DNA of 64,000 bases from Pseudobacter ginsenosidimutans (lineage in GTDB: Bacteria > Bacteroidota > Bacteroidia > Chitinophagales > Chitinophagaceae). The stretch is taken from assembly GCF_007970185.1 (NCBI RefSeq), contig NZ_CP042431.1, positions 1,054,001 through 1,118,000 of the forward strand. Direction: 5' to 3'. The notes under the pieces were generated by a model. It ran no database searches. It saw nothing but the letters and a program-made list of their open reading frames with translations, and was not told where the DNA came from. Positions within the stretch are counted from its first letter, which is position 1. Each line of letters starts with the position of its first letter. Made by a program: the position numbers and the translations under genes. Of this stretch, positions 1 through 64,000 are shown piece after piece.

Positions 1-119
1 ACGATTTCAAAGGCACACTGAAACCCGGCAAACTGGGAGATATTGCTCCGAGCATTCTTACCGTGATGGGCTTACCCATCCCGAAAGATATGACGGGCGA
101 AGTGCTGATCAGCCAGTAA
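1..119 (+). CDS. gpmI: 2,3-bisphosphoglycerate-independent phosphoglycerate mutase, C-terminal end
   Basis: Only the last 38 codons are in the window, read from base 3 to the TAA at 117-119. The end reads KLGDIAPSILTVMGLPIPKD and then MTGEVLIS. This LGDIAPTIL...LGLPxPxxMTG pattern is the usual C-terminus of the alkaline-phosphatase-superfamily phosphoglycerate mutase, which interconverts 3- and 2-phosphoglycerate in the cytoplasm during glycolysis and gluconeogenesis. The catalytic metal and serine sites lie upstream of the window, so the family call rests on the tail alone. Related phosphopentomutases or sulfatases share parts of this tail and are the main alternative. A clear terminator follows 40 nt downstream. 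Confidence 0.75.
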   Translation, partial: DFKGTLKPGKLGDIAPSILTVMGLPIPKDMTGEVLISQ

Positions 120-159
120 AACATTAAACTACTGTACAGTACAGATATTAAAAAATGGA

Positions 160-195
160 AGCGGAAGCACCGGAAGGTACTTCCGCTTTTGTTTT
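160..195 (+). terminator. Rho-independent terminator after gpmI
   Basis: Stem AGCGGAAG (160-167) pairs with CTTCCGCT (180-187), followed by a T-rich run. It separates gpmI from the sigma-factor gene. Confidence 0.8.
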
Positions 196-370
196 GAATG
201 CATCCTGTATCTCCCTGTTGCTCCGGGACCGCATCCTGCCCGGATTTCAGAACTGCGGGTTTTATCCATAAAAACTCAGGTTCCGGCGATTTTTCCCACT
301 GTTTTTTTGGCTCCCGCGCAGCTATCTCTGCCAAAAATTGTCTAAATTAGAGGGCAACCAAACGGTTCAT

Positions 371-952
371 ATGACCGAAGAAGCCATACTTCAAGGCTGT
401 TTACGTAATAACACGACTGCCCAGCGGGAACTTTACCAACGCTTCAGCCCCCGCATGCTGTCGGTATGTTACAGGTTTGCCCACAACAGGGAAGATGCAG
501 AGGATATGTTGCAGGAAGGTTTTATTAAAGTGTTCTCTCAAATACACACCTTCCAGAACAAAGGCGCTTTTGAAGGATGGATAAGACGAATAATGGTTCA
601 TACCTGCATCAACCATCTTAAGAAAAACAAGAAGTTCAACGAAAGCGTGGATATCATCCATGCGAATAGTGTACAGGTGAGGGAAGAATCTGTGCCCTCC
701 ATTGTACAGGCGAAGCAGGTTGTGGAATGCATCCGCTTATTACCGATTGGTTACAGAACAGTGCTCAACCTTTATGCCATCGAAGGTTACACGCATAAAG
801 AGATTGCAGACATGCTGGATATTGAGGAAAGTACAAGCCGATCACAATACACGCGCGCCAAACAAATGCTAGAGGACATTCTTGTCAGAAAAAAGATCAT
901 TCAAAAACCGAAAGAAAAAGTCAACTGGCTGGGGATCGCAAGCGGCCACTAA
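371..952 (+). CDS. RNA polymerase ECF-type sigma factor
   Basis: The 193-residue product has the two-domain layout of an extracytoplasmic-function sigma-70 factor. Region 2 lies at about residues 17-80 (LYQRFSPRMLSVCYRFAHNR, EDAEDMLQEGFIKVF, GWIRRIMVHTCINHL). Region 4 lies at about 118-170 (LPIGYRTVLNLYAIEGYTHK, EIADMLDIEESTSRSQ). There is no long N-terminal region 1. I chose the ATG at 371. An in-frame TTG at 338 would add 11 residues that do not look like part of the family. The gene is followed 73 nt later by a protein with one membrane segment and a barrel-like C-terminus, a common pairing in Bacteroidota. That protein may be its regulator or a target (inference). Region 4 ends with a basic tail rich in Lys. 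Confidence 0.9.
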   Translation: MTEEAILQGCLRNNTTAQRELYQRFSPRMLSVCYRFAHNREDAEDMLQEGFIKVFSQIHTFQNKGAFEGWIRRIMVHTCINHLKKNKKFNESVDIIHANSVQVREESVPSIVQAKQVVECIRLLPIGYRTVLNLYAIEGYTHKEIADMLDIEESTSRSQYTRAKQMLEDILVRKKIIQKPKEKVNWLGIASGH

Positions 953-1025
953 GATCTTCAGTGTATAAAATGCTTTATCCAAACCTTTGAAAAATTAAAA
1001 AAACCCGTACAAACACAAAAGCATT

Positions 1026-2501
1026 ATGGAGCGCGGTTTTTACAATGATGACTTTGAGCAACTGATCAGGCAAAAAGCTGACCAATACAAAATGTTTCCT
1101 TCCGAAAATGCATGGAAAGGAATTCATCGCTCATTGCATACGCGCAGAAAATGGTATGGTCTTGGTTTATTGCTTTTCCTTGGCGGCATCAGTTACCTCG
1201 CATCATTGCAACTGATGGCACCTTCCACTCCTGCAAAAAAGATCCATATACATTCACCTGCTTCCAGCACAACCGATCAATCCGGCAATTCATCTTCCAA
1301 TACAATTTCTATCAATGGGCCTGTTGCAGTAGCTTCCAATTCTTCCAGCTCCGGTCAGAGCGGATCCGGTTTCACCGTATTCTCCCCGGCGCCATTCAGG
1401 GGCACTGACAACGATGATGAAGAAACTCCTGTTACCTATCCATCCGAATCAGATCTTCCCCATACCATAGTGATCACAGAATTGCCTGAACAAACTATCG
1501 TGGATGAGATCTTCCTGGAAAAGCCAAGAAAAACAAGCAATGCCGTAACTGCATTCCCTGTTTTCCCTGGCCAGCCTGAAGAAACACCTGTAGCCGGACT
1601 TGCACTGGTAACCGATGTTTCCGATACGAAGATCAACAGCCATGAGATCAAAATTCCAGCTGCTTCCAAAACAACGGCCAGTACTCAAAAATCCGGCAAG
1701 GAAGAAGATGAAAAAAGGATCAACTGGCTCCAGGAATACGCAGTGTATGAGCTAACGCCCCCGCCTATGCGCAGATGGGCCTGGCAGCTGGCATTCTCTC
1801 CTACCATGAACTACCGCAAACTCACCAGCAATACCAGCGTGTATGATCAGATCAATATCAAAGGACTGCCCGCAGGCGCCATTGAGGGCAAACCCGAAAC
1901 CCTTGTAAGCCATCAACCCGCCTTGGGCTTCGGACTGGGATCTTACATGGTATACTCCATCAACAAGAATTTCAGGGTTACTGCCGGTCTGCAACTGAAT
2001 TATTCCCGCTACGCTATCAAAGCATACACCGCACCAGTTCCGGAAAGAGGAAAAATTGCACTGGATGTATCGGGCAGACAACCCGACAGTCTCGTAAGCT
2101 ATACACGCCTGCGCAATTTCAGCGGAGACAAGGCCGAGGATATCCAGAACCAGTACTTCCAGTTCTCTGCACCAATCGGAATGGAAGTGAGCCTGCTGGG
2201 TAATGAAAAACTGCAGGTCAATATCGCAGGAACCATTCAACCTACTTATCTTCTTAATCGCAACTCATACCTCATCACAACAGATTTCAAGAACTATATG
2301 AGAGCGCCCAGCCTCGTACGCCGCTGGAATGTGAATGCAGGCGCCGAGATCTTCGTGAGCTACAAAACAGGAAGCCTCAAATGGCAGGTTGGTCCGCAAT
2401 TCCGTTACCAGTTGCTGAGCAGCTACGTAAAGGAATACCCTATCCGCGAATACCTGATGGAATACGGCGTGAAGATCGGAGTTACAAAAACCATTCGCTA
2501 G
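1026..2501 (+). CDS. Single-pass membrane protein with barrel-like C-terminal domain
   Basis: Product of 491 residues, not assigned to a named family. Residues 1-42 are polar and would be cytoplasmic. Residues about 44-64 (WYGLGLLLFLGGISYLASLQ) form one hydrophobic segment. Residues about 70-235 are a Ser/Thr/Pro-rich, probably disordered linker. From about 240 to the end the sequence alternates in the way of outer-membrane beta-barrels (for example AFSPTMNYRK, GFGLGSYMVYSINKNFRVTA, QVGPQFRYQL). An inner-membrane anchor fused through a linker to a barrel-like domain is odd, and the N-terminus recalls the cytoplasmic part of an anti-sigma factor. Given the sigma-factor gene just upstream, an anti-sigma or envelope-sensing role is plausible but unproven. 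Alternatively the C-terminus may be a soluble periplasmic beta domain. Confidence 0.7.
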   Translation: MERGFYNDDFEQLIRQKADQYKMFPSENAWKGIHRSLHTRRKWYGLGLLLFLGGISYLASLQLMAPSTPAKKIHIHSPASSTTDQSGNSSSNTISINGPVAVASNSSSSGQSGSGFTVFSPAPFRGTDNDDEETPVTYPSESDLPHTIVITELPEQTIVDEIFLEKPRKTSNAVTAFPVFPGQPEETPVAGLALVTDVSDTKINSHEIKIPAASKTTASTQKSGKEEDEKRINWLQEYAVYELTPPPMRRWAWQLAFSPTMNYRKLTSNTSVYDQINIKGLPAGAIEGKPETLVSHQPALGFGLGSYMVYSINKNFRVTAGLQLNYSRYAIKAYTAPVPERGKIALDVSGRQPDSLVSYTRLRNFSGDKAEDIQNQYFQFSAPIGMEVSLLGNEKLQVNIAGTIQPTYLLNRNSYLITTDFKNYMRAPSLVRRWNVNAGAEIFVSYKTGSLKWQVGPQFRYQLLSSYVKEYPIREYLMEYGVKIGVTKTIR

Positions 2502-2540
2502 CCTGTTGCTTCCACAATGGCAATTACTTATTTTTACCGG

Positions 2541-3158
2541 ATGAAACTGAACCTGATAATCCTGGCCATCTGCTCCTGCGTGGCTATCTGGTCCTGCAAA
2601 GAAAAACCTGCACAAACGCCGGCTGAAACAACAGCCGCCGATTCTTCTGCCACTCCCAATAAAGAAATTTCCTATCTCCCTGTTGGAGACCTGATTCGCG
2701 AAGACATTCGCCGCGTGGATTCATTTGCAGCAGGCATTCTTTATAAGAAAGAAAGTACAAAGATTGATTCCTCCTATATCAACCTGGAAACTTTTAAAAA
2801 GATGACGGCACAGTTCCTGCTTCCTGAACTTGATTCCAGCAGGTTCCAGGAACTCTTCGGACATGAGTCCTTCATGGACGAAACCACTGAAATGATCAAT
2901 TTCATCTATCCCGCAAAAGATACAGGCACTTCCCTCCGCAAAGTTGTGGTGTACATCAGGCCATCGCTGAACGTAGACAAAGTGAACAGGATCTATATGG
3001 AAAAAGAGTTCAGGGATGGAAATGACTTCGTACAACAAAAGCTGACCTGGGTAATAGAGAAATACTTTTATATCCTCACTATCAGGCATCCACAAAAAGG
3101 AGAACCCGTTACCAGCATAGAAAAAGTGATCTGGGACCCGCAAAGCTACGCCTACTAG
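2541..3158 (+). CDS. Putative lipoprotein of unknown function
   Basis: A 205-residue product. The start at 2541 gives a textbook lipoprotein signal, MKLNLIILAICSCVAIWSC, with Cys19 as the predicted lipidated residue. An upstream in-frame ATG at 2517 would add MAITYFYR and blur the signal, so I prefer 2541. After the signal comes a short Ala/Thr-rich linker, then a globular part with no motif I recognise. It lies 39 nt after the barrel protein and could be co-transcribed with it. Function is unknown. A periplasm-facing lipoprotein partner of the preceding membrane protein is one possibility. Confidence 0.75.
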   Translation: MKLNLIILAICSCVAIWSCKEKPAQTPAETTAADSSATPNKEISYLPVGDLIREDIRRVDSFAAGILYKKESTKIDSSYINLETFKKMTAQFLLPELDSSRFQELFGHESFMDETTEMINFIYPAKDTGTSLRKVVVYIRPSLNVDKVNRIYMEKEFRDGNDFVQQKLTWVIEKYFYILTIRHPQKGEPVTSIEKVIWDPQSYAY

Positions 3159-3195
3159 TAATTCCGGGCATTCCGTACCTTCGTAGGAACAGACT

Positions 3196-5115
3196 ATGAC
3201 GGCACAGGAATTTCAGCAGCAGTCCCATAAGATCCCCACCGATCCGGGCATATACAAATACTATGATACACAGGATAATCTCCTGTATGTAGGCAAGGCC
3301 AAGAGCCTGCGCAAAAGGGTGAGCTCTTATTTCAGCAAGACCTTCACTTCCTACAAAACGCATGAACTGGTGCAGCGCATCGCGCGCATCGAGTTCACCA
3401 TCGTGGATTCCGAACAGGATGCCTTCCTGCTGGAGAATTCGCTGATCAAACAATTCCAGCCACGCTACAATATCAACCTGAAAGATGATAAGACCTATCC
3501 TTATATCGTTCTGAAAAAAGAACCATTCCCCCGCGTATTCCTTACCCGCCGGAAGATCAACGACGGATCCGAATACCTGGGACCATTCACTTCTGTTGCG
3601 CGTGTTCGCGAGCTCATCGATTTCATCAGGTCGAATATCCCTCTCCGGACCTGTAAGCTCAATCTAACTGAAACCAACATACGAAAACATAAATTCAAGG
3701 TCTGCCTGGAATATCATCTCGGTAATTGTAAAGGTCCCTGCGAAGGATTCCAATCCGAAGAGGATTACCAGGATGGATTGAACCAGGTAAAGAATGTACT
3801 GAAAGGGAATCTTAACCCCGTGATCCAGCATTTCAAACAGGAAATGCGCGCAGCGGCTGAACAACTGGCATTTGAGAAAGCCGCAATCCTGCACAAGAAG
3901 ATAGAGCACCTGGAACAATACCAGGCAAAATCGATCATTGTTTCCAACCGGATGATGACGGCAGATGTGTTCTCAATCCTGCGGGATAACGACCTGGCCT
4001 ATGTGAACTATCTCATGATGGAGAATGGCTCCATCGTTCAAACCCATACGGTACAACTGGAGACCCACCTGGATGAAACGGATGAAGAAGTACTGGCTTT
4101 CGGTATCGCACAGCTGCGTTCCACTTTCAACAGTCCCGCCGCAGAGATCATCCTCCCCTTCCCCATCAACTATGAAGAACCTGGCGTGGTGCTCACCATT
4201 CCCAAAGGCGGCGACAAAAAGAAACTCCTGGAGCTCTCAGAAAAGAACGTGAATTATTTCCGCGAAGAACTGTTCAAGAAAAAAATACTGCAACTGGAAG
4301 GCAAGGATGATATGGAGCGAAAGAAAGTGCTGTACCAATTACAGGATGATCTGCAATTACCGGAAGTTCCGGTGCATATCGAATGTTTCGATAACTCCAA
4401 CTTCCATGGAAGTTATCCCGTTTCGGCGATGGTCTGTTTCAGGGACGGTGTGCCCAGCAAAAAAGATTATCGTCATTACAATGTGAAAACTGTGCAGGGC
4501 ATCAATGACTTTGCCACGATGAAGGAAGTGGTTGGAAGGCGTTACAAACGCCTGATGGATGAAGGCGCTTCCCTGCCTCAACTGGTGATCATCGATGGCG
4601 GCAAAGGGCAGCTGGGCTATGCGCTGGAAGCCATAGAAGAGCTCGGGCTACAGGGCAGGATGACACTTGTAGGCCTTGCCAAGAATGAAGAGGAATTATT
4701 CTTTGCTGGTGATCAGCAAAGCCTGAAGCTTCCCTACAACAGCGAAAGCCTGAAACTGATCAGGCGTATCCGCGATGAAGTGCATCGCTTCGGTATCACA
4801 TTTCACCGGAAGAAAAGAAGTCAGGGCACATTCAAGAATGAGCTGGAACAGATCAAAGGGATCGGAAAGAATACAGCCGATCAGTTGCTGAAAGAATTCA
4901 GAAGTGTGAAGCGAATAAGGGAAGCCGGGGAGGAAGCGATTGCCAGGCTGATCGGATCATCAAAAGCAAAGATCATTGCAGCCCATTTCAAAGCTGCAGA
5001 CAATAATGGCAAAGCAGATTCCAACGATGGTGTCAACGGTGAAAACAATGCCCCTGCAGCTCCGCAGGAAGGCCATGCAGATAGCTCAACAGGTCCAAAC
5101 GAAAGCACTGTCTGA
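3196..5115 (+). CDS. uvrC: UvrABC excinuclease subunit C
   Basis: The 639-residue protein is the nuclease subunit of nucleotide excision repair, making both incisions around UvrB-marked DNA damage. The N-terminal GIY-YIG nuclease domain is visible at residues about 14-95 (DPGIYKYYDTQDNLLYVGKA). Residues about 170-175 hold a CxxxxC-type segment (CLEYHLGNCKGPC). A UVR-like UvrB-contact helix follows near 205-240. The UvrC RNase H-like domain with HIECFDNSNFHGSYPVSAMV and VIIDGGKGQL lies at about 385-480. Helix-hairpin-helix motifs (IKGIGKNTADQLLKEF) are near 550-600. The last 35 residues are a low-complexity Asn/Ala/Ser tail not needed by the family. Lengths near 600 are typical. Confidence 0.97.
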   Translation: MTAQEFQQQSHKIPTDPGIYKYYDTQDNLLYVGKAKSLRKRVSSYFSKTFTSYKTHELVQRIARIEFTIVDSEQDAFLLENSLIKQFQPRYNINLKDDKTYPYIVLKKEPFPRVFLTRRKINDGSEYLGPFTSVARVRELIDFIRSNIPLRTCKLNLTETNIRKHKFKVCLEYHLGNCKGPCEGFQSEEDYQDGLNQVKNVLKGNLNPVIQHFKQEMRAAAEQLAFEKAAILHKKIEHLEQYQAKSIIVSNRMMTADVFSILRDNDLAYVNYLMMENGSIVQTHTVQLETHLDETDEEVLAFGIAQLRSTFNSPAAEIILPFPINYEEPGVVLTIPKGGDKKKLLELSEKNVNYFREELFKKKILQLEGKDDMERKKVLYQLQDDLQLPEVPVHIECFDNSNFHGSYPVSAMVCFRDGVPSKKDYRHYNVKTVQGINDFATMKEVVGRRYKRLMDEGASLPQLVIIDGGKGQLGYALEAIEELGLQGRMTLVGLAKNEEELFFAGDQQSLKLPYNSESLKLIRRIRDEVHRFGITFHRKKRSQGTFKNELEQIKGIGKNTADQLLKEFRSVKRIREAGEEAIARLIGSSKAKIIAAHFKAADNNGKADSNDGVNGENNAPAAPQEGHADSSTGPNESTV

Positions 5116-5210
5116 TATCAGGAACGCACTAATTATTTCGGGGGTAAGTAAACTGTAATTGGTCGGTAGATAACGATCTTTTGAGAGAGAGATATGTCCT
5201 AAAAAAATAA

Positions 5211-5241
5211 GGGGCCCGGATAGACATCCAGCCCCGTTTTT
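5211..5241 (+). terminator. Probable terminator after uvrC
   Basis: GGGGC (5211-5215) and GCCCC (5231-5235) form a hairpin followed by TTTTT. The 329-nt gap 5116-5444 holds this hairpin and the one at 5388-5424. I see no gene there. Confidence 0.65.
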
Positions 5242-5387
5242 AAAATCCAATATCCTATGAAAAACCAGTGTAAAAATAGTGAATAGGCATCATAAAACAA
5301 TAACGGAAATGGGTATTTTCCAAAAATCTTACGGTGTGTTGAACCAAATCCGCCCTCAGACTGAAGCATTTATAAACTAACACATAA

Positions 5388-5424
5388 AAAAAACGGCATC
5401 GTAAAAATACGATGCCGTTTTTTT
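5388..5424. terminator. Bidirectional terminator between uvrC and gldN
   Basis: AACGGCATCGT (5392-5402) pairs with ACGATGCCGTT (5409-5419). An A-run precedes and a T-run follows, so it can stop transcription from either side. It lies 20 nt past the gldN stop and probably ends the gld operon. Confidence 0.85.
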
Positions 5425-5444
5425 ATATCAGATAACTTTCTGTC

Positions 5445-6494
5445 TTAATATGACCAGAGATCCTGTTCGTAGTTGAAAATCTTCTCTTTTACATTTTCTC
5501 CTTCGAGTAATGCAAGGATAGGATCCTTTACATAAGATTTGATGAACAGATCGTTCGGGTTGTTGATGGTTGACTTGATAATTCTGCTGGAGAACATACG
5601 GCTCTCGAATAGTTCTTCCCAACTAACCTTTCCACCAAAGTTGCGGCCATTGTATACTTCATACTTGGCGAAAGTGGTGCGAAGATCAGGATAGTACACC
5701 CAGAACAGCGGTGTTACGTCGCGGAAGGAACCATCTTCGTTGTAGATGGATTTCAGCGGAGCGATACCGAGAATACGGGTGAACAAGCGGGAAGATTCTT
5801 TATCGAAGATCACATCTTCTTTGATCCAGTAGCGTTCAACAGATTTATCAGGATCGAATTCATCGATGATGGTTGTATCCTTCATGAGGCCTTTGGAACC
5901 ATCTGAATCATTCACCAGGTCAGGGATCTGGATCACTCTTGGCACGCCTACGAGCGCTGTTGCGATCTCTTTGAATGTGATGGGAGTGGTGAACCTGTCG
6001 TCAAGAGGAGCGAAAGCAGTGATGCTATCGTTCTTGATGGCATTGAGCAGGATCATGATAAAGCGTTGGTTACCGAGATCGCCATCAGCTTTGTAAACGA
6101 AGGGAAGGTTCATTTTTTCGTGTACATCGATTTCTCTCCATACACGTTGAACATAAACCGCATCATCTTCACGGATATGCTCATACGCCAATGGGGTACG
6201 CTCTTTTACGAGGTTGCGTTCAATGGCATTGTCATTGCGCAAAGAAGGCTTCAGTGGCGGTATGTTGAGGTCTGCTTCCGGGGGTGCGGCCACAACGGGC
6301 TTCACGGTATCGGGAGCCGGTGCGATAGCAGCGGGATTGGCAGCAGCCTGTGTTCTGTTGCTGTTCGTTTTCTTTGCGGTGGTAGTGCGGGTAGACTTCT
6401 CGCGAACAGGCTTTTTGGCCTGCGCATCCACCTCTGTGGAAACAAACGCTAACACTGCGAGCAGCATTCCGAGTTTGATAAGACGGTTCTTCAT
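5445..6494 (-). CDS. gldN: Gliding motility / type IX secretion protein GldN
   Basis: The 349-residue protein starts with a signal peptide (MKNRLIKLGMLLAVLAFVSTE to about residue 25). It continues with a Lys/Thr/Ala/Pro-rich linker to about residue 90 and then the conserved GldN core. Hallmark segments are EHIREDDAVYVQRVWREIDV and HEKMNLPFVYKADGD. GldN (PorN) sits on the periplasmic side of the outer membrane and forms the ring of the type IX secretion system with the lipoprotein GldK (PorK). It is the last gene of gldK-gldL-gldM-gldN, 28 nt after gldM, and is followed by a bidirectional terminator. Length fits the family. Confidence 0.95.
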   Translation of the reverse strand: MKNRLIKLGMLLAVLAFVSTEVDAQAKKPVREKSTRTTTAKKTNSNRTQAAANPAAIAPAPDTVKPVVAAPPEADLNIPPLKPSLRNDNAIERNLVKERTPLAYEHIREDDAVYVQRVWREIDVHEKMNLPFVYKADGDLGNQRFIMILLNAIKNDSITAFAPLDDRFTTPITFKEIATALVGVPRVIQIPDLVNDSDGSKGLMKDTTIIDEFDPDKSVERYWIKEDVIFDKESSRLFTRILGIAPLKSIYNEDGSFRDVTPLFWVYYPDLRTTFAKYEVYNGRNFGGKVSWEELFESRMFSSRIIKSTINNPNDLFIKSYVKDPILALLEGENVKEKIFNYEQDLWSY

Positions 6495-6522
6495 TGTTCC
6501 CTTTGTTTAAAAGAAGTTTATG

Positions 6523-8109
6523 TTATTTCAGCTTGAAGGTCATGGATCCAATGTCGCGTTGTTTTCCGTCAGGACCAATTACCGTGATATTATCGAAGAA
6601 TACCACAGAGCCGGGGCCTGTGCGGCTTACCAGTTGAGCAGCCTGACCGCTCCAACGGTTACCGTTGTTGGTAGCTTCAGCATAAACCTGGATGGGTCCA
6701 CCCTGAGCACCGAACCTATAGCTGACAACTTTATATGGCGCTTCAAAATCTGAGTCTTCCAGTTTGGCGATGATACCACCAATGGCTTTGAATTCAGCAG
6801 CTCCGATATTACCGCTTTTCTTGGTGCCGAGGAAGGCAGCAGGATTGGGCAGGTATTTTACGCGCATGGGGAACTTGTAGCTTTTGCCATCGGCATTCAC
6901 TACGATATCTGCCATACCCGGAGTTCTGGGGCGTGCAACGTAGTTGTCGCCTCCTGATTTGTTGATCTCGCCATTGCTGAAGCTTACGCGCACTTTTTCT
7001 GCGCCTACGCTACCGCCGGAGATGGTCATCGGGTTGTCTACACCGATATACAGTACGTTCATCTTCTGAAGGAACACAGAGGCTCCTGAAGGTGTACCGA
7101 TCGTGTATTCAACAATTTCGTTCTTTTCCTTCACTTCACCGTCAGGTGTAGTGTACCGGATCTTTACATTGATCTTCTGTGTACCTGCTCCTGAAGCAGT
7201 GGTCTTGTAGATCGCTTTACCACGCTCGAGCTGCATTGGCTTACCACCGATGAAGATCTCAGGCTTGGCGGCTTCGCTGAAAGCGCCGATACCAGCCGTG
7301 ATCTCGATGGGGTCACCAGGCATCGCATAAGTTCTGTTGGCCTGTGCGATCGCTTCAAACTGATCGTATACAAGTTTCACCGCACCGATCTGCTGGTGGC
7401 AGAAATCGATCACCTGGGCTTCAGAGTTCCTTACGTCGTTCTGAAGTTTGTTCAGGATGGTCATGGCAGCGATGGCTGGCGTCATATGGAAATTGCTCAT
7501 GGTCCAGCCATTGGCATTGTTCTCATATTTATTACCGCTGGTAGATTTCGGAACCGTGAGATCTATTGGCAGCGATTTCTGGAAATCAGCTACAGCCTTT
7601 GTTACAGCAGCTTTGGTAGCAGGATTTTCAGCGAAAGCAGGATCATTAGGGTCCAGCACACCGATCAGTTTCTTTTTGAAGTCATCGATCTTTTTATACA
7701 ACTCTTCGCCTTTGCCTTCTTTTTCAAGGAGGCGGGTAGAGGCATCGAGTTTGTCGGCATTCATTTTTTGTTCGCCGTTCTCTTCGTGAGAACCTGCGTA
7801 TTCAGCAAGCTGATTTTTCAAATTTTGAATTTCAGTATACATCGAAGCAGCAAGTGCTTTTGCAGCTTCTGCTTTGGGAGCCCAGATGGCAGCTTTGGCT
7901 GCAGTCTGGCCATCCTTCTTCTTCTCTTCCAGTGACTGGTATGTCAAAGCGTTCTTGTCGCTGATGATCTGGTTCGAAGTAGTGATACTGTTATTTACGG
8001 TTTCGAAGGCATTGATGATTTCTGATGATACGTTGAGTGCCAGCAATGCTGTCAACACCAGGTACATCATATTGATCATCTTCTGCCGGGGCTCTTTTGG
8101 TAAAGCCAT
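6523..8109 (-). CDS. gldM: Gliding motility / type IX secretion motor protein GldM
   Basis: A 528-residue protein beginning MALPKEPRQKMINMMYLVLT, the conserved GldM N-terminus. One transmembrane helix at about residues 12-32 is followed by a long periplasmic part. In known structures this part comprises four domains (D1-D4) that dimerise and span the periplasm. With GldL, GldM forms the proton-driven inner-membrane motor, and its far end contacts the GldK/GldN ring. Helical D1 covers about 40-220, and the remainder is beta-rich (for example NRTYAMPGDPIEITAGIG near 265-285). It lies 79 nt after gldL. No truncation or odd residue stands out. Confidence 0.96.
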   Translation of the reverse strand: MALPKEPRQKMINMMYLVLTALLALNVSSEIINAFETVNNSITTSNQIISDKNALTYQSLEEKKKDGQTAAKAAIWAPKAEAAKALAASMYTEIQNLKNQLAEYAGSHEENGEQKMNADKLDASTRLLEKEGKGEELYKKIDDFKKKLIGVLDPNDPAFAENPATKAAVTKAVADFQKSLPIDLTVPKSTSGNKYENNANGWTMSNFHMTPAIAAMTILNKLQNDVRNSEAQVIDFCHQQIGAVKLVYDQFEAIAQANRTYAMPGDPIEITAGIGAFSEAAKPEIFIGGKPMQLERGKAIYKTTASGAGTQKINVKIRYTTPDGEVKEKNEIVEYTIGTPSGASVFLQKMNVLYIGVDNPMTISGGSVGAEKVRVSFSNGEINKSGGDNYVARPRTPGMADIVVNADGKSYKFPMRVKYLPNPAAFLGTKKSGNIGAAEFKAIGGIIAKLEDSDFEAPYKVVSYRFGAQGGPIQVYAEATNNGNRWSGQAAQLVSRTGPGSVVFFDNITVIGPDGKQRDIGSMTFKLK

Positions 8110-8188
8110 GGATCTGGGTTTTTCAGTTTAAACAATTCAAAGTCTAATGCGTACGATTGGGTACAGGATTATTGGACCGCCTGTGTGA

Positions 8189-8956
8189 TTAGCGACCTTG
8201 CATAGCGCTGAGCATGTTTCCGTAAACGGTGTTCAGGCTGCTGAGGTTACCCGCCAGTTTGGCGATTTGCTCATGGGCTTTCTTCGCATCTTCAACGCTG
8301 TTCTGCATGGTTTGAGAAGCAGCGGCGAGGTTGCCGTAAAAACCTTTCATGGCTTTCAGGTGGTTGTTGGTGTCCTGTAATTCCAGTTCGTAGATCGCAT
8401 TGAGAGAACCGAGGTTCTTGGTCAATACAGAAACCTGCTCATGGAATTGTTTAGTGCTGTCTGCTGCAGAATTGAAAGTAGTGATGGTAGCAGTAGCGCC
8501 CTGGTAGGCAGTTGTCATCTGTCCCAATGCATTGGCTGCTTCTTTTGTTTTAGCAGAGTAGTCATTGGTAGATTTTACTACATCAGATACATCAGCAATA
8601 TTGCTAACAGATGTGCCCAGTTTTTTGAATCCGTCGCTCAGGCTTTTCAGGCTGGCTGGGGTGATGTCGGCATCCTGCATCATTTTGTTCATGTTGTCCA
8701 GAGCAGGGTTACCGGAAGAAGCGCCACCGGCCAGTTTAGGCAAAGCCTCAGCTATAGCGTGCATTTCAGATCCGGGAGGAGGTAAGAATGCGTATACAAC
8801 AAAAATAACTGCTTCTGTGATCAGACCTGCTGTAAGGAAGAAGTCTGCCAGAGGTTGGTGCGTAATCTTCTGCCAGGCGCCAAAGATTACGATAGCAGCG
8901 CCCATACAAACGATTATGTTTACAATTCTTTCTGTTGATTTAGAAACTCCAGCCAT
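8189..8956 (-). CDS. gldL: Gliding motility / type IX secretion motor protein GldL
   Basis: The 255-residue protein has two N-terminal transmembrane helices, at about residues 12-30 (NIIVCMGAAIVIFGAWQKI) and 38-58 (FLTAGLITEAVIFVVYAFLP). A cytoplasmic region rich in predicted coiled coil follows. This is the standard GldL/PorL layout. GldL is the proton-conducting partner of GldM in the rotary motor that powers type IX secretion and gliding. The helix pair carries Glu49 (ITEAV), the acidic residue type expected within the membrane. It is separated from gldK by 151 nt. Confidence 0.95.
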   Translation of the reverse strand: MAGVSKSTERIVNIIVCMGAAIVIFGAWQKITHQPLADFFLTAGLITEAVIFVVYAFLPPPGSEMHAIAEALPKLAGGASSGNPALDNMNKMMQDADITPASLKSLSDGFKKLGTSVSNIADVSDVVKSTNDYSAKTKEAANALGQMTTAYQGATATITTFNSAADSTKQFHEQVSVLTKNLGSLNAIYELELQDTNNHLKAMKGFYGNLAAASQTMQNSVEDAKKAHEQIAKLAGNLSSLNTVYGNMLSAMQGR

Positions 8957-9107
8957 AGATTAATTTTTAAATGGTTAGAAAACGGGTTTTCAGGGTTTGG
9001 AAATTAAATGTTTAATGCCATTACAATAAGATACTGGTTTGCTTCTCCTCGTAAATCAAAGCAATTAACGATTCAATACAGTCACAAATTTTCTTCTTGG
9101 CAGAATT

Positions 9108-10391
9108 TTAACGTTTCTTCTGCGAAGCTGGTAAATCAATCACGCAACGGAAGCCAATATAAGCTTTAGCAGTATCCATGTACTCATAGTTCCTGGCGCT
9201 TGTCTGGAGGAAGTAACCTACATCTTTCCAGCTGCCGCCACGGATCACCTTACGCTTCATTCTGGGAGGGTCAGAATCCTGCGCATTGAAGCGGATATCA
9301 GGATTCATGTCATGTTGGAAATTATATGCACCCTCGTAATACAGGGAAGAAGTCCATTCGGCTACGTTACCTGACATGCAGTACAGACCGAAATCGTTAG
9401 GCCAGTAAGCATCGGCACGCGCTGTGTAGAAAGCTCCATCCTCAGGATAGTTACCACGGCCGGGTTTGAAGTTGGCCAGGAGACAACCCTGTTTGTTACG
9501 GAGGTAATAGTTACCCCAGGGGAACATTGATTGTGAGCGACCGCCACGGGCTGCATATTCCCACTCTGCTTCTGTAGGCAGACGGAAGTCAGACTCTGTA
9601 GCTCTCTTCTTGGACTCCAGGAAGGAGTTCAGATAATGCGTTCTCCATTCGCAGAAAGCAGTGGCCTGGTTCCAGTTCACACCTACCACAGGATAATTAC
9701 CGAAGGCAGGGTGTGAGAAGTAACGTTTGGTCATCGGCTCATTGTAGGAGTAGCTGAAGTCGCGGATCCAGATCAATGTATCGGGATAAACCTTGATATC
9801 TTTCTTTACGATGAATTTGCTGCGGGGAACACCTTTGTTCTCACGTTTGGCTGCTTCCTTCAGATCGAAGGTTTCAGAATGATAAACGATCTTATCCGGA
9901 TCGATCTCTTTCTTTCCGAAGATCCTGTTCTCAGGAGTAAGGATCATCTGGTCGATCTTCTCGATAGTAGCTTTATCATTATACTTGATGGTGGAAGCTT
10001 TTTTCCAGTCAACCACAAAAACACCATCCACTTCCTTACCGTATTGCAGTCTTACGGCAGCAGTAGAGTCGCGTACCCAGTTCACGAACTGACGGTACTC
10101 GTTGTTGGTGATCTCGGTGGCATCCATCCAGAAGCCACTGATTGAAACCTGCTTATTTCTAGAAGTGTAGTTGAAGTTGATGTCCTCATCAGAGGGACCC
10201 ATATGGAAGGTTCCAGGTGGGATATAAACCATTCCGAGCGGCTTAGTCAGGTTGTTGGCATTAGCCGGAGCAACACCATGAAGCTGGCCGTCATTGGGCA
10301 GTCCTTTTGACTTTCCGCTCTTGCCGCAACCGGTGGCAATGACCATCACCCCCAGGGCTGTCAAAACGGATAGGTTTTTCATTTTCATCAT
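9108..10391 (-). CDS. gldK: Gliding motility / type IX secretion lipoprotein GldK
   Basis: A 427-residue lipoprotein with a formylglycine-generating-enzyme-like (FGE-sulfatase) fold, the outer-membrane ring component that pairs with GldN. The start at 10391 gives MMKMKNLSVLTALGVMVIAT followed by Gly-Cys, a lipoprotein signal. An in-frame ATG at 10433 would place the start inside the likely promoter at 10408-10439, so I reject it. The FGE-like domain begins near MVYIPPGTFHMG and ends with the conserved RKVIRGGSWKDVGYFLQTSA...GFRCV segment. No enzymatic activity is expected from family knowledge. First gene of the gldKLMN unit. Confidence 0.95.
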   Translation of the reverse strand: MMKMKNLSVLTALGVMVIATGCGKSGKSKGLPNDGQLHGVAPANANNLTKPLGMVYIPPGTFHMGPSDEDINFNYTSRNKQVSISGFWMDATEITNNEYRQFVNWVRDSTAAVRLQYGKEVDGVFVVDWKKASTIKYNDKATIEKIDQMILTPENRIFGKKEIDPDKIVYHSETFDLKEAAKRENKGVPRSKFIVKKDIKVYPDTLIWIRDFSYSYNEPMTKRYFSHPAFGNYPVVGVNWNQATAFCEWRTHYLNSFLESKKRATESDFRLPTEAEWEYAARGGRSQSMFPWGNYYLRNKQGCLLANFKPGRGNYPEDGAFYTARADAYWPNDFGLYCMSGNVAEWTSSLYYEGAYNFQHDMNPDIRFNAQDSDPPRMKRKVIRGGSWKDVGYFLQTSARNYEYMDTAKAYIGFRCVIDLPASQKKR

Positions 10392-10407
10392 ATTAAAGGG
10401 TATTGGG

Positions 10408-10439
10408 CAAAAATAATGTTTTACCGACTTCATCGCAAG
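10408..10439 (-). promoter_or_regulatory. Predicted Bacteroidota-type promoter of gldK
   Basis: On the minus strand the -7 element TATTTTTG (10415-10408) matches TAnnTTTG exactly. A CTTG (10439-10436) stands about 20 nt upstream as a partial -33 element. Transcription would start near 10400, leaving a very short leader before the ATG at 10391. Confidence 0.55.
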
Positions 10440-10534
10440 TTTAGAATTTATTTTTTAAAACTGCAAACACCATCAGAGCTTAGGTTTAAACGGCCCCGGA
10501 CACGTTATTATTGTATCAACAACAGATTTAAGTT

Positions 10535-12592
10535 TTACACATGATCAAGCTGCTTAATCAATGCATTAAGCTGTGTAACAGGTGCATTGCAAGCATAATT
10601 TTTACATAGGAAGATCAGGGTTTCTGGGTAATCAGGTTTGCCGGACAATAGGGGGAATTGTTCATCAGCCTGGTGTGAGGACTGAAAGATACGGAAGGGG
10701 ATAAAGGTTTTCAAAAATTCCTCACGAAGCGTAGCAAAATTCCCGCCAACAATCACTATCTCAGGAATTCCGTACGAGAATGCCTGAATCAGGGTTGCCC
10801 AAACTCCAAACGATGTTGGATACCGCGTTACTGCCTGTAGCAATCCCGCGCACATCGCAGCTGCCCGCTCTTTCCATGTTCCTTCATCGAAAACCATTCC
10901 GAGGTAATAAAGGTTGGATGCCATTACTGCATTGCCGGAAGGAACCGCACCATCATAGACTTCCTTCTTACGTACGATAATATCTGCCTGACCGCTGGGT
11001 GTATAAAAGAAAAATCCTGTTTCTTCTTCACTGAACTTGTCCAGTACATGTTCCAGCAATTTCTTTGCCTCTTCCAGATACGCTTTGTTACCGGTCACTT
11101 CCTGCAACTGGATGAGCGCTTCCATCAGGCATGCATAGTCGTCGAGGAAGGCAGGATACTTCGCAACTCCTTCCTTATACGTATGATGAAAACTACCATC
11201 CAATGCCCGGAATACTTTAAGCAGGAAACCCATATTCGCTTCTGCGGTCTGCAGGTATTCTTTATTTCCCAATATAGCATATGCCTTACTGAAAGCGATA
11301 TTCATCATCGCGTTCCAGCCTAAGATCTGTTTATCGTCCAATGCGGGCCGGACACGGGTTTCGCGATGTTTCAACAATTTTGCCGACGCTTTTTCCATTC
11401 TTTGCCAAAGCTCATCTTCTGTGATCTCCCAGGCATCGGCAATATCGGCCGGGCTTTCTTTGATGCGCAAAATATTTGTATGCTCCCAATTTCCGTGAGG
11501 CGTTACATCATATACTTCGTTGAAAAGTTCCGCATCTTCTCCCAGGAGCAGATCGGTTTCTTCCTTACTCCACACATAGAACTTTCCCTCCACGCCTTCG
11601 CTGTCTGCATCCAGGGCCGCATAAAATCCGTTTTCAGGCGATAACCACTCCCTGGCAACAAAAGCTAACGTTTGTTCGATAACGCGCTTATAACGGGCCT
11701 TTCCGGTGATCTGGTAAGCTTCGCAGAGAGTGATCACCAGGAGGGCATTATCGTATAACATTTTTTCGAAGTGGGGCGCCAGCCATTCGGCATCGGTAGA
11801 GTACCGTGCAAATCCTCCGCCAAGCTGGTCGTATATTCCGCCATCGATCATTTTATCCAGACTGAGCGTGGCCTGTTGAAGGGCCTCAGCATTTCTGGTC
11901 CGGTGATGATAGTGGAGCAGGAACCGGATAGTGAAGGTCTGCGGAAATTTCGGAGCCTTGCCAAATCCGCCGTCTGCACGGTCGGCCTGCTTCATGATAT
12001 TCGTAAACATCTCATTCACTTTCTCTTTCGCGAAAAGAGAATCGGGAGCGATGTCCACGGCCTGGTTGGTCAATCCGAAACCATTGGAGGAAATAAGATG
12101 TTGAGTGAGTTGTTCCGCCTGTGCATCGATATCTGCACGCTTCTCGCGGAAGGCGTTGGACACGCCGTTAAGCACTTCGGTCCAGGAAGGTCTGTTGTAT
12201 ACCTGTTTGGGCGGATAATAAGTACCGCCGTAAAATGGTTTGGCATCAGGCGTCAAAAAAACATTCAGCGGCCAGCCTCCGGAGCCGGTCATGGCCTGCA
12301 CGGCATCCATGTAGATATGATCCAGGTCCGGCCTTTCTTCACGGTCTATCTTGATGTTGACGAAATGCTCGTTCATGAGCGCTGCTGTGGTTTCATCTTC
12401 AAAGCTCTCGTGCTCCATCACATGGCACCAGTGACAGGCTGCGTAGCCGATACTGACCAGGATGGGTTTGTCTTCTCTTTTTGCTTTTTCCAATGCTTCG
12501 GTTCCCCATGGGAACCAGTCCACCGGATTATGGGCATGTTGCAATAAATACGGGCTGCTCTCTTTTGCCAGGCGATTGGTGAATGTGGCCAT
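10535..12592 (-). CDS. Thioredoxin-domain protein of the YyaL / DUF255 family
   Basis: The 685-residue protein matches the SPATA20/YyaL family. The N-terminal thioredoxin-like domain carries the signature [20 protein letters not shown], the CxxC-like motif [14 protein letters not shown], and [13 protein letters not shown] with the GGTYYPP segment. A long alpha-helical region resembling the six-hairpin glycosidase (N-acylglucosamine 2-epimerase-like) fold follows. I chose the ATG at 12592 ([18 protein letters not shown]), because 25 residues from the further upstream ATG have no family match. Members are proposed to act in redox control, but their substrates are not established. It appears to be a single-gene unit. 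Confidence 0.9.
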
Positions 12593-12688
12593 ACGTAAGC
12601 TTGAATCTTTTAAAGCTACAAAAAAATGAGCATTGGACATTCCGGTGAATGTGCAATGCTCATGCAATATTTCTGCCAGTGGATGGAT

Positions 12689-13483
12689 CTATTTTTTCTT
12701 TAACGCAGAGCTGAGGTATGCTTCCAGCGCGGCAACCATGGAAGGAGCCTGTGGTTGCGGGGCCTTGATCTCTACGCCCAGTCCTGCATCTTCCGCTGCC
12801 CGGGAAGTGTTGCTTCCGAAGGCGCCGATGCGGGTACCGTTCTGTTCAAACTTGGGGAAATTATCGAACAAACTTTTCACTCCGCTGGGAGTGAAGAAGC
12901 AGATGATATCGTAATTGTTCTTGCTGAAGAGTTCTTTCACATCATTGCTGATAGTGCGGTACATGAAGGGGTTCGCAAATTCACATCGATTGTTCTTCAG
13001 CCAGTTCACGATCTCATTGTCCTGCTGGTTCTCAGACACAGGGTAAATGAATTTCTCATTTTCCTTGTGCTTGTTGATCACGTCGAACATGCTCTTGTTG
13101 GTGCCATCGGCGCCGTAGAACACTTTACGTTTTCTGTAGAGAATGAATTTCTGCAGGTACAATGCCACAGCTTCAGTAATGCAGAAGTACTTCGTATCCT
13201 GGGATACGTTCACTTTCATTTCTTCGCAAATTCTGAAAAAGTGATCGATTGCGTTTCGGCTGGTGAAGATAACAGCAGAGAAATTGGAGATTTCAACTTT
13301 CTGTTTCCGAAAATCTTTTGCAGGAACGCCCTCCAGCCTGATAAAAGGATGAAAGTCCAATAAAATGCTGTATTTCTTCGCTAGCTCGAAATACGGCGAT
13401 TTATCGGTTTCAGGTCTGGGTTGAGTGATTAGTATTTTCCTAATCGTGTTGTCACCAACGTTTTTAGCCCCGTTCTTAACCAT
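12689..13483 (-). CDS. hemD: Uroporphyrinogen-III synthase
   Basis: A 264-residue HemD-family protein, closing hydroxymethylbilane with ring-D inversion to give uroporphyrinogen III, the branch point to heme and corrinoids. Visible features are the N-terminal segment KILITQPRPE, FSAVIFTSRNAIDHFF near residues 65-80, and YDIICFFTPSGVKSLF with IGAFGSNTSRAAEDAGL in the second domain. This is the two-lobed pattern with Ser/Thr residues lining the cleft. Sequence conservation in this family is low, so the call uses pattern rather than strict motifs. I chose the start at 13483 (MVKNGAKN). The ATG at 13528 would overlap the upstream gene. It lies downstream of a DUF4271 gene, a frequent Bacteroidota pairing. 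Confidence 0.85.
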   Translation of the reverse strand: MVKNGAKNVGDNTIRKILITQPRPETDKSPYFELAKKYSILLDFHPFIRLEGVPAKDFRKQKVEISNFSAVIFTSRNAIDHFFRICEEMKVNVSQDTKYFCITEAVALYLQKFILYRKRKVFYGADGTNKSMFDVINKHKENEKFIYPVSENQQDNEIVNWLKNNRCEFANPFMYRTISNDVKELFSKNNYDIICFFTPSGVKSLFDNFPKFEQNGTRIGAFGSNTSRAAEDAGLGVEIKAPQPQAPSMVAALEAYLSSALKKK

Positions 13484-13508
13484 ATTTGTTACGTATGGAT
13501 TTGCAAAA

Positions 13509-14615
13509 TTAATAACTTCTTTCCACAAAAACCAATAACACCTTGTAAATCAGCAAAAGGGGTGCTATTTCGAAGGCGCAAAGGTATAGAAAAAAATGGA
13601 AACGAGTTACTTTAATTTCGTTCCTGATCGGCTTGTAGCTGATAATGAACCTGTAACCAAAGAAAAGAGCCAGCATAATATAGCTGAGTGTGAGCACTAC
13701 AGGGAACATTGCAGGGTATGGAAAAGCCATCAGCACCAGTACCGGCAGCAGCAAAATACCGATGATCTTGTTCACCAGGAACACGATGAAAATATATGTA
13801 TCGGTAGCTGCGCTGATATTGAAGATCCAGCCGGCGAGCTTGAGCAGGATGAACTTGCCCAAATACACTGCCACCAACAATCCTGCGCCATATGCAAGCA
13901 ACAGCCAGTCATTGTCTGTAATCTTCACTCCATAGTATCTTCCAACAAACACCATGTACATACCGCCACTCACAAGGAAGAGAAGGTTCAGGAAAAGTGA
14001 AGCCAGTGGTGTTTGCAACATCTGATCCCGGATCTGCTGCTGACGCATGGTCACACGGAAGAAGAGGGTCATGATATTGTCCACGTATTTCCGGAAGAAA
14101 ACTTTAACCAAAGCATAATACAGCAACAGACCTGCGATGAAGTAAAAAAGCGAATCCTTGTCTTCCCTTTTCTTTTCCAATTCCGGCATTGCAATGGCCC
14201 TGCCAAAGAAATTGAAATAAGGATGAGCCCGCAACGCATCCTGGAACCGGCTGATCCTTGCCAGTTGCTGAGGGCTGGCTTTGATCACCACGGCGGGAAC
14301 CGTATCTTTTTTGATCTGAGAAGAGTCTGTCCTGGCAATCTGTCTCTTTGAAGTATCTGTAACAACGGAAGCCTGCTTCCTCTTACTGGTATCGGTGATG
14401 GTAGTACGACGAAGCGAATCGGAGGCTTTCCTCGCAGGTGCAACCGCCTTGCGGCCCGTATCCATCCTTACCGCACGGGCAGGTTTGTTTACGTCAGTGT
14501 CTTTGGAAGGTACTACTGTATCGCCTTTTGACTGAGCAAATGACAGTACGGCGATCAATAAAATTCCGGATAGAAGTACTAAACTTTTTTTCACTAATGG
14601 TTGTTGCGTGTGCAA
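13509..14615 (-). CDS. DUF4271-family membrane protein
   Basis: A 368-residue protein with a signal peptide (KKSLVLLSGILLIAVLSFAQ), a Lys/Arg/Asp/Thr-rich periplasmic stretch to about residue 145, and then a membrane domain. About six hydrophobic helices can be seen from about 150 to the end (SLFYFIAGLLLYYALVKVFF, LASLFLNLLFLVSGGMYMVF, and others to APLLLIYKVLLVF). This matches the DUF4271 family, which is almost confined to Bacteroidota and commonly adjacent to hemD. Its biochemical role is not known. It sits 25 nt upstream of hemD and 19 nt downstream of the POTRA/barrel gene, so the three genes are probably one transcript. Confidence 0.85.
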   Translation of the reverse strand: MHTQQPLVKKSLVLLSGILLIAVLSFAQSKGDTVVPSKDTDVNKPARAVRMDTGRKAVAPARKASDSLRRTTITDTSKRKQASVVTDTSKRQIARTDSSQIKKDTVPAVVIKASPQQLARISRFQDALRAHPYFNFFGRAIAMPELEKKREDKDSLFYFIAGLLLYYALVKVFFRKYVDNIMTLFFRVTMRQQQIRDQMLQTPLASLFLNLLFLVSGGMYMVFVGRYYGVKITDNDWLLLAYGAGLLVAVYLGKFILLKLAGWIFNISAATDTYIFIVFLVNKIIGILLLPVLVLMAFPYPAMFPVVLTLSYIMLALFFGYRFIISYKPIRNEIKVTRFHFFLYLCAFEIAPLLLIYKVLLVFVERSY

Positions 14616-14634
14616 AAATAAAAGAAACGATCCA

Positions 14635-16434
14635 CTAAAAATAATTCACATATCCCAAATGTATCTTGGCCTGTCTCATGTTGAATTTCGTATCATCCCG
14701 CTTTCCTACTGCATAGGAAATATTGAAAATGCCTGCTTTCGTTTCGAATGCCATGCCAATGCCGGTTCCCAAAAATGTATTGTTGACCTTGATGTTCCTG
14801 CTGTCTGACCTGGCCCATCCAAAATCAATAAACGCAAAAAGAAAAGAATTCTGTCCCAACAGATACCGGTATTCTGAGGTTCCTACCGCATATGATGATG
14901 CGTAAATGCTTTCTTCATCAAAACCACGCAACAATTTATAGCCACCGATCTGGAACAGCTCATTCCGGAAGATATCCGGGCTCTGGAACCAGCCACCGTT
15001 GAAGGCCATTTTCAGCGTGCTCACTCTCGTAAGCTTGAAATATTGCGAGGCCACAGCTTTCACGCGGAACTGGTATGAGTTCAACTGGAATGTATCGTAG
15101 AGGGAATTGTAATCGAATTCAGGATTACCCTGGTCTTTCAGTTTTACGATCACGTTGTTCTTACGGATCTTCTTGGTACCCGCGGAAGCGCTGATGAAGA
15201 GATCGGTCCCTTTTCGCGGATTGAAACGGTAATCGGTATTGTACCATTCATAGTTCACGCCAAGGTTAACGGCACTTACATCGGCTTCAGGTGGTAATCT
15301 TTTTTCACTCTTCACCACATTGGTGTCTACAGTCAACAGGTTGCTGCGCGTATTCTGGATGAACACAGATCCTGTATTACCGGTAGATACTGCATATTGC
15401 GCCCCCACAAGAAAACTGATATTGATGAAAGATGAATCTTTTTTGAAGAGATCGAAAGCCGCATTCATACCAAATGGAGAATTGAAAAGATAGGGCTGTT
15501 GAAAGGCGAGGTTGAGCCTGGGCGATTTCGGTTGTATCTGTTGCCAGTTAAGGCCGATAAGCTCCCCTCCTCCCAATGCATTTTTAAGATTCACGGTAGC
15601 TTCCCCGGTCACCAGTAACTTGCTGCTTTGTGCCGTGCCGCTATTATTGTTATCAGGAAGAAGACCGATCAGCACGTTCACCTGGCTGCTCTTTCTCGGT
15701 TTCAGGTATACGTTGAGGATAGAACCTTCGCCCATCAGGGTGAGGTCCCATGGACGCTCCTCTTCCACAAATGGCAGTTCCCGCAATCGCTGACTGATCA
15801 GCTGCAGTTTCTTTTTCTGGTACAGGCTGCCATTCATGATACCCAGATAATGCTGGAGGTAATTGGCGGAAAGATTGGCCTTGCCATTGTTGCGGATGCT
15901 GTCGATCTTGTACATGGGACCTTTCTCCACGCGCAGCCTGGCAGAGAATTCCTCTCCCTGTAAACCGATACTGTCAAGCAGTACTTTCGCAAATGGATAG
16001 CCGCTGTTCTCCAGGTGATCGAGGATTTTGTCCTGCAGCTCCTGCACTTTCAGCATATCTATCCGTTTGTACTCATAATCCTTCCTGTTCCATGCCACGG
16101 CATCGAGGATGCGTTTATCGATGGAGTCTGTATTAAGATAAGCCCAGCGGAGCGCAGCTCCTACATAGAGTTCGATGGTTGCTTCGGTTGAGTCATAACG
16201 TTCACTATCAACCGAAACAACAGGAAATCCTCTCTGTTGCAGGATGGTGGGGATCTTTCGCACGTACTCTTCGCAGTTATGCCGGTCTTTGAAATTGCTT
16301 TGCAGTCTCAGGCTGTCTTTGATAAAGGTTGAGTCCCGGTCTACAGGAATGATATGCAGCGCATATTGTGCGCCTGCGGCCATGGGCCAGGCGAAAAGCA
16401 GGAACAATATCGTTTGTAAACGGAGTTTTTTCAC
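14635..16434 (-). CDS. BamA/TamA-family outer-membrane protein with POTRA domains
   Basis: A 599-residue exported protein with a signal peptide (LQTILFLLFAWPMAAGAQ). Residues about 30-250 look like two to three POTRA repeats (for example GEEFSARLRVEKGPMYKIDS, LSANYLQHYLGIMNGSLYQK). The rest is a 16-strand-type barrel ending in a strand with terminal aromatic (KIHLGYVNYF). The Omp85-type motif GGYKLLRGFDEESIYASS is seen near residue 495, resembling the xRGF motif of loop 6. It is likely an assembly or translocation factor at the outer membrane. It is shorter than BamA and better compared with TamA or ShlB-like members. First gene of the unit with the DUF4271 protein and hemD. Confidence 0.88.
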   Translation of the reverse strand: MKKLRLQTILFLLFAWPMAAGAQYALHIIPVDRDSTFIKDSLRLQSNFKDRHNCEEYVRKIPTILQQRGFPVVSVDSERYDSTEATIELYVGAALRWAYLNTDSIDKRILDAVAWNRKDYEYKRIDMLKVQELQDKILDHLENSGYPFAKVLLDSIGLQGEEFSARLRVEKGPMYKIDSIRNNGKANLSANYLQHYLGIMNGSLYQKKKLQLISQRLRELPFVEEERPWDLTLMGEGSILNVYLKPRKSSQVNVLIGLLPDNNNSGTAQSSKLLVTGEATVNLKNALGGGELIGLNWQQIQPKSPRLNLAFQQPYLFNSPFGMNAAFDLFKKDSSFINISFLVGAQYAVSTGNTGSVFIQNTRSNLLTVDTNVVKSEKRLPPEADVSAVNLGVNYEWYNTDYRFNPRKGTDLFISASAGTKKIRKNNVIVKLKDQGNPEFDYNSLYDTFQLNSYQFRVKAVASQYFKLTRVSTLKMAFNGGWFQSPDIFRNELFQIGGYKLLRGFDEESIYASSYAVGTSEYRYLLGQNSFLFAFIDFGWARSDSRNIKVNNTFLGTGIGMAFETKAGIFNISYAVGKRDDTKFNMRQAKIHLGYVNYF

Positions 16435-16491
16435 TTAATGCTTTGTCAGCTACCTTTGAACTGTAATATTCGCTAAAATATCCGTAACAAC

Positions 16492-17625
16492 ATGGCAGGC
16501 ATCTACATACATATTCCTTTTTGCAGGCAGGCCTGTCATTATTGCAACTTCCATTTTTCCACCAGCAGGGGATTGGAAAACGAATTCCTGAACAGTTTAT
16601 TGGCTGAGATCCCGCTACAGCAGGGATTTCTGGCGGGTGAAACGGTGGAAACGGTCTACTTCGGTGGTGGTACTCCTTCCTTGTTGGATGCAGAAAGCCT
16701 CAACATGATCCTTAGGGCGCTGCGCGAAAATTTTTCCATCCATCCCAACGCTGAATTTACGCTGGAAGCCAATCCGGATGATATCAACCGCGTCAGCCTT
16801 CAATCCTGGAAAGATGCCGGCATCAACCGCCTGAGCATCGGCATCCAGAGTTTTTATGAAGAAGATCTTCGATGGATGAACCGTGCACATACCGCAACGC
16901 AGGCGATCGATAATCTCAAGCTGGCATTGGAATTCTTTCCCAATATCACCATCGATCTCATCTATGGCAGCCCCGGCCTTACGGATGAAAAATGGGCTTC
17001 CAATGTACAAAGGGTGATCGAAATGGGCATCCCGCATATCTCCTGTTATGCACTCACAGTGGAACCGAAGACTGCTCTGGAAAGCATGATCCGCACACAC
17101 AAACGCGAACCGGTGGTTCCTGAAGACCAGGCCCGGCAATTCATTCAGCTGATGGAATGGTTGAAGGCTGCCGGTTATGATCATTACGAAATTTCCAATT
17201 TCGCCCTGCCTGGCAAGCGCAGCAAACACAACAGCGCGTACTGGGAAGGCAAAAAATATCTCGGGCTCGGGCCTTCGGCACATTCCTATGATGGCGCCAA
17301 CCGGCAATGGAATATCGCCAACAATGCCCTTTATATCCAGGCATTGAAAAATGGAACTGTTCCATTCGAACAGGAAACGCTCACGCCAGTGCAAAGATTG
17401 AATGAATATATCATGACCTCCCTCCGAACTATGGAAGGAATGAGCCTTGAAATTGTAAAAAGACTGAGTGATGCCAGCACAGCTTCACAGCTACGTAAAT
17501 TCAGTGAAAGATTGATCCGCGAAGGATTGATGAATGAAGTTGATGATCATCTGATCTTAACCCAACAGGGCAAACTCTTTGCGGATGGCATTGCTGCCGA
17601 TCTGTTCAGGGACGAACCGGAGTAG
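16492..17625 (+). CDS. hemW: Radical SAM heme chaperone HemW (coproporphyrinogen dehydrogenase-like)
   Basis: The 377-residue protein starts MAGIYIHIPFCRQACHYCNF. The [4Fe-4S] cysteines Cys11, Cys15 and Cys18 follow the CxxxCxxC pattern of radical SAM enzymes. HemW keeps CxxxCxxC without the extra Cys of HemN, so this is a HemW. Other family marks are VYFGGGTPSLL near residue 56 and NRLSIGIQSFYEEDLRWMNR. HemW binds heme and delivers it to target proteins and is not the oxygen-independent coproporphyrinogen oxidase. A TACCTTTG at 16451-16458 is an exact -7 promoter match, giving a plausible start about 30 nt before the ATG. Divergent from the POTRA gene. Confidence 0.93.
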   Translation: MAGIYIHIPFCRQACHYCNFHFSTSRGLENEFLNSLLAEIPLQQGFLAGETVETVYFGGGTPSLLDAESLNMILRALRENFSIHPNAEFTLEANPDDINRVSLQSWKDAGINRLSIGIQSFYEEDLRWMNRAHTATQAIDNLKLALEFFPNITIDLIYGSPGLTDEKWASNVQRVIEMGIPHISCYALTVEPKTALESMIRTHKREPVVPEDQARQFIQLMEWLKAAGYDHYEISNFALPGKRSKHNSAYWEGKKYLGLGPSAHSYDGANRQWNIANNALYIQALKNGTVPFEQETLTPVQRLNEYIMTSLRTMEGMSLEIVKRLSDASTASQLRKFSERLIREGLMNEVDDHLILTQQGKLFADGIAADLFRDEPE

Positions 17626-17670
17626 CAGAGTGTTGCCAGTGACTCGCAGGGATGCGGGCAACCAGGAACA

Positions 17671-17705
17671 CCAAAAACAAAAACGGCCCACAAACCTGTG
17701 GACCG
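17671..17705 (-). terminator. Terminator of the gpsA / small-peptide unit
   Basis: On the minus strand GGTCCAC (17704-17698) pairs with GTGGGCC (17691-17685), followed by a T-rich run (A-rich on plus, 17671-17683). It lies 28 nt past the stop of the 36-residue ORF. Confidence 0.75.
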
Positions 17706-17732
17706 CTTTCTATAAATTAACACAAACATTCC

Positions 17733-17843
17733 TTAGTGATGCTGATGCCTTCTTCTCAGGTGTTTCACCAGTTCAGCAATACTGAGTATCCCGACCATGA
17801 TCAGGATGCCTGCAACACCGAATGATTGAAAAGATAATGGCAT
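17733..17843 (-). CDS. 36-residue single-pass membrane peptide
   Basis: Reading the minus strand from the ATG at 17843 gives MPLSFQSFGVAGILIMVGIL, then SIAELVKHLRRRHQHH. One hydrophobic helix (about residues 8-21) is followed by a strongly basic His/Arg tail. It begins 17 nt after the gpsA stop and ends 28 nt before a terminator, so it is likely translated from the gpsA transcript. The basic tail suggests the C-terminus stays in the cytoplasm. I do not recognise a family. Small basic membrane peptides can regulate membrane enzymes or transporters, but no role can be inferred here. Confidence 0.6.
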   Translation of the reverse strand: MPLSFQSFGVAGILIMVGILSIAELVKHLRRRHQHH

Positions 17844-17860
17844 AATACCCTTTTTACAAA

Positions 17861-18898
17861 TTAGACGAGTTCTTGTTCAATTTGTTTGTATCCAACCGAA
17901 GGTTTAACATTTTCCCAAAGGATCCTGTAAATCGATTCTGCAATCGGCATCTCTGCACCTACAGTTTTGTTGATCAGGTGAATGGATTTGGCAGCATTGT
18001 AACCCTCCGCCACCATGTTCATTTCAAGTTGTGCTGAACGAACAGAATATCCTTTCCCGATCATATTACCAAAGGTACGATTCCTGCTGAACAATGAGTA
18101 GCAGGTTACCAGCAGATCGCCGAGATATACAGAAGCGGCGTAGTTGGGTGTTTTACGGTGCGTAACCGGGTCCTGGCCTTCGTGTACGCCCACTTCAATT
18201 CGCTGGATACCTACTTTTTTGAGGAACACGGCCATTTCATCGGCACAATTCGCGATCAGTACGCTTAAGAAATTATCGCCATATTCAAGTCCGTGCGCAA
18301 TACCTGCGCCCAGTGCGTAGATATTTTTCAGGATCGCTGCATACTGTACGCCTACCACATCGGTATTCACTACAGTATTCAGATATTCCGTATGGAACCT
18401 GGCTGCGATCTTTTCGGTTATCACTGCATCTGTTCCTGAGAAAGTGAGATAGCTCAGTTTTTCAGCCGCCACTTCTTCTGCATGGCAGGGGCCCATGATG
18501 GTGTAATAATTTGAAATATCAACGTTGAATTCCTGCGCCAGGTAATCGTTCAACAACAAATTGCTTTGTGGGATGATGCCTTTCACGGCAGAGATCACTT
18601 TTTTGCCTTCGAATGCATTCTTAGGCAAAGGCTCCAGTGTATCGATGATATAAGCCGATGGTACGGCAATAACGATGTATTCGTTTTCTGAAACAACTTT
18701 GTTTACATCCGTGCTGAGGTCTACCAGGTCTGCATCAAAATAGGCGCTGCTCAGGTAAGACGGATTATGACGGCGGTGTTTGATATGAGTTACGATATGC
18801 TCAGAGCGCACCCACCAGCCAATCGGGTTCTTATTGTCTGTAAGTATTTTGGCAAGTGCAGTAGCCCAGCTTCCGCTTCCGATGATTCCCAATCGCAT
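17861..18898 (-). CDS. gpsA: NAD(P)-dependent glycerol-3-phosphate dehydrogenase
   Basis: A 345-residue cytoplasmic enzyme that reduces dihydroxyacetone phosphate to sn-glycerol 3-phosphate, the backbone for phospholipids. The N-terminus MRLGIIGSGSWATALAKIL carries the GxGxxA-type nucleotide-binding loop. Conserved features include IVIAVPSAYI near residue 76, the IMGPCHAEEVAAEKLS segment, and the AAILKNIYALGAGIAHGLEY region, with the catalytic Lys in the ILKN motif. Length is typical (about 330-340). It is the only or first gene of a short minus-strand unit with the 36-residue peptide downstream. Confidence 0.96.
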   Translation of the reverse strand: MRLGIIGSGSWATALAKILTDNKNPIGWWVRSEHIVTHIKHRRHNPSYLSSAYFDADLVDLSTDVNKVVSENEYIVIAVPSAYIIDTLEPLPKNAFEGKKVISAVKGIIPQSNLLLNDYLAQEFNVDISNYYTIMGPCHAEEVAAEKLSYLTFSGTDAVITEKIAARFHTEYLNTVVNTDVVGVQYAAILKNIYALGAGIAHGLEYGDNFLSVLIANCADEMAVFLKKVGIQRIEVGVHEGQDPVTHRKTPNYAASVYLGDLLVTCYSLFSRNRTFGNMIGKGYSVRSAQLEMNMVAEGYNAAKSIHLINKTVGAEMPIAESIYRILWENVKPSVGYKQIEQELV

Positions 18899-18936
18899 GA
18901 ATCAATTATTTGCCGCAAATGTAAGTAAATGACTGC

Positions 18937-20301
18937 TTACTTCTTTGCTTCAAACAACTTATCAGCCGGTACCACTTTTACCTTGGTTCCCGTTTTCAGG
19001 ATCTTGCTCACCACATTGTATGGTGCTGTAATCACGGAGTCGCCTGCTTTCAGGCCGGAAAGGATCTCGATATGGTTCATGTCCTGGATGCCTGTTGTCA
19101 CTTTTACTTTCTTTACTGAATTGTCTTTTTGCAGTACGTATACCACTTCATCCAGATCGCTGGTAAGACCGGCTTTCACAGTTTCCTGGAGACCTTCTTC
19201 ATCTTTCTTGTCTTCTTTTTTATCGTTCGCCACATCATCGCTGCCTTTTTTGCGCGTGGTTACTGCATTGATAGCAGCAGAGATCACATTGTTCTTGGTT
19301 GTGGTCTGAATATCGGCGCTGGCGTTCATTCCCGGGCGGAAAGGGAAGCGGGATCCATTGGCGGTGAGGTCGCCATAAGAATCGGCCAGGAGGCGGATAT
19401 GCACTTTGTAGTTGGTAACGTCGTTGCTGGTAGCGGTGGTGGTGGTTGATGCTGCAGTGGTATTACTGCTGGCGATCTTGGTAACAAGTCCTTTGAATTT
19501 TCGGTTGGTGTAGGCATCCACTTCCACGAGGGCGGAGTCTCCGAGTTTCACTTTTGGGATATCGTTCTCACTCACGTCTACCTGTACTTCAATCACGCTC
19601 ATGTCTGCGATGCGCATCATTTCAGTACCGGCCATCATACCGGCGCCCACTACGCGCTCGCCTCTCTTCACGCTCATAAGAGAAATAACGCCATCACGGG
19701 GAGCAACAACCGCAGTACGGCCGAGGTCCTTATCAGCTTTGGCCAGGTTAGCCTGTGCGCCCTGGATGCTGGCTTCTCCCCTCTTCACGTTCTGGAGGGC
19801 TGCATTGTAATTCGCCTGTGCGGAACGCAGGCTGTTTTCTGCCTGTTCGAATTCTGAAGCAGAGATCACTTTCTCCGCCACCAGTTGCTTTTGACGGTCG
19901 TAAGCGCGCTGAGCCAGTTCCACAGCGGATCTCAGGCCAGGCAATTGTGCGCGTGTATTTTCAACGTTGGCGCGCTCCATATCAACGGAAGCGGCTGCCT
20001 GATTGCGTTGTGTAGAATAGATATCTGCGTAAATCCGTGCCAGTACGGCTCCCTTACGAACACTGTCGCCTTCTTCATAGTTCAGTTCCACAATCTCACC
20101 GGAAATGTCCGGGCTCACTTTCACTTCAGTTTCGGGATACACTTTTCCACTCGCGTTCACAGATTCGATGATGGTCCTCGCCTCCACTTTTTCTACAGCC
20201 ACTTTAAGGCCTTCATCTTTTTTGAAAACGCTGCTCAATGCGAGCAATGCAATGATCACGATGATCCCGATAATGATTATCCACAAGGTTTTCTTCTTCA
20301 T
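18937..20301 (-). CDS. HlyD/RND-type periplasmic adaptor subunit
   Basis: A 454-residue membrane-fusion protein that would link an inner-membrane transporter to the TolC-type channel encoded just upstream. It starts with a signal anchor (residues 5-27, LWIIIIGIIVIIALLALSSV). Lipoyl/biotinyl half-motifs follow, with VSPDISGEIVELNYEEGDSV near 62 and a long coiled-coil hairpin at about 105-195 (Gln/Arg/Ala-rich). The second lipoyl half includes APRDGVISLMSVKRGERVVGA. Beta-barrel and membrane-proximal domains follow, with GLKAGDSVITAPYNVVSKIL near the C-terminus. No pump gene is adjacent, so the partner cannot be named. MacA-like adaptors for ABC exporters are the closest comparison. Confidence 0.9.
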   Translation of the reverse strand: MKKKTLWIIIIGIIVIIALLALSSVFKKDEGLKVAVEKVEARTIIESVNASGKVYPETEVKVSPDISGEIVELNYEEGDSVRKGAVLARIYADIYSTQRNQAAASVDMERANVENTRAQLPGLRSAVELAQRAYDRQKQLVAEKVISASEFEQAENSLRSAQANYNAALQNVKRGEASIQGAQANLAKADKDLGRTAVVAPRDGVISLMSVKRGERVVGAGMMAGTEMMRIADMSVIEVQVDVSENDIPKVKLGDSALVEVDAYTNRKFKGLVTKIASSNTTAASTTTTATSNDVTNYKVHIRLLADSYGDLTANGSRFPFRPGMNASADIQTTTKNNVISAAINAVTTRKKGSDDVANDKKEDKKDEEGLQETVKAGLTSDLDEVVYVLQKDNSVKKVKVTTGIQDMNHIEILSGLKAGDSVITAPYNVVSKILKTGTKVKVVPADKLFEAKK

Positions 20302-20359
20302 GATTGTAACTGTTTGGTTGGGGGCCGGCGAGCCATTGCTGTTAACCGGCAGTTGCGAA

Positions 20360-21802
20360 TTATAATTTGATGCCCTGGCCTTTATAGAACTCGAGCACTT
20401 TCAGTTTGAATACATAATCATACTGAGCAGTGAGCTTGTCTATTTTGGCTTTGAACAGATTATTCTGATTGGTCAGCAGATCGATAGTATTAAGCAATCC
20501 GATATTGTACCGTTTGGTGGCGAAGTCGAACGCTTTCTGCGATGTTTCTACTGATTTGTTGCCTGCAATGTATTTCTGGAAAGAAGCAGTGGCTTCAGTA
20601 TATGCTTTGTATATGTCCTGCTTCAACGTTTGATTGTCCAGCTCCTGTTGCAGTTCGGTATTACGCAGATCCAGCTTTGCCCTGTTGTGCTGTGTGCGCA
20701 GCTGGCCCTGGTTAAAGATGGGAATGGCAAGAGACAATCCGATGGACTGCCCAAAGGCCTTGTCCAATTGCTGAAAAAATCCCGGGTTCCTGATCATATT
20801 TAACTCTCCTGCAAACGGAGCAAAAACCTTGTAGGTCTGATTGGCGATCTTTACAGAAGCGCTTGAGTCGATACCAGCGTAAGGAATTTTTCCATAAGGT
20901 TCCAGGTAATTATTATTATAGGCTGTGCCCATTCTGGCGTAAGCGGAAAGGGCTGGCATCATGGCGCCGCGTGTGGCCGCTACATTTTTGTTGGCTGCCT
21001 CCACACGCAACTGATTCACTCTTTGCAGCGGCATGTTTGCCATAGCGAGTTGAAACACTGCTTCAGGCTGAAGTTCTGATAGCGGCTCAACAGGTATCAA
21101 CTCTACTGGCGGTGCTGCAATATCGAAAGGCTGCGCAGCATCCAGATTCAACAGTGCCTGCATTTGTAACAATGACACAGCAGCGGTTTGCTGTGTGCCC
21201 ACCAGCGTGGCGCTGTCGCGGGCCAGCTGTGCTTCCAGTTCAGCAGCATTCAGTTCGGGAACAGAACCTGCGATCACCAGTTTCCTTGTGTTCTCCAATT
21301 GCGCAAGCGTGAGTTTCACCTGCAGCTCACTGGCGCTCACCTGCTCTTTATTCAGGAGAGCCTGCAGATATGCCGCAGCCACATTGAGAGAGATATCATT
21401 CTTTACTTTGTCGATATTCGTTTTGGAGGCTTCCGCTTCCAGCCGGTTAGCTGCAATGGTATTTTTGATGCGGAACCAGTTGAACAAGGTAACAGAACTG
21501 GAAAGACTGAAAGAGCCTGCAACGTTGGTTTCGTTCACAGCGCTGAAGTCGGCAGGGTTCTGTGTGCGTCCGTTATTCAAACCAAGGCTACCATCAAAAC
21601 CAAGAGTAGGAATTTGTTGAAGCCTGGACTGGTTCAGGTTGAGAGCAGCAATGCGTGCCTGCACATCGGCTTGTTTCACTGAAATATTATTGGCCAGTGC
21701 ATACTCCACGGATCTTTTGAGGTCCCACTTATCCTGGCTGAAAGAAACTGATACGAGGCAAATTTGCAAACAAACAGTCAGAAATAGTTTCCATTTCTTC
21801 AT
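20360..21802 (-). CDS. TolC-family outer-membrane efflux protein
   Basis: A 480-residue protein with a signal peptide (LFLTVCLQICLVSVSFSQ). It has the internal duplication of TolC proteins, with two long helical-hairpin repeats rich in Ala, Gln and Leu and short beta segments. It forms the trimeric outer-membrane channel through which adaptor-linked pumps discharge substrates. The gene precedes the HlyD-type adaptor by 58 nt on the same strand, so the pair are likely co-expressed. Residue patterns such as GLSLAIPIFNQGQLRTQHNR and ITKRYNIGLLNTIDLLTNQN-like segments fit the family. The inner-membrane component is not in this window. Confidence 0.92.
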   Translation of the reverse strand: MKKWKLFLTVCLQICLVSVSFSQDKWDLKRSVEYALANNISVKQADVQARIAALNLNQSRLQQIPTLGFDGSLGLNNGRTQNPADFSAVNETNVAGSFSLSSSVTLFNWFRIKNTIAANRLEAEASKTNIDKVKNDISLNVAAAYLQALLNKEQVSASELQVKLTLAQLENTRKLVIAGSVPELNAAELEAQLARDSATLVGTQQTAAVSLLQMQALLNLDAAQPFDIAAPPVELIPVEPLSELQPEAVFQLAMANMPLQRVNQLRVEAANKNVAATRGAMMPALSAYARMGTAYNNNYLEPYGKIPYAGIDSSASVKIANQTYKVFAPFAGELNMIRNPGFFQQLDKAFGQSIGLSLAIPIFNQGQLRTQHNRAKLDLRNTELQQELDNQTLKQDIYKAYTEATASFQKYIAGNKSVETSQKAFDFATKRYNIGLLNTIDLLTNQNNLFKAKIDKLTAQYDYVFKLKVLEFYKGQGIKL

Positions 21803-21913
21803 AGAACAAATGTAATTGTAATGAGAGGCCGGGGCCTGTTATTTGATAAGCGGTCGGGGAGTTGGTAACTGCCAAATTACAAGCTACGGTTCAAAGTGCG
21901 AAAAAAATTACTG

Positions 21914-23086
21914 TTAAACCATTTTAGCAAAAGCCTGTTCCAGATCGGTCTTCAGGTATTCCGCATCTTCCAGCCCGAAATAAAAACGGAGCATCCGGTG
22001 CTCCGGATCGGAAGCATCGAAGGCTTCGGGTTGAAGGGACGCGCAACGCGGGATCACCAGGCTTTCGTGACCTCCCCAGCTCACTGCCATGAGAATATGT
22101 CGCAGCGATTCCGAGAAGGTTACAATCTCTTCCATATTTTTTGCGTGCACTACAATGGTCACCAGTCCGCAGGCGCCGCTCATCTGCCTTTGGGCGAGTT
22201 CATATTGAGGAAAGGAGGGGTCGAGGGGAAAGATCACCTGTTCCACTTTGGAATGCTGCTTCAGCCAGTCAACCATTATCCGCGTAGTGGTTGAAATCCT
22301 GTCGAGCCTTGCTGGCAGCGTGCGTAAGCCTCTCAGTAACAACCAGGCATTGAATGGAGAAATGCCATTACCTGCATTCTGCATAGCATTATTGAATACA
22401 TGGTTCATCATGGTCTGCGTGCCGGTAAGCACGCCCGCAACCACATCGCTGTGGCCGCCGATATATTTGGTGGCCGACTGCAGGCTCATATCGATCCCAT
22501 GATCCAGCGGACGCTGGAATAACGGTGTACAATAGCTGTTATCACAAATTGTTATAATACCTTCTGCCCTCGCCAGATCCGCCACTGCGCGGAGGTCCTG
22601 CAATACAAAATCCCAGCTGTTCGGTGATTCCAGGTAAATGATCTTTGTAGAAGGAAGGATGGCCCGCTCAAATGCTTCGATCTCCCTGCCATCCACATAC
22701 GTTGTTGCCACACCGAAACGCGGTAGCACCTCATCGAATAATTTCTTGGCCCAGCCGTAAGGACGGTTCACAGAAACTATATGGTCACCACTCTGCACAT
22801 TAGCAAAAACCGAAGCGAAGATGGCGGATGACCCACTATTGAACACCAGGCATTCTTCCGCATTGTCCAGCGCCGCCAGTTTCTTCCGCAGGATATTGAC
22901 GGTAGGGTTCATCCCTTTACTGTAGATCAGGTTATTGAACTCATCTTCAAAAGCCCGTCGCATATCCGCCACCGTTTTGAAAGCGAAATTGCTGGTCTGG
23001 TAAATGGGAGGAGCAACAGCATTGAAATATTCTTCCCTGTCTTCTCCCAGTTCATTGAGGATATAAGAAATGTCTGGTGGTAGCAT
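21914..23086 (-). CDS. PLP-dependent Cys/Met-metabolism (trans-sulfuration) enzyme
   Basis: A 390-residue fold-type I PLP enzyme related to cystathionine gamma-synthase, beta-lyase and methionine gamma-lyase. The PLP lysine is Lys207 within SATKYIGGHSDVVAGVLTG, and the phosphate-binding segment is VFNSGSSAIFASVF near 81. PSTKIIYLESPNSWDF and ITICDNSYCTPLFQRP are typical. The N-terminal VAPPIYQTSNFAF with a YSKGMNPTVNILRKKLAALD is also standard. Sequence alone does not settle whether it forms cystathionine or lyses it. The amino-acid permease 14 nt upstream on the same strand suggests a role tied to import of a sulfur amino acid (inference). Confidence 0.85.
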   Translation of the reverse strand: MLPPDISYILNELGEDREEYFNAVAPPIYQTSNFAFKTVADMRRAFEDEFNNLIYSKGMNPTVNILRKKLAALDNAEECLVFNSGSSAIFASVFANVQSGDHIVSVNRPYGWAKKLFDEVLPRFGVATTYVDGREIEAFERAILPSTKIIYLESPNSWDFVLQDLRAVADLARAEGIITICDNSYCTPLFQRPLDHGIDMSLQSATKYIGGHSDVVAGVLTGTQTMMNHVFNNAMQNAGNGISPFNAWLLLRGLRTLPARLDRISTTTRIMVDWLKQHSKVEQVIFPLDPSFPQYELAQRQMSGACGLVTIVVHAKNMEEIVTFSESLRHILMAVSWGGHESLVIPRCASLQPEAFDASDPEHRMLRFYFGLEDAEYLKTDLEQAFAKMV

Positions 23087-23100
23087 GATGTTTGGTTTGA

Positions 23101-24435
23101 TCAGGCATTTTCCTGTTTGGGCCGTTTGCGCATCAGGAAATACAAGACCATAAAAGTAAGTAATACCCCTATGCCGATGCCTGCTGTTTTCGGTTTGTCA
23201 ATCGCGATGCTGATACCCACAAAGGTATAAGCAAGAATAAAGATGATGGGCAGTAAGGGGTATAGCTTCATGCTGTAGATGCCGGTACCGTCCAGGTGTT
23301 TGGTTCTTTTCCTCAGTTTGAAGATGGCGCCGGCAGACATGGCCATGCCGAAGCAGTCCAGGAAGATGGTAAAGCTGAGAATTTCGTTGAACGTTTTGGC
23401 GAAGAAGAGCACCACGATGCAGGTGGCCGCAAACACAGTGAGCGAAGTGAGCAGCACTTCTTTCTTTGCAGTTTGTTTTTTAAAGATGGGTGGGAGCACA
23501 CCATCATCGCTCATGGCATACATCACGCGTGGATTACTCATCAGCAGCACATTCACGTAAGCGAGTACGGAAAGAAAGAGCAGTCCGGAGAACACTGTTG
23601 AGCCTGTAGGACCAAACATCTTCTCTGCCACTACCGATGCAATCTCATTGGTGGTTTTGAGTTGTTCAAAACCGATCAGTTTGTAGTAGCTGAAATTCAC
23701 TGCCAGGTAAAGGACAATGATGGTAGCGATGCCGATGAAGATCCCTTTCGGCACATTGCGCGACGCGTTCTTCACTTCATGTCCGAAATTAATACTCTGC
23801 TGATAACCTCCATAGGTAAACGAAATTGCCACCAGGCACAATCCGAAAGACCGGATGGAATCGCCCCAGGAATGTTCCGCAACAGGAGCTGCTACCGGCG
23901 CCGGTTCCACGTAGAGATCGGGAAAGCAGAGCGCAGCGATCAGCAGCAATACCATACTGATCTTGATCAGCATCAGTACATTCTGCGTGCGCGAGCTCAT
24001 CTTCAATCCCATGAGATTGACGCCATAGAAGATCACGATGGCAATGATGGCGATGATCACTTTGGTGGTGTCCGTAGCAGGCTGATTGAACAGCACGCGG
24101 CTGATGTATCCTGATCCGATCAGGGCTACAGCCGACAGTGATGCAGCATTGCTCACCAGGATGATGCAATTGATGGAGAAGGCCAGTGAAGGATGGTACG
24201 CATAAGAGAATATCTTATAATAACCACCGGTCACAGGATGCCTTGAACCGATCTCGGCATAGGTAAGGGCTCCGCACAATGCTACCAATCCCCCCACAAT
24301 CCATCCCGCAAAGAAAATACCTGGTGTGAGTGCATCTTTGGCGGAATCAGTGGCCGCGCGAAAGATGCCCATGCCAATCACCAGGCCGATCACGATCATG
24401 GTCAGATCGAATAAACCAAGTTTGGAAGACTTCAT
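23101..24435 (-). CDS. Amino acid permease, APC superfamily
   Basis: A 444-residue inner-membrane transporter with about 12 predicted transmembrane helices. The first helix holds LTMIVIGLVIGMGIFRAATD, the GxGIF-type segment of the APC fold. The central part contains SFTYGGYQQSINFGHEVKNA, a typical APC helix 6 segment, and PKGIFIGIATIIVLYLAVNF. Family members symport amino acids with protons or sodium or exchange them. The substrate cannot be named. It stands 14 nt upstream of the Cys/Met-metabolism enzyme gene on the minus strand, and divergent from a TonB-receptor gene. Its C-terminus is Lys/Arg-rich. Confidence 0.9.
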   Translation of the reverse strand: MKSSKLGLFDLTMIVIGLVIGMGIFRAATDSAKDALTPGIFFAGWIVGGLVALCGALTYAEIGSRHPVTGGYYKIFSYAYHPSLAFSINCIILVSNAASLSAVALIGSGYISRVLFNQPATDTTKVIIAIIAIVIFYGVNLMGLKMSSRTQNVLMLIKISMVLLLIAALCFPDLYVEPAPVAAPVAEHSWGDSIRSFGLCLVAISFTYGGYQQSINFGHEVKNASRNVPKGIFIGIATIIVLYLAVNFSYYKLIGFEQLKTTNEIASVVAEKMFGPTGSTVFSGLLFLSVLAYVNVLLMSNPRVMYAMSDDGVLPPIFKKQTAKKEVLLTSLTVFAATCIVVLFFAKTFNEILSFTIFLDCFGMAMSAGAIFKLRKRTKHLDGTGIYSMKLYPLLPIIFILAYTFVGISIAIDKPKTAGIGIGVLLTFMVLYFLMRKRPKQENA

Positions 24436-24497
24436 GTTTGGAAGATAAAAAATATTTGCCGTTCATTTTAACGTAAATTCGGGTTATCCTTTCCAAT

Positions 24498-26567
24498 ATG
24501 AAACATGTTGTTACAGCTCTGATCCTCGGGTGCTCCATTTCTTATGTTACAGCACAGACGGGCACCCCGCAAGATTCCGCAAAAACATTACAGGAGGTGG
24601 AGGTGCGTGCATACGGACAAAACCGTCAGCTTAAGGAAGCCGGAATGGCCGTGAGTGTGATCACGCCCGCTCAATTGGAGCGTTACAATAACATGAGCAT
24701 CCTCCCTGCCATCAATGCCACGCCAGGCGTGCGTATGGAGGAAAGATCCCCCGGCAGTTACCGCCTGAATATCCGCGGCAGCAGCCTCCGCTCGCCCTTT
24801 GGCGTGCGTAACGTAAAAGTATACTGGAATGGCATTCCATTCACTGATCCTGGCGGAAGTACTTACCTCAACCAATTCAGTTTTTACAATATCAGGCAGG
24901 TGGAGATCGTTCGCGGACCGGCCAGCAGCTTGTATGGCGCTGGCACCGGCGGTGCTGTGCTATTGAACAGTAGAACCAATGATTTCAAAGCCGGTGCTGA
25001 GATCGGCTACGGAGGCGGCAGCTTCGGCATGTTCAATCTCAATGCACAAATCAGAACCGGCGATTCAGACCGTAACAATATTTTCAATTATTCCCGCCAA
25101 TCGGGTGATGGTTACCGTGATCATACCAGTTTCAGGAGAGATATGGCCAGTTGGGAATCGCAGTTCAAATTCAATGATCGGCAAAGTTTACAAACTTCCG
25201 TCCTCTATGGCGATCTCTATTACCAGACACCCGGCGGACTCACCAAGGCAGAGTACCTCGCCAATCCACGCGGGGCGCGGCCCGCAGCCGGTATGTTCCC
25301 CGGCGCTGATCAGGCAAATGCCAGCATCCGTCAGCAGACATTCCTCGCCGGTATCACACATAACTATGCATTCAGTGAGGCCCTTGAAAACACTACTACT
25401 GTGTACGGCGCGTTCAGTATGCTGAAGAATCCCACTTTCAGGAATTATGAAAAAAGATCAGAGCCGCATTTCGGTGGCCGGTCGGTTTTCACCTGGCGTG
25501 CAGCCATCAGTGACGCAACCCGTCTCACTATTCTCGCCGGAGCAGAAGCGCAACGCGGTTTCTTCAACACCAAAACATTCGCCAATAATGGCGGCAGCCC
25601 CGCTGCATTGCAAACCGATGATGAGATCAACAACTGGCTCTATTCAGTATTTGCGCAGGCAGAACTGCAATTCAAAACTGGTACCACTATCCAGGCAGGC
25701 GTAAGCAGCAATAAATCCAGCATCAGTATCCAACGTTTATCCTCACCCGATTTACCTCTACAAAAGAGAACCTATAATAATGAATGGGCGCCCCGTGTGG
25801 CCGTTTCGCAGAAGCTGATCCCGCAGTTACTCCTGTATGCGAGTGTGAGTCAGGGCTTCTCTCCCCCTACTTCACAGGAAGTATTGCCCAGCACCACCGA
25901 GATCAATACAAGCCTCAATGCCGAACATGGCGTGAACTACGAAGCAGGTGTGAAAAGCAATTGGTTCAATAACGCATTGTATGTTGAAGTGAATGCCTTC
26001 CGCTACCAATTGCAGGAAGCGATCGTTCAGCGAAGGGATGGCAGCGGCGCAGACTATTTCGAGAATGCAGGCAGCACCAGGCAGGAAGGTATCGAATCAC
26101 AGGCACGATATCTTTTCGTTCCTAATAAACCTGGCTTTCTCTCCAATGTTCAACTCTGGGCCAGTCATACCTGGTACTTCTTCCGTTATCGTAATTTCAA
26201 ACAGTTGAATACCGATCTGAAAGGAAAAGACCTACCCGGGGTTTCTCCACATACAGTAGCTGCGGGACTTGATGTAAATACAAAGCCAGGCCTCTATACC
26301 AATATCACCTTCTTCTACAGTGATCCCGTTGCGCTGAATGACGCCAATACGGATCATGCAGGCTCCTATCAACTCACCGGCGCCAGGGCCGGATGGCGCA
26401 AAGCTTTTAACGCACATATCAGTTTTGACCTCTATGCCGGGGTGGACAATCTCTTCAACACAGAGTATAGCCTGGGCAATGATGTGAATGCTGCCGGTGG
26501 CCGCTATTTCAACACTGCGCCGGGAGTAAATTACTTCGGCGGGCTTACACTTCGCTACGATTGGTAA
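24498..26567 (+). CDS. TonB-dependent outer-membrane receptor
   Basis: A 689-residue receptor with a signal peptide (MKHVVTALILGCSISYVTAQ). A short N-terminal region leads to a plug domain at about residues 45-160 (LPAINATPGVRMEERSPGSY, IRQVEIVRGPASSLYGAGTG). The 22-strand barrel runs to the end, which closes with an aromatic-rich strand (GGLTLRYDW). It uses TonB energy to import iron complexes or other large ligands. No carboxypeptidase-like extension or SusD partner is adjacent, so it is not a SusC-type glycan receptor. The substrate is unknown. The cobalamin operon starts about 100 nt downstream, but this gene lacks its own riboswitch. Confidence 0.93.
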   Translation: MKHVVTALILGCSISYVTAQTGTPQDSAKTLQEVEVRAYGQNRQLKEAGMAVSVITPAQLERYNNMSILPAINATPGVRMEERSPGSYRLNIRGSSLRSPFGVRNVKVYWNGIPFTDPGGSTYLNQFSFYNIRQVEIVRGPASSLYGAGTGGAVLLNSRTNDFKAGAEIGYGGGSFGMFNLNAQIRTGDSDRNNIFNYSRQSGDGYRDHTSFRRDMASWESQFKFNDRQSLQTSVLYGDLYYQTPGGLTKAEYLANPRGARPAAGMFPGADQANASIRQQTFLAGITHNYAFSEALENTTTVYGAFSMLKNPTFRNYEKRSEPHFGGRSVFTWRAAISDATRLTILAGAEAQRGFFNTKTFANNGGSPAALQTDDEINNWLYSVFAQAELQFKTGTTIQAGVSSNKSSISIQRLSSPDLPLQKRTYNNEWAPRVAVSQKLIPQLLLYASVSQGFSPPTSQEVLPSTTEINTSLNAEHGVNYEAGVKSNWFNNALYVEVNAFRYQLQEAIVQRRDGSGADYFENAGSTRQEGIESQARYLFVPNKPGFLSNVQLWASHTWYFFRYRNFKQLNTDLKGKDLPGVSPHTVAAGLDVNTKPGLYTNITFFYSDPVALNDANTDHAGSYQLTGARAGWRKAFNAHISFDLYAGVDNLFNTEYSLGNDVNAAGGRYFNTAPGVNYFGGLTLRYDW

Positions 26568-26647
26568 TAGAAAGTACTGCCCGCCATCACTCGCCCCGGG
26601 AGGCGGGCGACTGACCACACTCAAATAACACCCGTTAGTAAATAGTT

Positions 26648-26678
26648 TTTGTCCGGTGTTTCCACAGGAGTACATTTG
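26648..26678 (+). promoter_or_regulatory. Promoter of the cobalamin operon (Bacteroidota consensus)
   Basis: TTTG at 26648-26651 and TACATTTG at 26671-26678 are separated by 19 nt, an exact match to TTTG-N19-TAnnTTTG. Transcription would start near 26685, at the 5' edge of the riboswitch. Confidence 0.8.
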
Positions 26679-26685
26679 CTGCCGT

Positions 26686-26885
26686 AATTGGTTTCCCGGA
26701 TCCGCAAGGTCCCGGGATTAAAAGGGAAACCGGTGTAATTCCGGTGCTATCCCCGTAGCTGTAAGTTGCAGATGCAGTATCAGATCCCACTGCATCATTG
26801 TTCAATCTTCATACCACTATCTTTTTTCGATGGGAAGGTGTTGAACAGGTAACGAGCCAGAAGACCTGCCAGTTATGTTTCAATC
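26686..26885 (+). ncRNA. Cobalamin (adenosylcobalamin) riboswitch
   Basis: The leader contains the conserved core GGGAAACCGGTGTAATTCCG (about 26724-26743) followed by GTGCTATCCCCGTAGCTGTA. A GAGCCAGAAGACCTGCC segment (about 26855-26871) is the B12-box partner. Peripheral hairpins lie between the two parts. In family terms, bound cobalamin would switch off expression of the downstream genes. It precedes btuB, and the operon up to cobC is probably under its control. It covers most of the 426-nt gene-free stretch 26568-26993. Confidence 0.93.
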
Positions 26886-26993
26886 ACATCAACGAGCTTT
26901 CGGGTGAAAAGCCGGGATGAAATGAGCGCCTCATCGCGCTGCCTCACATTTCATTTCTGTAATGAATTTCCGAAGGCTCATAGTAAACTAACT

Positions 26994-28874
26994 ATGAGCA
27001 TGAACAAAAAACTTCTCTCCCTTGCCGCATTGCTGGCTGCGATGTATGCCAATGCGCAGGACTCCACTTCCGGAAAACAACTGGATGAAGTGGTGGTAAC
27101 AGCTTCCAAGTACGAACGCAAAGCATCTGAAACAGGAAAAGTGATCACCGTTCTGGACAGAACTGTCCTGGACCGCAGCACCGGTAAAGACCTCGCCCAA
27201 CTGCTCACCGAGCAAACAGGTATGGTAGTGAACGGCGCTACCAGCAATCCCGGAAAAGACAAATCGATCTTCTTCCGCGGCGCCACATCCAACTACACAG
27301 TGATCCTCATCAATGGAATTCCACTGGCCGATCCTTCCGGAACCGGCGGAGCATTTGATCTGCGCCTGATCCCTATCGATCAGATCGAAAGGATCGAGAT
27401 CCTTAAAGGAGCTCAGTCTACACTCTACGGCCCCAACGCAGTTGCCGGTGTGATCAATATCATCACCCGCAAAGGCACCAAAGGAAAACCTGCCGAAGTA
27501 TACGGCAGTTATGCCATGGGCAGCTACAATACCATCAAGGCCGATGCCGGAATGGGTGGAGGAAATGATAAACTCCGTTACAATATCGGATTCACCCATT
27601 TTGAAACGAAAGGTATCTCCGAAGCGCTGGACACGGCTGCTGTAAAGACTTTCGACAAAGATGGCTACATGCAGAAATCCGTGAACGTGAACCTCGATGG
27701 AGAGATCATCGAGAACCTTCGCGTAAAACCATTCTTCCGTTATGCCGCCATCGGCGGTGATTTCGATGGAGGCTCCTTCTTCGATTCAAAGACCAACAAC
27801 TACGAAAGCAAACTCATCACGGCCGGTACCCAGGTGAATTACAAATTCAAAAAAGGACAGGTAACCGCCCAATACCAGTTCGATGATGTAGACAGGATCT
27901 CCGGCGGTTTCGCCTACAGGGGCAAGGCACAACTGGCTGAAGCATTCGCGCAATATGATCTACATGATAAAGTACAGGTTTTGGCTGGCTTCGATGCACG
28001 CATTCAGCAACTGCTGGATACCACTATCGAAAACAAGAACCCGGACATTACCATTCTCAGCCCCTATCTCTCCGTTTTCTTGAAAGACCTCAACGGCTTT
28101 TACCTGGAAGCAGGTGCTCGACTCAATAACCACAGTGAATTCGGCAATCATTTCACCTACAGCATCAATCCTTCTTATCTCATCAATAAGAACGTGAAAG
28201 TATTTGCGAATCTCGCTTCAGCTTTCAGAGCCCCCAGCCTGAACGAGCTCTATGGCCTTTGGGGCAGCAACCCTGAACTGAAGCCGGAAAAATCCTACAC
28301 CTGGGAACTCGGTACACAGGCATCACTCATCAACAATGTGCTGGAAGCACGTGTTGTGTATTTCAACAGGCATATCAACGATGTGATCACCTGGATCAAC
28401 AACCGAAATGAGAACCTGAACGAACAAAAAGACCAGGGCCTCGAGATCGAACCATCGATCAATATCACCAAAGACCTCAACATCAAAATGTATTACAGTT
28501 ATGTTGATGGCAAAGTAACTACCACTGAAAACGGAAAAGACAGCACTTATTACAACCTGGTGCGGAGGCCCAAACATGCTTTCGGCGCAACCATCGGTTA
28601 CCAGGTGACAAAGAACCTGTTCGTGAGCACCAATGTGTACACATATGGCAAACGTTATGATCTGGCCTTCGGACCTCCTCCCACTTATGCCCAGGTGATG
28701 GAGCCACTGAACAGCTACACAATCTGGAATGCCTATGCAGAATACAAACTACTGAACAACCGTATCCGTATATTTGCTGATGTGAAAAATATCACCGACG
28801 CCCAATACCAGGAGGTATTGGGTTATGGTACACTCGGCACCAATTTCATTGCCGGTGTGGCTGTCAGGTTATAA
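26994..28874 (+). CDS. btuB: TonB-dependent vitamin B12 receptor BtuB-like
   Basis: A 626-residue outer-membrane receptor. The start at 26994 (MSMNKKLLSLAALLAAMYAN, cleavage after ANAQ) is chosen over an in-frame GTG at 26904 that lies in the riboswitch region. A TonB-box-like QLDEVVVTASKYERKASETG follows, then the plug with VILINGIPLADPSGTGGAFD and IERIEILKGAQSTLYGPNAV. A barrel runs to the C-terminus, ending with FIAGVAVRL. The position directly behind a cobalamin riboswitch and in front of cobU, cobT, cobS and cobC is the main support for B12 as ligand. TonB-dependent receptors of other ligands share this architecture, so the substrate comes from context. Confidence 0.9.
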   Translation: MSMNKKLLSLAALLAAMYANAQDSTSGKQLDEVVVTASKYERKASETGKVITVLDRTVLDRSTGKDLAQLLTEQTGMVVNGATSNPGKDKSIFFRGATSNYTVILINGIPLADPSGTGGAFDLRLIPIDQIERIEILKGAQSTLYGPNAVAGVINIITRKGTKGKPAEVYGSYAMGSYNTIKADAGMGGGNDKLRYNIGFTHFETKGISEALDTAAVKTFDKDGYMQKSVNVNLDGEIIENLRVKPFFRYAAIGGDFDGGSFFDSKTNNYESKLITAGTQVNYKFKKGQVTAQYQFDDVDRISGGFAYRGKAQLAEAFAQYDLHDKVQVLAGFDARIQQLLDTTIENKNPDITILSPYLSVFLKDLNGFYLEAGARLNNHSEFGNHFTYSINPSYLINKNVKVFANLASAFRAPSLNELYGLWGSNPELKPEKSYTWELGTQASLINNVLEARVVYFNRHINDVITWINNRNENLNEQKDQGLEIEPSINITKDLNIKMYYSYVDGKVTTTENGKDSTYYNLVRRPKHAFGATIGYQVTKNLFVSTNVYTYGKRYDLAFGPPPTYAQVMEPLNSYTIWNAYAEYKLLNNRIRIFADVKNITDAQYQEVLGYGTLGTNFIAGVAVRL

Positions 28875-28893
28875 ACTTTAAAACAGAACTTCC

Positions 28894-29475
28894 ATGTCAT
28901 TGAAACAATTCAATCCTCGCAACACAGTACTGTTCGCCTTTATGGTAGTGGTTGCACTGATGAGGATATTCCTCAGTGCTGAAGCGCCCATGAATCCCAT
29001 CGCCACTTTCACTCCGCTCGGAGCAATGGCTTTATTTGGTGGGACCTATTTCAACAACAGGGCCAAATCTGTGCTCTTCCCTGTACTGACACTCTGGATG
29101 AGTGATATCATCCTCAACCGTTTTGTTTATTACAATGAGTGGAGATTCTTTTATGAAGGTTTCTACTGGACTTATATCTCTTATGCGCTGATGGCTGTAG
29201 CCGCTAAATTCATCATCCGCAAAGTGACTGTAAGCAATATCATCATTGCTTCACTGGCCGGCACCCTGATCCACTGGATCGGCACCAGCCCCGGTTGCTT
29301 CATGATTGAGAACAGCATGTACCCCAAAACATGGGCGGGTTATTTTACCAGCCTCGTGGCAGCCATTCCCTATGAAAGGAATTTCCTGATCGGTACATTG
29401 GTGTACAGTGGCGTCCTTTTCGGAGGTTTTGAACTGCTGCAACGCAGGTACAGTGCATTGCGACCAGCACATTGA
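28894..29475 (+). CDS. DUF6580-like multi-pass membrane protein in the B12 operon
   Basis: A 193-residue membrane protein with about five hydrophobic helices (NTVLFAFMVVVALMRIFLSA, ATFTPLGAMALFGGTYF, SVLFPVLTLWMSDIILNRFV, YISYALMAVAAKFIIRKV, and a C-terminal pair). It appears to belong to the family named DUF6580. No ATP-binding site is present. Its place 19 nt after btuB and ahead of a BtuF-like gene suggests a part in cobalamin or corrinoid transport across the inner membrane, perhaps like the substrate-binding membrane subunit of an ECF transporter. That is inference from position and topology. No btuCD genes occur in the operon. Confidence 0.75.
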   Translation: MSLKQFNPRNTVLFAFMVVVALMRIFLSAEAPMNPIATFTPLGAMALFGGTYFNNRAKSVLFPVLTLWMSDIILNRFVYYNEWRFFYEGFYWTYISYALMAVAAKFIIRKVTVSNIIIASLAGTLIHWIGTSPGCFMIENSMYPKTWAGYFTSLVAAIPYERNFLIGTLVYSGVLFGGFELLQRRYSALRPAH

Positions 29476-29497
29476 TCAACACATTCAATACAGCAAC

Positions 29498-30442
29498 ATG
29501 ACAGCCTGCTCCTTTCTTCCCGCCGCCACGCAGATGATCTACGATATGCAATTGCAACACCTGTTGCAGGGCATCACGTTTGAATGTCCGCCACAGGCGC
29601 TGGCTGAAAAAAGAAAAGTGGTCCGTTGTGTGCTGGAAGGCAGGCAATACAGCAGTATCGAGATCGACAGGATCTTTTCTGCATCCAAAGCCCAGGGCAA
29701 AAGCCTCTACTATGTGGATGAAGCCGCCCTGGCGGAGATCGCACCGGATGTGATCTTCACGCAGGATGTATGTGAGGTCTGCCAGATCGATACTGCCTGT
29801 ACCGCTGCCGCAGTGGCTAACCTGAACAAACAACCGAACCTGGTGGCGCTCACACCAAACAATCTCCAGGATGTTTTTCAAACAGCCATTACAATTGCAT
29901 CCGCTTTGGGCGCTGAAGAAGCTGCCTATCCTTATCTCGCCAAACTGCAACAACGCATAGACAATATCATCGATACTCTACGCGCACACCGCGCCGCTCC
30001 AAAGCGCGTGATGATCATGGAATGGATCGAACCCGTATACAACTGCGGTCACTGGATCCCCTTTCAAGTGGCTTATGCAGGAGGGATCGATATGCTTTCC
30101 AATCCGGCGGGAGACAGCATCGTTACACCCTGGGAAAAGATCCTCCGCTATGATCCCGAAGTGCTGGTGATCGCTCCATGTGGTTTTGATGTAAAGAGAA
30201 GTAGTGAAGAATTACATCTCCTTACACAAAAGCCCGGTTGGGAAAATCTTACAGCCGTGAAAGAACAGGCTGTTCATATCGCCGACTACGATCTCTTCAC
30301 TCAGCCCAGCGCCGGTACCCTGGTGGATGGTATCGAGATCCTGGCCGCCTGCTTTCATCCTCAATTCTTTTCCGTTCCCGGTCAGCTTCGTCATAAAACT
30401 GCATCACTCTTTCAAACCGGTAAAGCCTATGTGCAAGCATGA
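29498..30442 (+). CDS. BtuF-like cobalamin-binding protein without signal peptide
   Basis: A 314-residue protein of the periplasmic-binding-protein class that includes BtuF and siderophore receptors (helical backbone linking two lobes). Key segments are FLPAATQMIYDM at the start, LAEIAPDVIFTQDVCEVCQI near residue 80-97, VMIMEWIEPVYNCGHWIPF near residue 175-190, and the C-terminal helix. The start at 29498 is an ATG with no hydrophobic signal sequence, and an upstream in-frame ATG overlaps the preceding gene. A cytoplasmic location is therefore likely unless the start is wrong. Three clustered cysteines (92, 95, 101) are unusual. It overlaps the next gene by 14 nt. Annotated as a cobalamin binder mainly from context. 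Confidence 0.75.
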   Translation: MTACSFLPAATQMIYDMQLQHLLQGITFECPPQALAEKRKVVRCVLEGRQYSSIEIDRIFSASKAQGKSLYYVDEAALAEIAPDVIFTQDVCEVCQIDTACTAAAVANLNKQPNLVALTPNNLQDVFQTAITIASALGAEEAAYPYLAKLQQRIDNIIDTLRAHRAAPKRVMIMEWIEPVYNCGHWIPFQVAYAGGIDMLSNPAGDSIVTPWEKILRYDPEVLVIAPCGFDVKRSSEELHLLTQKPGWENLTAVKEQAVHIADYDLFTQPSAGTLVDGIEILAACFHPQFFSVPGQLRHKTASLFQTGKAYVQA

Positions 30443-30653
30443 AGCAAAAAAATGCCCGCGCTGTGAAGCAGGCTTCGAATGCAAAGTGGGCGATGTAACC
30501 CATTGCCAGTGCTACGGCATTACTCTCGATCAGGAAGAAAGAGCATTCCTGGAAGCCCGTTATGGTGATTGCCTCTGCCGTAACTGTTTGCTGGAACTGA
30601 AACAGAAAGATGTTTTCTTCAGGGAAAAACACGCCTGGCATGACAACCGGTAA
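30429..30653 (+). CDS. Cysteine-rich CWC-family protein
   Basis: A 74-residue protein with nine cysteines arranged as two clusters: Cys2, Cys9, Cys12, Cys18, Cys26, Cys28 and Cys48, Cys50, Cys53. It looks like the CWC (cysteine-rich) family, small proteins of unknown role thought to bind metal. It has no signal peptide. The ATG at 30429 lies within the end of the BtuF-like gene, a 14-nt overlap, and its stop at 30653 overlaps cobU by 14 nt, so the three genes are tightly coupled. A metal or cobalt handling role in the B12 pathway is a reasonable guess but nothing in the sequence proves it. Confidence 0.7.
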   Translation: MCKHEAKKCPRCEAGFECKVGDVTHCQCYGITLDQEERAFLEARYGDCLCRNCLLELKQKDVFFREKHAWHDNR

Positions 30654-31155
30654 CCGCATCATCTACATCACCGGCGGGGTCCGCAGCGGCAAGAGCCGTT
30701 ACGCCCAGGAAATAGCGCTGGCCCTCAGCTATAATCCCATCTATCTCGCTACTGCCCGGACCTGGGACGAAGACTTCAAAGAACGCATCCAACGCCATCA
30801 ACAGGACCGCGATGATCGCTGGACCAACCTCGAAGAAGAAAAACATTTCGCTTCCCTTCCCCTCGATAACCGCGTGGTGGTGATCGACTGCGTTACGCTC
30901 TGGCTCACCAATTTTTTTACAGACATGAAGGGCGATATCCATCAGTGTTTATCTGCTGTTGAACAGGAAATCCAATTGCTCAAACAGCGTCCCGGTGTTT
31001 TCATTATCATCTCCAATGAGATCGGGATGGGCATGCATGCAGATACTGAAGTGGGAAGAAAGTTCGCCGACCTGCAGGGATGGGCCAACCAGCTCATTGC
31101 AAAGCAGGCCGACGAAGCCATTTTCATGGTATCAGGAAGGCCAATAAAATTTTGA
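30640..31155 (+). CDS. cobU: Adenosylcobinamide kinase / adenosylcobinamide-phosphate guanylyltransferase
   Basis: A 171-residue bifunctional enzyme, which phosphorylates adenosylcobinamide and then transfers GMP to give adenosylcobinamide-GDP, the lower-loop precursor for CobS. The P-loop IYITGGVRSGKSRYAQEIA (about residues 8-26) contains Gly12, Gly13, Gly17, Lys18, Ser19. Conserved VVVIDCVTLWLTNFF and ISNEIGMGMHADTEVGRKF segments follow, typical of CobU/CobP. Start at 30640 (MTTGNRIIY) overlaps the CWC gene by 14 nt. An earlier ATG at 30610 adds ten residues that lie in the CWC reading frame region. Length fits the family. Confidence 0.94.
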   Translation: MTTGNRIIYITGGVRSGKSRYAQEIALALSYNPIYLATARTWDEDFKERIQRHQQDRDDRWTNLEEEKHFASLPLDNRVVVIDCVTLWLTNFFTDMKGDIHQCLSAVEQEIQLLKQRPGVFIIISNEIGMGMHADTEVGRKFADLQGWANQLIAKQADEAIFMVSGRPIKF

Positions 31156-31204
31156 TTTTTCGCAGCAATTGATCCGTAATATTGCAAGTCTATTTACAAA
31201 ACCC

Positions 31205-31966
31205 ATGAGCCAGCCCGTGCACAGTCCTGTACAGCATTCTGTAAAGCAGTCATTCATGAACTGGAGTGGCGGCAAGGATTCTGCGCTCTGTCTTCATCGT
31301 ATCAAACAAGATCCCAACTATCATATCAATGCGCTGCTCACCAGTGTGAATGCTGTTCATGATCGTGTGAGCATGCATGGCGTTCGTCGCAGACTGCTGG
31401 AAGCACAGGCCGCTTCATTGAACTATCCACTGCATACACTGGAATTACCTGAGATGCCCGGCATGATGGAATATGAAAGCATCATGACCAGTCAGCTGAA
31501 TGCTTTCAAAAGCCTCGGCTACACCCACTCCGTTTTCGGCGATATTTTCCTGGAAGACCTTCGCGCTTACCGCGAGATCAAACTGGAAGCAATGGGCCTG
31601 CAGGCAGCATTCCCCCTCTGGAATATTCCAACAGAACAACTGATGGAAGAATTCCTGGACCTCGGTTTCAAAGCGATCATCGTTTGCGTGAATGATCGTT
31701 ATCTCGATAAAAGTTTTTGCGGACGATTGATTGATGGCTCTTTCGTTCGTGATCTTCCACCTGGTGTGGACGTATGCGGAGAGAATGGCGAGTACCATTC
31801 CTTTGTATTCGATGGCCCCGTTTTTAATCATCCAGTTACTTTTACGAAAGGCGAGATTGTACGCCGTACCTATGATGCGCCCCGCACTGACACCCTGAAC
31901 CCCGATTCTATGGATCAGCCATCCTCGTATGGCTTTTATTTTTGCGACCTTTTGCCTTCGGTCTGA
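31205..31966 (+). CDS. Diphthine-ammonia-ligase-type ATP pyrophosphatase
   Basis: A 253-residue member of the adenine-nucleotide alpha-hydrolase (PP-loop) family with the motif SGGKDS at residues 21-26 (FMNWSGGKDSALCLHRIKQD). VHDRVSMHGVRRRLLEAQAA follows, with SVFGDIFLEDLRAYRE, then the family-conserved GENGEYHSFVFDGP. In eukaryotes and archaea such proteins amidate diphthine. Bacteria lack diphthamide, so that activity is not expected. Its place between cobU and cobT suggests an ATP-dependent step in corrinoid metabolism (for example amide or ligand chemistry), but this is inference. The start at 31205 is an ATG 49 nt after cobU. An earlier TTG is less likely. Confidence 0.8.
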   Translation: MSQPVHSPVQHSVKQSFMNWSGGKDSALCLHRIKQDPNYHINALLTSVNAVHDRVSMHGVRRRLLEAQAASLNYPLHTLELPEMPGMMEYESIMTSQLNAFKSLGYTHSVFGDIFLEDLRAYREIKLEAMGLQAAFPLWNIPTEQLMEEFLDLGFKAIIVCVNDRYLDKSFCGRLIDGSFVRDLPPGVDVCGENGEYHSFVFDGPVFNHPVTFTKGEIVRRTYDAPRTDTLNPDSMDQPSSYGFYFCDLLPSV

Positions 31967-31984
31967 ACCACCAATTCAAAAACT

Positions 31985-33058
31985 ATGAGTAACCAATTGA
32001 ACCAGCTCCGGCAGCAATTACAGTTTGCGATCGACAACAAAACCAAACCGCCCGGCTCACTGGGCTTGCTGGAAACCATCGCTCTGCAGGCCGGACTGAT
32101 ACAGCAATCCCTGCGCCCATCCGTGCAGGACCCGCAGATAGTAGTATTTGCCGGAGATCATGGTATTGCGAAAACAGGACTGGTGAATCCATTCCCCCAG
32201 GAAGTGACGGCACAGATGGTGATGAATTTCCTGCGCGGAGGCGCCGCCATCAATGTATTCACAAGGCTGCACAATATCGGCCTCACAGTTGTTGATGCCG
32301 GCGTGAACAATGAAAACTGGGACGAGCTTTTTGTTTCCGATCACTTCATCAATGCGAAGATCGCGCGTGGCACTGCCAATTACCTGGAAAGCGATGCCAT
32401 AAGTGAATCCGCTGTAGTAGCCGCTATCGAAGCAGGCCGCTCCATTATTACCAACCTGGCATTGCAGGGTTGCAATACTATCGGATTTGGAGAGATGGGC
32501 ATTGGCAATACATCTTCAGCCGCATTGATCATGTCTGCCATCACTGGCATTCCTGTTGTGGACTGCGTTGGCAGAGGCACTGGTGTGAATGATGATCAGT
32601 TGAAAGTGAAAATTGAAACCCTTCAAAAAGTATTTCAGTTCCACAAGCTGGAACTGTACTCCAAAAATCCCATTTCATTGCTCGGCAAAGTGGGAGGCTA
32701 TGAGATCGCGATGATGACCGGCGCTTTCCTGGCTGCTGCAGAACATCATATGATCATTGTTGTGGATGGCTTCATCACTACGGCCGCACTGTTGCTGGCC
32801 CAGCAAATGGAGCCTGGGGTAAAGGATTATTGTCTGTTTGCACATACCAGCCAGGAGCAGGGCCACGAAGCCATGCTTCGTTACCTTGATGCACAACCGA
32901 TCCTGCACCTCAGCATGCGCCTTGGCGAAGGAACCGGCGCAGCTTTAGCCATTCCCCTGATCCGCAGCGCAGTGGCCTTTCTCAATGAAATGGCCAGCTT
33001 CGACACAGCCGGCGTGAGCAATTCCACCGAATCAACTACCTCCCGGCCAAAAGCCTGA
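31985..33058 (+). CDS. cobT: Nicotinate-nucleotide--dimethylbenzimidazole phosphoribosyltransferase
   Basis: A 357-residue CobT that makes alpha-ribazole phosphate from NaMN and a lower-ligand base such as dimethylbenzimidazole, for assembly of cobalamin. Recognisable parts include KPPGSLGLLETIALQAGLIQ at the N-terminus, IVVFAGDHGIAKTGLVNPFP, EMGIGNTSSAALIMSAITG, ARGTGVND-like segment CVGRGTGVNDDQL, and the C-terminal LRLGEGTGAALAIPLIRSAV with the catalytic Glu in LGEGTGA. Length is typical. It begins 18 nt after the ATP-pyrophosphatase gene and ends 2 nt before cobS. Confidence 0.95.
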   Translation: MSNQLNQLRQQLQFAIDNKTKPPGSLGLLETIALQAGLIQQSLRPSVQDPQIVVFAGDHGIAKTGLVNPFPQEVTAQMVMNFLRGGAAINVFTRLHNIGLTVVDAGVNNENWDELFVSDHFINAKIARGTANYLESDAISESAVVAAIEAGRSIITNLALQGCNTIGFGEMGIGNTSSAALIMSAITGIPVVDCVGRGTGVNDDQLKVKIETLQKVFQFHKLELYSKNPISLLGKVGGYEIAMMTGAFLAAAEHHMIIVVDGFITTAALLLAQQMEPGVKDYCLFAHTSQEQGHEAMLRYLDAQPILHLSMRLGEGTGAALAIPLIRSAVAFLNEMASFDTAGVSNSTESTTSRPKA

Positions 33059-33060
33059 AC

Positions 33061-33873
33061 ATGAAAAAAGAGATCCGCATATTCTTCACCGCTATGATGT
33101 TCCTGACGCGGTTGCCAGTGCCACAATACACTGACCATTCGCAGGAGTACCTGGAAAAATCAGCCAAATACTTTCCGCTCATCGGCTGGCTTGTTGCAGG
33201 CATCAGCTGGCTCACCTATGTAGTGTTCAGCAAATATATTGGGGAAGACATCGCCATTATCGCTTCCATCATTGCAGGCATCCTTACTACAGGCGCTTTC
33301 CATGAAGATGGCTTCGCCGATTGCTGCGATGCTTTCGGTGGCGGCTGGACGAAAGAAAAGATCCTGACCATCATGAAAGATAGTCGCCTCGGCACTTTCG
33401 GCGTGATCGGTCTCATCAGCATCTTATCCGTAAAATTCCTGATGCTGAAAGAGATACCGAAGTTCACGCCGGACCTGAGCGCTCCTTCTGTAAATGTTTT
33501 TGCGAATTACGGCCAGTTCCTGCTATTGTTGCTGGCTGCGCATGGCGCAAGCAGGCTGATGGGCGTTTACACGATTCGCTTTTACGACTATGTAACCGAT
33601 ATAGATGCGAGCAAGGCAAAACCCATTACCAGCAGGAAACCATCTGCAGGGCTCCTGGCCGTAGCCACCATCTTTGCACTGGCTCCCTTCGCTCTGCTGG
33701 ATTATCGGTTATCGATTGCTGTTATACCAATGGCATTGACTGCCTGGCAGGCCAATGTCTATTTCAAAAAATGGATCGGAGGCTATACCGGCGACTGCCT
33801 GGGCGCCATTCAACAGATCACCGAGATCGTGTTCTATCTTAGTGTGATCATTCTCTGGAGGTATTGGTTATGA
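33061..33873 (+). CDS. cobS: Adenosylcobinamide-GDP ribazoletransferase (cobalamin synthase)
   Basis: A 270-residue integral membrane protein joining adenosylcobinamide-GDP and alpha-ribazole (phosphate) to form adenosylcobalamin (phosphate). Features include FFTAMMFLTRLPVPQYTDHS at the start, YFPLIGWLVAGISWLTYVVF, and GAFHEDGFADCCDAFGGGWT with KEKILTIMKDSRLGTFGVIG, the conserved acidic segment of CobS. GGYTGDCLGAIQQITEIVFY is the conserved C-terminal part. About six to seven transmembrane helices are predicted. Its stop codon overlaps the ATG of cobC by four bases (ATGA at 33870-33873), showing coupling. Confidence 0.95.
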   Translation: MKKEIRIFFTAMMFLTRLPVPQYTDHSQEYLEKSAKYFPLIGWLVAGISWLTYVVFSKYIGEDIAIIASIIAGILTTGAFHEDGFADCCDAFGGGWTKEKILTIMKDSRLGTFGVIGLISILSVKFLMLKEIPKFTPDLSAPSVNVFANYGQFLLLLLAAHGASRLMGVYTIRFYDYVTDIDASKAKPITSRKPSAGLLAVATIFALAPFALLDYRLSIAVIPMALTAWQANVYFKKWIGGYTGDCLGAIQQITEIVFYLSVIILWRYWL

Positions 33874-34472
33874 GTATTTATCTTATCCGTCATACAGCCC
33901 CGTTGATCGAGAAAGGCACCTGTTATGGCCAGGCCGATATCGATATCAAAGACAGCTTCTTTGATGAAGCCGCCATTATCAAAACCGTTATCCCTGTTGA
34001 ATTCCGTCAGGTGTGGAGCAGCCCCTTGCAGCGCTGCCGGAAACTGGCAGAACACCTTTTCCCCACCTGCCCCATCAACCTGGAACGTAAACTGAAAGAG
34101 ATCAATTGCGGCGAATGGGAACTGCAGAAATGGGACGATATCCCTTCGCATATCATCGATCCCTGGATGAAGGATTATGTGAATGTTCGCATACCCGGCG
34201 GCGAGAATTATATCGATGTATACGATCGCGCAGTAGATTCCTTTCTAAACATTGCATCCGGCGAAACGCCTGTCGCCATTGTAACGCATGGCGGTGTGAT
34301 ACGAAGCATCCTGGCGCATATTACAGGCACTCCCTTGCTGGATTCCTTCAAAGCCTTTGCAATTCATTACGGCTGCGTGATCAGGGTCAGCCGTAATGCC
34401 GATGGATTTATTCATGAGGTTTTATCAAATATTCCCACTTCGAAAGAACAGCACAAGCCCAGTCCGAAATGA
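33870..34472 (+). CDS. cobC: Alpha-ribazole phosphatase-like histidine phosphatase
   Basis: A 200-residue histidine phosphatase (phosphoglycerate-mutase-like branch), removing the phosphate from alpha-ribazole phosphate or adenosylcobalamin phosphate. It carries the RHG-type motif as RHT (MSIYLIRHTAPLIEKGTCYG) with His8, and VWSSPLQRCRKLAEHL near residue 48. VAIVTHGGVIRSILAHITG supplies the second catalytic His. The start at 33870 overlaps cobS by 4 nt (ATGA). A TTG further upstream is less likely. Position at the end of the cob cluster supports the B12 assignment. Confidence 0.9.
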   Translation: MSIYLIRHTAPLIEKGTCYGQADIDIKDSFFDEAAIIKTVIPVEFRQVWSSPLQRCRKLAEHLFPTCPINLERKLKEINCGEWELQKWDDIPSHIIDPWMKDYVNVRIPGGENYIDVYDRAVDSFLNIASGETPVAIVTHGGVIRSILAHITGTPLLDSFKAFAIHYGCVIRVSRNADGFIHEVLSNIPTSKEQHKPSPK

Positions 34473-34523
34473 TTGCATTGGATCTCCGCCGAATCATGTA
34501 TATTGTTACACAAACGAAATACT

Positions 34524-35102
34524 ATGAACTGGTCGGCGGATCATTTGATCACAGTCACTTTCACGCTGTTTGCGGTGATAGATATTTTCGGATCCATTCC
34601 TTTATTGATCTCACTGAAGCAGAAGATGGGCGGGATTCATGAGGCTCGCGCCACCATGATCTCCGGAGCATTGATGATCGTTTTTCTATTTGCCGGTGAG
34701 AAATTCCTGGGAGTACTGGGATTGGATGTGGGCTCATTTGCCGTAGGCGGCTCGATCGTGATCTTTATTTTAGGACTTGAAATGGTGCTGGGCATCGAAT
34801 TCTTCAAAGCCGAGGGCGATAGCAAATCTGGTAGCCTGGTTCCCATAGCATTCCCGCTGATAGCGGGTTCCGGCACTTTGACCACTATAATTTCCCTCAA
34901 TGCGAACTACGACAAATGGGAGATTTTGATCGGGATATTGGCGAATCTGCTGATTGTTTACCTGGTTTTAAGATCATTGAACTATATTGCGAAACTTTTA
35001 GGACAGGCAGGATTGTTAGCAGTGAGAAAGTTTTTTGGCGTAATTTTGCTCGCCATTGCCGTAAAGATATTCGCTACGAATGTTGGTGGTCTGATAAAGT
35101 AA
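34524..35102 (+). CDS. MarC-family (UPF0056) membrane protein
   Basis: A 192-residue protein with about six transmembrane helices. Sequence such as TVTFTLFAVIDIFGSIPLLI, GALMIVFLFAGEKFLGVLGL and PIAFPLIAGSGTLTTIISLN is typical of the MarC/UPF0056 family. The family has no established transport substrate, and early ties to multiple antibiotic resistance have been disputed. I chose the ATG at 34524 (MNWSADH) over an in-frame ATG at 34473, which adds 17 residues of a poor fit. It may be transcribed past cobC. A tRNA-Arg starts 7 nt after the stop. Confidence 0.88.
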   Translation: MNWSADHLITVTFTLFAVIDIFGSIPLLISLKQKMGGIHEARATMISGALMIVFLFAGEKFLGVLGLDVGSFAVGGSIVIFILGLEMVLGIEFFKAEGDSKSGSLVPIAFPLIAGSGTLTTIISLNANYDKWEILIGILANLLIVYLVLRSLNYIAKLLGQAGLLAVRKFFGVILLAIAVKIFATNVGGLIK

Positions 35103-35108
35103 TGATTT

Positions 35109-35180
35109 GGTCTCGTAGTACAATGGATAGTATGAGAGTTTCCGAAGCTCCAGATCCAGGTTCGATTCCTGGCGAGACCA
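35109..35180 (+). tRNA. tRNA-Arg (anticodon CCG)
   Basis: The acceptor stem GGTCTCG (35109-35115) pairs with CGAGACC (35173-35179). The D arm GTAC/GTAT is normal. The anticodon loop TTCCGAA puts CCG at 35142-35144, with an A-C mismatch at the first anticodon-stem pair. The T arm is CCAGG/TTCGATT/CCTGG. The discriminator is A and no CCA is encoded. It sits 7 nt past marC and is followed by a terminator. Confidence 0.92.
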
Positions 35181-35188
35181 CAGAAAGT

Positions 35189-35222
35189 AAAAAGTCGAAC
35201 TGAGAGGTTCGACTTTTGTTTG
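35189..35222 (+). terminator. Terminator after tRNA-Arg
   Basis: AAAGTCGAAC (35191-35200) pairs perfectly with GTTCGACTTT (35207-35216), then TTGTTTG. Ends the tRNA transcript. Confidence 0.85.
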
Positions 35223-35336
35223 TTACCTTTTAATATGCATATTCAGCATTGAAAAATTTTACATTATCTGCATTTCCATTAAGACGGCCTTGATTTCTTC
35301 ATCTTACTCAATTAGAAACAGCAAAAGTTCTATTTA

Positions 35337-35424
35337 TGCCAATTTTTGGGTTATGAACATAAAACACAACCCCAAAACAGCCATTTTCTGGTTACGTATC
35401 AGTAATACAACCCCAAAATTGGCA
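35337..35424. repeat. Inverted repeat with internal direct repeat
   Basis: TGCCAATTTTTGGGTT (35337-35352) is the near-perfect inverse of AACCCCAAAATTGGCA (35409-35424), with one mismatch. ACAACCCCAAAA also occurs twice in the same direction (about 35366 and 35407). The gene-free stretch 35223-35531 contains only this structure. No coding region there is convincing. It lies directly downstream of a tRNA gene, where mobile elements often insert, but no integrase is visible. Confidence 0.55.
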
Positions 35425-35531
35425 AATTTGAGTTATAAAAAGCTGAGCCGATTTGAGACGAAAAAAGACGCAAAGGAGTACAATGCGAGTCAAACTTTGA
35501 TCCAGCCGGATAGCAGGATCAGCATACCCCG

Positions 35532-36152
35532 TTAATCAATTATATTATATTTCGCCGCCATTTTTATCAAAGCAGCTGTATTACTCACATTGAACTTGGC
35601 AAGCAAACTTTTACGATGAGTATTTACAGTAGAAACACTCACAAAAAGCTTCTCTGCTATTTCTCCATTGGTAAACCCATCTGCTATCAGCAATAGAACT
35701 TCTTTCTCACGGCGACTAACCAATGGAGCGTTATTATTGTTTGTTTCCCGTAAAGACAGTCTTGCTTCATGACTAAGATATTGTTTACCTGCTGTTACAA
35801 CCTTAATGGCTTCAAGCAATTCTTCCCTGGTTGCGTTTTTTAGCAGATAGCCGGAAGCTCCGTTTTCCATCATATTGCGGATAATGGCCTGCTGGTTAAA
35901 TGTACTAAGTCCCAACACGTATACGGCAGGATATAATTGATTTACCTCTTTGCAAAGATCAGTTCCGCTCATGTCTGGCAGATTCACATCCATCAATATT
36001 ATATCCGGCTGCTGTCGCTTCAGAAAAGCCATGCAGGATGCGGCATTGGTAGCATGCCCCATCCATTCGATATCTTTTTCATTTTGAAGTAATGAACGGA
36101 TACCTTCAATAACCATATAATGATCGTCAACTATGAATATACTTACCTTCAT
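35532..36152 (-). CDS. NarL/FixJ-type response regulator
   Basis: A 206-residue regulator with a receiver domain (residues 1-120) and a LuxR-type helix-turn-helix (about 142-202). Acidic residues Asp9 and Asp10, phosphoacceptor Asp55 (IILMDVNLPD), and Lys105 (GYLLKNA) are present. The effector has PLVSRREKEVLLLIADGFTN then the HTH with VSVSTVNTHRKSLLAKFNVS. It is coupled to the sensor-kinase gene by a TAATG overlap of 1 nt. The likely job is to act on the divergent set of exported genes starting at 38290 (inference). Confidence 0.93.
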   Translation of the reverse strand: MKVSIFIVDDHYMVIEGIRSLLQNEKDIEWMGHATNAASCMAFLKRQQPDIILMDVNLPDMSGTDLCKEVNQLYPAVYVLGLSTFNQQAIIRNMMENGASGYLLKNATREELLEAIKVVTAGKQYLSHEARLSLRETNNNNAPLVSRREKEVLLLIADGFTNGEIAEKLFVSVSTVNTHRKSLLAKFNVSNTAALIKMAAKYNIID

Positions 36153-38098
36153 TACATACTGATTTCTATCATTACGGAAGTGCCATTACTGTGAGATGAT
36201 TGAATATCGGATTTCCCATTCAAAAATTCCACCCGGTTCTGGATGCTGCGCCAGCCCATACCGGCAGCGGATCCCAAACTATTTACATCAAATCCTTTGC
36301 CATCATCTTCCACAGTGATCGCCAGTAATTTTTCCTGTCCGGAATAATGCAGCTGCACTAATACATTTTTCGCATGTGCATGTTTGATAACATTGTTTAA
36401 CAACTCCTGCACAATACGATAAATTGTAACGCCGGAGGTTTGATCAATGTTTACAGCATCCATTCCTACAGATTGATAATTTACATGTATCGCACCACTC
36501 CGGTCAATTTCATTACAAAACTCCTTCAAAGCTATGTCCAATCCATATTTCACCAACATTTCAGGCATCATGTTATGGGCCACCCTGCGCATTTCCCTGA
36601 TGGAACTGTCCAACATATCCATACTGCGCTCAAATGCCAGAGCATTATCAGGAGTCATCAATAAATTTTCTTTCATATTGCTTAAAGAAAATTTTATTCC
36701 ACTTAACATTCCACCGAGTCCGTCATGTAAATCCTTTGCAAGCCTGGTTCGCTCCTGTTCTTCACCTTTTAAGACTGCTTCAGTAGCGGATAATTTATTT
36801 TCTGTTTCCAATTCTACAATACGCTGCTGCTGCAGCTTTTTACGATGGGCGTGATTCCTGTAGGCCAATAGCAGGATGATCAATAAAGATGCTGAACCAG
36901 CGATCAGAAAATAATTAAGTGCGTTTTTTTGTTTTATCTGGGATTGCTGGAGCTTTATTTGAGATTCTTTTTTTTCGGTTTCGTATCTTTTTTCAAGGAT
37001 TAATATCTTTTGTTGCACCTCCATCCCTCTCAACCTGTCTTCAATTATTTGCAGGCTATCCAAAATTCTTTCAGCACCAACAATATCTTTCTGTGCATAT
37101 AGAATTGAAGATAATACGCGCAAACTTTCCAAATGCTCGTGGGTCATAGTCAGACTATCCGCCAATTTCAAAGAATTCAGAATATAAGTTTTGGCCAATG
37201 GCAGATCATCTTTTAACAGATAGTGTAATGCCATAGCTCTTTCCGCAATTATTTCTCCTTCCGCATCATCAGTCACTTTACTTAAAGCTAATGCCTTTTC
37301 GGCATAAGGCTTCTGCTTGTCTGCATCGTACTGGTGAAAATAGATATTGGCTATACCCAACAATGAGGAAAGCTCCAGTCCCTGGAACTGAATGCGGTTG
37401 GCTATTTGTAAAGCTTCATGATAACAGGCTAATGCAGAATCATCAAAACGTTTGTTCTGATAACTATTGGCAACATTTAATAAAGCACGTCCGAGATCCA
37501 TACTATCACCTGATTTTCTCAACTCTTTCAAGGCTGCTTTGCCATATTGCAATGCATAGTCATGACGGCCGGTTTTCTGATAGATCAGTTGTATCATCTC
37601 ATTTATACGTGCAAGCAGGTAAGTATCCTGAATAGCTTCAATGTTTTTTGTCGCTTCCTGATAATAATACACCGCACTATCATAATCCCCGATATAATTA
37701 AAACTGTTACCTACATTTCCGTAAGTTTTTCCGATCAATTTTTTATCCCTCGTAGTGAACGACAGCTGTAATGCCTGTTTGTTTAGAAACAATGCACTAT
37801 CAAACTCCTCTTTCTGATTGAGAATTCCTGTATAGTTGGAGTAAAACTTGATCAAGCCCAATGTATAGTTTAGTTTTTCACTAAGCCTTTTTGCCTGAAG
37901 GTAATATTGGGCAGCTGTATTGATATCTTGTAGTTGTAGTTCATACTCGTTACCTATTTGTATAAGCAATAGCACTTTCCCCGTATCCTCTTTTCTTTCC
38001 TGCATCAACTTCAACAGGCTATCCCTTATTGTAGCATCCTGTGCAGTACACAACAAACCCAATAGTGTGGAATAAAGTATCAGCAATAATTTCTTCAT
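36152..38098 (-). CDS. TPR-containing sensor histidine kinase
   Basis: A 648-residue membrane kinase. A signal sequence (residues 1-20) is followed by about six to seven TPR-like repeats to near residue 350, for example DYDSAVYYYQEATKNIEAIQ and DDSALACYHEALQIANRIQ. A coiled coil precedes a transmembrane helix at 394-412 (NYFLIAGSASLLIILLLAY). The HisKA_3 dimerisation helix holds His458 in RLAKDLHDGLGGMLSGIKF. The HATPase_c domain has QELLNNVIKHAHAKNVLVQL and VEDDGKGFDVNSLG. The periplasmic TPR part presumably senses a protein or peptide. It pairs with the response regulator just downstream. Similar TPR kinases are common in Bacteroidota. Confidence 0.92.
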   Translation of the reverse strand: MKKLLLILYSTLLGLLCTAQDATIRDSLLKLMQERKEDTGKVLLLIQIGNEYELQLQDINTAAQYYLQAKRLSEKLNYTLGLIKFYSNYTGILNQKEEFDSALFLNKQALQLSFTTRDKKLIGKTYGNVGNSFNYIGDYDSAVYYYQEATKNIEAIQDTYLLARINEMIQLIYQKTGRHDYALQYGKAALKELRKSGDSMDLGRALLNVANSYQNKRFDDSALACYHEALQIANRIQFQGLELSSLLGIANIYFHQYDADKQKPYAEKALALSKVTDDAEGEIIAERAMALHYLLKDDLPLAKTYILNSLKLADSLTMTHEHLESLRVLSSILYAQKDIVGAERILDSLQIIEDRLRGMEVQQKILILEKRYETEKKESQIKLQQSQIKQKNALNYFLIAGSASLLIILLLAYRNHAHRKKLQQQRIVELETENKLSATEAVLKGEEQERTRLAKDLHDGLGGMLSGIKFSLSNMKENLLMTPDNALAFERSMDMLDSSIREMRRVAHNMMPEMLVKYGLDIALKEFCNEIDRSGAIHVNYQSVGMDAVNIDQTSGVTIYRIVQELLNNVIKHAHAKNVLVQLHYSGQEKLLAITVEDDGKGFDVNSLGSAAGMGWRSIQNRVEFLNGKSDIQSSHSNGTSVMIEISM

Positions 38099-38289
38099 GT
38101 ACTAAAATACACTTTTTTACTATCGCAAAGAAAGGCAGTAAGTTGGCTGCTTCCCCTCACCTTTTTAAATGATTTTTCCTGGCATCGCTTGAAAAATCAT
38201 CTTTTTGAACGATTGCCCGCCCTGGGCTGTCATCATAGTTTTGTTCAGCAGATCCGACACTCAACCACTAAGACAATAATTTATCAAAG

Positions 38290-39606
38290 ATGAAAAAGAC
38301 AACGAATATCTTATCTCTTATTTTGCTTTCAGCGGCTTTTGCCATTACCTCCTGCAAAAAAGATAGTGACACCACAACTCCCAAGCCGCCGCCTGACACT
38401 ACATTAAAGATCAGCTCCCTCTCTTCAACTTCATTGCACTATGGAGATACTATTGCAATCAACGGTAATAATTTTTCTCCAACACCTGCCAATAATATAG
38501 TTACGATCAATAATGTAGCGGCTACTGTTTTTTCAGCTACAATTACACAACTTAAAGTAATTGTTCCTGCTGTAGGAAACTCCACCGGTGAAGTGAAAAT
38601 AATTGTTGGCAGCCAAACTGCCAGCGGTGGAGAAATTACTTATTCACCCGATGTATTTGTGGCAGGCGGGCAATATAACCCTGCTCATAATGTAGCCACC
38701 CTGTGGAAAAATGGAACGGCTGTTAGCATCAGTACAGAAGAATCTGCTTTGACTTCCATATTTCTAAATGGCAATGATATCTATGTAGCAGGTGTGGAAA
38801 GGATCAATAATCTCTCATTAGCCAATTACTGGAAAAACGGGAATAAGGTTACGCTGGGCACAGGAGAATCTGTTGCAAACGGCATTGCTGTCAATGGCAA
38901 TGATGTATATGTTGGTGGTGCGGAAATTGTGAACGGATTTGATCTTCCCCGTTACTGGAAAAATGGAACAGGAACAACTGTTACTGTCAATGACCCGATC
39001 ATATCACAAATTGTTTCCGGAAACGGCGCCTGCACGGGTGTTTATATAAATGCCGGCAATGTTATTACAGTTGGCAGCTATCGGAATTCTCAGGGAAGGT
39101 TTTCACCCTGGGAATGCAAAAACGGGATAATTCCTGCTAATACAATTCCCAATAACGACAAGCATTGCTTTGCCAACGCTGTTTTTGTATCAGGCGCTGA
39201 TGTATATGAAGCTGGCAGTCAGAACAATCCAACCACAGGTTTGGCAATGGCTTCCATCTGGAAAAACGGAACTGCAACAACACTAACCTCCGGTACAGTT
39301 TCGGTAGGTGTGGCCACCGCTGTATTTGTTGTTGGGAACGACATATATGTAGCAGGCTACGAGCAGGAAGACTATTATGGGGGCGGCAGTCAGTTTGCCA
39401 AGTATTGGAAAAACGGAGTACCTGTAAAATTATCCAATGTTTCTTCAGGCGCCACTGGCATCACAGTTTTTGGCAACGACGTATACGTATCCGGCTGGGA
39501 GCACAACGGAACCTACATCGTGAGCAAATACTGGAAAAATGGAGTTGCCGTCAACCTGGGAAAAAGCATTCTTACTTCAACGGGTAGTGCTATTGCAGTT
39601 CGATAA
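38290..39606 (+). CDS. Lipoprotein with IPT/TIG domain and YWKNG beta-propeller-like repeats
   Basis: A 438-residue protein. Lipobox-type signal MKKTTNILSLILLSAAFAIT-SCKK gives a Cys at residue 22. A TIG/IPT immunoglobulin-like domain occupies about residues 40-118 (GDTIAINGNNFSPTPANNIV). Repeats each ending in a WKNG box follow. Seven copies can be counted, one degenerate (WECKNG), and each also carries GNDIYVAG-like strands. This spacing suggests a beta-propeller. The role is unknown. It is divergent from the kinase/regulator pair and likely opens the three-gene unit 38290-43164. Confidence 0.75.
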   Translation: MKKTTNILSLILLSAAFAITSCKKDSDTTTPKPPPDTTLKISSLSSTSLHYGDTIAINGNNFSPTPANNIVTINNVAATVFSATITQLKVIVPAVGNSTGEVKIIVGSQTASGGEITYSPDVFVAGGQYNPAHNVATLWKNGTAVSISTEESALTSIFLNGNDIYVAGVERINNLSLANYWKNGNKVTLGTGESVANGIAVNGNDVYVGGAEIVNGFDLPRYWKNGTGTTVTVNDPIISQIVSGNGACTGVYINAGNVITVGSYRNSQGRFSPWECKNGIIPANTIPNNDKHCFANAVFVSGADVYEAGSQNNPTTGLAMASIWKNGTATTLTSGTVSVGVATAVFVVGNDIYVAGYEQEDYYGGGSQFAKYWKNGVPVKLSNVSSGATGITVFGNDVYVSGWEHNGTYIVSKYWKNGVAVNLGKSILTSTGSAIAVR

Positions 39607-39617
39607 ACTTAATCATC

Positions 39618-40862
39618 ATGAACAAACTCCTTTTAACCTCCCTATTCCTCTTATCCTTATCTGCATCATTTGCTCAAAAAAACGATTTCGACATTGTTAG
39701 TTACGCAATCCCTTCGGATTACGAATTAATAAAGAACAACAGCGTGATTACTTACTTTAAGGAAGATAAGAGTACCGGCGCTTACTGCAACATTTTCATT
39801 TATGCACTCATAGACGGGAAAGGTGATATACAGAAGGATTTTGATTATTCCTGGGATAACCTCGTGCAAAAGCCTTTCAAGTTTTCCAGTAATGCAAACC
39901 TGCAACCGGTAGCAACGCTAAAAGGCTGGAAGTTTTTGATGGGCTCTGCAAAATATTCAGATAATGGAATAGCTACCCTGGCCATGCTCTTTACTTTCAG
40001 TGGAGAGAGTTCTATGCAAAGTATTTGCATCCTTTCAAACGCAGACAGGTATAAAGCAGATATTGAAAATTTCATCGCCTCTGTAAATCTTAACAGGGAA
40101 GCAGGCATCATAAACGCAAACATGTCTTCATCGAAATCTCCCGGTAGCGATATAGCTCCAGCTCTGCAACAAACAACTACCAGTCCATTAAACGATAAAA
40201 GTCCGAAGCCCGAAGTATGGATGAAGAGCAGGTTTGAATACGATATGATGAAACGAATGTCGGAAACAAAGTATGAGTGGATAGCCATTTATCCCGATGA
40301 AAAATTCTACCCTTATATGCCTTCAGAAGGCTATGCTGGATTTTACAATAAGAACAAGGACTGGGGAAGCGCAAAATGGAATGGGAACAGGTTAAATGTG
40401 GCAGCTCAAAATACCAGCTACTATTTCGATAAAAAATCAGCTTCCACTATGCAAAGCAAGTTCGACAGTAAACCTAACTTTTATAAATGCAAGCCCGTAA
40501 ATGGCTTGCGCATTGAAGGAGCTTACACACAATATGCAAGCCTTATACCTTCTTCAACGAATGAGCCGCAATACCTGATATGGTTTTACAAAGATGGCAG
40601 ATTTGACGACAGAGGCATCTCTGTGGTCGATCTCAAAAATCCCAATGCTTTTGCGAGTGATGCTCCCGGAAAGGGAAAATATACCATTGAGACCTTCAGT
40701 ATCTTTTTACGATATGATGATGGTAGAATAAAACAGTTGGGTTTCTCAGGGTTTTTAGACAAAGATCCCGCTACCGTTACCGATGCCTATTTCATTGGAC
40801 GTCATTTATATTACCGGAAGGATAAAGGACATAACAGCAACCTCAATAAAATAAATTACTAA
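39618..40862 (+). CDS. Exported protein of unknown function
   Basis: A 414-residue protein with a signal peptide (LLLTSLFLLSLSASFAQ). Two parts can be seen: an N-terminal region with KNNSVITYFKEDKSTGAYCN and an additional domain from about residue 200 with YEWIAIYPDEKFYPYMPSEG and IWFYKDGRFDDRGISVVDL. Low similarity to known families; I recognise no motif. It starts 12 nt after the propeller lipoprotein and probably is in the same operon. A periplasmic or surface location is likely from the signal peptide. Confidence 0.65.
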   Translation: MNKLLLTSLFLLSLSASFAQKNDFDIVSYAIPSDYELIKNNSVITYFKEDKSTGAYCNIFIYALIDGKGDIQKDFDYSWDNLVQKPFKFSSNANLQPVATLKGWKFLMGSAKYSDNGIATLAMLFTFSGESSMQSICILSNADRYKADIENFIASVNLNREAGIINANMSSSKSPGSDIAPALQQTTTSPLNDKSPKPEVWMKSRFEYDMMKRMSETKYEWIAIYPDEKFYPYMPSEGYAGFYNKNKDWGSAKWNGNRLNVAAQNTSYYFDKKSASTMQSKFDSKPNFYKCKPVNGLRIEGAYTQYASLIPSSTNEPQYLIWFYKDGRFDDRGISVVDLKNPNAFASDAPGKGKYTIETFSIFLRYDDGRIKQLGFSGFLDKDPATVTDAYFIGRHLYYRKDKGHNSNLNKINY

Positions 40863-40980
40863 ACGAAAGTCCTGAAACTATTTATCATCCTGCTTTTACC
40901 GTAAACAGCAAAAATCCTCCTTTTAAAGGATTGAAACGGCTGCTTCATTCAGATACTTTTACCCGACAAATCTTTTTCAG

Positions 40981-43164
40981 ATGAAAAAAATATCTTCTCT
41001 TGTTTTGTTCAGCCTATTGGTAATAGCTGCTTTTTCTCAAAAGCCTTCCAAAGAGCAAATGGAGGCAGATAGAAAAAAGTTTGACGAAGCACAAAAAAAA
41101 CTGGAAGCACAAAAAGCTGCAATGAGTCCCGAAGCCAGAAAAGCTTTTGAAGATATGATGGAAAAAATGGGCGCTAATACAGCAATGCAGAATGCTAAGC
41201 AGGGCCTGGATAACAATGGCGGTCCCATGTTACGAAACACAGACCCCAATATCGTCCCCGATAAAATATCTGCATTGAAAGTTGCAACCACACCTCAAAC
41301 CAAATCCCAGCTTACCGCTTACCTGTCTACCATATTTGCCGAAACTGACAAACTGATAAAACCTGAAAACAAAGCTTCCGTAAAAAACCTGATGAACCGC
41401 GCTGACAAAACAGGCAAGTATGCAATGGTATTTTGGGCAAACAATGAATTGGACAAAGCGCTTTTCCTCTTATTGAATGCCTGTATCTCCAATGCGGATG
41501 ACATGGTTTCACTCAATAACCTTGCAAGCCTGCTCACCATTTCGGGATATGCACATAAGTCGTTACCTCTTTTATTGTATGCGCAAAAACTGCTGCCCAA
41601 TAGTGGTACGCTGGCAAACAATACAGGTCAGGCATGGCTTAGCCTTGGCCATGTAGAAAAAGCAAAACCACTCCTGGTTGCTGCTACCGAAAAAGATTCC
41701 GCAAATTCGGAGGCTTACCGTTCATTGGCACTTATCGCGCAAAAGCAAGGCAATGGCACACTTTGTGCCTCCTATCTCGCAAAAGCTATTGCCCACGGTG
41801 GCGCCACTTCCCAAAACATAAACCTCTGGCAACAACTATCGCCTGATGCGGATAAGTCTTCCATCTATTGGGCAATACGAAACACCTTTAAGAAATACTA
41901 TAAAGACCATAGTATTACCAAACGCTTTATTCTTCCCGAAATTCCAGACAGCTATGAAGCTGCTGTAGCCGCTTATCCCGATATCAATCATTTCTTTTTG
42001 AACCTGGATATAACCATTCAGGCAGCCGGGAAAGCAAGTAAAGAATTCAACAAAAATTCTGAAAAAACCATGATGGACAATATGAATAAGCGAATGGCGC
42101 AGGTCAAACAAATTTCCGCCAATGTTGGTAAACCGGGCGCCGCCAAAATGGTGAAAGATTTAAAAGGAGAATTTTCCAGTCCATTTATAGCGCAGGCTGC
42201 ATTAATGCTCAATGCTATTGATAACCCACAATACAGCGTTTCTTACATAAGCCGTATGAAAAAAGAATCTGAAAACAGATTAAGAAGTGAAAACGAATTG
42301 AAACAGGCATTGATAACGGATTATGATAATAAGATAAATGCCCTGACAAAAGAACAAAGCAAAATTGATGGGGGCGAAGGTAAAGCAGCAGAGAACAAAA
42401 GGTTGATGGAAATAGAAAGAGAACTATGCCAGTTAAGGACTGAAAGGCAAATCAAATGGCTGAAAAAATCAGCAGAGATCAACAATAAGTATATCCGTAC
42501 CATGGAAAATCTGATGAACCAGCGGTTGCAGGAGTATCTTTTTTGGAACACGATCGCAATGCAATCCATTCAAGACCCTACTGCGGTAAACTATGCAGCT
42601 TATACCGGCTATCTCAATAACTTAAAAAGTTTTCGATCTTTCTTCCCTTTTTATGCAGATGGAACCTTTGGAAAGCCATGCGGCGATTATCTAAAAAAAG
42701 ATAATAATGCAAAAGGCAAAGTGCAGGAATGGGAAAGAGAACATTGCGAAGTGGATTTTGGATTTGATGTGAAGGTAGTGGGTGGGAAATTTAATTGTGA
42801 GGGACTCAAAATGTATGTGGATGTAAAAGCCGGGGAATTTACCTATAGTCAATCCTACGATCCGGTAACCTGGGAAACCACGGGGCATAGCCTCTCTGCC
42901 AAAGCCGGCAAAGACAAAGAATTTGAAATTACAAAGAACATAGGTGGAAAAATCGGCGCCTCTGTTGAAACCACCATAAAATTCGATGGCAATATGAATC
43001 CGGTAGATTTGATTGTAACAGGATCCGCCGGTGCAGGAATAAATGATGGAATTCTTGGAGCAGCCTCTGCCGACCTGGGCTCTGTAACCATTAGTGTAAA
43101 CGGCGGGTTCAACTCTTCAGGCCCTGGCTTTACAAGTTTTGGTAGTAGTTTTTTGAAAAACTAG
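40981..43164 (+). CDS. Exported TPR-containing protein
   Basis: A 727-residue protein with a signal peptide (ISSLVLFSLLVIAAFSQ). A charged helical segment at about 20-75 (EQMEADRKKFDEAQKKLEAQ) precedes TPR-like repeats at about 140-270 (LLNACISNADDMVSLNNLAS, LLVAATEKDSANSEAYRSLA). The middle is helical with Lys/Glu-rich stretches. The C-terminus (about 590-727) is Gly/Ser-rich and beta-like (GKIGASVETTIKFDGNMNPV, VTISVNGGFNSSGPGF). A coiled coil with TPR suggests an envelope scaffold or binding protein. It lies 118 nt after the previous gene, so it may have its own promoter or a shared one. Confidence 0.65.
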   Translation: MKKISSLVLFSLLVIAAFSQKPSKEQMEADRKKFDEAQKKLEAQKAAMSPEARKAFEDMMEKMGANTAMQNAKQGLDNNGGPMLRNTDPNIVPDKISALKVATTPQTKSQLTAYLSTIFAETDKLIKPENKASVKNLMNRADKTGKYAMVFWANNELDKALFLLLNACISNADDMVSLNNLASLLTISGYAHKSLPLLLYAQKLLPNSGTLANNTGQAWLSLGHVEKAKPLLVAATEKDSANSEAYRSLALIAQKQGNGTLCASYLAKAIAHGGATSQNINLWQQLSPDADKSSIYWAIRNTFKKYYKDHSITKRFILPEIPDSYEAAVAAYPDINHFFLNLDITIQAAGKASKEFNKNSEKTMMDNMNKRMAQVKQISANVGKPGAAKMVKDLKGEFSSPFIAQAALMLNAIDNPQYSVSYISRMKKESENRLRSENELKQALITDYDNKINALTKEQSKIDGGEGKAAENKRLMEIERELCQLRTERQIKWLKKSAEINNKYIRTMENLMNQRLQEYLFWNTIAMQSIQDPTAVNYAAYTGYLNNLKSFRSFFPFYADGTFGKPCGDYLKKDNNAKGKVQEWEREHCEVDFGFDVKVVGGKFNCEGLKMYVDVKAGEFTYSQSYDPVTWETTGHSLSAKAGKDKEFEITKNIGGKIGASVETTIKFDGNMNPVDLIVTGSAGAGINDGILGAASADLGSVTISVNGGFNSSGPGFTSFGSSFLKN

Positions 43165-43239
43165 ACTCGTCCAACTGGAATGCTTGTTCGTACAAGGAAT
43201 TTTCCGATCTTGATACGTATTACTAAAGCAAGCTGGTCT

Positions 43240-44145
43240 ATGACAAACAGTAACAGAACCTCCCCGCCAGCGTATCTGTTGAAGTTATTAGAGGATACGA
43301 CCGGTAAGGAAACAGTCAGTTGGCATATGCCTGATTGTGGTTTGTCTCCGGCATTCAGATTTTCAGTAATGCTCGAAGACAAAAACAAGGTTTTTGTAAA
43401 AGCAGCTACAGATGAGACAACAGCATATTGGCTCCGCAATGAATATCTTGCCTTATCAACCCTGCGCGGAAAATTTATGCCCAATATTATTGCGTGGATT
43501 GATATACCGGATATCCATCCTGTTCTGATAACACAGGACCTGAGCGATGCTTACTGGCCTGCCAGCCATCAGGGTGTAACCTGGCGTAAAGGCGACTTCG
43601 AACTTTTGCTCGATGCTGTTCAGATGCTTTCCTCTATTGAGGCACCACCAGACCTGCCTGCAATGAAAAATTGGGGAACCGGGATTTGGCCTTCTATTGC
43701 AGAGAACCCTTGTCCTTTTCTCCAACTTGGATTATGCTCCGAAGCCTGGTTCAAAAGATCGATCGACGCCCTGATACTCGCCGAAAGTAAAACGGATGTA
43801 ACTGGCAATTTCCTTGTTCATGGCGATATCAGAAGTGACAATATTTGTATAGAGGGTTCACAAGTGATCTTTGTTGACTGGAGCCATGCCGGCCGGGGAA
43901 ACAAACATCATGATCTGGGTAACCTGCTTCCTACGCTTCACCTGGAAGGCGGCCCCGCGCCTTACCTGGTTATGCCGGAAGGCGGGGTGGTGGCCGCTTC
44001 GGGGGCTGCCGCACTGACGCAACGTTTGCTGGCAGATCAGTCGATGCCTGAATGGTTGAAAAAAGTATTCATAAAACTAATAGCAATTGATTTGGAATGG
44101 GCATCGCAATGTCTCGGAATAGATTTACCCGACGAAATTAAGTAG
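43240..44145 (+). CDS. Aminoglycoside-phosphotransferase-fold kinase
   Basis: A 301-residue kinase-like protein. The Brenner motif HGDIRSDNICIEG holds His194 and Asp196, and IFVDWSHAGRGNKHHDLGNL gives the second Asp of the metal site. These are the hallmark of the APH/choline-kinase superfamily. Substrates in that family range from antibiotics to sugars, choline and other alcohols, so none can be named. The start at 43240 (MTNSNRTS) is preferred to an earlier ATG at 43180. It has no signal peptide and would act in the cytoplasm. It lies close before the esterase gene (9 nt). Confidence 0.78.
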   Translation: MTNSNRTSPPAYLLKLLEDTTGKETVSWHMPDCGLSPAFRFSVMLEDKNKVFVKAATDETTAYWLRNEYLALSTLRGKFMPNIIAWIDIPDIHPVLITQDLSDAYWPASHQGVTWRKGDFELLLDAVQMLSSIEAPPDLPAMKNWGTGIWPSIAENPCPFLQLGLCSEAWFKRSIDALILAESKTDVTGNFLVHGDIRSDNICIEGSQVIFVDWSHAGRGNKHHDLGNLLPTLHLEGGPAPYLVMPEGGVVAASGAAALTQRLLADQSMPEWLKKVFIKLIAIDLEWASQCLGIDLPDEIK

Positions 44146-44154
44146 CTTCAATTC

Positions 44155-44907
44155 ATGAAATTTCTCACCCTTTCATTATTTGTGATCTGCTTTCATTGTG
44201 ATTCATTAGCGCAGAGACTTGAGTTGTTCGAAAAAAGGGAACTCGTATCCGGTAGCGATACCCTTCCGTATCGCTTACTCTATCCCGTGGATTTCAACCC
44301 GGCAAAAAAATATCCATTGGTGTTGTTCCTCCACGGAGCAGGAGCATGGGGCAACGATAATGAAAAGCCACTCAAAAGCCTTCCACAAATATTCCTGGAT
44401 AGCGCCAACAGGAAAAAATATCCATGCTTTGTTCTTGTACCGCAATGTACTAAGCAAGAACCCTGGGTCAGATTCCCCGGCTTTCCGAATAGCATAGCCA
44501 CTCCCGATACACCAACCACTTCTACAAAGCTTACCCTGGAATTGCTCAGGAAACTGAAAAATGATTTACCCATCGCTCAAAAACAAATCTATATTACCGG
44601 ACTGTCCTTAGGCGGAGAAGGAACTTTCGACTTCTTGAGCAGAGCTCCTAAGTTATTTGCAGCAGCAGTCCCCATTTGCGGAATCGCCGATACGGCAAAG
44701 GCAAAGATTTATAAAAAAGTGCGTCTATGGGCCTTTCATGGGGATGAGGATACGATCAATGAAGTGAAATACACGCGCATGATAATTGCCAGTCTCAAAA
44801 ATGCTGGCGGGAAGCCTAAGTACACAGAGTACAAAGGCGTAAAACACAATAGCTGGATTAACGCTTATGCAGAACCTGACCTCCCTGGCTGGCTCTTCGG
44901 CAAATAG
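44155..44907 (+). CDS. Exported alpha/beta hydrolase (esterase/PHB-depolymerase-like)
   Basis: A 250-residue protein with a signal peptide (FLTLSLFVICFHCDSLAQ). The nucleophile motif GLSLGG puts Ser151 at the elbow (YITGLSLGGEGTFDFLSRAP). Catalytic Asp and His are likely in WAFHGDEDTINEVK (about residues 193-203) and VKHNSWINAY (about 227-235). The oxyanion strand LFLHGAGAWGNDNEK is near 60. This fits the phospholipase/carboxylesterase and polyhydroxybutyrate-depolymerase group. The N-terminal region shows EKRELVSGSDTLPYRLLYPV as in peptidase-like variants. Substrate unknown. A periplasmic site is expected. Confidence 0.82.
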   Translation: MKFLTLSLFVICFHCDSLAQRLELFEKRELVSGSDTLPYRLLYPVDFNPAKKYPLVLFLHGAGAWGNDNEKPLKSLPQIFLDSANRKKYPCFVLVPQCTKQEPWVRFPGFPNSIATPDTPTTSTKLTLELLRKLKNDLPIAQKQIYITGLSLGGEGTFDFLSRAPKLFAAAVPICGIADTAKAKIYKKVRLWAFHGDEDTINEVKYTRMIIASLKNAGGKPKYTEYKGVKHNSWINAYAEPDLPGWLFGK

Positions 44908-45025
44908 ACTACCCTCAAACACAACCTTTTACCAGTTTTTCCAGTCAGGAGGGGTAACATTCCTGCCGTTTCGTTGATGTATAGCTGGAAGCAAGCACTT
45001 CTTGCGCCCACCTAAACACAATCGA

Positions 45026-46351
45026 ATGAAAGCAAAATACCCCATCATTGCCCTGCTGCTTTCCTTTCAAACTGCAGTTGCACAGAACGGAATTCAGTTA
45101 TCCCTCAGTTCCGGAGTTGCTAACGCTTCTTCAAAAGGAAAAGACAACCTGATTGGCAATGGTTATCATCTTCAGACAGATGTTTTTGTCCCTTTTTATG
45201 GAAAAAGCTGGAATCCAAACGGAAAGGAACACAGTTTTGCATTGGGTATTTTCCTTGGAGGGAATTTTACCAGCGTAAAAAATATCCCTTCCAATAACAG
45301 TGACGTATCAACGAAATACAATGCCTATAATACACCGATCGCTGTAGAATCAAAAATGAGCAGATCCAACTCGAACAGTTATTCAGGGTTTGCAGGTATT
45401 CAGGCAGCATTCGGTTTTGGCAGATTTCATATTTCGCCATCAATAAATGCAGGTTATCTGAGTTTTAAACAGGAAGGATCCGTTCAGACTGGAACAGCCA
45501 GCATCAATGGCGAACAACAGCAAAAGGATCTGGTAAAAAGAGAAGCACAAAAAGTGCAGGGACTTATTTTCAAACCACAACTTAGAGCCGGTTACAAACT
45601 AAAAGACAATATTGCTGTCTTTGCAGGATTCGCTCTCGTCACCGGCCCCGAAATACAACACACTACCCAATACCTGGTTCCTGAAGGAGGTTTCAAAGAA
45701 AACAATACATATGAAATCAGTCAATTGGCTAAGGGAACATGGGAAAGTTCGGTTCAGACTTCCAGGTATGCTATCACTGAAGTCAACATTGGTTTATCTG
45801 TTGCATTAGGGAAAAAGAGAACAAAGAAAGGGGCTAATGCCGCTTCTGCCTCTTATGCAGCCGGGAAATCGATGGCGCCGGAAGCCAGACCAGGTAATCC
45901 TATCGGAGGCATTATAGTAAAAGGAGGAAAGAATCCCGGAGGAAATAGTATCAATGTGGTAAGCGACGAAAATGGACAAATAACATTCGATGTAGCAACT
46001 GCTGGAGACTATATGCTTCAATTGAGTGCTCCTGACCAAACTGCCGGAAGGAGCATCAGTGAAAAAGGAGTTAAACGAAGTGAGGTTGCCGAAATGGCCA
46101 GACCTGGTACACCTATCGGAGGCATTGTGGTGAAGGGTGGTAAAAATCCGGGAGGTAATAATATCAATATTATAAGCAATTCAAATGGAGAAATTTTCCT
46201 GCCTGATCTTGAAACAGGAAGCTATCGTTTGACCCTTGTCACACCTGCAAACGAAGGAAAAAACCCAAAGGATTCAAAGAAGAAAACCAGGAAAAAAGTA
46301 ACAGAAGGCGCCACGCCCGGTTTGAAAGATGTTATGAAAACACAAGTTTAA
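45026..46351 (+). CDS. Outer-membrane-like protein with two ARPGxPIGGI repeats
   Basis: A 441-residue exported protein; the start at 45026 gives MKAKYPIIALLLSFQTAVAQ. Residues about 20-270 look like a beta-barrel outer-membrane protein (for example HSFALGIFLGGNFTSVKNIP, GFGRFHISPSINAGYLSFKQ). Two similar segments follow at about 284-318 and 356-390, each beginning ARPGxPIGGI and continuing IVVKGGKNPGGNxINI, which resemble carboxypeptidase-regulatory-like domains. A basic Lys-rich tail then ends with TPGLKDVMKTQV. Function is not known. It is the last gene before the small-peptide and tRNA region and has its own terminator at 46391-46418. Confidence 0.7.
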   Translation: MKAKYPIIALLLSFQTAVAQNGIQLSLSSGVANASSKGKDNLIGNGYHLQTDVFVPFYGKSWNPNGKEHSFALGIFLGGNFTSVKNIPSNNSDVSTKYNAYNTPIAVESKMSRSNSNSYSGFAGIQAAFGFGRFHISPSINAGYLSFKQEGSVQTGTASINGEQQQKDLVKREAQKVQGLIFKPQLRAGYKLKDNIAVFAGFALVTGPEIQHTTQYLVPEGGFKENNTYEISQLAKGTWESSVQTSRYAITEVNIGLSVALGKKRTKKGANAASASYAAGKSMAPEARPGNPIGGIIVKGGKNPGGNSINVVSDENGQITFDVATAGDYMLQLSAPDQTAGRSISEKGVKRSEVAEMARPGTPIGGIVVKGGKNPGGNNINIISNSNGEIFLPDLETGSYRLTLVTPANEGKNPKDSKKKTRKKVTEGATPGLKDVMKTQV

Positions 46352-46390
46352 TAATCGCCAGAACCTTCAGTAAACACTCATGTGCCAATT

Positions 46391-46418
46391 GGCCGGACTC
46401 ACGCGGGTTCGGCCTTTT
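46391..46418 (+). terminator. Terminator after the repeat-bearing outer-membrane-like gene
   Basis: GGCCGGACTC (46391-46400) pairs with GGGTTCGGCC (46405-46414) over ten base pairs including two G-T pairs, followed by TTTT. Confidence 0.85.
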
Positions 46419-46465
46419 GCTTTATCTGTTCGCAAATTGCATTTCAAAAAAAAGTTTGTCAAATA

Positions 46466-46498
46466 TTTGGCAGGAATGGAAAATTATTAACACCTTTG
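46466..46498 (+). promoter_or_regulatory. Predicted promoter of the 30-residue peptide gene
   Basis: TTTG (46466-46469) and CACCTTTG (46491-46498) are 21 nt apart. The -7 element differs from TAnnTTTG at the first base. The ATG follows at 46517. Confidence 0.55.
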
Positions 46499-46516
46499 CA
46501 TCATCAAATAACAAAC

Positions 46517-46609
46517 ATGCAACGCATAGATCTCCATATCGAAACAGTAAATGGCTTTAGCCCCAAAGGCGGCTACAGTGTTTGCGGGGCATGTTATGCT
46601 GATGAATAA
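46517..46609 (+). CDS. 30-residue cysteine-containing peptide
   Basis: The product begins MQRIDLHIETVNGFSPKGGY and ends SVCGACYADE. It has two cysteines in CGAC (residues 23 and 26). It has no signal peptide. Its own predicted promoter is upstream and a strong terminator is 30 nt downstream, so a monocistronic transcript with a short peptide is likely. I know no family for it. The polar N-terminus followed by a Gly/Ser/Cys-rich tail could fit a ribosomally made and modified peptide precursor (a leader then a core), but no modification enzyme gene is adjacent, so that remains a guess. Confidence 0.5.
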   Translation: MQRIDLHIETVNGFSPKGGYSVCGACYADE

Positions 46610-46638
46610 GTTTACAAAACGAATTCCATATAACTCAG

Positions 46639-46670
46639 GCCCCGCGTGAATCGCGGGGCTTTTTGTTTTT
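46639..46670 (+). terminator. Strong terminator after the 30-residue peptide gene
   Basis: GCCCCGCG (46639-46646) pairs with CGCGGGGC (46652-46659), loop TGAAT, followed by TTTTTGTTTTT. Confidence 0.92.
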
Positions 46671-46896
46671 ACCTTATTTATGAAAAAGAAGAAACTCTAA
46701 ATATGTAAAATGATCAATGACGATACTATCCAGACATATTCCATTCAAACGCAAGAGTGATACTGTGCTATTCCTCCAACAGGATCGGTGCGCCCATACT
46801 GACCCCGGTAACCAGCAGGAGAAAAACAGGAACTCTACCCGGCCGGACTGCACTATAACGTATATGTATACCTGAAAAACAGGAACATAAAAGCAG
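46671..46896 (+). pseudogene. Interrupted coding-like stretch between two terminators
   Basis: One frame from the ATG at 46710 reads MINDDTIQTYSIQTQE, then TGA (46758), then YCAIPPTGSVRPY, TGA (46800) and a TAA (46809). It then stays open from about 46812 to 46895, reading PAGEKQELYPAGLHYNVYVY and onward. The uninterrupted segments look coding, the stops do not. No intact ORF occurs. It may be a decayed small gene or pure chance; a non-coding RNA is also possible because it sits between terminators at 46639 and 46897. Confidence 0.3.
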
Positions 46897-46926
46897 GCCC
46901 GGTCAAAACTGACCGGGCTTTTTTAT
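46897..46926 (+). terminator. Terminator upstream of the tRNA-like genes
   Basis: GCCCGGTC (46897-46904) pairs with GACCGGGC (46911-46918), loop AAAACT, followed by TTTTTT. It separates the previous unit from the tRNA array. Confidence 0.92.
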
Positions 46927-46952
46927 TGCCATCAGAAAATACCGGTTTACAT

Positions 46953-47025
46953 ATAGGAGCATTCCGATTGGCCGGATACTTCATTTGGGGTGAAGAGGCT
47001 GCAGGTTCTAATCCTGTCTCCTATA
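46953..47025 (+). tRNA. tRNA-Pro-like (anticodon UGG), unusual
   Basis: Acceptor ATAGGAG (46953-46959) pairs perfectly with CTCCTAT (47018-47024). The anticodon stem is CTTCA/TGAAG and the loop TTTGGGG puts TGG at 46986-46988. The T arm is GCAGG/TTCTAAT/CCTGT. Odd points: position 8 is C rather than U, the D stem starts with a T-T mismatch, and the first base pair is A-U, which is unlike ordinary tRNA-Pro. No CCA is encoded. First of three closely spaced tRNA-like genes. Confidence 0.75.
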
Positions 47026-47047
47026 CAAAGCAGTAGTTCTGCTGCAT

Positions 47048-47119
47048 GGTTCGTTGGTGTAATGGTCAACATTGCAGATTGTCGATCTGCAGTTACGGGT
47101 TCGATTCCCGGAGACAACC
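47048..47119 (+). tRNA. tRNA-Asp-like (anticodon GUC), degenerate
   Basis: Anticodon stem GCAGA/TCTGC encloses TTGTCGA, so GUC is at 47081-47083. The D arm GTGT/ACAT and T loop TTCGATT with a 4-bp stem CGGG/CCCG are present. The acceptor GGTT.../...AACC pairs for four bases, then two mismatches follow, and the T-arm to acceptor junction has one extra base. It is therefore a weakened cloverleaf, either a pseudo-tRNA or an atypical tRNA. It lies 22 nt after the Pro gene. Confidence 0.55.
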
Positions 47120-47137
47120 GAAAATTATACAGAAAAT

Positions 47138-47210
47138 TGGCTTGTAGCTTAACTGGAAAAGCACCCGGCTTTTAACCGGGGGATTGTGAGTTCGAGTCTC
47201 ACCAGGCCAA
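47138..47210 (+). tRNA. tRNA-Lys (anticodon UUU)
   Basis: Acceptor TGGCTTG (47138-47144) pairs with CAGGCCA (47203-47209), starting with an unusual U1-A72 pair. The D stem GCTT/AAGC, anticodon stem CCCGG/CCGGG, loop CTTTTAA with TTT at 47171-47173, and T arm GTGAG/TTCGAGT/CTCAC are canonical. The discriminator is A. It ends only 19 nt before the ATG of the AAA+ ATPase gene. Confidence 0.85.
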
Positions 47211-47229
47211 CAACTTTAGAGCATTAATT

Positions 47230-48309
47230 ATGGAACAATTATACAACCAGAAAGCAATTCAAGCCACGGCTATTTTTGAGAACCGCTTCCTGAGCAGCAA
47301 AGCTTTATACTTATACTATTTCAATATAGTGCCAAACCTGAATTTCATCAGTAAGGTCGATGGCGAAAAAGCATTTCCTGCAATCAGGGAAAAATTCGCT
47401 CTGCTAATCCTTGACATATTCCAGCATCGTTGGTATAAAAGAGAAAACAGGAAATACGAATTCATTAGAACTGTGATCATCTTCAAAAACAACTGCATCA
47501 TAGAACTGAGCAATAATTGCTGCGAAATATTGAATGATGGCACAGAACCGGAATTCCTGGAAGCCATTTCCAGCCTCGCAAGTGAATTCAAAGAACGGCA
47601 ACGAAAGCAGCCCCTGGAGATCAACCTGATCGTCAGATCCTCTGATTGCCTTGAGTTGAAAGCAATGGAAATCAAACGGACCAAACTCGATCTTGATCTT
47701 TTCTATGAAAATGATTTTAAAGATACGGATGAGATCATCAGAAAAAGACTGAACAAGAAAAATGATAAGGGGATCGTTCTTCTGCATGGCTTGCCTGGAA
47801 CAGGTAAAACCACCTATCTGCGCTACCTCGTGGGAAAGATAAAGAAACGTGTAATGTTCCTCTCTCCTTCTGTAGCCGGAAATCTGGTGAACCCTGATTT
47901 TATTGACCTGCTGATCGACAACCCGAATTCCGTTCTGGTGATCGAAGACGCAGAAAATATAATCATGGACAGAAAATTCAATTCCGGATCTGCAGTTTCG
48001 AACCTGTTGAATATTTCAGACGGATTACTCGCAGATTTCCTGAACGTACAGATCATCTGCACCTTCAACAGCTCTGTGGCGCTCATCGATAGTGCACTGA
48101 TGCGAAAAGGACGGCTGATCGCAAAATACGAATTCGGCAAACTTGGCATCGCAAAGTCCAGGCAACTCAGTGATCATTTCGGCTTCGATACAAACATCAC
48201 ACAACCTATGACCATTGCAGAGATCGCCAATCAACATGAAAAAACAGAACCGGTCCGCCAGGTGGAAGTAATCGGATTCAGAAGAAATATTATTGAAAAC
48301 AAAACATGA
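47230..48309 (+). CDS. AAA+ ATPase (BCS1-like) downstream of tRNA-like genes
   Basis: A 359-residue protein. The first 170 residues are a helical domain I do not recognise. The AAA domain follows, with Walker A GLPGTGKTT (187-195), Walker B LVIEDAE (about 236-242, Asp240 and Glu239), a sensor-1 Asn in TFNSS (Asn280), and a MRKGRLIAKYEFGKL segment near 291-305 that resembles the arginine-finger and sensor-2 region of BCS1-type ATPases. No membrane segment or signal is seen. Its start codon is 19 nt after tRNA-Lys, so it is probably transcribed with the tRNAs. What the ATPase acts on is unknown. The YkuK-type gene starts 24 nt after its stop. Confidence 0.85.
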   Translation: MEQLYNQKAIQATAIFENRFLSSKALYLYYFNIVPNLNFISKVDGEKAFPAIREKFALLILDIFQHRWYKRENRKYEFIRTVIIFKNNCIIELSNNCCEILNDGTEPEFLEAISSLASEFKERQRKQPLEINLIVRSSDCLELKAMEIKRTKLDLDLFYENDFKDTDEIIRKRLNKKNDKGIVLLHGLPGTGKTTYLRYLVGKIKKRVMFLSPSVAGNLVNPDFIDLLIDNPNSVLVIEDAENIIMDRKFNSGSAVSNLLNISDGLLADFLNVQIICTFNSSVALIDSALMRKGRLIAKYEFGKLGIAKSRQLSDHFGFDTNITQPMTIAEIANQHEKTEPVRQVEVIGFRRNIIENKT

Positions 48310-48333
48310 TCTATTCAGAAATGGAGGTAACCC

Positions 48334-48816
48334 ATGCAACAGCAACATTGGAGAAAGCTGGACGGTACCAAACTCACAAGACCCATTGAAGACGAAGTGG
48401 AAGCCGTGTTGATACAGGAAAAAGAAATGGGACATGAATTGAAAGTTTGTATCGGTACCGATAGCCAGGTCAAAGGAAAGGAAACAGAATTTGCTACAGT
48501 GATCGTATTCATCCGGCAAGGAAAAGGTGGATTTATGTACATACACAATGAAACCAGTCTCCAAAAGATGACCGTTAAGCAAAGGATGCTGACGGAAGTA
48601 GCAAAAAGTATTGAAATCGCCTATGCGCTTTGTTGCCTGTTCACTGTTTATAACGTGGATATGGAAGTGCATGCAGACATCAACACCAATCCCAACTTTA
48701 AGAGCAACGATGCGCTGAAAGAGGCTATGGGATACATCATGGGAATGGGCTTCGTGTTCAAAGCCAAGCCGCATGCCTTCGCCAGCTCATGTTGCGCAGA
48801 TAAAGCAGTACAATAG
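48334..48816 (+). CDS. YkuK/DUF458-type RNase H-fold protein
   Basis: A 160-residue protein. LKVCIGTDSQVKGKETEFAT near residue 36 contains the first acidic residue of an RNase H-like strand. MEVHADINTNPNFKSNDAL near residue 110 and the C-terminal CCADKAVQ add further acidic residues. This matches the YkuK (DUF458) family, predicted RNase H-like proteins with no proven substrate in most bacteria. A strong Shine-Dalgarno-like GGAGG (48323-48327) precedes the ATG by seven bases, unusual in this phylum. Close spacing to the AAA+ ATPase suggests one transcript. A nucleic-acid cleaving or binding role is plausible from the fold. Confidence 0.8.
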   Translation: MQQQHWRKLDGTKLTRPIEDEVEAVLIQEKEMGHELKVCIGTDSQVKGKETEFATVIVFIRQGKGGFMYIHNETSLQKMTVKQRMLTEVAKSIEIAYALCCLFTVYNVDMEVHADINTNPNFKSNDALKEAMGYIMGMGFVFKAKPHAFASSCCADKAVQ

Positions 48817-48826
48817 CGTACCAAAT

Positions 48827-48860
48827 AATTTGTACCATGTGTTATCACCTGGTACAAATT
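48827..48860. repeat. Perfect 11-bp inverted repeat between ykuK-like and araC-like genes
   Basis: AATTTGTACCA (48827-48837) and TGGTACAAATT (48850-48860) are exact inverse copies around a 12-nt loop. It could be a terminator for the upstream unit (TTTCT follows) or an operator for the AraC-type gene that starts at 48910. Confidence 0.6.
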
Positions 48861-48909
48861 TCTCTCCTTGTCAGAAAAATGTTTGATTTTTGCAATTCAA
48901 GCATTCCCC

Positions 48910-49833
48910 ATGGCAAAAGCACAATCACTCGAAAGTTTCTACCAGGAAAAATTCAACTGGATGCCCGGTAACCTCCAGAGAGAGATCGGTCATTTCAATG
49001 TTTTCAGGCTGGAAGACTGCATTGGAGAAGGGAAACACGTACAATACAGCCGCAGGGACTTCTACAAGATCTCACTCGTACGCGGAAGCTGGCTTTATCA
49101 TTATGCAGACAAATCACTGAAAGTATCAGGCCCAACCCTGATCTTTTTCAATCCAACCGTTCCATACACTTTCGAGCTTTTATCCGATGATCCCACCGGC
49201 TTTTTCTGTATTTTCAAAGAAGGCTTCTTCACTCAGCACCTTCGCAATGGAATGAAACAATTCCCCATGTTCCTGCCAGGCAATAATCCCGCTTACAGTT
49301 TGAATAAATCGCAGGACAAACAGGTGTCCGCCATTTTCAGCAAAATGCTGCAGGAGATCGGCTCAGACTATGTTTTCAAATACGATCTCATCAGGAATTA
49401 CGTAATGGAGATGATGCATTATGCCATGAAGATCCAACCCACCGAAACATTATATCAACATACAGATGCCAATGCCAGGATCACGTCAGTTTTTACAGAA
49501 TTACTGGAAAGGCAATTTCCCATCGAATCCTCCACGCAAAGATTCCAATTGAAGTCTGCAAGAGATTTTGCCGATCAGCTCAATGTACATGTGAATCACC
49601 TCAACAGGGCCATTCGCACTGTAACCGGCAAAACCACAACCGATCTTATTGCAGAACGGCTGACCACCGAAGCCAGGGCATTGCTGGTACAAACCGACTG
49701 GAATATCTCTGAAATAGGCTACAGTCTTGGCTTTGAAAGCGCAGCACATTTCAACCACTTCTTCAGAAAACAAACCAGCCTTACTCCCTCCTCCTTCAGA
49801 AAAGCTCCCTGCCCCATCACCCAGGCCAGCTGA
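48910..49833 (+). CDS. AraC-family transcriptional regulator
   Basis: A 307-residue regulator. The N-terminal part (about 1-190) resembles the cupin-like sensor domain of AraC-type regulators (YKISLVRGSWLYHYADKSLK). The C-terminal DNA-binding domain spans about 205-303, with two helix-turn-helix units (FADQLNVHVNHLNRAIRTVT and ISEIGYSLGFESAAHFNHFF). SLTPSSFRKAP is the typical end. I start it at 48910 (MAKAQSLE); an earlier ATG gives an N-terminus without similarity. It lies directly upstream of, and same strand as, the SDR gene at 49956, which it may regulate. Inducer unknown. Confidence 0.88.
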   Translation: MAKAQSLESFYQEKFNWMPGNLQREIGHFNVFRLEDCIGEGKHVQYSRRDFYKISLVRGSWLYHYADKSLKVSGPTLIFFNPTVPYTFELLSDDPTGFFCIFKEGFFTQHLRNGMKQFPMFLPGNNPAYSLNKSQDKQVSAIFSKMLQEIGSDYVFKYDLIRNYVMEMMHYAMKIQPTETLYQHTDANARITSVFTELLERQFPIESSTQRFQLKSARDFADQLNVHVNHLNRAIRTVTGKTTTDLIAERLTTEARALLVQTDWNISEIGYSLGFESAAHFNHFFRKQTSLTPSSFRKAPCPITQAS

Positions 49834-49955
49834 GCTTCTTACCGGATTGTTTGAATTATACAATGATCAGTTTGTTATTGGCAAGGTTCGTGGCCGTTGC
49901 CCGGCCTAATTTTGTGTTCAGTTTCATGAAACAACAAAACTAAAATTCTAAAAAA

Positions 49956-50798
49956 ATGAACATGAAGAATAAAGTCTGGTTTGTTACCGGAGCATCCAAA
50001 GGCCTGGGACTATCACTGGTGAAAGAGCTATTGAACAAAGGGTACAATGTTGCAGCCACTTCCAGGAACCTTGCAGAACTCGGCAATGCTGTTGGCAACA
50101 ACAGTCAATCATTCCTCCCGCTGCAGATGGACCTGGTGGATACTGCAAGCGTTGCGCAGGGCATTCAAAAAACGATCGATCAATTTGGCAGGATCGATGT
50201 AATTGTGAACAATGCAGGTTATGGCCTGGTGGGCGCCATCGAGGAACTCACGGATGAAGAAACGAGGTTGAACTTTGATGTGAATGTTTTCGGAACATTG
50301 AATGTACTCCGTGCGGCATTACCATATATGCGCAAACAGGGGTCAGGCCATATCTTGAATGTGGCTTCAGTTGGCGGTTTGGTTGGTACTTTCCCCGGAT
50401 TTGGCATCTACTGCGCCACCAAATTCGCTATGCATGGATTCTCAGAATCACTGAGCGCTGAACTGAAAGAGTTCGGTATTCATGTAACTGTAGTTTCTCC
50501 CGGATACCTTCGCACCAATTTCCTGGGCGCCGGCTCCCTGATTGTTCCGAAAAATGAAATCCAGGAATACAGCTCTGTAAGGAATGCTCAAAACAATCAC
50601 CAGCACAATATCAACGGAGCCCAGCCCGGAGACCCGGATAAAGCAGCCAGTGTGATCATCGAAGTAGCTTCACAACAACAACCGCCACTGCATTTGTATC
50701 TTGGAGCGGATGCATACGGATTGGTGGAATCGAAATTGAAAGATGTAAAAGAAGAAATGGAAAAAGTGAAAGCACTGGCCACCTCTATCAATTATTGA
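49956..50798 (+). CDS. Short-chain dehydrogenase/reductase
   Basis: A 280-residue NAD(P)-dependent oxidoreductase. The TGxxxGxG loop is TGASKGLG (residues 11-18), NNAGYGLVGAIEEL holds the NNAG, the catalytic Ser is in LNVASVGG and the YxxxK is YCATK. This is a classical SDR. The ARN/N motif at residue 36-38 (ATSRN) with an Arg suggests NADP preference. The substrate is unknown. The AraC-type gene 122 nt upstream is its likely regulator. A convergent terminator with the DUF2911 gene follows. Confidence 0.92.
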   Translation: MNMKNKVWFVTGASKGLGLSLVKELLNKGYNVAATSRNLAELGNAVGNNSQSFLPLQMDLVDTASVAQGIQKTIDQFGRIDVIVNNAGYGLVGAIEELTDEETRLNFDVNVFGTLNVLRAALPYMRKQGSGHILNVASVGGLVGTFPGFGIYCATKFAMHGFSESLSAELKEFGIHVTVVSPGYLRTNFLGAGSLIVPKNEIQEYSSVRNAQNNHQHNINGAQPGDPDKAASVIIEVASQQQPPLHLYLGADAYGLVESKLKDVKEEMEKVKALATSINY

Positions 50799-50807
50799 AC
50801 AAAACAA

Positions 50808-50835
50808 AAAGCCGGACCTGATTGAGTCCGGCTTT
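50808..50835. terminator. Bidirectional terminator between SDR and DUF2911 genes
   Basis: AAAGCCGGAC (50808-50817) pairs with GTCCGGCTTT (50826-50835). An A-run before and T-rich sequence after allow use in both directions. Confidence 0.88.
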
Positions 50836-50858
50836 ATTATTTTCAGTTGTACATTATT

Positions 50859-51356
50859 TTACTTTACTGGCACTTCCACTTTAGTCTGATCCCATTCCAG
50901 TACCAGCTTACCTTCAGGCAGGGTGATGGTCAGTTTTTCAACAGGATCGCCACTGATCTTGGTTGATTTTGCTTTTACCTGCAAAACATCTTTTCCTTTT
51001 ATCTGCTCATACTTATAAGCTCCCCATTGCTTCAACTCACTGTTGAGAATGAATGTCCACTCACCTTCTCCAGGAATAGTGAACAGCGAATAAGTACCCG
51101 CTTTCACAGGCTTTCCTCCAAATGATCCATTTTTCGCGAATGTGATCTCAGTAGCTTCATTCGCACCTGTACGCCATATTTGTCCGTAAGGGACCAGTTT
51201 GCCGAAAATCTCACGGCCTCGTTTTGAAGGTTGGCCATAGCTTACCTTCACATCGTTTCCTTCTGCGGTGATCCTTGGACTCTTGGGTGCATCCTGGGAA
51301 AAAGCCGCTGTGGTGCTGCCGGCAATAATTGCTGCTGTCAGAATTATTTTGTACAT
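50859..51356 (-). CDS. Exported DUF2911 protein
   Basis: A 165-residue protein with a signal peptide (IILTAAIIAGSTTAAFSQ). The core YGQPSKRGREIFGKLVPYGQ, WRTGANEATEITFAKNGSFG and GTYSLFTIPGEGEWTFILNS is the signature of DUF2911, a family of small exported proteins common in Bacteroidota with unknown function. Full length for the family. No operon partner on the same strand; divergent from the NHL gene. Confidence 0.9.
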   Translation of the reverse strand: MYKIILTAAIIAGSTTAAFSQDAPKSPRITAEGNDVKVSYGQPSKRGREIFGKLVPYGQIWRTGANEATEITFAKNGSFGGKPVKAGTYSLFTIPGEGEWTFILNSELKQWGAYKYEQIKGKDVLQVKAKSTKISGDPVEKLTITLPEGKLVLEWDQTKVEVPVK

Positions 51357-51416
51357 ATTTTGTAAGATTTAGATTTATTGAAAATAGCTATTATTTTATA
51401 CCCGGAATATGAATAA

Positions 51417-52451
51417 ATGATAAACGGAATGCGCTGGCTTAAGACAATATTCTACCTGTTCGTCCCCCTTACCATGGTAATCGGGGTGTCCTATCTTTTA
51501 CAGGAAGTAAAAAACAATGATGCTGTACGAACCGATCCTGGCTACAAACAAGCCAAATGGCCGGCCTTACCCGCTGCAGTCACTCCCGGCAAACCCACCG
51601 GGATCGGTATCGATACCAATCAAAATATTGTGGTCTTCCACCGGGCCGGCAAAGAATGGCCACTTCTCGGGTCCATCCCTAAAGACATCATCAAAGACAA
51701 TACCATTTTGATCATTCACAATAAAACAGGTGAACTTCTTTCTAGTTGGGGAAGCGGAATTTTTATTATGCCGCATGGACTAGCTACAGATAATAAAAAT
51801 AATATCTGGGTTACCGATATCGGACTGCACCAGGTTTTCAAATTCACGCATGATGGTCAACTGCTCCTGAAGCTGGGTGAGGCAGGCATCCCGGGCAAAG
51901 ACAGCCTTCATTTCAACAAACCCACAGACATCGCTATTGCCAATGATGGATCTTTTTTTGTGAGCGATGGTTATGGCAACAGCCGGATCATGAAGTTTTC
52001 CCCGGAAGGAAAATTCCTTTTCGAATGGGGCAGCAAAGGAATGCAACAGGGAGCATTCGATATTCCCCACGGACTTTGTATCCTCAATAACCAACTATAT
52101 GTTGCGGACAGGGAGAATGCAAGGATCCAGGTGTTTGATCTCAACGGCAAATTCATCCGGGAGCTCAGCTCAGTTTCAGATGCGGATATTTGCGCACTCA
52201 CCGCCGATACTCTGAAGAACAAACTCTATACAGTTGACGACCTCAACTTCATGAAACTAAAACATCGCGGTTCGGATATAATTGTTTCAGACACGATCGG
52301 CATTGCACTCAACAGGTTCGGCAGAAGCAACGGAACGCAGGATCAGCCTTGCTGGTTCCACGACATAGCCATCGACAAAGAACAAAATATTTTTGTTGGC
52401 GATATTCTCAAAAACCAGATCCTGAAATTCGAACGTATCACAAAACCCTAG
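51417..52451 (+). CDS. NHL-repeat protein, PAL-lyase-like
   Basis: A 344-residue protein with an N-terminal membrane anchor (IFYLFVPLTMVIGVSYLLQE). About six NHL-type beta-propeller repeats follow, for example IFIMPHGLATDNKNNIWVTD, VFKFTHDGQLLLKLGEAGIP and GNSRIMKFSPEGKFLFEWGS. The layout resembles peptidyl-alpha-hydroxyglycine alpha-amidating lyase, but bacterial members of this type rarely have shown activity. Start uncertain between 51417 and 51429. It meets the convergent acyltransferase-like gene with a 4-nt overlap of ends. Function unknown. Confidence 0.8.
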   Translation: MINGMRWLKTIFYLFVPLTMVIGVSYLLQEVKNNDAVRTDPGYKQAKWPALPAAVTPGKPTGIGIDTNQNIVVFHRAGKEWPLLGSIPKDIIKDNTILIIHNKTGELLSSWGSGIFIMPHGLATDNKNNIWVTDIGLHQVFKFTHDGQLLLKLGEAGIPGKDSLHFNKPTDIAIANDGSFFVSDGYGNSRIMKFSPEGKFLFEWGSKGMQQGAFDIPHGLCILNNQLYVADRENARIQVFDLNGKFIRELSSVSDADICALTADTLKNKLYTVDDLNFMKLKHRGSDIIVSDTIGIALNRFGRSNGTQDQPCWFHDIAIDKEQNIFVGDILKNQILKFERITKP

Positions 52452-53668
52452 AAATAACTCAGCCATTTCTTTTTTCCCTGATTCAGCTGCTTGTATTTAC
52501 TGAATCTCAAACATAGCGGATACAATATTGCAAGGGTCACCAACCACATCAAATACACTACAGGCAATCCAAATCCGTAACCCACCAGTTGAACATTGGC
52601 TGTAACCCAGGTAGTGAAATTCACCATATCCGATGCGGGCCTTCCGGAGATCATCGCTGCCAGCACGCCAAAGCCATGGATCAGCGGGATATGCATCAAA
52701 TAGAAGAACATCGGGACCTTTCCGAATATGATCAGTTTTGAAGTAAGCCGGTTCAACGGCCTTTCTGCATACGCAAGGAACAGCAAAGCCGGCCCCAGTG
52801 TCATTAATATGAATAATAGGGAAGGGGGATATTTCGATACATTCACAAATGAGAAAATGGTAAAAAGAAAATTCTTTTGTACTGTCCAATGTGCATTATC
52901 TCCATATTGATCGATAAAGCGGAGAATGACAAATAAGAAGATAGCCCCAATGCCGAGATTCCGTAATATCCTTTTTCGATAATCCGGATCAACTGCTGCA
53001 CCATACAAAGTTCCAAGGCAATACCCCAGGGAGATGATACCAATATAAGGCAATACCGGATATCCGATCACGAGGTTGAATGGCCCCAATTGGTAACCTG
53101 TAAAATTGGGCTCATGCAGCAAAGACCAGATAAGGTCTGAGGCTTTATGCTCTGTGCTGTGAATACCATCCAGCGCATTGTGTCCAAACACAATGAACAA
53201 TCCGAGAAACAGTAAAACAGTTCGGGGCAGGTGGATCAGCAATGCCAGCGCCATCATACTGAATCCCAGTGCCCAGATCACCTGAAGGATGAATGCCGGG
53301 TAATGCGGATTGAAGGTCCAGGCCAATGTTACATACACCAGCTCCAGCACTACCAGCCAAAGCCCACGGGAAAATAGAAAAAAAGATAGGCTCCTGCGAT
53401 CATGTTTCATTCCATACAAACAGGCAGCAACACCGGCCAGCAAAGTAAAAACGGGCGCACAATAATGTGTGATCCACCTTGTGAGAAAGATCGGCGCGCT
53501 GGTATGCTGCAGGTCTGTAGGATCATGAATGTAGGAATATGCATGGAAGTAATCGCGCACATGATCGAGGCACATGAACACGATGATGAAACCGCGCAAC
53601 AGGTCGATTGATTCGATCCGGCGACTTCTGATTGCAGTCTGGGCAATACCCGGAACCGTTTTGGTCAT
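52448..53668 (-). CDS. DUF1624-type heparan-alpha-glucosaminide N-acetyltransferase-like membrane protein
   Basis: A 406-residue integral membrane protein with about ten transmembrane helices. The start IESIDLLRGFIIVFMCLDHV followed by RDYFHAYSYIHDP is the mark of the DUF1624/HGSNAT-catalytic family, in which acyl groups may cross the membrane. It has His residues in the RGFI...LDHVRDYFH region as expected. An acyltransferase role on a surface sugar is possible but unproved. Its C-terminus overlaps the end of the NHL gene by 4 nt (convergent). Confidence 0.85.
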   Translation of the reverse strand: MTKTVPGIAQTAIRSRRIESIDLLRGFIIVFMCLDHVRDYFHAYSYIHDPTDLQHTSAPIFLTRWITHYCAPVFTLLAGVAACLYGMKHDRRSLSFFLFSRGLWLVVLELVYVTLAWTFNPHYPAFILQVIWALGFSMMALALLIHLPRTVLLFLGLFIVFGHNALDGIHSTEHKASDLIWSLLHEPNFTGYQLGPFNLVIGYPVLPYIGIISLGYCLGTLYGAAVDPDYRKRILRNLGIGAIFLFVILRFIDQYGDNAHWTVQKNFLFTIFSFVNVSKYPPSLLFILMTLGPALLFLAYAERPLNRLTSKLIIFGKVPMFFYLMHIPLIHGFGVLAAMISGRPASDMVNFTTWVTANVQLVGYGFGLPVVYLMWLVTLAILYPLCLRFSKYKQLNQGKKKWLSYF

Positions 53669-53773
53669 ATTATCAGGTTAAGGTTGTAACATGATAATTA
53701 CACCTGCCGCTCTGATTGGTTCAATGGAAAAAAATGAAAAAGGATAATTGACGCAATTGGACCGCTGGCGCCT

Positions 53774-54433
53774 TCACTGTCCTCCGATTATTGGCTTGAA
53801 TTTTAATGCAAGTAAGATCAACCCGATCCTCGATTGAATGGAAAATTTTTGATAAAGGCTATCTCTGTAATCATCAATGGTATAACGGCTCACATTCATT
53901 CTTTGAGCAATCTCCTTATAAGGAATGTCCATAGAAGCATATTTCAGAAAAGTAAGTTCTCTTTCCTTCAATGACCTGAGCTTTTCCAAAAGATCATGTG
54001 CAGCATCATCCTGAATAACTCCTTTCAACAGATTTGGAAAATACTCATTACCATCAGCAACCGTTTCCAAAGCCATCCGCAATTCTTCTTTTTTAATAGA
54101 TTTTGAAATATATCCCTTTACGCCCAGCTTATATAAACGTAACAAGGCAAGGTCATCTTCATAGGCAGTCAGGGCAACTACTTTAACTGCGCTGTGCATT
54201 TTTCGGATTTCCTTCATTGTTTCGAACCCATCCATCACGGGCATGTTTATATCCAGCAATATGATGTCTGGAGTAGCCCCGGAAGCAAGATGGTCCAATA
54301 GTTCTTTTCCATTTCCCGCCTCCGGGCCAATTTGAATATGTGGAATGGTAGACAGTAAGAGTGAAATAGCTGATCGTACCAATACGTGATCATCTGCCAA
54401 TGCAACGGTTAAGGTTTTAGAAGAAGAATTCAT
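53774..54433 (-). CDS. NarL/FixJ-type response regulator, orphan
   Basis: A 219-residue regulator with a receiver domain (Asp14, Asp15, phosphoacceptor Asp61 in IILLDINMPVMDG, and Lys in GYISKSIKKEE) and a C-terminal LuxR-type helix-turn-helix. The effector contains SLKERELTFLKYASMDIPYK and ISRYTIDDYRDSLYQKF-like segments. Start at 54433 (MNSSSK) is chosen over an upstream ATG at 54499 that would add an implausible hydrophobic lead. No kinase gene is adjacent, so it is an orphan. It is divergent from the RHS-type locus, which it may regulate (inference). Confidence 0.88.
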   Translation of the reverse strand: MNSSSKTLTVALADDHVLVRSAISLLLSTIPHIQIGPEAGNGKELLDHLASGATPDIILLDINMPVMDGFETMKEIRKMHSAVKVVALTAYEDDLALLRLYKLGVKGYISKSIKKEELRMALETVADGNEYFPNLLKGVIQDDAAHDLLEKLRSLKERELTFLKYASMDIPYKEIAQRMNVSRYTIDDYRDSLYQKFSIQSRIGLILLALKFKPIIGGQ

Positions 54434-54749
54434 TAGGATAACAATTTTTATGGGGTCCGGGAAAATACCCTCAAATGTGGAGTAAAAATAAAATAACATT
54501 AATTAAGTTTGTCAAAATGCAAGCCTAAAGCGTATCGGTTCAGTGCATTTGTAAACTCCCATCACTCCAGCCCACTCCTGCCTCTATGATCAAATCGGAC
54601 ACCTGTTTTATTGAACGGGCGGAATGAGGCTACCTGTTATTTACCCTTCATACTAATAGTTCTTAAAGAGCAGAACATTTTATACTCAGGTATTTTGCCG
54701 GACAGACTTTAACTCCTAAATATTAATATCTACAGCAATAACCTTTCCT
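54434..54749. other. Divergent intergenic region between the orphan regulator and the RHS locus
   Basis: About 316 nt with no gene I can support. A near -7 sequence GTATTTTG stands close to 54691 but no convincing -33 partner was found. It probably holds the control region of both genes. Confidence 0.4.
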
Positions 54750-57125
54750 ATGTCAAAATTAAGCTTACTCGCGTGCGTGGCCTGGCTATCAATTTGCACA
54801 ACAATTCGGGCACAATTTCCCAATAGCCTCGGATCTCCATCCCCTAATAGCAGTTTTCTCAGAACAATTGGGGGCGCTCCCACTTCAGTTGGAGTTGACC
54901 TTTATACTGGTACAGCTCAGGTAAACGTTCCTGTTTGTGACCTTGCCTCCAAAGACATGACCATTCCTGTTTCCCTGACCTACACTCATGGTAAGGGAAT
55001 AAAAGTGCAGGACTACGCAACCTGTGCGGGCCTTGGCTGGCAATTGCAGGCCGGAGGCAGTGTAACCAGGATTGTTCGTGGTTTTCCCGACGAGTTCCCT
55101 AATGGTTATCTCGGCACAGGCAGATGGGGACAAAAAATAACCAATCACCTGGTCAACGGAACACCGTATACTACTGCGGATAGAAAGGCTATCACCGGCG
55201 GAGGTACCGCTGACTTACCTACAGCCGATGGAGAACCAGACATCTATTTTGTGAAAACAGCAAGCTTTGCATTCCAGTTTACCTTTAACGGTGATGGGGA
55301 GCCTGTTCTTTCCAACAGCAATGGTTTCCTGATCACGGCACCAGGATTATTCAACACCAGCTCCTATCAAAGCCCCCTTTTTGTGATAACAGACCCCAAT
55401 GGGAACGAGTACCACTTTTCAACTTATTCTAATGGGAGTGAATATACCAAAACAAAACTCTATGGAACAGAATATACTTACCCTACTACCTGGAACCTAA
55501 ACACTATCTTTACAAATAATAAAAGGGAAGTGATCAATTTCAGTTATATCGCTTCTCCCAATGATGAAGTATACAGACATTTCCGGACCTTAAAAAGGGA
55601 AAGCGCCAATTGCACTACTGTTGAACTCAAAGAAGATACTGTAACCAATACGATAATTCAACCTAAATACATCAGTTCAATTCAATCATCGCTTGGCGAA
55701 ATTAATTTTTCGTACGCTTTCGACAGACGCGATGTGGCGGGCGCAGCAAGGTTATTATCGGTATCCCTGAAATCATATACAGCTATTGGCACATCAACAC
55801 TGCAAACCTACACATTCAATTACGGCTATTTCGGCGACCCTTCAACTGATCTGAATGTTCTGAGGCTGAGGCTGGATAATATCTTTGTTGCAGGAGGAAC
55901 AGCAAATACAGCAACTCCTGTTCAATACAGAACATTCACTTACCATAATTCAGACAATCTTCCTTCGCGGAGATCAGCTGTTTTTGATTACTGGGGTTAC
56001 TTTACTGCATATACTCCCATCAATGGCTCAACAGATCCACTCTATTATCCGCAACTCAGAGTACCCAACCTGAACAAAACAAAAGCCAATATCCTTACGG
56101 AAATTCAGGACATGACCGGCTCTTCCTGGCTCATTAACTATGCGCAGCACAACTATTACAAGAATTCCTCCAATATAGCTGTTGGCGGGCTCAGAGTACA
56201 ATCCATATCAAATACATTGAGCACCGGTGAAAATATTCAGACAAGTTATGTTTACGAAAATGATCAGGGAATTTCGCAAGGACAGATACTGACTGAATCT
56301 TATGCAAACCTGCTAACCGGATGCACCAATGCTGTATTAACTGTATTGTCTGAAGCTCCAACCATTACCAATGATTTGAATGGAACTTTTATTGGTTATT
56401 CATCCATAAAAACCATTCAACCGAATGGCGGCTATACTGTTGCTGAATTCTACAACTTCAGTGATTTTCCTGATATTTTCAATTATCTGGCGTCTGCAGA
56501 CAACCCAGCCCCTTCCGTTACTTCCACTATCAGCTCAGCTTATAAAAGAGGGATTCCGAAAAAAAATACAGTGTTCAATTCTGCATCAGTCAAAATATCA
56601 GAAACAACCTATTCCTATTCGTCATTAACAAGTCCCGAAACAAAATCAGCCTGGGCATATAAATGGAATTACATTTATGAAACCGCCTGTGGCCTCGGTT
56701 GTGGACAAAACTTCGAGTCTACTTATTACACAAAAATTGAGAATTATCGCCTGACAGGAATGATCAGCAAATCCTATGATCAGCTTGACCCGAACTCCTT
56801 CATGCAAAACTCAACAACTTATACCTACAGTAACAATAAAAGAACGATTCATAAAATAGTTACTACGGATTCGAAAGACAATACCGTAGAAGAAACAATT
56901 TACTATGCAGACAACAGCTCCATACCCATGCTTACTCCTGCTGAAGAAACCGCCATCACAGCAATGCTGAACAGGAATAACAGGGATGCAGTTATACATA
57001 CAACTTCCAGCAGGAATGGAGCTGTTAGCACCTTACACAATAGTTATGCAGTAAAAACTTTACCAGACGGAAATACCAGAGTTTTTCTTGTTAACTCCTC
57101 CCTTATAAGAATTCCACATTGTTAA
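54750..57125 (+). CDS. Exported RHS-type protein, N-terminal part (gene split by a frameshift)
   Basis: A 791-residue reading frame with a signal peptide (LSLLACVAWLSICTTIRAQ). Early segments such as VDLYTGTAQVNVPVCDLASK and DMTIPVSLTYTHGKGIKVQD with CAGLGWQLQAGGSVTRIVRG are typical of the beginning of Bacteroidota RHS/wall-associated proteins. Further on there are RHS-like YxYDxxxR-type strands. The frame ends VFLVNSSLIRIPHC and stops at 57125. The downstream frame continues the protein one base out of phase, as if one A were deleted near 57107 (see finding). So this is the 5' part of a larger gene of about 1330 residues, unless the frameshift is real or programmed. Confidence 0.75.
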   Translation: MSKLSLLACVAWLSICTTIRAQFPNSLGSPSPNSSFLRTIGGAPTSVGVDLYTGTAQVNVPVCDLASKDMTIPVSLTYTHGKGIKVQDYATCAGLGWQLQAGGSVTRIVRGFPDEFPNGYLGTGRWGQKITNHLVNGTPYTTADRKAITGGGTADLPTADGEPDIYFVKTASFAFQFTFNGDGEPVLSNSNGFLITAPGLFNTSSYQSPLFVITDPNGNEYHFSTYSNGSEYTKTKLYGTEYTYPTTWNLNTIFTNNKREVINFSYIASPNDEVYRHFRTLKRESANCTTVELKEDTVTNTIIQPKYISSIQSSLGEINFSYAFDRRDVAGAARLLSVSLKSYTAIGTSTLQTYTFNYGYFGDPSTDLNVLRLRLDNIFVAGGTANTATPVQYRTFTYHNSDNLPSRRSAVFDYWGYFTAYTPINGSTDPLYYPQLRVPNLNKTKANILTEIQDMTGSSWLINYAQHNYYKNSSNIAVGGLRVQSISNTLSTGENIQTSYVYENDQGISQGQILTESYANLLTGCTNAVLTVLSEAPTITNDLNGTFIGYSSIKTIQPNGGYTVAEFYNFSDFPDIFNYLASADNPAPSVTSTISSAYKRGIPKKNTVFNSASVKISETTYSYSSLTSPETKSAWAYKWNYIYETACGLGCGQNFESTYYTKIENYRLTGMISKSYDQLDPNSFMQNSTTYTYSNNKRTIHKIVTTDSKDNTVEETIYYADNSSIPMLTPAEETAITAMLNRNNRDAVIHTTSSRNGAVSTLHNSYAVKTLPDGNTRVFLVNSSLIRIPHC

Positions 57126-58762
57126 ACAACGAAATTTTCGAATATGACATCGAAAGATCCAATCCCATTTCCTCCCAAACAGACGGAGGAAAACCTACAG
57201 GAGTATTATTTGGTTATGGTCTGAATAAAGACGCGTACCCAATTGCTTTTGTAAAAAATGCAGGAACAATTCCGGCTACTGAACAAACCACAGGCTATGG
57301 CACTGTTTTTGGCCTCTCTGCTGTTTTTACCACTGGCTATACTGGTACCATCAATCTGACCCTGAGCTACGTTTCATCAGGAGGAACAAGTCCGGCTACA
57401 ACCAACTATACGCTATCTGGTCCGGTAACCAGAACAGGTACTCTCTGCCTGCCGGGAGGTAGTGGTGGCACCTGCTCCGGTACACCTCAAACAATTGATT
57501 TTACAAATATGCCGGCAGGAACCTATACACTGAATATTGTGCCGGTATCAGTTCCCTTTCCAACTACTTTCAATTATGTTTATCCCAAAAACATTCCATT
57601 CCTCAAGAAAGAGTTCTATTATGAAAGTTTTGAGGATAATCCTTCGGCCATTGCCGGTTCTGCACATACAGGCGTCAAGTATTATAATGCCGGTTCAACT
57701 CCTTTCCAGGTAAATTATGCAACAGCATCTGTCAGAAATTATGTGATCCAGTGGTGGAACTGGGAAAATGGAAAATGGAAATTTAATGAGCAGGCATACA
57801 CCGGACCAAGATCTATTTCCGGGATCATTGACGATATACGAATCTTTCCTAATGACGCACTGATGACCACCCATACCTATGAACCACTGGTCGGCAAAAC
57901 CAGTACAATCGATCCCAGTGGCAGAACAAGCACTATAGAATATGACGGCTTCAGCAGGATCAGCGTTTCAAGAGACAACGACAAGAATATTCTCACCAAA
58001 ACCTGCTATAACTATATTTCGCAACCTGTAAGCTGTCCTCTTCCCACAATTTTCTCCAATGTTGAAAAATCCGCAAGTTTTACAAGGAATAATTGCTCCG
58101 CAGGATATAGTGGCGCCACCATTCTGTATGTAGTGCCCGCCAACTCGTATATATCCACTATCAGTCAGGCCGATGCCGATCAGCTGGCAGTGAACGATAT
58201 TACTGTAAATGGGCAGGAATTTGCAAACACCAATGGAACCTGTATTCAAACATGGTACAATGAGATAAGGTCAGGAACATTTACAAGGAATAATTGCAGC
58301 AGTGGAAGCACGGGAGGAACTGTAACCTACACAGTTGCAGCTGGCACACATAGCTCAACTACCAGCCAGGCTCATGCGAACTTACTTGCCGAACAGGATG
58401 TTGCCATCAATGGGCAAAATTTTGCGAATACCAACGGCATTTGTACTCCTACATCATGTTCCTTCAGTGCCGCATCCGGCTTCACATCACTATATAGCAG
58501 TATTGGAGCATCGGGCGGCTCCGTTGGATTTTCTTTTTACTTCACCAAAACAACCTCAGGAATGTATGCAGGTCTTTCCTACTCCATTGGTATTATCAAT
58601 GGATGCAGGCCATCTGTGGCGAGAACTATCTCTGTTGGCGGAGGCAGCAACTCCTGGGAAGTAGAAATCAGGCCTGATGGTGAAGTAATTGCCCGTTATA
58701 TCAGCGGTCCTGTTATCAATGCCGGAAGTTCTGTATACCTCAGTGGATCTTTTGCCTTATAA
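57119..58762 (+). CDS. RHS-type protein, C-terminal part with DUF5977 repeats
   Basis: A 547-residue reading frame. In frame it can start at TTG 57119 (overlapping the preceding frame by 7 nt), but coding sense continues upstream as KNSTLLNNEIFEYDIE, so it is the continuation of the preceding frame. VLFGYGLNKDAYPIAFVKNA is a typical RHS segment, and VGKTSTIDPSGRTSTIEYDG is another. Two DUF5977 repeats lie at about residues 318-376 and 384-442, each with a FTRNNC start and a GQxFANTNGxC end. The C-terminal part is Ser/Gly-rich. It is followed 18 nt later by the 1530-residue RHS protein. Confidence 0.7.
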   Translation: MLNNEIFEYDIERSNPISSQTDGGKPTGVLFGYGLNKDAYPIAFVKNAGTIPATEQTTGYGTVFGLSAVFTTGYTGTINLTLSYVSSGGTSPATTNYTLSGPVTRTGTLCLPGGSGGTCSGTPQTIDFTNMPAGTYTLNIVPVSVPFPTTFNYVYPKNIPFLKKEFYYESFEDNPSAIAGSAHTGVKYYNAGSTPFQVNYATASVRNYVIQWWNWENGKWKFNEQAYTGPRSISGIIDDIRIFPNDALMTTHTYEPLVGKTSTIDPSGRTSTIEYDGFSRISVSRDNDKNILTKTCYNYISQPVSCPLPTIFSNVEKSASFTRNNCSAGYSGATILYVVPANSYISTISQADADQLAVNDITVNGQEFANTNGTCIQTWYNEIRSGTFTRNNCSSGSTGGTVTYTVAAGTHSSTTSQAHANLLAEQDVAINGQNFANTNGICTPTSCSFSAASGFTSLYSSIGASGGSVGFSFYFTKTTSGMYAGLSYSIGIINGCRPSVARTISVGGGSNSWEVEIRPDGEVIARYISGPVINAGSSVYLSGSFAL

Positions 58763-58780
58763 AAAAACAAAACCAGTCTT

Positions 58781-61700
58781 ATGCTAAAATATTTCTTGAT
58801 CATAAACATGTTGTTGAGTATTTCAACATATGGTCAAAGCTATAACAGGGCCAGAACATGGATTGCAAAAAAACCATTCAAAACAGAGGCCGATATTATT
58901 GCAACATCCCGAACCAATCAGGAAATAAGCCTGACCACAGAATACCTTGATGGTTATGGAAGGCCCGTGCAAATTGTTCAGAAGCAGGCAAATCCCGCTC
59001 AACAGGATGTAATAACAATGCATACCTACGATGCATCAGGAAGGGAAGTGCAGCAATACCTGCCATTTGCTTCAGGTAATAACGGAGATGTCAAAACCAA
59101 TGCAGCTTCCCTGCAAACAAGCTTCAATCAGGGAATGTTCCCCGGCGAAACACATTTCTATTCCCAACTCACTATTGAGAACTCGCCACTCAACAGAACA
59201 CTCAATACCTATGCACCCGGAAGCAGCTGGGCTGGAAGCAACAGGGGAACCAATATTAAATATCTCCTCAATTCGGTCATAGATGAAGTAAGGATATGGA
59301 ATGTAGCCCTCACGCAGGGAAGCCTGCCTGTTAGCAACACCACTTATTCCGCCGGACAGCTTACCAAGAAACTGACAAAAGAAGAAAAGAATGTACAGGT
59401 GATCGAATACCAGGATAAAGCTGGCAAATTGATTATGCGAAAGACCCAACTTTCAGCAGCTGCCGATGATGGTACCGGAAGTCCGCATGCAGGATGGCTA
59501 TGTTCCTACTATGTTTATGACGATTATGACCGCCTTCGCTTTATCCTCACTCCCAGAGTGATCGAATTACTGAATGGCTCATGGACAATCACCCAGAGTA
59601 TTAGTGATGAACTCTGTATCAGAATGGAATATGACGACTGGGATAGGAATATCATCAAAAAAACACCTGGAGCCGATGAACAGCGTTTCGTTTACGACAA
59701 GATCGGAAGATTGGTGATGAGCCAGGATGGAAACTTACGCAATGATAAAAAGTGGCAGTATTACAAATATGATGACCTGGACAGAATCACTGCAAGCGGA
59801 TTATTGACTGACCCTGCCAACTACAATAACCTTACCTATCATGCAAACCTGGCTACATCCGGAACTACTCATCCTGTCCTCGCTTCATACACTACCATTG
59901 AACTTTCCCGAAACTATTACGATAACTATTCCTGGGTAAGTGGAACAGGAAGTGGATTGAGCAGTTCACTCGATGCCACACACACCAGCAACACCAATTA
60001 TTTTTATTCAGCAGCTTCTGCAAACAACTATCCATATGCGCAACCAATCACACAGAGCTCCTTGACGCGAGGCATGACTACAGGAACTAAAATTGCAGTA
60101 TTGGGAACCAGTCAATTCCTCTATACGGTTACTTTCTATGACGACAAAGCCAGAATCATTCAAGCGCAGGGCACCAACCTTTCAAACGGGGTAGACAAAT
60201 CAACTATACAATTCAACTGGGCCGGAGCTCCTCTTCGCACGCTGGAAGAACATGCTAAAACCAGCGCACCCAATCCCAATCACAGAGTACTCACAAAAAT
60301 GGATTATGACCACGAGAACAGAATATTGAATGTCAAAAAAACAATAGAAAGCAATATCAACGGCACGGCATTCACTACCCCGGAAAAAACGATTTTTACA
60401 CAAACCTATGATGCTACCGGACATGTTAAGACCAAATCTTTCGGCCTGCATCCCGTAAGCGGCTTACCCCTGGAAACGCAAACCTTCGATTATAACCTCA
60501 GAGGCTGGATTACCGGCATCAACAAATTGTACACCCAGGCAGGTAACAATGCTAACTACTTCGGTCTTGAGCTTGGCTACGACAAACAGGCAACAACAGC
60601 AGGTACCACCAGTTTTATTCCAATTTATAATAGCAATGCTGCCGGACTGATCTGGAAAAGTAAAGGCGATGGAATTGCCCGGAAATATGATTTCACATAT
60701 GATAATGCCAACCGTCTCACCACGGCCCCATTCCTTCAAAACTCCAGTGGCAGTACCTGGGAAAAGACCAACCTCGATTTCTCAGTAAACAGTATTGGTT
60801 ATGACTACAACGGTAATATCAAATCATTGAATCAAAACGGATTTGTTTTGGGAGGATCACCCAATATAGATAACCTCACCTACAAATACCTGAATAATGA
60901 ACAGGGCAATAAGTTGATGAATGTTATAGACAACTCCAATGTTGCCAGTTCCAAACTGGGCGATTTTCATTATTCCGTTTCCAAAACACCTGCGTCAATA
61001 GATTATACCTATGATTTCAATGGCAACAAGAAGTCGGATGTAAACAAGAACATAAGCCTGATCACTTATAATCACTTGAATCTCCCGTCGGTAATTTCAA
61101 TAACCGGAAAAGGAACGATATCCTATACTTATGACGCAGCCGGCAATAAACTCAAAAAAATAGTTCAGGAAAACAACGCCATTGTACCTTTCAATGGAAC
61201 CAATTATACCACTAATATTACTACCACTACAAGTTACCTGGGTGATTTCATATACTTTTCCAAAACCTTTTCCAATACAAGCCTGTCATCATTCAACATT
61301 CCGGAATCATTACAACAAATGGCGCATGAAGAAGGCAGGGCAAGGCTCGTAACACTGTCAGCCGGAAACCAATCTTTCGCCTTCGATTATTTTCTTAAAG
61401 ACCATCTCGGAAACATACGTATTACATTAACCGATGAATTGAAGGAAGATGTTTACCCTGCTGCTACATTAGAAACAAATGGCATTTCTACTGAAAAGGA
61501 ATTCTACGGTATCACCAACGATGCCAGCCATATTATCGCTACTTCAAGCCTGCCATGGTTCAGTGCAATCTCTGGCAGCAACTATCAAAACAATAATGGA
61601 TTATCCGCTCCACCTGATCCCACCACCAATCCCACTGCTGCCAGTACCAAACTTTATAAGCTGAACGGAAATACCGGCGACAGGTTTGGCATGGGCATCG

Positions 61701-63373
61701 TATTGAAAGTAATGTCGGGAGACGCAATAAGTATTTTCGGAAAAAGTGTGTGGCATGGTAACGGACAGTCAGTCAACAACAATGATTATCCGCTTGCAGG
61801 AGTGATGGCATCCTTCCTCGATGCATTTGCAGGCACCTTGGCCGTAGCAGGCAAAGGTGTAACAGGAGCAACCCTTAATGCAACACCTGGCATAGCAGGA
61901 CCGCTCAGCACCTGGCTTTCCAACAACGTCCCTGTTCCGGCATCAGGCCCCAAAGCTTATATCAACTGGATATTGCTGGATGAACAATTCAAACAGGTAA
62001 CTGAAGGCAGCTATTTTGATGGAGTGAGCTCCAATCCGGATATCATTAAATCACACGCCATTACCGGCATTAATATGCCAAAGAGCGGCTACCTCTATAT
62101 TTATTGCAGCAATGAAAGCAACCAGGATGTTTATTTCGATAATCTTCAGGTGGTTCATACAAGAGGGCCACTGATTGAAGAAACACATTATTATCCCCAG
62201 GGCTTATTAATGGCTGCTCTAAGCAGCAGGGCATTCGGCAAACTTCAAAATAACTGGGGGTACCAAAGCAAAGAATTTCAGTCCTCCGAATTCTATGACG
62301 GTACCGGACTGGAAGAATATGATTTTGATGCACGGTATTATGATCCCCAATTAAGCAGATGGCATGTACAGGACCCTGTAGTGAACTATACCACGCCTTA
62401 TGCGGCCATGCATAATAATCCTGCGGCATACATAGATCCTGATGGAAGGGACCCGCTTACTATCGCCATCATAGCAGGAGTGCTGATGGGAGGTTATGCC
62501 GGATACAAAATCGGTGAAGCCAAAGGAGCTACAGGCTGGGATATGGTAGGATACATTTTTAAAGGAGCAGTTATCGGTGGTGCAGCCGGTTATGCAGGCG
62601 CATCGGTAGCTGCAGCAGGTGGCTTTATGGCAAATACTTTCGGGATCATGATCAGCTCTACCTTTAATTCCATGGGCATGACAGTTATGAGCAACGGAAT
62701 GGTGTCTCCCACTATGAGTTTAGGGTTTGCTTCCCTGGATATGGGAACAGGAGAATTCAATTATCTGGGCAAACGCGGCAACTCCTTTCTTGCCAATGTG
62801 GGCTTCACATTCGGAGCCCTGGCAAATGTCAGTGATATAGTTGCCGGAACTCATGGTACCGATGTTAATTTATACTCGAGAAGAGAAACACCTTTAGGAC
62901 ATAGTGAAATCATTGGAAATTATACTACAACCAACTCCAGCGGCGTGTCAACAAGCCAACCGATCAGTATTTCAGTTGCACCTGCAGATCCATCACTGGG
63001 TGGAGCGCTTCCCGGTCTTAAATGGTTTATGCCATATATAAGAAGTCAGCTTCAGGGTAAAACGTTGAACGGACTGAATGGAACAAGAATGATTACAACA
63101 AAATTCTTTAAGACCAGCATCACAAACGTAAATGGCAAATGGCTTAGCACTATGACGCAAAGACTGAACAAAAATACAAACCTGCTCGGTCTGGGACGGT
63201 TGAAATATGGCATAATGACTGGTTGCGTCAACTATACCGCCAGGGCTTTATTTGGAGCCGGTGTTCTAAACGTAAACGCATTCCTTCCAGTTACCTCCCC
63301 CTGGTTGCTTCAGGCGGAGATGGCCCTAAGACAGGTTGGTATTCTCGCTTCACCATTTCTTGTTACTCAATAA
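58781..63373 (+). CDS. Secreted DUF6443/RHS-repeat protein with candidate C-terminal effector domain
   Basis: A 1530-residue protein with a signal peptide (LIINMLLSISTYGQ). DUF6443 covers about 20-160 (LTTEYLDGYGRPVQIVQKQA). RHS repeats follow (for example KTPGADEQRFVYDKIGRLVM and DYNLRGWITGINKLYT). The RHS-core signature lies near residue 1177, with EEYDFDARYYDPQLSRWHVQ and AAMHNNPAAYIDPDGRD. After it come about 300 residues with a hydrophobic segment and a C-terminal domain. His1374 (PLGHSEIIGN) and Cys1482 (TGCVNYTARAL) suggest a permuted papain-like (NlpC/P60-type) domain, by analogy only. Family knowledge: variable C-terminal domains of RHS proteins are often toxins. No immunity gene is found downstream; a terminator follows. 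Confidence 0.85.
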   Translation: MLKYFLIINMLLSISTYGQSYNRARTWIAKKPFKTEADIIATSRTNQEISLTTEYLDGYGRPVQIVQKQANPAQQDVITMHTYDASGREVQQYLPFASGNNGDVKTNAASLQTSFNQGMFPGETHFYSQLTIENSPLNRTLNTYAPGSSWAGSNRGTNIKYLLNSVIDEVRIWNVALTQGSLPVSNTTYSAGQLTKKLTKEEKNVQVIEYQDKAGKLIMRKTQLSAAADDGTGSPHAGWLCSYYVYDDYDRLRFILTPRVIELLNGSWTITQSISDELCIRMEYDDWDRNIIKKTPGADEQRFVYDKIGRLVMSQDGNLRNDKKWQYYKYDDLDRITASGLLTDPANYNNLTYHANLATSGTTHPVLASYTTIELSRNYYDNYSWVSGTGSGLSSSLDATHTSNTNYFYSAASANNYPYAQPITQSSLTRGMTTGTKIAVLGTSQFLYTVTFYDDKARIIQAQGTNLSNGVDKSTIQFNWAGAPLRTLEEHAKTSAPNPNHRVLTKMDYDHENRILNVKKTIESNINGTAFTTPEKTIFTQTYDATGHVKTKSFGLHPVSGLPLETQTFDYNLRGWITGINKLYTQAGNNANYFGLELGYDKQATTAGTTSFIPIYNSNAAGLIWKSKGDGIARKYDFTYDNANRLTTAPFLQNSSGSTWEKTNLDFSVNSIGYDYNGNIKSLNQNGFVLGGSPNIDNLTYKYLNNEQGNKLMNVIDNSNVASSKLGDFHYSVSKTPASIDYTYDFNGNKKSDVNKNISLITYNHLNLPSVISITGKGTISYTYDAAGNKLKKIVQENNAIVPFNGTNYTTNITTTTSYLGDFIYFSKTFSNTSLSSFNIPESLQQMAHEEGRARLVTLSAGNQSFAFDYFLKDHLGNIRITLTDELKEDVYPAATLETNGISTEKEFYGITNDASHIIATSSLPWFSAISGSNYQNNNGLSAPPDPTTNPTAASTKLYKLNGNTGDRFGMGIVLKVMSGDAISIFGKSVWHGNGQSVNNNDYPLAGVMASFLDAFAGTLAVAGKGVTGATLNATPGIAGPLSTWLSNNVPVPASGPKAYINWILLDEQFKQVTEGSYFDGVSSNPDIIKSHAITGINMPKSGYLYIYCSNESNQDVYFDNLQVVHTRGPLIEETHYYPQGLLMAALSSRAFGKLQNNWGYQSKEFQSSEFYDGTGLEEYDFDARYYDPQLSRWHVQDPVVNYTTPYAAMHNNPAAYIDPDGRDPLTIAIIAGVLMGGYAGYKIGEAKGATGWDMVGYIFKGAVIGGAAGYAGASVAAAGGFMANTFGIMISSTFNSMGMTVMSNGMVSPTMSLGFASLDMGTGEFNYLGKRGNSFLANVGFTFGALANVSDIVAGTHGTDVNLYSRRETPLGHSEIIGNYTTTNSSGVSTSQPISISVAPADPSLGGALPGLKWFMPYIRSQLQGKTLNGLNGTRMITTKFFKTSITNVNGKWLSTMTQRLNKNTNLLGLGRLKYGIMTGCVNYTARALFGAGVLNVNAFLPVTSPWLLQAEMALRQVGILASPFLVTQ

Positions 63374-63392
63374 TTGATACATACAGATGCGT

Positions 63393-63425
63393 AAACAGCC
63401 TCAGGTATAACCCTGAGGCTGTTTT
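63393..63425. terminator. Bidirectional terminator between RHS locus and efflux gene
   Basis: AAACAGCCTCAGG (63393-63405) pairs with CCTGAGGCTGTTT (63412-63424), followed by T. The 75-nt gap holds only this hairpin. Confidence 0.88.
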
Positions 63426-63448
63426 ACATTCAAACTAAAACGTATACT

Positions 63449-64000
63449 CTATCTCCAACCACCGCCAAGATCACGATACACATTCACTGCGGCATTCAGT
63501 TGTTGCTTCTTTGTTTCGATCAATTCCAGCTTTGCTTCCAGCACATCACGCTGCGTCATTAATACTTCCAGGTAATCAGCCCTTGCATTACGGAAAAGAT
63601 CATTCGCTATATCGATGGACTTCGTGAGTGCATTCACCTGCTTCGATTTCAGTCCATAGCTTTTTTCAAGATTGCCGATGTTAGACAATTGATTGGTCAC
63701 TTCCAGGTAAGCATTCAGAATAGTTCTCTCATAATTATACACTGCCTGCAATTGCTTTGCATTGGCACTGTTGTATTCAGCCTTGATCGCATTACGGTTG
63801 ATCAGTGGTGCAGCCAGATCACCGGCCAGTGAATACAGGATCGATTCCGGCATCTTCACCAGGTAAGAAGGCTTGAATGCCTGCAAACCCAGTCCTGCAG
63901 AGATTTCCAGCCTGGGATAGAATTCCGCTCTCGCTACTTTCACATCCAGTTTGGCCGCAGCAAGGTCCAGTTCCGCCTGCTTGATATCCGGACGGTTGGC
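63449..64000 (-). CDS. NodT/CusC-type outer-membrane efflux protein, partial
   Basis: The C-terminal 183 codons of a minus-strand gene that continues past the window end. The window edge reads ANRPDIKQAELDLAAAKLDV and then KVARAEFYPRLEISAGLGLQ, the NRPDI..AE..L.AA.A....AR..FYP segment typical of OprM/CusC/NodT channels of RND pumps. The rest shows a helical hairpin (RNARADYLEVLMTQRDVLEA) and ends NAAVNVYRDLGGGWR, the usual end. The adaptor and pump genes, if present, lie outside the window. It differs from the TolC-type gene at 20360, which belongs to another family branch. Confidence 0.92.
   Translation of the reverse strand, partial: ANRPDIKQAELDLAAAKLDVKVARAEFYPRLEISAGLGLQAFKPSYLVKMPESILYSLAGDLAAPLINRNAIKAEYNSANAKQLQAVYNYERTILNAYLEVTNQLSNIGNLEKSYGLKSKQVNALTKSIDIANDLFRNARADYLEVLMTQRDVLEAKLELIETKKQQLNAAVNVYRDLGGGWR

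Follow-up and report, generated by a model that had tools for sequence, protein, structure and literature searches.

Why would a bacterium hold three tRNA genes in one unit with an AAA+ ATPase and a YkuK-type protein? The question is raised by a stretch of Pseudobacter ginsenosidimutans DNA, 64,000 nucleotides long and here called the window, in which tRNA-Pro, tRNA-Asp, tRNA-Lys, a BCS1-like AAA+ ATPase gene and a YkuK (PF04308) gene follow one another on the same strand with spacings of 16–24 nt. A first-pass annotation had read this row from the letters, and ARAGORN and Pfam bear it out. All features given here with window coordinates lie on the + strand. ARAGORN places tRNA-Pro(UGG) at 46953–47026 (39.4 bits), tRNA-Asp(GUC) at 47047–47121 (35.7 bits) and tRNA-Lys(UUU) at 47138–47211 (68.3 bits). 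With these boundaries the gaps between the tRNAs are 20 and 16 nt rather than the 22 and 18 nt first given, and the ATPase ATG at 47230 lies 18 rather than 19 nt past tRNA-Lys; the 24 nt between the ATPase and YkuK stand. The inverted repeat that had been noted at 48827 is present as an AT-rich repeat near 48826–48861, a possible 3′ end.

The window tRNAs are redundant and divergent relative to the housekeeping tRNAs. Housekeeping copies exist in the same genome for all three anticodons, and the window genes form a redundant cluster apart from them (redundancy was checked for these three). tRNA-Lys is intact, and tRNA-Pro and tRNA-Asp are degenerate, the latter with 5 of 7 acceptor-stem pairs; their RF00005 scores are the lowest two of 48 in the genome, and Rfam under fast filters did not report tRNA-Pro. 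Two of the three thus look decayed. In the window region, the Rfam gathering score was reached by tRNAs only, and a riboswitch of a kind catalogued in Rfam was dropped on this ground.

Both protein reading frames are intact. The ATPase (47230–48309; PF00004, 7.3e-11) has an N-terminal α/β domain that is visible in its structure model (mean pLDDT 81.6). Its best PDB sequence match is BCS1 (3.2e-7, residues 183–303), and the G-x-P-G-x-G-K-T motif and E239-D240 are invariant in 59 sequences. We infer a remodelling or scaffold part for it, together with slipin in other species. YkuK (48334–48816; PF04308, 3.7e-36) has an RNase H fold, and its candidate catalytic residues D43, E88 and D115, invariant in 35 of 35, may be the catalytic acids. 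YkuK probably serves to trim the transcripts of the array or to remove damaged tRNA; the accessible parts of the literature on the family report no nuclease activity on tRNA.

In relatives the arrangement is more extensive. Arrays of up to 18 tRNAs precede YkuK and/or the ATPase in Chitinophagaceae, and the YkuK concerned is a second, array-type member. A YkuK tree built after one of 81 rows had been dropped (midpoint root, many weak branches) includes 22 rows without tRNAs, of which 10 make up the housekeeping group and the other 12 fall outside it. We dereplicated 161 oriented loci to 133 by merging those whose joined proteins did not differ in their first 300 residues. After this, 41 of 49 loci with adjacent ATPase and YkuK have at least two tRNAs directly upstream, so the association is not due to chance. 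An ATPase lying apart from tRNAs in related genomes, which the first-pass annotation had named as evidence against a link, is in part what we see: of the 61 ATPase loci whose fetched stretch has no YkuK, 53 show no nearby tRNA. A second count took ATPase loci flanked by 5 kb on each side that lack YkuK and have the upstream 4 kb free of tRNAs; RtcB is present at 20 of these 45 and absent from 25. Presence of the array follows that of YkuK and RtcB no less closely than that of the ATPase. In a search of the phylum for distant ATPase relatives (L258–L270, 13 loci, two of them from the family), one locus had a tRNA within 1.5 kb. This is L269, with a tRNA-Arg.

RtcB, an RNA ligase, lies within about 8 kb at 36 of the 42 array loci with 5 kb available on both sides, and an SPFH/slipin gene is found at 29 of the 42. 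Neighbour families were defined as sequence clusters and named by Pfam on one locus, L179, where RtcA and RtcR were not among the ten neighbour proteins so named. Related loci also carry 2H phosphoesterases (LigT-type). In Niastella the order is LigT-LigT-rSAM-HK-RR-[13 tRNAs]-ATPase-YkuK-slipin-DinB-RtcB, and in the genome studied here the RtcB locus reads LigT-LigT-rSAM-HK-RR-[1.18 kb]-RtcB. The tRNA–ATPase–YkuK module is missing from this syntenic place and present instead in the window, about 120 kb from RtcB. A known Rfam riboswitch in the gap before RtcB was considered and rejected, as the matches fell far below their cut-offs. RtcB is preceded by a second copy of the leader found before the window cassette.

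This conserved leader spans 46466–46925 and comprises a predicted promoter, a 30-codon ORF and terminators. The promoter, TTTG-N-ACACCTTTG (46466–46498), lies 18 nt upstream of leader ORF 1 and follows a pattern which we take to be of the Bacteroidota type. The pattern occurs in the 100 nt 5′ of 52 of 62 leader ORFs, compared with 172 of 6,000 random 100-nt windows and 44 of 1,625 regions upstream of other ORFs. ORF 1 (46517–46609; 30 aa, MQRIDLHIETVNGFSPKGGYSVCGACYADE) belongs to a set of 62 distinct leaders that a pattern search turned up; the pattern was composed after the first leaders had been seen, and over 2.0 Mb it gave 62 matches on the + strand and 0 on the − strand. Within ORF 1, pattern and pairing prediction place an antiterminator arm, GCGGGGC, at 46584–46590, followed by a predicted intrinsic terminator (attenuator 1) at 46637–46664. 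A second unit consists of leader ORF 2 (46717–46875; about 52 aa, with RPDC near its end) and a predicted terminator 2 at about 46896–46925. A unit-2 terminator is present in 48 of 62 leaders; the evidence for this unit as a switch is weaker because the pattern search showed a complementary element in just 20 of the 48. Terminator 2 is the hairpin that the first-pass annotation had placed at 46897 and taken to isolate the unit at its 5′ end. The terminator is real, but from its position as the second terminator of the leader it looks like an internal attenuator rather than a unit boundary.

The P. ginsenosidimutans genome holds two full leader copies. A leader model finds the window copy at 3.3e-30 (143.6 bits), this sequence being part of the model itself, and the RtcB-locus copy, which lies outside the model, at 1.2e-12. 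By pattern a leader is present at 39 of 48 arrays, and at the other nine the model finds one upstream on the same strand. Regulon genes lie downstream of 28 of 31 inspected full-length leaders, and neither pattern nor model finds a leader at any of five YkuK loci without tRNAs (L172–L176). In Chitinophaga the leader stands ahead of the ATPase at loci whose stretch contains no array and no RtcB, so the switch has uses beyond tRNA supply. In a sample of 296 genomes from the phylum, strong full-length leaders are confined to the family. Outside it, the model matches in 6 genomes, with the terminator half only in all except G456, whose full-length match is weak (33.6 bits).

The leader fits a translation-linked transcription attenuator with predicted, mutually exclusive hairpins. 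In 52 of 62 leaders the final 45 nt of the ORF contain GGGGC (it is missing from the other 10), and none of the 62 has it in the earlier part of the ORF; CGGGGC falls in two reading frames (42 and 6 leaders). Pairing of the terminator 5′ arm with this element is predicted in all 52 leaders that carry it. Without the terminator 3′ arm, the antiterminator has P>0.5 in 52 of 52, and with the 3′ arm in 6 of 52. When the ORF was shuffled, the terminator arm still paired with it, at a median of 0.575 versus 1.0 unshuffled. When the leader is complete, the terminator greatly exceeds the antiterminator in stability, and the switch would thus depend on co-transcriptional timing. As the GGGGC:GCCCC core is nearly invariant, covariation supports the terminator stem only.

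The leader peptide is itself under purifying selection: the ratio of nonsynonymous to synonymous single-base codon differences is 1.48, versus 3.62 expected (44 ORFs of 30 aa; pairwise counts that are not independent). In trp and his leader-peptide attenuators, a short ORF overlaps the antiterminator upstream of a terminator and contains a run of one regulatory codon. By contrast, the window-type leader has no such run, and its output is tRNAs and repair enzymes. Per 20 codons it specifies 15.6 distinct residues, against 11.9 (s.d. 1.5) in random windows, and the excess sits in the 13 amino acids with tRNAs in at least a quarter of the arrays (10.8 versus 7.5), with no comparable excess in the remaining ones (4.7 versus 4.4). 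Amino-acid enrichment in the leader showed no significant correlation with what the arrays contain (rho 0.32, permutation p 0.08); codons 22–30 run the opposite way (rho −0.53) because they encode the GCGGGGC element.

In the relatives, acceptor and anticodon stems of the array tRNAs are mostly intact and show compensatory changes, and the anticodons are many and their order roughly constant. Acceptor stems have 6.92 of 7 pairs, equal to housekeeping tRNAs (stems were counted from the anticodon, and an alignment of 31 array tRNA-Phe was left out because two tRNA types were mixed in it). The anticodon loops differ more. Identity to a housekeeping loop was found for 116 of 427, with 1 to 9 housekeeping loops per anticodon drawn from the P. 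ginsenosidimutans genome and, as partial tRNA sets, from 20 stretches each in G160 and in G085. It is seen for Lys (29/39), Met (19/19), Ile-UAU (18/18) and Trp (11/13), and not for Asp (0/28), Gln (0/34) or His (0/37). A pyrimidine at position 37 occurs in 31 of 449 array tRNAs and a base other than U33 in 16 of 449, versus 0 of 91 housekeeping tRNAs for each (91 counted by genome, or 79 by sequence without the tRNA-Arg of the window).

Our preferred reading, which we regard as probable but well short of assured, is that the window holds the array half, reduced and moved from its place, of an operon for tRNA replacement and repair that translation stress can induce. Transcription would start near the predicted position 46505 and normally halt at attenuator 1 (and 2). 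Ribosomes that complete the leader ORF would prevent its GCGGGGC end from base-pairing to the 5′ arm of the terminator. Should decoding falter, because tRNAs are cut, uncharged or absent or because ribosomes are blocked, the leader would be left unfinished, the antiterminator would form and RNA polymerase would read into the tRNAs, ATPase and YkuK; the like leader at the RtcB locus would release RtcB. Translation stress would in this way induce the array operon. The array would supply redundant tRNAs whose altered anticodon loops may escape the nucleases that cut housekeeping tRNAs, and RtcB, with the nearby LigT-type phosphoesterases, would reseal those that were cut. A more general version, which we advance tentatively and at somewhat less than even confidence, is that the leader is a decoding-failure attenuator: the peptide, in which most of the vulnerable amino acids would occur a single time each, would serve as a trial run for the tRNA pool, and the loss of any of the tRNAs concerned would stall the ribosome and call up spare, nuclease-proof tRNAs with RtcB, YkuK and the ATPase. 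On that same tentative footing, the P. ginsenosidimutans set would be split between two places, each with its own copy of the switch. The dedicated tRNA-handling or tRNA-sensing system first suggested for this locus gains from RtcB, slipin, the 2H phosphoesterases and the leader attenuator of relatives; its variant as a tRNA-primed system finds no support.

The window copy may nevertheless be a non-functional remnant of the operon, a proposal that concerns this copy rather than the family, is compatible with the preferred reading, and carries an appreciable minority chance. Two decayed tRNAs and a slipin query without a match in the genome suggest that the copy may be half dead, and it has three tRNAs against 9–13 at Niastella loci; the intact ATPase and YkuK frames with their catalytic residues argue for function, as does the high leader score, albeit for one of the model's own sequences. 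A role for the array tRNAs outside translation, as nuclease decoys or sponges or as an RNP scaffold on which YkuK, ATPase and slipin would bind them for RtcB repair, would accommodate the changes at positions 33 and 37, the degenerate window tRNA-Pro and tRNA-Asp, and the cognate tRNA-like RNA that SPFH/Band-7 repair systems are said to have. We consider it quite unlikely, since the many anticodons, near-constant order and mostly intact stems fit decoding better and a decoy set need not span so many amino acids. Extra tRNA copies for rare codons, beside which ATPase and YkuK would lie by chance, could matter through dosage even where housekeeping copies of all three anticodons exist, but the redundant and divergent set and the placement of arrays behind attenuators and near RtcB make this highly improbable.

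Also compatible with the preferred reading, and unlikely though less so than a decoy, is a cargo, perhaps phage-derived, for defence or anti-defence against tRNA-cleaving conflict systems. YkuK homologues lie within the tRNA arrays of two phages, DSS3_MAL1 (with 24 tRNAs in the stretch examined, adjoining a peptidyl-tRNA hydrolase) and DLP_6 (37 tRNAs), ATPase-like proteins occur in jumbo phages, and the distribution is patchy, with matches, some partial, in 66 of 195 genomes. Against this, the phage YkuKs show <60% identity, three of five inspected phage YkuK loci have few or no nearby tRNAs, and conserved chromosomal neighbours and family-confined leaders suggest a resident regulon. PADLOC gave zero matches for YkuK and nothing beyond weak generic AAA matches for the ATPase, and a known defence system was dropped on that result. 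A phage or mobile-element array was set aside separately, as viral_contigs, scanned one protein at a time with a reach limited to close relatives, gave no confirmed case for YkuK or the ATPase; phages do have homologues that are more distant.

The closest known systems share parts with these loci. The SPFH/Band-7–RtcB repair systems of Burroughs and Aravind (2016) reportedly have tRNA-like RNA and share an SPFH gene adjoining RtcB; the Chitinophagaceae loci would differ in their leader attenuator, their YkuK paralogue and the size of their arrays, which reach 18 tRNAs and span many anticodons. An SPFH protein, PaFlo8, is also described in the P. aeruginosa rtc locus in the accessible part of PMC13086221. 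In Anabaena, according to the portions available of PMC10272220, an array is silent until translational stress, and loss of the repressor TrcR derepresses 26 array tRNAs, RtcB, slipin and an AAA ATPase. This trn operon and TrcR regulon share the combination of a tRNA array with RtcB, slipin and AAA ATPase, whereas the Anabaena array, as the same portions have it, is on a megaplasmid, apart from rtcB and under a DNA-binding RHH repressor, and the Chitinophagaceae loci have one neighbourhood, an RNA attenuator and YkuK. RtcBA/RtcR, an RtcB ligase operon induced by damaged tRNA in the accessible text of PMC7790460 and PMC9650030, differs in that our loci have leader attenuation and a tRNA array and no RtcA or RtcR among the ten named neighbours. 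Mycobacterial plasmid and phage array units, as far as the available text of PMC12803027 and PMC10264068 goes, are clusters of redundant tRNAs whose altered anticodon arms are proposed to help them escape defences that cut tRNAs; these units are cargo, whereas the Chitinophagaceae arrays lie in bacterial genomes near RtcB, YkuK, ATPase and attenuator.

If the preferred reading is correct, phage tRNA arrays would have in these loci a counterpart owned by the bacterial host, the YkuK/DUF458 family would gain a functional setting, and the RNA switch involved would respond to failing translation in general rather than to one amino acid. Whether array tRNAs with altered loops withstand anticodon nucleases becomes testable, and tRNA replacement and tRNA repair would be joined in one regulon across many members of the family.

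The tRNA–ATPase–YkuK unit that the first-pass annotation described in the window, which spans contig positions 1,054,001-1,118,000, proved real: genes for tRNA-Pro, tRNA-Asp and tRNA-Lys (46953-47211) are followed, 3' of tRNA-Lys, by the gene for an AAA+ ATPase (47230-48309) and, 3' of the ATPase, by that for a YkuK-family protein (48334-48816). Among the 48 tRNA matches in the 7.8 Mb genome of Pseudobacter ginsenosidimutans, the window's Pro (39.4 bits) and Asp (35.7 bits) score lowest, and tRNA-Lys (68.3 bits) is normal for the genome. Housekeeping copies exist for all three anticodons, with sequences very different from the window tRNAs. The predicted ATPase model (mean pLDDT 81.6) places an N-terminal alpha/beta domain ahead of the AAA domain. 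The window also holds a Cobalamin riboswitch (26672-26887, 108.8 bits).

The tRNA array is a trait of the family Chitinophagaceae. The ATPase search matched 66 of 195 family genomes, some only partially. Stretches around search matches, together with 80 named loci from genome contigs, gave 161 oriented loci, or 133 after reduction. Where ATPase and YkuK are adjacent (n = 49), at least two tRNAs lie just upstream in 41 loci, one in 3 and none in 5. The corresponding numbers are 6, 2 and 53 for ATPase loci whose stretch lacks YkuK (n = 61), and 10, 2 and 8 for YkuK-only loci (n = 20); 3 additional ATPase loci have YkuK with the array farther off. The gene order is array–YkuK–ATPase in 34 of the 49 loci and array–ATPase–YkuK, the window's arrangement, in 15. 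The largest array comprises 18 tRNAs (locus L160), and a rough order is kept: Pro-Gly/Ala-Glu-Asp-Gln-His-Arg-Met-Ile-Val-Lys-Asn-Tyr-Ser-Phe-Trp. Across the 52 arrays of at least three tRNAs, Phe occurs in 42, Lys in 39, Asn and His in 37 each, Gln in 34 and Arg-ACG in 33; tRNA-Thr occurs in none.

The 449 array tRNAs have acceptor stems with 6.92 of 7 pairs, the same as housekeeping tRNAs, and anticodon stems with 4.71 of 5 pairs (versus 4.91 in housekeeping tRNAs). Compensatory swaps are frequent in the stems, and 34 array tRNAs encode the CCA end. Array anticodon loops were compared with sampled housekeeping loops. Matches are absent for Asp (0/28), Gln (0/34), His (0/37), Glu (0/18), Pro (0/22) and Ile-GAU (0/20) and nearly so for Phe (1/42); Lys (29/39), Met (19/19) and Ile-UAU (18/18) mostly or always match. 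Over the 22 anticodons with at least four copies, 116 of 427 array loops are the same as sampled housekeeping loops. A pyrimidine occupies position 37 in 31 of 449 array tRNAs versus 0 of 91 housekeeping tRNAs. These changes resemble those proposed for phage tRNAs (PMC10264068). Array tRNA-Phe (A4, 31 sequences) comprises two highly dissimilar types; in one of them the D-arm is unusual, and many of its copies have the loop GUGAAAU.

Comparison with Niastella revealed a conserved stretch upstream of the window array (46466-46925). This leader consists of two units, each comprising a short ORF followed by an intrinsic terminator. Unit 1 was found in 62 distinct leaders, 52 of them with a promoter-like pattern upstream. 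Its ORF, mostly of 30 codons (M-x-R-x-x-x-H-I-E-x-x-N-x-F-S-P-x-G-D-Y-x-V-C-G-A-C-Y-A-x-E), mostly ends 22-32 nt 5' of the terminator GGCCCCGC...GCGGGG-T5. The GCGGGGC at the ORF end is complementary to the terminator 5' arm. Of the 62 leaders, 52 have GGGGC within the final 45 nt of the ORF, and none (0/62) has it farther upstream in the ORF. Since CGGGGC occupies two reading frames (42 and 6), bases, and not amino acids alone, are kept at the ORF end. Codons 2-21 are under purifying selection (1.48 versus 3.62 expected). In predicted pairing, the antiterminator formed by GCGGGGC and the 5' arm exceeds P 0.5 in 52 of 52 leaders without the terminator 3' arm and in 6 of 52 with it.

Codons 2-21 encode 15.6 distinct amino acids, versus 11.9 (s.d. 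1.5) in random 20-residue windows; 32 leaders below 55% identity still have 15.1. For the 13 amino acids whose tRNAs occur in 25% or more of the arrays, leader peptides contain 10.8 versus 7.5 in random windows; the remaining amino acids show no excess (4.7 versus 4.4). Enrichment correlates weakly with array content (rank correlation 0.32, p 0.08). We infer that the leader peptide may serve as a broad test of decoding.

A pattern search within 1.8 kb located the leader at 39 of the 48 arrays with enough upstream sequence, and a covariance model found a same-strand leader for the other nine. Eight of these lie 0.25-3 kb upstream of the array, some with intervening genes; the ninth (L250) precedes an ATPase that itself lies 5 kb before the array. 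Chitinophaga loci without arrays carry the leader before the ATPase, often twice. The model matches 98 of 195 family genomes at E 0.001, with a mostly partial weak tail. Among 31 full-length leaders inspected (L343, L344, L348-L376), 28 have, within about 1.5 kb downstream, tRNAs, RtcB, YkuK, slipin (an SPFH/Band-7 protein), the ATPase or a protein that resembles the N-terminal part of the ATPase; L367, L369 and L371 have none of these within that distance. In several genomes the separate N-terminal-like protein (L348, 2127-2552; L349, 2077-2517; L078, 7376-7669) either lies after the leader and before RtcB or neighbours the ATPase, and this part of the ATPase may be able to act on its own. 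In P. ginsenosidimutans the model finds two full copies, in the window and before RtcB (1.2e-12; not among its input sequences), besides three weak partial matches. The RtcB-locus leader (L340, 10226-11403) has an aberrant peptide (MSQKMQHIETVKWFALNPSDAIRGLVMLQHSRIEKILKI) and retains both alternative hairpins of unit 1.

YkuK matches were found in 179 of 195 family genomes. An 80-row tree places ten tRNA-less copies, including the second copy of P. ginsenosidimutans, in one well-supported housekeeping group (100/100), outside which fall the array copies and 12 other tRNA-less rows; the array label changes nine times, versus 19.5 in shuffles. The leader is absent from five of five tRNA-less YkuK loci (L172-L176; three in the housekeeping group). 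All 35 array-lineage copies have D43, E88 and D115, the candidate acids of the RNase H type, unchanged. Phage homologues (L152, L155) lie within large tRNA arrays in DSS3_MAL1 (24 tRNAs in the stretch by ARAGORN) and DLP_6 (37 tRNAs); in three other phages examined, tRNAs are few and 1-6 kb distant, or absent. A peptidyl-tRNA hydrolase adjoins the homologue in DSS3_MAL1.

Flanking ORFs were clustered into recurrent neighbour families, named through Pfam on a Niastella caeni locus (L179): RtcB (1.1e-77), SPFH/Band_7 (4.3e-30), DinB_2, radical SAM, a 2'-5' RNA ligase-type phosphoesterase, a histidine kinase and a response regulator; for another two families Pfam gave no match there. ATPase loci with at least two tRNAs and 5 kb of flank on either side (n = 42) include RtcB in 36, slipin in 29, either in 39 and YkuK in 34; those without tRNA or YkuK (n = 45) include RtcB in 20 and slipin in 4. 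The P. ginsenosidimutans RtcB gene (1,220,824) is flanked on one side by LigT-LigT-rSAM-HK-RR and on the other by downstream families c18 and c8, common to Niastella. In Niastella, the interval between response regulator and RtcB holds array, ATPase, YkuK, slipin and DinB; in P. ginsenosidimutans it spans 1.18 kb and holds none of these. The window module lies ~120 kb from this locus, and the simplest reading of this arrangement is that it moved as one piece. A Niastella slipin query had no match in the genome. A divergent second RtcB (L341, 7005-8135; about 2,052,000 in the genome) lies away from the regulon.

SPFH proteins of RtcB systems were reportedly linked to tRNA-like RNA by Burroughs and Aravind in 2016, and novelty is claimed with reserve in that regard. 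Among the papers listed by literature searches on topics other than leader attenuators, none was seen to describe a tRNA array together with YkuK and RtcB. The nearest parallel to the family's set is the Anabaena TrcR regulon, in which a tRNA array, RtcB, slipin and an AAA ATPase are derepressed together (PMC10272220). Judged from sequence, the window unit is most probably part of a regulon for replacing and repairing tRNAs that an RNA attenuator controls; the unit is reduced in P. ginsenosidimutans.
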